Shown here piece by piece: positions 1 to 24,633 of a stretch of DNA of 24,633 bases. Position numbers and translations under genes: made by a program. A model generated the notes under the pieces. That model worked only from the letters and a program-made list of their open reading frames with translations, had not been told where the DNA came from and did no database searches. The DNA comes from a virus. Where the stretch lies: positions 1-24,633 of IMG/VR virus record IMGVR_UViG_3300006868_000108, one strand, 5' to 3'. How positions within the stretch are numbered: position 1 is the stretch's first letter; each line of letters opens with the position of its first letter.

Positions 1-21
1 AAATTCTTTAAATGTTAACAT
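1..21 (-). CDS. possible start of next late gene, runs off window
   Basis: An ATG at 21-19 on the minus strand opens a frame that stays open to the window edge and would begin MLTFKEF. It lies 30 bases downstream of the stop of the 424-residue structural gene, in the same direction, with AAG-rich sequence just upstream but no clear Shine-Dalgarno. In T4 the large terminase gene 17 follows gene 16, so gp17 or another small late gene is expected nearby, but seven codons cannot identify it. Only the position, strand and start codon are seen; the rest is inference. Confidence 0.3.
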
Positions 22-51
22 CTTAGTATTCTTCGATAATTATGTTAAGTT

Positions 52-1326
52 CTATCTTTGCTCTAACCAGTTCAACACTGCTACTGCTGCTTTGTTGGTG
101 TTTGGTGAAGCACAAACAAGAGTATAGATATCACTAACAGTTCCAAGAGCACTTCTACCAATCTGTAGAGATGCTTTTGTATCAAGTTCGATCAAACTTG
201 AACCACCACCAATCGTAAATCCACCAACAAGATTATTGCCACCTGTATACGCAGTAGCACTAATATCATATTGAGTAATAACATTTGCATCTGTAGGATT
301 AGTCCAAACTGCTCCAGTCAGGGTTGCATTCTCTACCAATCTCCAAAACACATTAGTATTATCGTTAGTTGCTACCTGAAGTGATCTAGGCAAAGCAACA
401 CCTTGAAGTGCAGTTGGTTTCAATCTAATACTCATTACTGGATAGAAAGTGTTTGCGTTAGTCAAAGTTGTCCCAGTAATAGCATTACCACGACTGACAA
501 GAGTTCCTAGTTTCTCTGGCTCACCTTCTTGGGTGAGAGAGTTGGACCCCTGATGAAGATAATGTGTGCCAGCAGCACCAGTTACGTTCTCAAGTTCTAA
601 ACGAATTGGTAAGAATGGAGTAGCACACCAAACAGCATCAATAACGTTAGCATTTTTGAATTTGTGAATGGTGTGAGTTTCTCCACCAATCGTATAACTA
701 AAACTTACATCACCAGATCCATACCACTCATAGTCAATATTAACTAATTGTTGTGCTGTTGGATTGGCTGTAATCTGACTAGGACCAGTCCCATCTAACT
801 TGTCTCCATTCCAATCTTCTCTGGGAATTCTTCTTTCTACTAAACTACCAGATGCACTACTACGAATGACACAATAGTAGTTGGTGCCATCGTCTTCAAA
901 GAATACTCCATCAGTTTCGTTGAATATACCAAACCTTCTGCAAATACCTGCTACTGGTGCTTCCAAACGAATACCAAATGAGCACTGTGCTGCTCTACCA
1001 GGAATGTATCTCATTACTGTTCTGGTCTGTCTGATGATCTTATCACCAGCAGTGCCACCAACAGACATAATAACGTTTGATGTTGCAGCACTATGAGTTC
1101 CTGATGCTGTGCCGTAAGTTACCTCATCCCAAACATCAGTTTCTTTTCCGTACTGGAAAGTGTTGAAGAATACTGTTTGGAATGGAGATGTTTTAAATCT
1201 ACTCTTTGAAGTAAATTGAGGTCTCCAATCCGATTGTTCACCCCAGTGGTCAGCAAGGTTTACAACTTCAAATAGTGACGTGCCGTGATGTAAGTATTCT
1301 TGTGTGTTCTTATTCCACTGTGCCAT
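52..1326 (-). CDS. conserved virion structural protein, 424 aa
   Basis: This is a 424-residue protein with mostly beta-strand character and no signal peptide or membrane segment. It begins MAQWNKNTQEYL and contains the landmarks RYIPGRAAQ (about residue 106), EDWNGDKLDGTGPS (about 170), DYEWYGSGDVSFSY (about 198) and PIRLELENV (about 238). I recognise this arrangement from a family of structural proteins common in marine T4-like phages, usually annotated only as virion structural or hypothetical. It has no enzymatic motif. It starts 6 bases after the 82-residue gene, so the two are probably cotranscribed from the late promoter near 1600. Its place after small terminase and its beta-rich composition suggest a capsid or tail decoration role, but its virion location cannot be read from sequence. 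The ATG is preceded by only a weak TAAGA ribosome-binding sequence. Confidence 0.75.
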   Translation of the reverse strand: MAQWNKNTQEYLHHGTSLFEVVNLADHWGEQSDWRPQFTSKSRFKTSPFQTVFFNTFQYGKETDVWDEVTYGTASGTHSAATSNVIMSVGGTAGDKIIRQTRTVMRYIPGRAAQCSFGIRLEAPVAGICRRFGIFNETDGVFFEDDGTNYYCVIRSSASGSLVERRIPREDWNGDKLDGTGPSQITANPTAQQLVNIDYEWYGSGDVSFSYTIGGETHTIHKFKNANVIDAVWCATPFLPIRLELENVTGAAGTHYLHQGSNSLTQEGEPEKLGTLVSRGNAITGTTLTNANTFYPVMSIRLKPTALQGVALPRSLQVATNDNTNVFWRLVENATLTGAVWTNPTDANVITQYDISATAYTGGNNLVGGFTIGGGSSLIELDTKASLQIGRSALGTVSDIYTLVCASPNTNKAAVAVLNWLEQR

Positions 1327-1332
1327 GTCTTA

Positions 1333-1581
1333 TCAAGCGAGGTATGCTACGGGTGTTGCCCAAACTTCAGCAGTTGCACCTGTGGTTGCTTGGAGAGTTT
1401 CGTCGTACTCTTTTTTGATGAGCACTCTTTCTCCAGCAGCAATCCACAAGTTGTTGCCGTTGCTGTTAACAATAAGAACAGGAACAGTATTAGTATTAAT
1501 TACAGATACAATAGTTGCATCTCCAACTAAATTTGCAGCTGCTTGGATATCTACAGATACCCCTTTTGTTTTGAGGATCAT
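1333..1581 (-). CDS. small beta-rich putative structural protein, 82 aa
   Basis: This 82-residue, predicted all-beta protein has a repeated hydrophobic/Thr/Asn pattern (TIVSVINTNTVPVLIVNSNG near residues 23-42) followed by a charged segment, RVLIKKEYDETLQ, and an Ala/Thr-rich tail. Small proteins of this build, often with the IRKE/IKKE-type turn, recur beside structural genes in cyanophage-like genomes. I do not know a biochemical role. It sits between gp16 (17 bases upstream) and the 424-residue structural gene (6 bases downstream). An AATAAATA late-promoter-like box ends 18 bases before its ATG, so it may open a separate late transcript. The ribosome-binding site is weak (GTAAG touching the ATG). 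A small head or tail decoration protein is the most plausible reading. Confidence 0.65.
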   Translation of the reverse strand: MILKTKGVSVDIQAAANLVGDATIVSVINTNTVPVLIVNSNGNNLWIAAGERVLIKKEYDETLQATTGATAEVWATPVAYLA

Positions 1582-1598
1582 CTTACTAAGTTTTATTA

Positions 1599-2027
1599 TT
1601 ATTTATTATCTAGAAGACCTTGCTTAATAAGTTTGGACAACTCTGCAGTTGATCCAACAAACAGAGCATTATTGTTAGTAACCTTCTGCTTGGACTTAGG
1701 ACCTTCTTCAAGATCCTGCATCTTCTGCTGTAATGAGATTAGTTTCTCAGTGGCGTCAGAAACGCTCTTAACTAACTGTCCAGCGACTTCATATGCTCTT
1801 GGGTGGTCTGTGTTATTTGCCACGTCTAAGATGCCTGAGAGCGCCTCCTGACCCTTCTCAATGATGTCGTATAGCTGACCCCTAGAATAGTCGTAATCTT
1901 TTTTAATATCTTTATCGATATCAACAATACGCTCTGTTCTCTTCTTTGGTTTTTCTGTTTGCTCTGCAGGTACAATCTCTGTATCTACATTTAGGGCGTC
2001 TTCAATTCCTTCGTAGTTTTCGCTCAT
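1599..2027 (-). CDS. gp16: small terminase subunit (T4 gp16-like)
   Basis: This 142-residue protein resembles T4 gp16 (about 164 residues), the small terminase that recognises phage DNA and regulates the gp17 motor during packaging. The clearest match is the C-terminal block NNALFVGSTAELSKLI (about residues 119-134), equivalent to T4's NATVFMGSPTELMDEI. The middle is helical (about residues 50-105, with DHPRAYEVAGQLVKSVSDATEKL), matching the central oligomerisation helices of the family. The N terminus is acidic and then basic (EKPKKRTER). The start ATG overlaps the gp15 stop (ATGA) and is preceded by GAGGA, indicating translational coupling. The gene ends in three consecutive in-frame TAA codons. 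Gene order 15-16 is as in T4, but the large terminase gene is not next; two structural genes intervene. Confidence 0.88.
   Translation of the reverse strand: MSENYEGIEDALNVDTEIVPAEQTEKPKKRTERIVDIDKDIKKDYDYSRGQLYDIIEKGQEALSGILDVANNTDHPRAYEVAGQLVKSVSDATEKLISLQQKMQDLEEGPKSKQKVTNNNALFVGSTAELSKLIKQGLLDNK
1600..1607 (-). promoter_or_regulatory. late promoter-like box AATAAATA
   Basis: On the minus strand the sequence reads AATAAATA, matching the NATAAATA form of T4-like late promoters (T4 consensus TATAAATA). It lies 18 bases before the ATG of the 82-residue gene and overlaps the last codons and triple TAA stop of gp16. Position upstream of a gene supports it; the AT-rich stop-codon context makes a chance match possible. 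Confidence 0.45.
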
Positions 2028-2830
2028 ACATCCTCAAAGAAAGATACAGTTTCATTAAATCCAAAGTCATCACCTGAGATAAGAAGTGAATCATCAATTA
2101 CATCAATGACTCCATCATTGTTCTTGTCTTCCAATGCCTTGGCAGTGACTTCATATTGTCTGTAACGACCTGGAACATTGAGGTCTGTGGATGTATATTC
2201 TTTTGTAATTGCCTTCTTGATAAGACCTGTATCTGAGGTAGGACCGTAGATATAAGTTTTAACTGTAAATCTTAAGGTGTATACCAATGCTCTTCTGGTA
2301 TCAAAATCACCTTGGTAATCATCCTCAAATGAAATGTCATTCATTACAATAGGAACATCCTTGACAATTCCTGCTTCCTCAACTAATCTAATGCTGAGAT
2401 TAAAGGATGGTTGAAAGTATGGTACAATCTGCTCTACAATTTGCAAGCAGTCATCTTGTGTTTTGCTCAAGATATTAAGTTCAAATTCCAGGTTGTATGG
2501 AACTGGAACATATGTTTTTTTAACTCCTTCTGCGTCCTCATTAGTCAAGCAATATTGAACAGGACTTTGTTTGCGAGAAGGATCATAACTCATACCAGTC
2601 ATTTCAAATGACATCCTTGGTAGAGTGATAGCGTTTGGTCTTCCGAGATCAGGTTGCTCAGTTAGACGTGCAAGAAACTTCTGACGAGGACCATATGCCA
2701 AAGGAACTTTCATCCTCTGGTATACTGATCCATCCTCATTAAATTTACGAATTTCAAGATTATTAAAAAGCGTGCCAAATCCAACAACACACTTTCTAAT
2801 AATCTGATTGTATTGATAATTACCTAACAT
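2024..2830 (-). CDS. gp15: tail terminator / proximal sheath stabiliser (T4 gp15-like)
   Basis: This 268-residue protein has almost the same length as T4 gp15 (272), the hexameric tail terminator that caps the sheath and tube and joins tail to neck. Shared features are the N terminus MLGNYQYNQIIRKCVVGFGTLFNNLEI (T4: MFGYFYNSSFRRYATLMGDLFSNIQI), the LPRMSFEMTGMSYDP segment near residue 70, and above all QIVEQIVPYFQPSFN (about residues 130-144), nearly identical to T4 QIVEQILPYFQPHFN. A GGAG Shine-Dalgarno sits 6 bases before the ATG. The gene follows gp14 after two bases and overlaps gp16 by four. The C terminus is shorter and more acidic than in T4 and lacks a Pro-rich tail. Confidence 0.93.
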   Translation of the reverse strand: MLGNYQYNQIIRKCVVGFGTLFNNLEIRKFNEDGSVYQRMKVPLAYGPRQKFLARLTEQPDLGRPNAITLPRMSFEMTGMSYDPSRKQSPVQYCLTNEDAEGVKKTYVPVPYNLEFELNILSKTQDDCLQIVEQIVPYFQPSFNLSIRLVEEAGIVKDVPIVMNDISFEDDYQGDFDTRRALVYTLRFTVKTYIYGPTSDTGLIKKAITKEYTSTDLNVPGRYRQYEVTAKALEDKNNDGVIDVIDDSLLISGDDFGFNETVSFFEDV

Positions 2831-2832
2831 AA

Positions 2833-3717
2833 TTAACTCCTATTTCCAAATTCTCCAAATGGGTTTACTTCAGTAAAATCTAAAATCGAATCACCAGTAT
2901 TCTCAAATTCAATGTTTTGAGCAAATGGATCTTCCATATCAAGTTCATCAAAGCTAGAAATATTTATAGAGAAACCAGATTCCTGTCCAGTCAATGTTTC
3001 TCCTATCTGATATACATTATAATCTGCAGTAGCAATTGGTGCTCTAAGTTCAATATAACTCTCTTTTGGAACCCATCTGTTTACCATTGCAGTAATTCCA
3101 GTAATAGATCCAACTACCATTTCTCCAATAGTAGGTTCTCCAGAAAGAGTATTGAAATCATAATAATACTTAACAATAAATCCTTCATTTTCTTGAGTTT
3201 GAAAAATATCTACACCAGCAGTTTCATTTTCATATTCGTACAGTTCACACTTAATTTGATAAGTATATAATGATCCAAACTGATAGAATGGAACTTCATG
3301 CTCTACAAATTTAATTTCAAATAAGTTATCAGTCAATGGGAAATATACAAGATCACCCTCTTGTGGTCTAGAACCAACTTCAATGTTTTCTACATTAACC
3401 ATTTGAACGGCAATAAAATCTTGAAATATTTGCCTTGACATACTTAAAGTAATCTCATCAGTAGATCTGATTCCGAACTTAGTTAAGATATCTCCGTTTC
3501 CAGCAAATCCTTCAAAGTTTTCAAAGTATGCATATGTCAAGAATGAATCATCGAATTGAGAAATTACTTCCTCATTTAAAATAGTATCTTTACGAACTAA
3601 CTTTCTTGGAATGTATAAAATATCCTGACCAAACATTTTAATGAACTCATCTACCAGCGATTGCTGGAGCATCTGTTCATTTCTAGTGCCGTGCCTAAAA
3701 TAAGTATTCTTAGCCAT
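2833..3717 (-). CDS. gp14: neck protein (T4 gp14-like)
   Basis: This 294-residue protein (T4 gp14 has 256) is a neck component that, with gp13, completes the head after packaging and forms the site where the tail attaches. The N-terminal third carries the family pattern: QMLQQSLVDEFIKMFGQDILYIPRKLV (T4: [26 protein letters not shown]), then AYFENFEGFAGNGDILTKFG and STDEITLSMSRQIFQ. The C-terminal third (about residues 190-294) is acidic and more divergent, with a GEPTIGEMVVGSITGITAMV stretch that looks like an inserted beta domain and accounts for the extra length. It starts one base after the gp13 stop and ends two bases before gp15, consistent with a single cotranscribed neck operon. Confidence 0.9.
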   Translation of the reverse strand: MAKNTYFRHGTRNEQMLQQSLVDEFIKMFGQDILYIPRKLVRKDTILNEEVISQFDDSFLTYAYFENFEGFAGNGDILTKFGIRSTDEITLSMSRQIFQDFIAVQMVNVENIEVGSRPQEGDLVYFPLTDNLFEIKFVEHEVPFYQFGSLYTYQIKCELYEYENETAGVDIFQTQENEGFIVKYYYDFNTLSGEPTIGEMVVGSITGITAMVNRWVPKESYIELRAPIATADYNVYQIGETLTGQESGFSINISSFDELDMEDPFAQNIEFENTGDSILDFTEVNPFGEFGNRS

Positions 3718-3718
3718 A

Positions 3719-4528
3719 TTATCCGATCATGTCTAGAGGTGGAAGTTCATACTTAGATGACATCTCTGATTCAATCTGCTGTAATTCTCCAACAGCATCG
3801 TCATAGAGTTGTCTACCATTCATTGTAATACCACCAGGCAGTTGAGCGCCTTGGAATTTAATCAGATTCTGACCCCACTGCCTCTTAATCAATGCAGTAG
3901 TATATAATTTTAAAAAGGGATCATTATAAATTTGAGTGTATGATGTTGGATCTAAAAGACGATAGCAATCGATAATTAAGTATGCACCCTCATCAATAAG
4001 ATCTTTACCTGTATCAATGTACAAGCGATCCTGACGACGATTAAATCTAAATGGAATGACTGCTCCATTATTTAAAACCATATCTAATGTTTCAAGATAT
4101 GATTTAGTCATGTAGTAACTAAGAATATCAACAGACCCAAACTGATAAAGATCATTAAGGAACAGTTGATATTCTAATCCAAAAAGATTGCTTCTGATGT
4201 TGCTTCCCTTGATTCCGAAGATCTTGTTTACACCAAGAACTTGTGGGGGAATATCAATGTAATTATTTCTTTCTACCCAGTCCCTTCCGTTGATGGTAGT
4301 AGTTACATCACCAGCACTTGTGCCAAAATTATCTACATCAGCAGAAGTAAACTGATACTTCAGGAACATTCTTTCTACGCCATCAAAATGACGCTCCTGA
4401 AATAGTTGAATAGCGTCATCAATCAGGTCATCAATCTGGTCATCATCGACGTTGATTTCCAGGACTGGTTTACCTAATCGACGTAAACAATATTCCTTTA
4501 ACTCTGTTCTACTTGTTGGTTGCGCCAT
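3719..4528 (-). CDS. gp13: neck protein (T4 gp13-like)
   Basis: This 269-residue protein (T4 gp13 has 309) is a head-completion or neck protein. The N terminus RTELKEYCLRRLGKPVLEIN followed by DDDQIDDLIDDAIQLFQERHFDGVERMFLKYQ is the hallmark of the family in T4-like marine phages; the rest alternates helices and strands, with a conserved YLIIDCYRLLDP near residue 185. The gp13-gp14-gp15-gp16 order downstream confirms it. A late promoter box and a terminator hairpin lie directly upstream. The ATG at 4528 is the only in-frame choice because a TAA codon precedes it immediately, yet it lacks a Shine-Dalgarno at normal distance: AGAGGA ends 17 bases upstream and is better placed for a nine-codon frame beginning at 4538. 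Confidence 0.9.
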   Translation of the reverse strand: MAQPTSRTELKEYCLRRLGKPVLEINVDDDQIDDLIDDAIQLFQERHFDGVERMFLKYQFTSADVDNFGTSAGDVTTTINGRDWVERNNYIDIPPQVLGVNKIFGIKGSNIRSNLFGLEYQLFLNDLYQFGSVDILSYYMTKSYLETLDMVLNNGAVIPFRFNRRQDRLYIDTGKDLIDEGAYLIIDCYRLLDPTSYTQIYNDPFLKLYTTALIKRQWGQNLIKFQGAQLPGGITMNGRQLYDDAVGELQQIESEMSSKYELPPLDMIG

Positions 4529-4538
4529 TTATACGCAT
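4509..4538 (-). other. nine-codon leader frame overlapping the gp13 start
   Basis: ATG at 4538 with AGAGGA seven bases upstream opens nine codons ending in TAG at 4511-4509, 17 bases inside gp13 and in a different frame. It has a better-spaced ribosome-binding site than gp13 itself. It could feed ribosomes to gp13 by termination and reinitiation, or be accidental. There is no protein-level evidence. Confidence 0.2.
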
Positions 4539-4539
4539 T

Positions 4540-4571
4540 AAAAAGTCCTCTACTTTATTTAGCAGAGGACT
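4540..4571 (-). terminator. hairpin plus T-run after the coiled-coil gene
   Basis: The sequence holds a perfect 8-bp inverted repeat, AGTCCTCT and AGAGGACT, with arms at 4571-4564 and 4551-4544, around a 12-base loop. On the minus strand it is followed by TTTT. It begins 7 bases after the stop of the 58-residue gene and ends 11 bases before gp13. This fits a moderate intrinsic terminator: half the stem is G/C and the U-run is short. The loop contains the late promoter box of gp13. Confidence 0.65.
4556..4562 (-). promoter_or_regulatory. late promoter box CTAAATA upstream of gp13
   Basis: The minus strand reads CTAAATA followed by AA, the variant late-promoter core seen in cyanomyoviruses (T4: TATAAATA). 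It is in the intergenic gap, 27 bases before the gp13 ATG, and lies in the loop of the terminator hairpin. Transcription would start within or just after the 3' arm, so the new RNA could not form that hairpin. Confidence 0.6.
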
Positions 4572-4577
4572 AATTTA

Positions 4578-4754
4578 TCATTCTTCGGGAGTTTCTTCAC
4601 TCGTTTGCTGAGTCAGTTCAAGTGCTTGAACTGCACCGAGCAGTTTGAAGTACTCTTCTTTTTTAAGATTAATCTCTGTATCGAGTTCTTTAATCTTGCT
4701 GACACACTCTTCAAGTTGTGTCTTAAAGTTGTCGATCATTTCTGTTGTAGTCAT
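4578..4754 (-). CDS. small coiled-coil protein, 58 aa
   Basis: This 58-residue protein begins MTTTEMIDNFK and is predicted to be one long amphipathic helix: FKTQLEECVSKIKELDTEIN followed by LKKEEYFKLLGAVQALEL shows heptad-like spacing of Leu, Ile and Val. It ends in an acidic tail (SEETPEE). The ATG at 4754 is chosen over a TTG at 4781 because GGAGA lies four bases before the ATG and because the late promoter box at 4790-4784 would place the transcript start close to or inside the longer version. It is transcribed apart from its neighbours: its own promoter precedes it and a terminator follows. The function is unknown. A small scaffold-like, chaperone or regulatory role is conceivable, and similar short helical proteins occur near gp13 in related phages. 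Confidence 0.72.
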   Translation of the reverse strand: MTTTEMIDNFKTQLEECVSKIKELDTEINLKKEEYFKLLGAVQALELTQQTSEETPEE

Positions 4755-4783
4755 ATGTCTCCGTAATAAAAGTTCAGACAATT

Positions 4784-4790
4784 TATTTAG
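4784..4790 (-). promoter_or_regulatory. late promoter box CTAAATA upstream of the 58-aa gene
   Basis: The minus strand reads CTAAATAAAT directly after the stop codon of the 174-residue oxygenase and 29 bases before the chosen ATG at 4754. It is identical in core to the box upstream of gp13, which strengthens both calls. Confidence 0.6.
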
Positions 4791-5315
4791 TCAGATAAAA
4801 TTATAGTTAATCACAATCCGTGTGGACTGTGTTGGTTTACTGCTAGCATGATAAATCGATCCATCAAAAAATACACATCTACCTTGCTTTGGAGTAACTC
4901 TTTTTATTACTTGGTTACCATCAAAGAAGAACGTATCCCCATCAGAATCGTTCACATAATATAAACATACCATATGAGGTATGTCCATGTCAATATGGGG
5001 AGAATCATACTCTGTAGTTTTTGTAGTAGGAACCTGTAGAAAGGATCTCCCTCTAATAACAGTTCTGATTGAAATAGATTGCTTTTCACATGCTTCATAT
5101 ACCAAGGGCAATAGAAGACCCCAATAACCACTTTGGTATTTTGCTTCATGCATAAACAGGTGAGAAAATCCTAGGGTCTTTTCTGTTACATTTGTCTTGG
5201 TTAAATCATCATGAAATACCCAAGAAAATGAAGTATCGGAACTGATTATTTGATGAAGTAATTTTTGATAATTTTTACTGATGCAATCATCAAGAACTGT
5301 AATGTTGTTTACCAT
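4791..5315 (-). CDS. 2OG-Fe(II) dioxygenase, prolyl-hydroxylase-like
   Basis: This 174-residue protein has the facial-triad layout of 2OG/Fe(II) oxygenases: H107-x-D109 in SPHIDMDIPHMVCLYYVND, H156 in GSIYHASSK, and R166 (STRIVINYNF) as the likely 2OG-binding base. The GDTFFFDGNQVIKRVTPKQG segment forms the usual strand-turn leading to the second His. About 100 N-terminal residues are mostly helical and carry no other domain. Such short stand-alone enzymes are frequent in marine T4-like phages, and their substrate is generally unknown. The start ATG overlaps the preceding oxygenase gene by seven bases, so translation is probably coupled. It is the last gene of the enzyme island and is followed at once by a new late promoter. 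There is no signal peptide, so cytoplasmic action is expected. Confidence 0.82.
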   Translation of the reverse strand: MVNNITVLDDCISKNYQKLLHQIISSDTSFSWVFHDDLTKTNVTEKTLGFSHLFMHEAKYQSGYWGLLLPLVYEACEKQSISIRTVIRGRSFLQVPTTKTTEYDSPHIDMDIPHMVCLYYVNDSDGDTFFFDGNQVIKRVTPKQGRCVFFDGSIYHASSKPTQSTRIVINYNFI

Positions 5316-5953
5316 GTGAATGTATTAAATGTCAATCTAGGAGTTTCGGATTCCCATTTCTTTTCATCCCAATATGCAGAATGAAATAAACAGGATTCAT
5401 AAAATATAAACCTATTGTATTGATGATATTCAGTGTGATACTTATTCCAATCTTTTTGAGATGAATCTGATAAGATGCTGTTACGATATGAATACTGTTG
5501 AGAATACTCTTCTCCAGTTTTATATCGATAGAAAGATGTACCAGTAATATTACCTAATACTTCTTCATCGGTGTTTAAACAACATAGTCCTGCGTAGTTG
5601 ACTTCATCAATATGAGGAAGAACTTTTCCTATAGTATCGTATGCTTGGAATGAAAAAATAGGAGCAGAATAGTTTACTCTATAATCCTGATAATGTGTTT
5701 CTTTAATCCATCTAGTAAAATCTAGAAACTGAAATAAATTTATACCTGTCCTATGAATATATCCAGGATTAGAATGTTCTCCTTCTTTAATGTACTTACA
5801 TGACAATGCATAATCTCTTACTTGATTTGGAAACAAGAAAAAATTATCAACGATGACAAGTTTGTTATTTGATTTTCCAATATACTTCTCAGATACTTTT
5901 ACGTTTTTGTTAATTGAAAATATCTGAGGATCAATTACTTCCACCATATCCAT
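5309..5953 (-). CDS. 2OG-Fe(II) oxygenase-like protein (DUF6445-like)
   Basis: This 214-residue protein has the pattern of the DUF6445-type oxygenase-fold family: VIVDNFFLFPNQVRDYALS (about residues 33-51), PHIDEVNYAGLCCLN with H114 and D116 as metal ligands, TGTSFYRYKTGEEYS, then NRFIFYESCLFHSAYW with H191, and RLTFNTF with R206. The HxD...H...R set is complete, so it should bind Fe(II) and a keto-acid. Two starts are possible: ATG at 5953 or ATG at 5947, two codons later; neither has a clear Shine-Dalgarno and both overlap the upstream oxygenase. The family's substrate is unknown, though members are typical of phage and marine bacterial genomes. The sequence differs too much from its three neighbours to be a recent duplicate. 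Confidence 0.75.
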   Translation of the reverse strand: MDMVEVIDPQIFSINKNVKVSEKYIGKSNNKLVIVDNFFLFPNQVRDYALSCKYIKEGEHSNPGYIHRTGINLFQFLDFTRWIKETHYQDYRVNYSAPIFSFQAYDTIGKVLPHIDEVNYAGLCCLNTDEEVLGNITGTSFYRYKTGEEYSQQYSYRNSILSDSSQKDWNKYHTEYHQYNRFIFYESCLFHSAYWDEKKWESETPRLTFNTFTW

Positions 5954-6513
5954 CCAGTTAAAATAAATTTATCTTCAGTTTGAGATATTTCTCCCTTATG
6001 TAGGTGTGTATATCCAGCAGGGAAAATAACAGTTTTACCTTTCTTAGGTTTTACAGTATAGTCCTGGTGATAAAACATAGTTCCACCACCATCTTCAATA
6101 TCATTTAGATAAGTCATGAACACCATCGCTCTATCACATGCACTCATTTGTGCAGCATCAATATGCCACTGATAGTATCCTTCTCCTGGTTTGTACCATT
6201 GTATCTGTGGTAAATGTCTGGAGACAAATGTTCCACCAAACTCAAAGAATCTATATTTCTCTAAGTACTCATCTACAAATTTATTCAGTTCATTATGATA
6301 ATGATCCCATCTATATTTTTCTGGAGGACCAACTTTGTCTGCATCTTGCAACCAAAAATCAGTGCTCTTTTTTACATCGGGTTGAGATCTACCAGCAGGA
6401 CCAGATTTACCTGGGTAGGTTAATTTTTTATCATGAGCATCCCAGAATAGATTTAACAAACTATCACATATAGTGAGATCTGATAATTGATATTCTTCTA
6501 TAAATGTAGTCAT
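5935..6513 (-). CDS. 2OG-Fe(II) oxygenase, prolyl 4-hydroxylase type
   Basis: This 192-residue protein matches the minimal prolyl 4-hydroxylase-like fold. PGEGYYQWHIDA gives H117-x-D119, RAMVFMTYLNDIEDGGGTMFY is the typical core strand pair, VKPKKGKTVIFPAGYTHLHKG gives H170, and K182 in DKFILTGWIW is the expected 2OG-anchoring Lys. All catalytic positions are present. It probably hydroxylates a peptide, nucleoside or sugar substrate in the infected cell; which one cannot be told from sequence. The ATG overlaps the previous gene's stop by four bases (ATGA), so the reading is coupled. Unlike the neighbour at 4791-5315, it uses Lys rather than Arg to hold 2OG, which argues for independent origins of the paralogues. 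Confidence 0.85.
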   Translation of the reverse strand: MTTFIEEYQLSDLTICDSLLNLFWDAHDKKLTYPGKSGPAGRSQPDVKKSTDFWLQDADKVGPPEKYRWDHYHNELNKFVDEYLEKYRFFEFGGTFVSRHLPQIQWYKPGEGYYQWHIDAAQMSACDRAMVFMTYLNDIEDGGGTMFYHQDYTVKPKKGKTVIFPAGYTHLHKGEISQTEDKFILTGWIWWK

Positions 6514-7178
6514 ACAAAACCAAGTTCCCTATAAATTCCGTATTCTTTTTTTGATACTGACATAGAATCTGTTAGATCACCAGCAATACTTATTCTAACA
6601 TCATTACCATTATAAGTGCTAGTTTGGTGTGGAAGAAAATTTGGGAACATTGTAATGTATCCTGGTTTATTTTCAACCTCAATAGTTTGTCTATGATCAA
6701 AAGGATTATGATAAATTGTATTAGTATTTTCTGTAGATATTGTAATATGAAAACCATACAGGATATCTTCATTTACACCATGAGTATGAAGATTAATCTT
6801 TTGCCCAGTTCTCATTACATTAAACCAAGATTGTGCATATAAATGAGAATGCCAAGAAGCATTACTAATTGTTAATATATCAGTAAATAACTCTAACAAT
6901 TTATCCTTCATAAGTTTGACCATGTAATGATCAAAATCAAATACACTGAAGTATGGAAATTTAGAAGTAATTGAATTTTCCCCCAACCCAGTGTTTCCAT
7001 CTGTAGATGGTTTATCTTTAAATCTATCTAAAAGATATTGTTCTTTATTTAAAAGATAGTGCTTTATTTCATTACACTGATATGGAGTAAAACATGCACC
7101 TTCAATCATCGTGTATGTAAACTCTGGTGCAAATGGATTATTTGCTTTTTTACTTTTAAATTGATAAACGTTTTTCAT
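6510..7178 (-). CDS. 2OG-Fe(II) oxygenase (2OG-FeII_Oxy_5-like)
   Basis: This 222-residue protein counts from the ATG at 7178. That start overlaps the upstream stop as ATGA; a longer 234-residue reading from 7214 would overlap by 40 bases and lacks a ribosome-binding site. Features are QKINLHTHGVNEDILYGFHI (H131 and H133), a connecting strand region, GYITMFPNFLPHQTSTYNGN (H184) and VRISIAGDL (R195). This matches the putative 2OG-FeII oxygenase family PF13759, whose members show H-x-H, then FPS-x-L-x-H, then R-I-S. The N-terminal 110 residues are helical. It follows the U32-like/methyltransferase fusion directly, so it may act in the same pathway, but no substrate motif supports this. Confidence 0.8.
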   Translation of the reverse strand: MKNVYQFKSKKANNPFAPEFTYTMIEGACFTPYQCNEIKHYLLNKEQYLLDRFKDKPSTDGNTGLGENSITSKFPYFSVFDFDHYMVKLMKDKLLELFTDILTISNASWHSHLYAQSWFNVMRTGQKINLHTHGVNEDILYGFHITISTENTNTIYHNPFDHRQTIEVENKPGYITMFPNFLPHQTSTYNGNDVRISIAGDLTDSMSVSKKEYGIYRELGFV

Positions 7179-8860
7179 TTTTCTAATACTAAAATATACA
7201 ATCCATTCCACCAACTATTTTCATCTTCTGGAATAGTAGTTAAAATTTTACGTTGGAAAAGAACCTTTAAATTTTCCTCTTCAATCAAATCATTAGCAGA
7301 ATCTACAACCCCATCAAAATTTGCATCATCCAATACTAGGATAAATTTATCTTGAAGTAATGGTAAAATTGATTTTAAATTTTTATACTGATCCCAGTAT
7401 TCGTGTCCAGCATCATAGAAAATAATATTTGGTTTATCGCAAATATCTTTATCGGTTAATTCTGCAACATCTTTATTTGCAAAGGACCATCTTGGATTCT
7501 GAAATTTAGATAAGAACTCCATCGCTGGATCTTTAATTGTAGGTAAAAATATATCATCTCTGAATGGTTTAATATCAGGATCTTTAAAATTATCTACAGC
7601 AAATGCTCTGATTGGATTGTTGTCCAATGCTGCATAGAAAGTACTTCCAGTATAACAACCAAGTTCGAGATAAACTGAATCAGAATATGAACAAAGATTA
7701 TTAAGTAAGTGTCTAACCTTGTTTGATGTTAATCCTGGAATGAAGAATCTATCTTGGATAAAAGAACTTTCATTCTTAGATGCATTATCGATAGCAATCA
7801 ATGCCCTATTGACATATTCATCTAAAGTTCTGTCTTCTTTCCTCAATCTAGATTGCACAACTGAATCACAATAGTTACAATCCCAACAATCAAACTTACA
7901 TGATTTAATCTTCTCTCTCCATATGTCTATGGGTTTTTCTGTGATAGATGTATCTTCAATGTAAGAATTGAATTGAGGGAATAATAACTCATCATCATTA
8001 TTCCATCTCTCAATAATATCCATAGATTCTTTAAGACGCATAGCATTTTCTCTACCATGCATTTTAAATACATCAATACCTAGATCGAACATTTCTTCCC
8101 AATCCTTTTTCCAAGGTGGAAGGTTTGCTGCTTTTAAAGAAGATGCAGGATCACGCTCATCCCAAAGAGAACAAGATACTCTACTGATTGTATCATTAAA
8201 ATACTGAGGATTGTCAGGTCTTCTTGTTGTATTATAATGATAGTGTTCAGGCATAATTGGGCAACCTCCCCAACAACCTTCATTGGCAAGCATAGAAAAT
8301 CTAACTGGTAACCCAATGCTTGCACAATATTCCTTTGCTTGTTTTAATCTCAACAACTGATCTTTGTCTCTCATAAGATCTCTATCAAGATTAATATAAC
8401 TAAATCCTGCTTTCGCTAGAGATACAATATCATTTGCTTTAGATACTTCTCTAAGAATTGTATTTTTAATATAGAGATCTGGAAATGCTTTTTGGATCTG
8501 TCCAGTCAACATCCAAGTCGTATGGGGTAAAGTTACAATACGAACCCCACGTTCATACAAACCAGCAAAATTACCAATCCATACATCTAAGTTTTCTTGA
8601 TTAGGAATTACGTGGGGATTGTTGAAAGTAGCAGAAAGTGGAATACCAGTTTGCTCAGAAATATAAAGAGCATTGTATGTGGTAAATCTAATATCTTCTG
8701 CAAAAGTATCCCCCATTGCATCTTGCAAAAAAGGGGGCATACGACATGTGAAATAAAGATCAAAGATTAAATCTTTATGTTTGTTTAAAAATGGAATGAA
8801 AGTTTCAGTTACAAACTCCTCACTCAGCTTCGGATTGATTGGTAGAGAGAAAATCGCCAT
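7175..8860 (-). CDS. fusion: U32-like Fe-S domain + class I SAM methyltransferase
   Basis: This is a two-part protein of 561 residues. Residues 1-300 look like a TIM-barrel U32-family (COG0826-like) protein: ILREVSKANDIVSLAKAGFSYINL, then the Cys motif ANEGCWGGCP (C196, C200), a further C230, and VFKMHGRE (about 265-270), the counterpart of the family's K-x-x-GR motif. Residues 321-331 add a Cys cluster, CKFDCWDCNYC, suited to a metal or Fe-S site. Residues about 370-561 are a class I methyltransferase: YLELGCYTGSTF (397-408, SAM loop), AVDNF (421-425), FYDAGHEYWDQY (481-492), LVLDDAN (508-514). U32 relatives hydroxylate tRNA, rRNA or quinone precursors without O2; the substrate here is unknown. 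The start is uncertain: ATG 8860 lacks a Shine-Dalgarno and a TTG lies at 8869. The gene overlaps the 69-residue gene by 41 bases. Confidence 0.68.
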   Translation of the reverse strand: MAIFSLPINPKLSEEFVTETFIPFLNKHKDLIFDLYFTCRMPPFLQDAMGDTFAEDIRFTTYNALYISEQTGIPLSATFNNPHVIPNQENLDVWIGNFAGLYERGVRIVTLPHTTWMLTGQIQKAFPDLYIKNTILREVSKANDIVSLAKAGFSYINLDRDLMRDKDQLLRLKQAKEYCASIGLPVRFSMLANEGCWGGCPIMPEHYHYNTTRRPDNPQYFNDTISRVSCSLWDERDPASSLKAANLPPWKKDWEEMFDLGIDVFKMHGRENAMRLKESMDIIERWNNDDELLFPQFNSYIEDTSITEKPIDIWREKIKSCKFDCWDCNYCDSVVQSRLRKEDRTLDEYVNRALIAIDNASKNESSFIQDRFFIPGLTSNKVRHLLNNLCSYSDSVYLELGCYTGSTFYAALDNNPIRAFAVDNFKDPDIKPFRDDIFLPTIKDPAMEFLSKFQNPRWSFANKDVAELTDKDICDKPNIIFYDAGHEYWDQYKNLKSILPLLQDKFILVLDDANFDGVVDSANDLIEEENLKVLFQRKILTTIPEDENSWWNGLYILVLEK

Positions 8861-9029
8861 AACGGTCAATTACGTAATTAATAAATGCTGCTTCATGTTG
8901 CTCATCAATGATATGCTTATATTGTTCGCATAACTCTGTAATCTTTTCTACATTAACGTCAAGTTCATCAACGTCGTATTTTTTTGATACTTCAAAATGA
9001 ATAATAGGTGCTACTTCTAAATGTCTCAT
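8820..9029 (-). CDS. hypothetical protein, 69 aa
   Basis: This 69-residue acidic, mainly helical protein begins MRHLEVAPIIHFEV and has a helical body (VEKITELCEQYKHIIDEQHE). I do not recognise it. Support for its reality comes from context: a good AGGAGA ribosome-binding site nine bases before the ATG, a four-base ATGA overlap with the upstream 260-residue gene, and overlap of its 3' end with the fusion-enzyme gene, all in one direction. There is no signal peptide, membrane segment or metal-binding motif. It could be an accessory factor of the fibre-associated proteins upstream or of the enzymes downstream. Confidence 0.65.
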   Translation of the reverse strand: MRHLEVAPIIHFEVSKKYDVDELDVNVEKITELCEQYKHIIDEQHEAAFINYVIDRYGDFLSTNQSEAE

Positions 9030-9808
9030 TTTTTAGTTTCTCCTGAGGTAATCTTTGGTGGAACAACTTGATCTCCCAATTGGAACTGTTTAAGTTCTGG
9101 TTGAAGTTGTTTATTAATTTTATCTAGTCCACTTCCAATCATGGTAGAAAATCTAACAGCAATTTGAAGAGTTTGTATCTGATCCTCTTCAGGCATCATA
9201 GTGATAGATTCCATATTACCAGAACCGATCCTTCCATAAGAAACAATATCCATTGCTGCCTGTTTTCCTAAACGAGCAATCCAATATGCTCTTTCTTCAT
9301 TATCATTAAATTCAGTAAAATATTTAATATCTTCTTCTTTACTTACATACTTTTTAATAATATCTAAGAAGATTTGCATCTCCTTTTGAGATTGATAATA
9401 CTTTCTCTTCCATACAGTAATATCATAATCAATTTTACTAAGTTCAATTTCAATTACTTCTTTCTGAAGATCATCAGTTTCATTGTCATAATCTCTTTGA
9501 AGTATTTTCTTTTGAACTTCTGCCTTCTTTAAACTATGTTTAATTTCAACATAAGCATGATACCGAGTTTCAAGTTCTAAAAGTGCTTGTCGAGTTTTTC
9601 TCCATGGAGTCAACTGACTATCAGCAACAAAGTGTTCACATTGGTATTCGGTCATACCACTATTCATATGAAGTGCTCCTTCAAGCAACTTCCAATCTAG
9701 ATCTTGAATATTAAATTCATCGATAAACTCTTGACTAAGTTTAATATCTTTTATGTTTGAATTGACGATATTAGTTCCATCATTCAAATAATCAGAAATT
9801 GTACTCAT
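9026..9808 (-). CDS. alpha-helical protein, possible tail-fibre-associated factor
   Basis: This 260-residue, strongly helical and charged protein has a long coiled-coil-like region at about residues 75-160 (RQALLELETRYHAYVEIKHS, then Lys/Glu-rich heptads, then TVWKRKYYQSQKEMQIFLDI). A conserved-looking C-terminal motif, DIVSYGRIGSGNMESI, follows at about 190-205, and the tail is Pro/Lys-rich. I recall similar RxGRIGxGNMexi sequences in hypothetical proteins near fibre genes of cyanophage-like genomes, but no function is established. GAGGT eight bases upstream, inside the end of the previous gene, gives a good ribosome-binding site; the two genes overlap by 17 bases. Lying directly after a fibre gene and its partner, it is a candidate fibre chaperone or connector. 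This is inference from context and shape only. Confidence 0.6.
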   Translation of the reverse strand: MSTISDYLNDGTNIVNSNIKDIKLSQEFIDEFNIQDLDWKLLEGALHMNSGMTEYQCEHFVADSQLTPWRKTRQALLELETRYHAYVEIKHSLKKAEVQKKILQRDYDNETDDLQKEVIEIELSKIDYDITVWKRKYYQSQKEMQIFLDIIKKYVSKEEDIKYFTEFNDNEERAYWIARLGKQAAMDIVSYGRIGSGNMESITMMPEEDQIQTLQIAVRFSTMIGSGLDKINKQLQPELKQFQLGDQVVPPKITSGETKK

Positions 9809-10607
9809 TTACATTGACCTCATACTCTGGTTTTCTTTCCCAATCGGTTTCAGATACAGTTCTGCCCATTTCAACTGCTTGAGCAGTAGGCATCATTACC
9901 CCGAGATAATCCTCGTACAAAATATTTATATCCCAAATGCTAGCAGTATTTTTAAACTCTTTTAACAGTGTTTGCATATTTACTAACATGGTTGAAAGAT
10001 TATCTTGATATGATTCTGCTTTTTCCAAAATTTTATTGGCAAGTTCAGTTTTATCAATCCCTCTTTCGGTAGCGAGATAATCTAAGAATGGAGTGACATG
10101 TCCATCAGCACCTTGATAAGTTAACCACTCTTTTGCTTCATGCTTCTGAATTTCCCATGAAGATGCTTCGAGAGTATTTGTATTTCTTAGAATAATAAAT
10201 CTTCTTTCATATTCATCTTCAATTAACTCTTTAGCAAAAATTTTCATAAAGTCAAGAACAGTTGCTTTAATCTCATCCGTCATTTGGATTGCAACTTTTT
10301 TACCGTATTCTGGATAATCCAAATCTGCAAGAGTTTCATCTTGAGAAAGAACACCATCAGATTCCCAAACTTTAGCAACTTCTCTGACTTCTGAAAATAA
10401 TGCTGACCCTAAAGATGCTTGTTCTTCAGTAACTTCAATATATTTTCCAGTCCATAATTTATTAAAAACTCCAAATAGTTCGTCTGAGATTTTAATACAT
10501 GCCAAGTTTTGAAGTTCATACAACTCTTTGAATACCAATCTTGAATCGGTATCTTCTACAAATTGAGTTGTATCTAATGCTGACTCTTTAATAATTAGAT
10601 ATTTCAT
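9792..10607 (-). CDS. helical protein with DUF4376-like C-terminal part; candidate fibre-assembly factor
   Basis: This 271-residue acidic, mainly helical protein has a segment EIQKHEAKEWLTY, then HVTPFLDYLATERGIDKTEL, then AESYQDNLSTMLVNMQTLLK (about residues 150-215). That follows the pattern of the DUF4376/tail-fibre-assembly C-terminal helical domain found in many phages (x-x-Q-K-x-E-A, T-P-x-L-x-x-L-A, A-x-x-Y-x-x-x-L). It begins four bases after the stop of the 700-residue tail fibre, the classical place for a fibre assembly protein such as T4 gp38. No Shine-Dalgarno is visible, so translation may rely on coupling to the fibre gene. The role as a folding or attachment factor for the upstream fibre is inferred from position and the weak domain resemblance. 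Confidence 0.6.
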   Translation of the reverse strand: MKYLIIKESALDTTQFVEDTDSRLVFKELYELQNLACIKISDELFGVFNKLWTGKYIEVTEEQASLGSALFSEVREVAKVWESDGVLSQDETLADLDYPEYGKKVAIQMTDEIKATVLDFMKIFAKELIEDEYERRFIILRNTNTLEASSWEIQKHEAKEWLTYQGADGHVTPFLDYLATERGIDKTELANKILEKAESYQDNLSTMLVNMQTLLKEFKNTASIWDINILYEDYLGVMMPTAQAVEMGRTVSETDWERKPEYEVNVNEYNF

Positions 10608-10611
10608 TTTA

Positions 10612-12714
10612 TTAGAATGGTTGAGTTGTAGTTATAGATGCAGATGCCGACGAACATGCTGCTGAAGATTGTCCATAGTGTCCTTTTGGTCTAGTTGCAA
10701 ATCCCATTGTGGTAATAGAATCATTTGAGTATAACCATTTTTCAGTATGGTTATTCTGCTGACCATCGAAGTCACCTAACTTATAACCCCAATCTTGTCC
10801 CATCTCCATATTTTCTTCACCAGCTGCTCTTGCTCTGTTATAGTTTGAAAGTGCAGCACCATCAGAATCACGAACTTTTCTAACAGGTGTTGTTACGTTA
10901 TTGCTAGTACCAATATAAAAATGACCCCACTTAGTAGGAAGTGCCTTACACCAACCTCTATTATTACCAGCAAAGTTTAAGTTAGTCCAAGCATCATTAC
11001 TATACGTAAGATACTGCTGAACACCATTGGACCATGACATATATGCTCTTGTTTCTCCACCAACACCTGCAACGAAGTCAGAAGAACTTCCTGACGAAGT
11101 AGTAGAGTACATGATCTCAGTACCAAAATGCAGTTTATTAGTTACTGAACTACCACCACCAGTTATGTATCCACCTTGACCAATTTGATTAGTTGCACAA
11201 CCTGAGTCATTTCTACCAACGCTCATTGCCCAACCACCAGTTACACCATACCCCATAACTGCTTTGGGGTTATCTCCTTCATATCCATAGGTATATTGAG
11301 AGAATCTAGAATCACCTTGAGTTCTACAAATACCAGTATTTAAATTATAACTTGAAGTGTGTGATGAGTTTCCAGCATAAGAGTTTACTGTGCCATGAAC
11401 ATATGCATTATAATCAGACCATGTTCCGTCACAATATGCTGCTGCTCTATCTAACTGTTCTCCACAATAGAATGTAGTATCAGTAGTATGCCATGTCTTA
11501 TTAAGTGATCTCCAAGGTTGAGATCCTTTATAACCTCCACCAATATATCCATGAGTAATAATACTTCTATATCTATATCCACTTAATGGTCCAGTTGGAA
11601 CTGTTGCTCCAGGATATGACCAAAATGCTCCGCCAGGTCCATCAGATACAAGGTATGCACCTCTGGTTTCATCTGTCTGTTCAGGCAGTGGAGTTAGAGG
11701 ATCACCGTTTTTGTAATAATCTCCTCCACCTACAAGGTCAATGTTGCCTTGATTGATAACAAGTTTTCTTGGCAAATTGTTAGCATTGTTTGAACCAACA
11801 TTTGCAGTGGTATTGATTCCAATACCACCATTAAGCATATGGATTTGCTCTCTATACGATGTTCCATTATTTGCCATCGTAGAGAACTCAACTCTCCCTC
11901 CATTGGGGAAGAAGCGAATATATGCCTGACCAATAGCACTATTTAATCTTGGGAAGTAACTATTAGAACTATCTGCAGCACTTGTTGGATATGATGTTGT
12001 ATAATAATTGGTAACATTCATACCAATACCACCACCATCCCAGGTTCTTCCTGGTTCCGATACCCATAACTGCATGTTAATTTCACCAGTTCCACCACCA
12101 TTGTTTCCTGATGGTAGTGTTAATCTCATGGAAGTATTACCATGAGCTCCATAAAGATGTAGTAGTTTTCTTGGATTATTTGAGTTAATACCAACAGCAC
12201 CACCAAAAGTAGCAGTTAAAATATTAGTATTTGATGAGTTTCTAACAAACCAGAAATTTGCATTATCCGAGTAGTTGGGTCCATCATAACCCACATACAT
12301 ATTTCCATTTCCAGTCAATGCTCCACCTTCTCCAAAATGAATTGCTGCAGGAGTGGTAGAACCTGAGGGACTGGTAATATGCATCTGACCAGTAACTGCC
12401 AGTTGCTTATCAGTAGCGTTTGGGTTTACACCAATATTGACAAATCCATTATAACGAGCAAGATCGACACGACCAGAAGCATCTACTGCAATACTAGGAA
12501 TACCCGAAACATCATTAACTGAGAATATAATTCCAGAAGTCAGATTATTATTGATAGAAAATAACTGCCCTTGATTTCCTTCAAATGAAATAGTATTGTC
12601 ATCAAGAACTCGCAAAGAAATTGGAACATTTCCTTGTCCTACAAAAGAAATCTCTGGTAATGCCGTTTGCCCTCGATTAGGCGTTATAAGAATGTCCTTA
12701 TCGGAATTCGCCAT
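10612..12714 (-). CDS. tail fibre protein, 700 aa
   Basis: This 700-residue Gly/Asn/Ser/Thr-rich fibre begins with an N-terminal anchor-like part (about residues 1-90). Beta-repeat stem segments of the VGIN..NP..L.L..G kind follow: FVNIGVNPNATDKQLAVTGQ (91-110), GGAVGINSNNPRKLLHLYGA (171-190) and GIGINTTANVGSNN (297-310). From about residue 378, GYRYRSIITHGYIGGGYKGS begins a long C-terminal tip with repeating Gly-Gly/aromatic units (GTWSDYNAY, GGWAMSVG, GRNDSGCATNQIGQGGYITG) ending in FATRPKGHYGQSSAAC. I recognise this tip type from cyanophage fibres, where it is thought to form the receptor-binding end. Several Cys occur in the tip. It is driven by its own late promoter and followed by a candidate assembly factor. 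Receptor binding is inferred. Confidence 0.82.
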   Translation of the reverse strand: MANSDKDILITPNRGQTALPEISFVGQGNVPISLRVLDDNTISFEGNQGQLFSINNNLTSGIIFSVNDVSGIPSIAVDASGRVDLARYNGFVNIGVNPNATDKQLAVTGQMHITSPSGSTTPAAIHFGEGGALTGNGNMYVGYDGPNYSDNANFWFVRNSSNTNILTATFGGAVGINSNNPRKLLHLYGAHGNTSMRLTLPSGNNGGGTGEINMQLWVSEPGRTWDGGGIGMNVTNYYTTSYPTSAADSSNSYFPRLNSAIGQAYIRFFPNGGRVEFSTMANNGTSYREQIHMLNGGIGINTTANVGSNNANNLPRKLVINQGNIDLVGGGDYYKNGDPLTPLPEQTDETRGAYLVSDGPGGAFWSYPGATVPTGPLSGYRYRSIITHGYIGGGYKGSQPWRSLNKTWHTTDTTFYCGEQLDRAAAYCDGTWSDYNAYVHGTVNSYAGNSSHTSSYNLNTGICRTQGDSRFSQYTYGYEGDNPKAVMGYGVTGGWAMSVGRNDSGCATNQIGQGGYITGGGSSVTNKLHFGTEIMYSTTSSGSSSDFVAGVGGETRAYMSWSNGVQQYLTYSNDAWTNLNFAGNNRGWCKALPTKWGHFYIGTSNNVTTPVRKVRDSDGAALSNYNRARAAGEENMEMGQDWGYKLGDFDGQQNNHTEKWLYSNDSITTMGFATRPKGHYGQSSAACSSASASITTTQPF

Positions 12715-12737
12715 TTTACACTATGCCTTTTATTGAA

Positions 12738-12745
12738 TATTTATA
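12738..12745 (-). promoter_or_regulatory. late promoter TATAAATA upstream of the tail fibre
   Basis: There is an exact match to the T4 late promoter core TATAAATA on the minus strand, in the 31-base gap between the third LamG gene and the 700-residue fibre, 23 bases before the fibre ATG. This is the only longer intergenic gap in this half of the window, which supports function. Confidence 0.7.
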
Positions 12746-13447
12746 TTACGAAAATCCCATATGACTTTTTAATGATTCATACAGATCTTTACATTCAGAA
12801 TCTGGAAGAACTCTATTAAAAACATAGAGGTTATTAAAAGAAGATATATCATTTTTTTGACCAGAGTATGGTCCAAAAATTTTAATAGGAGATGATCCTG
12901 CAGTTTTAGGATTAGATACAGTTGCAGTTCCTACATTATTTCCATTAATAAACATCCTTGCAGCTGCACCATTTTTAGTTACACCAACAAAATACCAAGT
13001 ATTGACTGCAAATGTAGAATTATTTCCAAAATCACAACCACTATTACTTGGATTATATCTCCAGTGTATTCTTCTTTCTGAGGGAAATCTCCATACTCCA
13101 GGAACTCTATCTCCTCCACCATCAAATTCAAAAATCTGATCCCATCCACCACTCCAAGCATTTGGATAGGTTGCGCTTGAATTGAATCTCACTCTAAAAA
13201 AGATAGAATGGTAATCTGTATCTAAAACATTAGTAGTTGGTGTTCTATAATAGTCATTGTAATGACCTTGAATTCTATCTGAATTTACTTGAGATCCTCC
13301 AGTAAAATTTAAAGAAGAATTTCCTAAATTATACAAAGTAGAAGTATTTCCAGTAAAGCATTTTGTATTAGATACATCTACTGCTGTAACTAAACTCTGT
13401 GGTCCATTTTCAATAGATTTTAATCTTGGTCCTGCAGCGCATCCCAT
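12746..13447 (-). CDS. LamG/concanavalin-like lectin-fold protein 3
   Basis: This 233-residue protein has a jelly-roll pattern of the LamG_3 (PF13385) type. Landmarks are LVTAVDVSNTKCF (start of fold), HSIFFRVRFNSSATYPN (core strand), NTWYFVGVTKNGAAARMFINGNNVG (about 147-171, the characteristic W-x-x-V...R-x-F-I-N-G hairpin), and YVFNRVLPDSECKDLYESLK at the C terminus. It is probably a carbohydrate- or surface-binding virion decoration. No catalytic glucanase motif is visible. The start overlaps the previous gene as TAATG, with GGGAGG eleven bases upstream. It ends just before the fibre promoter, so it is the last gene of the giant-fibre transcript. Homology to the two preceding genes is at fold level; they are not recent copies. 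Confidence 0.75.
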   Translation of the reverse strand: MGCAAGPRLKSIENGPQSLVTAVDVSNTKCFTGNTSTLYNLGNSSLNFTGGSQVNSDRIQGHYNDYYRTPTTNVLDTDYHSIFFRVRFNSSATYPNAWSGGWDQIFEFDGGGDRVPGVWRFPSERRIHWRYNPSNSGCDFGNNSTFAVNTWYFVGVTKNGAAARMFINGNNVGTATVSNPKTAGSSPIKIFGPYSGQKNDISSFNNLYVFNRVLPDSECKDLYESLKSHMGFS

Positions 13448-14184
13448 TATAGTCCAAACCTCCCTTTTAGTGCTTGATAGTTTTTCTTTATCTCAGATTC
13501 TGACATCACCCTATATCTAAATGCAAAGTATGCAATGCCTCCAGTGAAATTTCTTCCCTGGTTTCCACTGCATCCTGTTTGAATTGGTCCTCCAATCCAC
13601 ATATAATTATTACCACTTCCACCATAATATCCACTAGAAGTTTGTAAAGTAAAGTTAGTATTAGTTCCTTCTAGTTCACCGTTGATGAAAATTCTAAATG
13701 CATTTGTTGCATCCCAAGTCACATGAACATTATACCATTGGTTTGCAGTTTTAACCCCAGAGTAAACATATTGAGGTCCATTTTGCCAAAGGTGCCCAGC
13801 AAATCTATTACCATTAGACATCTGAATGCAGGGTAAACACCATCCAGTAGATGCATTATTGGATGACAAATGAATAATATTTTGACTAGTAGCTGAGGTT
13901 GGATATACCCATACTTCACATGACCATGGTGCTTGACCACTTGGAGATCCTGCAGCACCACTATTTGGAACTTCGTTTATTCTAAATGATTTTGAAGAAC
14001 CAGTTGGTGGAGAATCGCCACTAAAATTCCAAGCAGTAGCGCCACCATATGAAGTGGTTGTAGTATTTCCATACACAGTTATAGTGCTTTGGGAAATAAG
14101 ATCAATTAAACCCTTTGGATTTTCTGCGTCAACTACACACTCTAAATTTTCAGTTCCTATTCCTGGTGAATGAAATAATCCCAT
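13447..14184 (-). CDS. LamG/concanavalin-like lectin-fold protein 2
   Basis: This 245-residue jelly-roll protein has the markers GTENLECVVDAENPKGL near the N terminus, APWSCEVWVYPTSATSQNII (about 85-104), NQWYNVHVTWDATNAFRIFINGELEG (about 147-172, the LamG W-hairpin), and ITGGIAYFAFRYRVMSESEI-like C-terminal strands ending in KKNYQALKGRFGL. The last segment (E-I-x-x-N-Y-x-x-x-K-x-R-F/Y-G) is shared with its neighbours and marks common descent. GGAGT lies a few bases upstream, and the ATG overlaps the preceding stop as TAATG. It is expected to be a virion surface, adhesin-like protein. The ligand cannot be inferred. Confidence 0.78.
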   Translation of the reverse strand: MGLFHSPGIGTENLECVVDAENPKGLIDLISQSTITVYGNTTTTSYGGATAWNFSGDSPPTGSSKSFRINEVPNSGAAGSPSGQAPWSCEVWVYPTSATSQNIIHLSSNNASTGWCLPCIQMSNGNRFAGHLWQNGPQYVYSGVKTANQWYNVHVTWDATNAFRIFINGELEGTNTNFTLQTSSGYYGGSGNNYMWIGGPIQTGCSGNQGRNFTGGIAYFAFRYRVMSESEIKKNYQALKGRFGL

Positions 14185-14906
14185 TATCCAACTCCGTATC
14201 TTTCGCTATAATATCTAGCATTTCTTGCCATTTCTTCATCACTCAATGCTCTATTATAAACTCTGTATTCATATATTCTACCAAACCAACTATTACTATT
14301 TTGGAAATATCCACCCAATACTGCACCAGTTCCACCCCAATTGGCAGCACGAGTTCCATTGGTTCCAGAATTATTTCTTTGAATGCCATTCACAAATGTT
14401 TCTCTATTTGGAGTAACACCTGTTCTACATCTAAATGTCCATCTATTTAAAACATTAATGTTTTCTGCAGGTGGCATGTAATAATTAATTCTTTGATCAG
14501 CAGCGCAACATCCACTTACATCATAATAAATATAATCGTTTACCCATGGAACGTGTGCCATAATTGCACGTTGCCCATCTGACATAAAGAAATTAAATAA
14601 AGTAGTAGCTACTGTACTTGATGGTTGACAAATAATCTCTACAGTATGTTGAGCAGCACCTGTTACAAAATTATAATAGTTCGATGGTTTACCGTTCCAT
14701 GTATATGCTGGAGCACCATCTGTATTTAATGAAAAATATCCAGCACTATTCCATTGAGGAGCACCATTGCTGGCAGTCCAAATATCATTTGAATCTGCTA
14801 AATTTCTCCATTGAGAACCAGATCCTGGATATGATTTTGAATTGCCAGCATCCAAACAAATAATCAATCCGTCAGATACTGAAGTTGTATTATATGCAAT
14901 ACTCAT
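14184..14906 (-). CDS. LamG/concanavalin-like lectin-fold protein 1
   Basis: This 240-residue protein has the canonical start of phage LamG proteins, DGLIICLDAGNSKSYPGSGS (about 13-32) and QWRNLADSN. Next come HTVEIICQPSS (about 86), NRWTFRCRTGVTPNRETFVN (about 154-173) and the closing GRIYEYRVYNRALSDEEMAR followed by NARYYSERYG. This is the LamG_3 / concanavalin A-like fold, common in marine phage particles and thought to bind glycans. AGAGG seven bases upstream and a four-base overlap (ATGA) with the end of the giant fibre gene show tight coupling, so its product probably assembles with that fibre. The internal CCAAD Cys pair is unusual within the set. Confidence 0.82.
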   Translation of the reverse strand: MSIAYNTTSVSDGLIICLDAGNSKSYPGSGSQWRNLADSNDIWTASNGAPQWNSAGYFSLNTDGAPAYTWNGKPSNYYNFVTGAAQHTVEIICQPSSTVATTLFNFFMSDGQRAIMAHVPWVNDYIYYDVSGCCAADQRINYYMPPAENINVLNRWTFRCRTGVTPNRETFVNGIQRNNSGTNGTRAANWGGTGAVLGGYFQNSNSWFGRIYEYRVYNRALSDEEMARNARYYSERYGVG

Positions 14907-15222
14907 TCTTGAACCTCTACTTCAACTTCTAATCTATTTACATCCTTACGTTCTGCTTGTACAAAGTAGAACGCTGCCCCGCCACCAGTCGTGATTTTAT
15001 TATCAGCGACATCAATCACCCAGCGATTACCAGAGTCACCAATTGCAGTCAGTTGAACTGTAATGGTCTCCTCATCGACAAGTGCTGTCCAATACTCAGG
15101 AAGTTCAATTACACCATCTGTGACACGTCCTCTGACGTATACACCATGCTCAGGACCCTCAAGTGAACCATGTGCAAGTTTGAATCCTTCCTTAGTTGGG
15201 TGATCAATTAAGAAGGACTTAC
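14903..15222 (-). other. C-terminal SLEGPE-type fibre domain
   Basis: The last 107 residues of the giant protein begin KSFLIDHPTKEGFKL, then SLEGPEHGVYVRGRV, then IELPEYWTALVDEETITVQL, and end acidic. I recognise this terminal block from many marine phage fibre proteins. Its conservation relative to the variable stem suggests a trimerisation or folding cap or a receptor tip. It lacks the S74 intramolecular-chaperone motif. Confidence 0.6.
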
Positions 15223-18200
15223 TTGTTGCAGCAAAGGAACCATTGACAGTAACTGCGTAATTATTATCTGCACTACCTTGGAAACCGATGTTACCAGTAT
15301 TATTAACTGACATTCTAACAGCAAAGCTATTAGAAGTATTTCTAGTTACTAATTGGAAATCAGTATATCTATCGGTAGCAGAACTATAACCATTAAATCC
15401 AATTCTACCAACTACAGTTCCATCTGGTTTTACTTGTTCAAACCAAGAATCATCACTAGTATTATAGAGAAGTAAATCATTAAATTGACCTTTTACTCTA
15501 ATATTTTGATTAATTGCAGTAGAACCAACCTGAAGATTACCAGTAATTCTTAACAGTGAGTTGTTGGAATTACCTGGAGTTAATCTCATATCTTCATAAT
15601 TTACTCCACCAGTTGTATGAGTCCATCTAAAGAACTCATTTGCATTATCATTAACTTCAAATTCTAATCTAGAATTAGTATCCCCATCTCCAGTATTGTA
15701 GAACTTGATAGAAGCACCATCAGTATTTCTTGCCCAGACAATACCTTGCTGATCTTGGTTGAAGTTAATGTTGCCTGACATGGTGCCACCAGTCAGTGGC
15801 AGGTTACCAGTAGCAGTACCAATAAATCCACTTGATGCAACAATGTATCTTCCACCAAAGTCACCATTAGAAGTACGAAGAACTGCATCACTATTACCTG
15901 CAGTATTATAAGTTAATGCAGGTGCAGTTCCAGTGACGCCAGTATCAAATGCAACGTTACCTGCGTGCCAAATAGTATTACCATTAACTTGAGCAGCATT
16001 TGCTTGGAAGTTGAGATTACCAGTTCCAAGAGTGCTAGAACCACCACTTGCAGAAATTCTTACATCATAATCAACATTATTACCAGAAGAATTAAAGTCA
16101 ATATATGGTGAAGTTGATTCTGTAATATTACCAAGATTTAAGTATGAAGTTCCAGTAGCATCCGAACCGAACTTTGCCTTGACCTTAGAATAAGTTTCTT
16201 CCTTAGCTACACCAAAGTCAGTCAGTGGATAGTATTCTGCAGGAGCAGTTGCAGTACCAACTTTCTTAATGGTGCTGTTCAGGTTACCTGAAATCAGTTC
16301 AACAGTAAGAACTGTCCATGGATTAGAAACTCTTCTTTCAAACTCGAATTCGGCATCACCGTTAGTTGCAGTTACCGTTCCACTAATATGTGTTGGGGGA
16401 ACAGTACCAGAGTTGTAATTGCCAGTTACAGAATTAGCAACTCTGTAAATGTTATGACCGTATACAATACGATCATTTCTATTATAACCGTTTGTATTTG
16501 ATGTCCATTCTGTATTCTCTTCAACATATTGTGTGCCAGTTAAGTAATTGGCAGGATCAAGATTGATATGTCTCTTAAGGACTCTTACTGTACCTTCATT
16601 AACGTTATTAGCAGTATACAGGTTGACAGAAGTGTCTCCACCAGCAACTGTATCAAGAGCATTTAATACTTCTTCAGTAATATTATATCCTTCAATATAC
16701 AAATCATAATGTGCGCCGTTACTTGTTTGGAACGCTGGATTTGGAACAGTAATTCTTACTTCTTTATTGAAAGAATGCTCTTCCAATTGAGTTGGAATTC
16801 TGCTATTATTGATTGTATCAGTAATAGTATTGAGACCACTTTGATACCAACGTCTGTTATAACCTTGGAACAGATCTGAATCAAGACCTGAACCTACACC
16901 GTCATTGCCATCATGCCAAACCTTTCTCCAGGAAGACCATACATCGAGTCCTGCATTGTTTTGATATACAGGCAGTGATGCAGTAATGACTGCTACTGTG
17001 GTGTAATTTCTAGTATTTTGCTCACCAAAAATGCTAAATGGAAGTTCAACTTGGAAAGTAGGTGAAGAAGAACCAGATAGGTTATATCCCCAACCTTTAT
17101 CTGTAATTTCTACATTAGTGAAAGATCCATTGACTACAGTAAGATTAGCTTTCAGACCATATCCAGTACCACCACCCAGAGGGACATCATAGTAAGTGCC
17201 GTTAACATAACCAGAACCAGCAGTAGTAATTGTCAGAGAGTTTACATGGTTTGGACCACTGTTTCTTAAGAACAGGTTATTGTTATCAGTTACTGCCAAC
17301 TGATTCATTGCACCTTCAGCAAAGGTAGTTGAAGTACCACCCCTTCTTAAAGTAATTACACCATGATAGAGACCACCATCTTCAAGGAATTCCCATTCAT
17401 TAGCATAACCAGGGTTAGCATCATTATCTTTCCACTGGAAGTGACCACCTGCAAGATAGTTAGATGGTTGGAATGTAGAAGTTCTAGCATCCTTTGCAGT
17501 CAGGATTTCACCGAAACTTGATGTACCATCAATGTCAATACCATAAGTACCAATGAGGCAGTTTGCAGGAAGACCTGGAGTTGCTGTACTTCCTGGTACA
17601 AAGTTATCACATTCAACATAGAAGTTAGAATCTTTATTATCAAGTAAGTCAGCATCAAATCCAGAACCCTGTCCTTGGTCAATATCAATAGCACCATCAG
17701 CACCAATAATGAACTGACCAATTCTTACACCAGATCCAGTATCTGATTTTCTAAACTTAGAAACACCAATGGTACTATAAGCATTAGCATTTGGAGTATT
17801 GCCATTAACTCTATCAATATCAATAACAACATCGTTAGAAAGTTTAGGTGATGTTGCATACATTGCAAGCAGAGTTGCTGCTGATGTTCCTGCGCCAATA
17901 ATTGGAGGAACTGGAGTAATTGTAAATGAGGTTGCATTACCAGCTCCAGAGTAACCAACACCAGGATCAGTAATAGTAATATATTGAATTGCACCGTCAG
18001 TTACGGTAGCAGTTGCAGTAGCATCTACACCATTACCCCCAGTAATTTCAATAACAGGAGTATTACTACCCAATCCAGAAGTACCATCAAGCATATTGAT
18101 AGCAACAACTTGACCAGAAGAGATAACAGCAATTGCTTTGACACTAGTCAAAATAGATGGATTTTGGGGATCTGTCCAGTTATCTTTGAAAGTTACTGTA

Positions 18201-21200
18201 GGCAATTCAGTATATCCTGTACCACCATTTGTAATGGTAACAGAACTTACTACTCCGTTAGATACCTTAATTGTACCTTTCAGGTTTGCTCCATTACCAC
18301 CAAGGAGGTTAGTATCAGTATAAGTTCCAACAGTATATCCTTGACCGCCGTCTTCAATTTGAATCTGTTTGATATAAGTGCTTACACTATTGTTGGCACC
18401 CAGGATAATTGGTGATTCATCACCAATTCTCATAGACGATACTGCAGGTGAGAATAAAGAATCTCCACGCAAGTATGTCAGAGAACTTGCTGGGTTCTGT
18501 GCAGTAACAGATGCAAGTCGAGTTGGGTTAATAATACCTGATGTAATAAACGAAGCATCAATTGTAGAAGACGTTAACTGAATCCAGTTATCAGCATTAA
18601 AACCTGAAGTATTGACTACGTTTGCAAGCGTAATTGTATTAGGTGTACCTGCTTGATCATCAATCGTATCAGTAACATCTGTCTTAATATTATTAATGAT
18701 ATTGATACTTAATCTAGATCTAATAACAGTTGTTAAGATGGCACCAGATCCTGTAGAACTATTAACAGTAATAGTACCTGCTGCTGTAGATGGAGCAACA
18801 AAATAATTATCACCACCAGAAGTTAGAGTTACACCAGTGATTTGACCACCATTGACAGTAACCGTACCGACAACTGCTGCAGTACCTCCAGAAGGTGCTG
18901 TAAATGTAACAGTGTCTCCATTTACATAAGAATTACCACCATTATTAACAACAACTTGTGTTACTGTACCTACAAGGAAATTAGTTACCTGACCTTGACC
19001 ACCACCTGGAGATGCCAGAGTGAAATCGCCATTACTGAATACATGTAAAGTATCTGGAGTAAATTCAAGAATTTGACTCTCCAAATCATCGTTAAGAATA
19101 TATGAAATTGGAGTACCTTGAGTTTCAAAGATGTGGTTACCAGAACCAGCAGATGTGATAACAATTTCAGATCCAGAAGAAGCATCTGTAATTGAAGATG
19201 CTAACTGAATTGTATTAGCATCAATAACAATAGCATAGTAAGTTTCTCCATCTACCAGAGGTGAAGGTGCTGTTACAGTTCCCGTTCCTTCATAATAGAT
19301 AACAGCGTCAGAGGTGTTAAGACCGTGATTAGTGATACTAAACTCATCTGTGGTTGTATTAATATTAGATGATGTAAAGTTAAACTCTTGAGTTGCTGTC
19401 TGAATAACAATGTCACCAGCAAGTGGTCCTTCAAGTGAAAGACGTGCTGCTTCATCAACAACAGTGAAGATATTAAATGGTCTCAGTGCTGGCAGTTGGT
19501 CAATATTAATACGACCAGAATTATCTAACTGAACCAGAGCATTTGGAGTTGGAACAGTCGAATAAGTACGACCGATGTAGATACCCAACTGGTTGCTAAT
19601 ATATTCATATACTGCTTTCTGAGTTGAGAGTAATTCATCAACTGGACCAGGACCACCAAGTTCAACAGCACCTAATGTATTATCTGTGGAGAATCCTTCA
19701 ATGGTTACATTACTACCACTAATTTTCAGGAAGCTAACTTCGGAAATTTCAACAGTACCACCAAAGGTAATGTTACCAGTTCTGTTTTCTACGTTAGCAA
19801 AGTAACCAATCTTGAAGTCACCAAGTTCGTCAGTACCTGATGCATAAACACGACCGTTTAACTGGGATACTTGTTCAAAGTCACCAGTTTGATCTGAACC
19901 TCTTGTGCCACCATTTTGGGGAAGAGCATTATAATCATTACCAGAACCAGAGAATTCCCATGTGTGTGAAGACGAGTTACAAATAGATGGTCTTAAGAAA
20001 TCAATTGGGTGATTTTGTAATTTAACTTTGTTAAATTCATTGATAACGAAGAATCCATCATCTCTTTCAGTAGCACTTGGGAATGGATCTGCTTGAGTGC
20101 CTTCAATTGATGGGTTATCGAGAATTTCATCAAACAGATCATTTAAAGTTTGAAGTGCTGCTTGTACGTTAGCACAATCACCACTTACATAATCAGGAGC
20201 AGTTGAGATGTCATGAATGACGGTATTATCAACATATGGAATTTCATCAGTCCATTGTGCTACGTAGTAACCATTTGTTGACTGCTGAGCAGTAATAGTT
20301 CCACCTTTAATTACCAAAAGATTATTAATTGCTTTCTTAGCAAGTGATACTGCTTCATCGAGAACTTCTTTAGTTGCTGCTTCATAACCTGCAACGTGTT
20401 GGATTGCATTGCCACTTACATATAGTTTTGCAGCATCCCAAGTGGCATCATTTGCATCAAACTTAATATCAGTTGCCCATGCCTTAACGATTTCTTCTAC
20501 GTCACGAATACACTTGTCTCTATTTTGATCAAAGGTATTTGTAGAGGTTGTTGCAGTAGTGAAGTATGCTTCTTCTGCAATATAACGAGCATTCTTTTCA
20601 AGAAGAACTGATGCATCAGTGTAACGGTTTTCGTTACCTCTAACTCTCATTGTCGAGTTAGCTTGGACCTCTGCTGTAATAGGAGCAGTTGGTGTAGCTG
20701 AAATAGTAGTTTCAATAAAGTATTCAGGGTTTTGACCAGCACCACTAGTCAACTCAAAACCTTGTGGTCTGATGAGATAGTGCTCAAGAGGTGCCTCACC
20801 TAAACCATCAACAGTAAAGATTGGTCTACCAATATCGGTAAATGTAATATTATCAATTTCACCTTTGTGGAATGAATATGCTTCTTCCCTAAATCCAGAT
20901 GCTCTGAGTGAATATGTACCAAAGTTAGATGCAGAGTTGGTCAATGATGCATAACCACCAGATTCAACTAAGGCACCATCTTGAGTGAAGATACAGAACA
21001 CCGAAACCAGCTGGGTATATCCATCATTAAATACTCTATATGCTGTTCCTCCAAATGAGATGATGGTAAACGCAGCAGCAACCATCGACTTACCCTGTGG
21101 AGGTAAGTTTGGTCTTCTTACGTTTGGTGTTGCTACTTTAGCACCGTCAATTTCACATCCACCACCACCGAGGAATGAAATTACAGATGAGTTAAAGATG

Positions 21201-24200
21201 TATGGAGATACTTCAATGATTGGAAGATCATCCCAGGAATGACCAATGTTAAAGAACTTATTGTTACTATCTGCATAAGATGATGTTGCATACTCTACTG
21301 GAGCAGTGTTGCGACCATTGATTCGATCAATGACAATATTCCACAGAGTATACAGAGAGTTTGCTACATTATCACAAGCAAAGAATCTGTTAGAATCATA
21401 AGTATTTGAGATTGTATCATCTTGATATACATCAATACTAAGTGAAGCATCAAACTCGGTTCCTATTCCATCAAAGAGGATATCGGCATTATTAGCACCA
21501 AGAACTACACCTACAGTATAACTAAACGCAAATGCATAGGTTGGACCGCTGTTTGAGGTATATGAAAGTTCCCAAGTTCTTCCTTTATCTTGAGATGTAT
21601 AGATGTATGAACTTGCTCCAGAGTTGTATCTTGTCCACAATCTATGTCCATCATGAACTACCTTACCAAAACTATTAGTTGAGATATTTCCTGTTGGAAG
21701 TGTTTTGGTTGCGTGATTGAGGTTATCATTAGTTACTGCAGTAGTAACAATAGTTGTCAGAGTATCAATGGAAGATGCTACATCTGCACATGCAGTTGTA
21801 GGATCAGATCCATCGAGAGAAATATCTGGTTTTGTAAACTGAACAATGTCAGTTGTAAATTGTGCTTCTAAACCAGATGTATAAGTATTGTCTGTCAGAT
21901 ATGAAAGCGTAATAGAAATATTACGCATTGCATCTTTAGCAAGATCTCTTGCATTGTTGATGATTGCTACAGTTTCTGCCTCTTCACCATCAACATGAGT
22001 TGTACCAACATAGTAAGAAGCCGCATCATAGGTAGCAGCATTACCACCATGGCGGATGTCATGAGCGATTGCCTCAAGTACATCTACAACGTCGTCTACA
22101 CAGTTTTGGTTGCCAGTTGGGATAGTAAATGCGTTTGCATCAACATATGCATAAACTGCCTGTGCTGCAATTAGTTTCTTGTTCTCAAGAATGAGGTCAG
22201 CAGCATCTTGATAACGATCTGCTTCTACATTAGTAGTAACATAATTAGTTTCCCAGGTTAATCCACCATCATCACTAATGCAGAGTTTGCCATTAGTTGA
22301 GGTAGCAACCATTCTACCTTCAGTCCAAGTAATGCCAAGAAGTGGGTTACTTGTTCCACTTTCCTGTGCAGTCCAAGTATTTCCATCAGTGGACTCAAGG
22401 ATGACACCACCAATACCAACAGCAATAAACTTATCAATATCATCATTATAAATGACATCTCTAAGGTCAGATGACACCCCACTAGTTGTCCCTATTTGCC
22501 ATGAAGTGACATTACTAGAATACAATACTGTAGAATTATTACCAACTACAACATAATTAGTGCCATTATATGCAATTGCATATAAATCCTCAGAAGATCC
22601 AGATCCTACACTATACCAAGTTGTACCATTGTTTGACCATAGAATAGTTCCGTTTGCACCTACTGCAACATACTCAGGAACTCCTCTCAATCCAACTGCC
22701 CACTTATTCCAACGGATGTCGTTGAGATTTTCCGTAGTTCCACTGGTTTGAGCAACCCAAGTAGAACCATCTACTGAAGTGTGGATTGCTCCAGAATCTC
22801 CAACGGCAACGAACTTTTCATTATCCCAGATAGCAGCACGAAGACCGCCAGTGTATCCACTTACTCTAGTAAATGTACCAGTGCTTGAAGTATCAACATA
22901 ATTTAACTGGTTACGCATTGCCTGAATAGACAGGTCTCTTGCTTGCTCAAATGCGTAAGTAGTTTCTTTGAGTTGATTTTCAATGTGAGTTAATGCACCA
23001 GCATCATAGTAGTAATCTGCTGCTTCTTTAGTTGCAGCATTACCACCCCAAGTCAAGTCATAGTTAATAGCATTAACAATATGACCGATATCGGTTTTGC
23101 ACTGATTCTCATCAGGAACAACTAAAGAGGTATATTCTGCCTTAGCTCTTCTAAGGGACTCTGCTGCAATACCTTCTTGGTTTCTACTAATCAGATCAAC
23201 AGCATCAAGATATCTGTTTGGACTCTTATTGGATTCTTCAAATTTACGTGGAGAATTATCGAGAGAGAATACTACATAGTGATCGTCTGAAGTTACAGTC
23301 GCACCAAACGAAGTAACACTATACTCACCATTAACTGCACCTAGAGAAATAAGATCAGTTGGAGTATCTTTAAATACTACAAATTGAGTACTAAATCCGT
23401 CATCTGATTCAATTCTGTGAGAAACATACTGCCTACCATTAAATCTACCAAGATCCCCAAATGTCCCTTGATTCGGTAAATTTGAAAGTTCTACATATTG
23501 CCCTACTTCATACTCATGATAGAATCCATCAACAATGGTAACAATAAGTCCCTGGGGATAGTTAATAGGATCATACTTTAAACTCTTAACACCATATGTC
23601 TGGTGACTGGTTACATGCTTAACGACTTGTGCATCTGGTGTTAACTGCTCACCTACATCTACACTAAGGTTATAAGTTGTAGAATTTGTTGTGTATTGAT
23701 AGATTGCACCAACGGAATCAATATCACCAACGATATTGTTAATAGTGACAACACCTGATTGATCAGTAGCATCATTAAAAGTAACATCAGTAATGACACC
23801 AGTACCTAACGTGGTAGTATTTGTAAGTACTAATCCAGGAACAAGAAGAATACCACCACCATTGGAACTGAAAGTCAGTTCCCATTCTTGAGGTGCAGCA
23901 ATCTTGTGTCCTAATTCAAATGCTCTTCCATACTGACCACCTAAAGTTTTAGGATAGAAGAATCTTTGCTTATCGTCAAATACATAAGCATATCCCCAAG
24001 TAAATGCTGGGTTGCCTTCAGAGTTAAGATTATCACGGAAAGTGATGCCTGTTACATAGTTCTCGTTCGACGCCTTGAACATATGTTTCCCAGGATTCTG
24101 GGGTCTAATGATACAAAGACGAATGTTATCACCTACAACAGAACAAAGATCTGGCAGGGAGATTGGGTTATCTTCTAAATAATCTCCACCTGCAACGATG

Positions 24201-24633
24201 AGGGTTTCTTTTTGATCGGTAAGAGCAGCAAGTTGAGTTGCTCTTTTAATTGTTCTAACTGGTTTGGTAGCGGAGCGACCATCAAAGTCATCAGAACCAA
24301 TCTGAGCAGAAACGTAAATACGACCACCAACGTCGTTTGTAGCGATGTTATATACGAAATTGGTAGTAGCAATTTTATTACTGTCATCATCAAATGTTGG
24401 AGTTGCCGAACGAGGGTACAGCAATTCTCCAGTATCTGGATCTGGGAATGTTTGGAGAACAGGAGCACGAAGGTTCAAACTTGGGTTAACAATCGTGTCA
24501 ATATCCAAGTTTGCGATACGAGCAGTATCTGAAATGATGGAGGTTGTCGTTCTAATCTGACCCTCAACGTCCAATTCATATTGCGGATTAGTTGTGTTAA
24601 TACCAACACGAACCAGTTTATCCACATCATCAG
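14903..24633 (-). CDS. giant mosaic tail fibre/baseplate-associated protein (5' end outside window)
   Basis: At least 3240 residues, open through the right edge; the GTG at 24625 is not a credible start because codons continue upstream (...DDVDKLVRVGIN). Regions, counted from that codon: fibre-like RVGINTTNPQYELDVEG; a pectin-lyase-like beta-helix from GGRIYVSAQIGSDDFDGRSA (about 98-250); helical Cys repeats (about 468-575, 800-908, 1330-1440); a five-blade Asp-box propeller (about 582-796); more beta-helix-like sequence (about 1170-1250); SSHTWEFSGSGNDYNALPQ (about 1545); an NHGL domain (about 1765-1830); several GGxGY beta modules (about 1890-2515); D-DLLDN/D-DLFQG fibre motifs; and a C-terminal domain with HPTKEGFKL and SLEGPEHGVYVRG (about 3134-3240). 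It lies where T4-like phages carry gp10-gp12/wac genes. It is very likely a virion adsorption component; the exact position is unknown. Confidence 0.85.
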   Translation of the reverse strand, partial: DDVDKLVRVGINTTNPQYELDVEGQIRTTTSIISDTARIANLDIDTIVNPSLNLRAPVLQTFPDPDTGELLYPRSATPTFDDDSNKIATTNFVYNIATNDVGGRIYVSAQIGSDDFDGRSATKPVRTIKRATQLAALTDQKETLIVAGGDYLEDNPISLPDLCSVVGDNIRLCIIRPQNPGKHMFKASNENYVTGITFRDNLNSEGNPAFTWGYAYVFDDKQRFFYPKTLGGQYGRAFELGHKIAAPQEWELTFSSNGGGILLVPGLVLTNTTTLGTGVITDVTFNDATDQSGVVTINNIVGDIDSVGAIYQYTTNSTTYNLSVDVGEQLTPDAQVVKHVTSHQTYGVKSLKYDPINYPQGLIVTIVDGFYHEYEVGQYVELSNLPNQGTFGDLGRFNGRQYVSHRIESDDGFSTQFVVFKDTPTDLISLGAVNGEYSVTSFGATVTSDDHYVVFSLDNSPRKFEESNKSPNRYLDAVDLISRNQEGIAAESLRRAKAEYTSLVVPDENQCKTDIGHIVNAINYDLTWGGNAATKEAADYYYDAGALTHIENQLKETTYAFEQARDLSIQAMRNQLNYVDTSSTGTFTRVSGYTGGLRAAIWDNEKFVAVGDSGAIHTSVDGSTWVAQTSGTTENLNDIRWNKWAVGLRGVPEYVAVGANGTILWSNNGTTWYSVGSGSSEDLYAIAYNGTNYVVVGNNSTVLYSSNVTSWQIGTTSGVSSDLRDVIYNDDIDKFIAVGIGGVILESTDGNTWTAQESGTSNPLLGITWTEGRMVATSTNGKLCISDDGGLTWETNYVTTNVEADRYQDAADLILENKKLIAAQAVYAYVDANAFTIPTGNQNCVDDVVDVLEAIAHDIRHGGNAATYDAASYYVGTTHVDGEEAETVAIINNARDLAKDAMRNISITLSYLTDNTYTSGLEAQFTTDIVQFTKPDISLDGSDPTTACADVASSIDTLTTIVTTAVTNDNLNHATKTLPTGNISTNSFGKVVHDGHRLWTRYNSGASSYIYTSQDKGRTWELSYTSNSGPTYAFAFSYTVGVVLGANNADILFDGIGTEFDASLSIDVYQDDTISNTYDSNRFFACDNVANSLYTLWNIVIDRINGRNTAPVEYATSSYADSNNKFFNIGHSWDDLPIIEVSPYIFNSSVISFLGGGGCEIDGAKVATPNVRRPNLPPQGKSMVAAAFTIISFGGTAYRVFNDGYTQLVSVFCIFTQDGALVESGGYASLTNSASNFGTYSLRASGFREEAYSFHKGEIDNITFTDIGRPIFTVDGLGEAPLEHYLIRPQGFELTSGAGQNPEYFIETTISATPTAPITAEVQANSTMRVRGNENRYTDASVLLEKNARYIAEEAYFTTATTSTNTFDQNRDKCIRDVEEIVKAWATDIKFDANDATWDAAKLYVSGNAIQHVAGYEAATKEVLDEAVSLAKKAINNLLVIKGGTITAQQSTNGYYVAQWTDEIPYVDNTVIHDISTAPDYVSGDCANVQAALQTLNDLFDEILDNPSIEGTQADPFPSATERDDGFFVINEFNKVKLQNHPIDFLRPSICNSSSHTWEFSGSGNDYNALPQNGGTRGSDQTGDFEQVSQLNGRVYASGTDELGDFKIGYFANVENRTGNITFGGTVEISEVSFLKISGSNVTIEGFSTDNTLGAVELGGPGPVDELLSTQKAVYEYISNQLGIYIGRTYSTVPTPNALVQLDNSGRINIDQLPALRPFNIFTVVDEAARLSLEGPLAGDIVIQTATQEFNFTSSNINTTTDEFSITNHGLNTSDAVIYYEGTGTVTAPSPLVDGETYYAIVIDANTIQLASSITDASSGSEIVITSAGSGNHIFETQGTPISYILNDDLESQILEFTPDTLHVFSNGDFTLASPGGGQGQVTNFLVGTVTQVVVNNGGNSYVNGDTVTFTAPSGGTAAVVGTVTVNGGQITGVTLTSGGDNYFVAPSTAAGTITVNSSTGSGAILTTVIRSRLSINIINNIKTDVTDTIDDQAGTPNTITLANVVNTSGFNADNWIQLTSSTIDASFITSGIINPTRLASVTAQNPASSLTYLRGDSLFSPAVSSMRIGDESPIILGANNSVSTYIKQIQIEDGGQGYTVGTYTDTNLLGGNGANLKGTIKVSNGVVSSVTITNGGTGYTELPTVTFKDNWTDPQNPSILTSVKAIAVISSGQVVAINMLDGTSGLGSNTPVIEITGGNGVDATATATVTDGAIQYITITDPGVGYSGAGNATSFTITPVPPIIGAGTSAATLLAMYATSPKLSNDVVIDIDRVNGNTPNANAYSTIGVSKFRKSDTGSGVRIGQFIIGADGAIDIDQGQGSGFDADLLDNKDSNFYVECDNFVPGSTATPGLPANCLIGTYGIDIDGTSSFGEILTAKDARTSTFQPSNYLAGGHFQWKDNDANPGYANEWEFLEDGGLYHGVITLRRGGTSTTFAEGAMNQLAVTDNNNLFLRNSGPNHVNSLTITTAGSGYVNGTYYDVPLGGGTGYGLKANLTVVNGSFTNVEITDKGWGYNLSGSSSPTFQVELPFSIFGEQNTRNYTTVAVITASLPVYQNNAGLDVWSSWRKVWHDGNDGVGSGLDSDLFQGYNRRWYQSGLNTITDTINNSRIPTQLEEHSFNKEVRITVPNPAFQTSNGAHYDLYIEGYNITEEVLNALDTVAGGDTSVNLYTANNVNEGTVRVLKRHINLDPANYLTGTQYVEENTEWTSNTNGYNRNDRIVYGHNIYRVANSVTGNYNSGTVPPTHISGTVTATNGDAEFEFERRVSNPWTVLTVELISGNLNSTIKKVGTATAPAEYYPLTDFGVAKEETYSKVKAKFGSDATGTSYLNLGNITESTSPYIDFNSSGNNVDYDVRISASGGSSTLGTGNLNFQANAAQVNGNTIWHAGNVAFDTGVTGTAPALTYNTAGNSDAVLRTSNGDFGGRYIVASSGFIGTATGNLPLTGGTMSGNINFNQDQQGIVWARNTDGASIKFYNTGDGDTNSRLEFEVNDNANEFFRWTHTTGGVNYEDMRLTPGNSNNSLLRITGNLQVGSTAINQNIRVKGQFNDLLLYNTSDDSWFEQVKPDGTVVGRIGFNGYSSATDRYTDFQLVTRNTSNSFAVRMSVNNTGNIGFQGSADNNYAVTVNGSFAATSKSFLIDHPTKEGFKLAHGSLEGPEHGVYVRGRVTDGVIELPEYWTALVDEETITVQLTAIGDSGNRWVIDVADNKITTGGGAAFYFVQAERKDVNRLEVEVEVQE
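17080..18970 (-). repeat. dispersed GGxGY beta modules
   Basis: Diverged copies of a beta module recur, each with a G-G/x-G-x-x-Y turn followed by a P-T-V or equivalent strand. Examples are VVNNGGNSYVNGD, LTSGGDNYFVAP, IEDGGQGYTVG, TNGGTGYTELPTV, TDPGVGYSGAG, TTAGSGYVNGTYY and TDKGWGYNLSG. Copies often come as pairs separated by a short strand reading like V-x-x-V-x-I/L-T. They are probably Ig-like or beta-prism spacer units in the fibre shaft. Confidence 0.6.
20305..20634 (-). repeat. helical Cys repeat, copy 3
   Basis: About 110 residues of the giant protein begin NRYTDASVLLEKNARYIAEE and continue through RDKCIRDVEEIVKAWATDI to AVSLAKKAINNLLVI. The pattern is shared with the copies at 21900 and 22900: R-Y-x-D-A, N-x-x-x-I-A-x-E/Q-A, C-x-x-D-V/I, A-T-x-D/E-A-A, A-x-x-L-x-K/x-A-M/I. 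The single Cys is conserved. Confidence 0.7.
21900..22226 (-). repeat. helical Cys repeat, copy 2
   Basis: This copy begins ADRYQDAADLILENKKLIAA and contains NQNCVDDVVDVLEAIAHDI, GGNAATYDAASYYVG and ARDLAKDAMRNISIT. It lies directly after the propeller. The GGNAAT and MRN motifs are identical to copy 1. Confidence 0.72.
22237..22878 (-). repeat. five-blade Asp-box beta-propeller segment
   Basis: There are five successive units of about 43 residues, each with a K/x-F/Y-V-A-V-G-x-x-G strand and an Asp-box-like turn: SVDGSTW, SNNGTTW, SSNVTSW, STDGNTW and SDDGGLTW. This is the repeat type of BNR/sialidase-like and Ycf48-like propellers. No sialidase catalytic residues can be recognised. A sixth isolated box, SQDKGRTW, lies at about 21571-21600. 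Confidence 0.7.
22900..23220 (-). repeat. helical Cys repeat, copy 1
   Basis: This copy begins NRYLDAVDLISRNQEGIAAE and contains NQCKTDIGHIVNAINYDL, GGNAATKEAADYYYD and ARDLSIQAMRNQLNY. It is separated from copy 2 by the beta-propeller, as if the propeller were inserted between two tandem units. Confidence 0.72.
23880..24330 (-). other. pectin-lyase-like beta-helix segment
   Basis: This part of the giant protein runs from GGRIYVSAQIGSDDFDGRSA and KPVRTIKRATQLAA through CSVVGDNIRLCIIRPQNPGK and VTGITFRDN. The opening V-x-x-x-G-S-D-x-x-D-G-x-S...P-x-R-T-I-x-x-A is the usual entry to right-handed parallel beta-helices of the DUF1565/pectate-lyase-like kind in phage spikes. Confidence 0.65.

Follow-up and report, generated by a model that had tools for sequence, protein, structure and literature searches.

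The stretch analysed here (the window) is a 24.6-kb virus fragment (24,633 nucleotides; IMG/VR record IMGVR_UViG_3300006868_000108), in which an ORF combining a U32-like half and a methyltransferase half lies within a series of minus-strand genes. The genes and features of the locus, in order of transcription and with the parts of the fusion listed after it, are as follows.

12738-12744, minus strand: ATAAATA, resembling a T4-type late promoter, 30 nt ahead of o700
10612-12714, minus strand: o700, Gly/Tyr/Trp-rich, candidate substrate; C-terminal half phrog_1417, 'sericin 1 precursor-like'
9792-10607, minus strand: o271; phrog_1604, T4-GC 352
9026-9808, minus strand: o260, upstream neighbour of the fusion; phrog_1409, T4-GC 353
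7175-8860, minus strand: U32-like/methyltransferase fusion, 561 aa plus stop, ATG at 8860; phrog_1458, T4-GC 354
7826-8860, minus strand: N-terminal U32-type domain with C-terminal Cys extension, residues 1-345 (AlphaFold2, 5d88 match, hhalign)
8261-8275, minus strand: CX3C motif C196-C200 (NEGCWGGCP), just past barrel strand 7, invariant in 32/32
8171-8173, minus strand: C230, by alignment the second Cys of the classic U32 C-x3-C pair
8051-8065, minus strand: KMHGR, on barrel strand 8, by alignment the counterpart of the U32 K-I-E-G-R motif
7868-7900, minus strand: Cx3Cx2Cx2C cluster C321-C331, not in classic U32 proteins but in the divergent U32 clade (alignment, 32/32)
7178-7780, minus strand: class I SAM methyltransferase domain, residues 361-561 (PF13578; MycF/TomG/TrmR, Z 15.6-15.9)
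7646-7666, minus strand: SAM motif E399xG401x3G405, at least 93% conserved in 27 non-redundant fusions
7325-7330, with D483 at 7412-7414, minus strand: D511-D512, conserved, at plausible positions for the metal site of COMT/MycF/TrmR O-methyltransferases
6510-7178, minus strand: 2OG-Fe(II) oxygenase (PF13759), its ATG overlapping the fusion stop (ATGA)
5935-6513, minus strand: 2OG-Fe(II) oxygenase (PF13640)
5309-5953, minus strand: DUF6445 protein (Pfam); the same family adjoins the bacterial U32-like gene in L087
4791-5315, minus strand: 2OG-Fe(II) oxygenase (PF13640); its family commonly goes under the name endonuclease V
4556-4562, minus strand: CTAAATA, late-promoter-like, at the cassette end, 34 nt ahead of gp13

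The 561-residue ORF reported in the initial annotation proved real and is on the minus strand: the plus strand across 7175-8860 is interrupted by many stops, and the minus-strand product matches phrog_1458 at 1e-233 as well as phage relatives. The motifs described for it were located at residues 193-201 (NEGCWGGCP), 266-270 (KMHGR) and 321-331 (CKFDCWDCNYC). Transcription runs from a 3240-aa virion-type protein through three LamG-domain ORFs, o700, o271 and o260 to the fusion, and then through two 2OG-Fe(II) oxygenases, the DUF6445 protein and a third 2OG oxygenase to gp13, gp14, gp15, the terminase small subunit and a virion structural protein. With tail-fibre-type and LamG genes upstream and gp13, gp14, gp15 and the terminase small subunit downstream, the earlier placement in a late region holds; since about one late-promoter-like motif is expected by chance near gene starts, ATAAATA and CTAAATA are weak evidence for it. 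From its position and composition o700 is probably a virion protein, and W495, Y516, Y600 and Y644 are invariant in its C-domain, for which AlphaFold2 gave a beta-rich but unusable model (mean pLDDT 40). The 3240-aa protein (window:14903-24625) has a sub-threshold F510_1955-type glycosylhydrolase match at residues 664-794 (1.5e-9). Oxygenases of phrog_274 (window:4791-5315; L081:13689-14198) carry the label 'DNA endonuclease V' (denV) in many cyanophages, which looks like an annotation error that has spread.

Databases already hold the fusion family, as a hypothetical protein, and literature searches found no paper on a U32-methyltransferase fusion; new here are the domain assignment, the recognition of a divergent U32 clade that has a second Cys cluster, and the cassette. 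The conserved N-terminus begins at residue 1-4, so that GenBank entries beginning near residue 43-46 (e.g. PSSM4_035) are truncated. Deposited starts that lie about 40 residues or more too far inside (L081:12127, PSSM4_035, S-CAM4, S-H25, S-RIM2) lose conserved barrel strands, the first two in several records, and for the same reason phrog_1458 begins at residue 49.

An AlphaFold2 model built from 26 relatives (mean pLDDT 78) showed eight strands (4-7, 32-38, 75-78, 108-111, 130-133, 155-158, 187-191 and 264-266) alternating with helices over residues 4-266, the layout of a TIM barrel (barrel region 1-290), and a separate Rossmann-type domain from ~361. In the model the NEGCWGGCP loop follows strand 7 and KMHGR sits on strand 8; the Cys-bearing loops (195-207, 217-249 and 292-339) have pLDDT below 50. 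Of the solved structures, the U32 protein Mk0906 (5d88; Z 16.1, rmsd 3.4, 225 residues) fits the N-terminal half best, with other barrels among the structure matches listed (CutC, MTHFR) below it at Z 13.9-14.4, which supports the U32-type barrel proposed initially; a different fold did not emerge.

By sequence the relationship is more remote. PF01136 had no match in the window, nor in an hmmscan of the fusion up to E 1, and PDB searches with the fusion, as single sequence and as profile, gave no match at E 0.01. A weak match (E 0.1) led from the fusion to a Providencia phage protein, and that phage U32 protein matches PF01136 at 4.6e-11. Stand-alone bacterial relatives (L085-L087) were found at 39-41% identity in a genome scan, and searching the phylum of L085 with a profile yielded a more distant set with NE-x-C-x3-C ... 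C ... K-x-x-GR ... Cx3Cx2Cx2C; stand-alone members of the divergent clade exceed the PF01136 cut-off (4.6e-11 to 1.7e-6). In hhalign, the N-domain profile (32 sequences, intermediate sequences removed) matched the divergent U32 clade at 99.6% (E 7e-24), where reversed and shuffled controls did not exceed 6.6%; directly against six classic U32 proteins it reached just 51% (E 1.5e-4), and the intermediate divergent set matched classic U32 at 98.9%. This chain of profiles, from N-domain through divergent clade to classic U32, indicates at the sequence level that the N-terminal half is a divergent U32 relative and not a TrhP or RlhA orthologue.

Every one of 32 non-redundant N-domains (<80% identical) has all seven Cys residues named in the initial annotation (C196, C200, C230, C321, C325, C328 and C331), but C39 and C179 are not invariant. 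D159, R164, E194, H206, K266 and R270 are invariant too. C39 was rejected as a UbiV-like cluster ligand, S, Y or T being found there in five of the 32. In place of the essential C-x6-C pair (C170 and C177 in TrhP) and the later Cys pair of TrhP-type proteins the fusion has CX3C (C196, C200) and the single C230, and no Glu stands at a spacing equal to that of the essential TrhP E162; E194, close to C196, is perhaps not its counterpart. Such altered spacing, with no clear equivalent of the essential Glu, would suit a U32-like half that is no longer catalytic and binds or positions the substrate for the methyltransferase. We regard this as quite improbable given the set of invariant Cys and other residues and the persistence of stand-alone copies that lack a methyltransferase.

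The sole Pfam-A match of the fusion is PF13578 (Methyltransf_24; residues 398-512, E 5.5e-6, above cut-off), and an NCBIfam scan gave nothing beyond a sub-threshold glycine/sarcosine methyltransferase match. Among solved structures, MycF, TomG, TrmR (5zw3, Z 15.6) and COMT-type enzymes tied near Z 15-16 as matches to the C-terminal half. In the 27 non-redundant fusions E399, G401 and G405 of ExGxxxG and the acidic D423 after strand 2 are conserved, and so are D483, D511, D512 and N514, at positions plausible for metal-binding Asp residues; D483, D511 and D512 may form a metal site. The complete methyltransferase domain described earlier is borne out by the Pfam match and the class I COMT/MycF/TrmR-like fold.

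The initial annotation further suggested that the fusion hydroxylates and then methylates one target, possibly tRNA. The pairing is chemically reasonable, with TrmR among the tied folds, and we keep it, although we infer the order and both reactions. TrhP and RlhA, both U32 proteins, are required for prephenate-dependent pyrimidine C5-hydroxylation in RNA, and their conserved Cys residues are essential (PMC6599085), so that TrhP-like 5-hydroxylation of tRNA or rRNA followed by TrmR-like O-methylation to mo5U could be envisaged. An RNA target is nevertheless distinctly unlikely: the gene lies in a late structural locus with virion-region partners, and is strictly co-inherited with o700 and o260 (see below), no tRNA gene was found in the window and no translation gene beside the fusion there, and PF16325 (Peptidase_U32_C), which follows the U32 domain in TrhP, is absent from the Pfam-A scan of the fusion.

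Full-length relatives, sought among phages as had been suggested, occur in 123 phage records, which without exception come from cyanophages and include many isolates of a few species, and 483 IMG/VR stretches encode a relative; being so widespread, the fusion is not an unusual phage enzyme in the sense of rare, as first thought. Divergent full-length fusions are present in other viral contigs (L167-L177, L179), with N-domains 38-41% identical to L087, and L178 is a stand-alone viral copy without the methyltransferase. The family is rare in bacteria, with relatives (E 1e-8) in 7/345 genomes in the phylum of L085, mostly of the distant set, and in 1/298 in that of L087. In the N-domain tree stand-alone forms cluster (96/96) on long branches, and the tree does not fix the direction of change. 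A 'Euryarchaeota' relative (L084; 73% identical, on a 3-kb contig) was interpreted as phage sequence that had been binned with an archaeal MAG.

The bacterial relatives differ in their neighbours: the stand-alone L085 is flanked by an RTX protein and a C39-type ABC exporter, L087 adjoins DUF6445 and a radical SAM/SPASM protein, and L086 is near APS kinase/sulfate adenylyltransferase-like genes and a GNAT gene. On the last, a Syntrophaceae contig, L086:1-2820 holds a tandem pair of U32-like genes plus a shorter ORF whose NAGC-x3-C loop is similar; GNAT, permease and CysD/CysN-like sulfate-activation genes come next. In the distant U32 clade, the divergent U32 genes of L096 and L098 adjoin a phenylacetate-CoA ligase-like gene (judged by eye alone), a hint that this branch may have an aromatic substrate.

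Among phage relatives, the nearest with known genomic context is P0002, the U32 protein found in RB69-type phages, which have arabinosylated 5-hydroxycytosine in their DNA. P0002 matches the cyanophage fusion back at 4e-4, and at L083:5494-7788 in Providencia phage PSTCR6 its gene adjoins chorismate mutase (PF01817, 5.5e-10) and a thymidylate-synthase (TS) homologue. The fusion could accordingly be imagined to modify bases of phage DNA, but the match is distant (25%), the fusion gene lies in a late virion block and not among nucleotide metabolism genes, and PF01817, present in PSTCR6, was detected neither in P-SSM4 and S-CAM4, the fusion phages examined, nor in the window, itself a fragment; we consider a DNA target very unlikely. 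Serratia phage LC53 and Klebsiella phage PWKp16 were also among the RB69-type U32 matches. Chorismate mutase makes prephenate, the metabolite required for U32 hydroxylation, and the 5-hydroxyl of arabinosyl-cytosine phages is currently credited to the TS homologue alone; with chorismate mutase encoded beside the RB69-type U32 gene, the U32 protein together with prephenate may supply that hydroxyl. The word 'peptidase' is absent from PMC13390438.

We then considered which genes accompany the fusion. The o700-o271-o260-fusion block is kept in cyanophages and in most of the distant viruses, o260 being the nearest recognised upstream gene at 109 of 136 fusion loci. Profile searches of 22 complete cyanophage genomes, a non-random set reached via matches to the fusion, o260, gp15 or halogenase, found the fusion, o260 and the o700 C-domain in the same nine genomes and none of them in the same other 13 (Fisher 2e-6, phage kinship not corrected for). 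At the 89 loci with 3 kb downstream, with families confirmed by Pfam, the downstream cassette contains a 2OG oxygenase in 84 cases (starting at most 60 nt from the fusion stop in 63), DUF6445 in 17 and a tryptophan halogenase in six. A halogenase in L044 matches PF04820 at E 5e-96. Phages lacking the fusion carry other genes in the fibre-to-neck slot: two halogenases and several 2OG oxygenases in syn9, a halogenase and 2OG oxygenases in Sf-CH11, and heptose and carbamoyltransferase genes in S-CAM3. The fusion was found in none of 10 further halogenase-bearing cyanophage isolates examined. The stretch from tail fibre to gp13 in S-CAM3, syn9 and Sf-CH11 (L180, L181 and L182) is a slot for exchangeable modification cassettes. 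A cassette beside another fusion includes a 4Fe-4S ferredoxin-like ORF (L160:10324-11109; Fer4, 4e-5), a possible electron donor.

The sugar genes of S-CAM3 at this same locus, the presence of the sugar O-methyltransferase MycF among the tied folds and the sulfate-activation-type and GNAT neighbours of bacterial L086 would fit an enzyme tailoring a glycan or small molecule, that is, a sugar or cofactor hydroxylated or methylated and then put on the virion or host surface. We think this unlikely, as no glycosyltransferase or nucleotide-sugar gene was recognised in the window and the partners of the fusion are conserved virion-region genes and 2OG-Fe(II) oxygenases. Co-inheritance with a probable virion protein, in a setting of oxygenase genes, suggests instead that the fusion decorates the phage's own tail proteins and not host tRNA.

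Our tentative proposal, to which we give somewhat less than an even chance, is that the fusion belongs to a late cassette for virion decoration and is a bifunctional modifying enzyme, which hydroxylates and then O-methylates an o700-type protein or its glycan. This builds on the domain homology, the conserved Cys residues, the gene order, the strict co-occurrence and the swapping of cassettes at one locus. The U32-type half would hold an Fe-S centre at C196, C200 and C230 and, at C321-C331, an extra four-Cys site and, with one or two Fe-S clusters, probably carry out O2-independent hydroxylation; the fused class I methyltransferase would probably O-methylate the newly made hydroxyl. The target would most likely be the co-encoded Gly/Tyr/Trp-rich virion or tail protein o700, at a side chain or an attached glycan; o700-type targets would be modified further by the neighbouring 2OG-Fe(II) oxygenases and DUF6445, joined in some phages by tryptophan halogenases. 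Virion decoration explains why the gene lies in a late region, why it is linked to a virion-region protein and keeps company with hydroxylases, and why whole cassettes replace one another at one locus; a role on tRNA would lead one to expect none of this. Against it, o700 is named as substrate by association, and the partner might just as well be o271 or o260; the lack of an obvious E162 counterpart and a first Cys pair of CX3C instead of CX6C leave room for other chemistry. The hosts of cyanophages, moreover, are oxygenic, which makes an O2-independent Fe-S hydroxylase a less than obvious choice, and the decoration model offers no explanation for this.

A broader version, doubtful but with some real chance of being right, is that cyanophages carry swappable cassettes that add hydroxyl, methoxy and halogen groups to their own adhesins, with the fusion acting on protein and the tail as the halogenase substrate. 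If so, the fusion would be the first known case of a U32 enzyme with a protein substrate, the natural substrate of cyanophage halogenases would be the tail, and phages would vary adhesins chemically as well as by sequence, which matters for host recognition and for the reasons why halogenases and 2OG oxygenases count as auxiliary metabolic genes. In any case the domains of a widespread hypothetical cyanophage gene are now assigned and its proposed role can be tested, a U32 clade bearing an additional Cys cluster is described, and virion proteins are indicated as the target of many unexplained oxygenases and halogenases of marine T4-like phages.

Compared with known systems, the closest are the phrog_1458/T4-GC 354 proteins (PSSM4_035, Syn33_045), which belong to the same family over its full length at 54-57% identity and are annotated merely as hypothetical, several from starts that omit the first two barrel strands. 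The fusion resembles TrhP, RlhA and UbiU/UbiV (PF01136) in its TIM barrel, the Cys-rich loop after strand 7 and K-x-x-G-R on strand 8, but differs from them in having CX3C and not CX6C, one later Cys and not two, no detectable PF01136, an additional Cx3Cx2Cx2C and a methyltransferase. The U32 'peptidase' of RB69-type phages (Mosigvirus, LC53, PSTCR6 P0002) is likewise phage-borne, with a C-terminal Cys cluster and reciprocal weak matches, but is a stand-alone protein, ~25% identical, whose gene stands with chorismate mutase in a locus for the arabinosyl-cytosine DNA pathway. B. subtilis TrmR and the MycF/COMT-type O-methyltransferases share the fold of the C-terminal half (Z 15.6-15.9), in which Asp residues stand at plausible metal-site positions, whereas by sequence the fusion has no PDB match at E 0.01. 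Finally, the cyanophage tryptophan halogenase loci (syn9, Sf-CH11) occupy the same tail-fibre/neck slot in the same company of 2OG oxygenases, with flavin halogenases in place of the U32-methyltransferase fusion.
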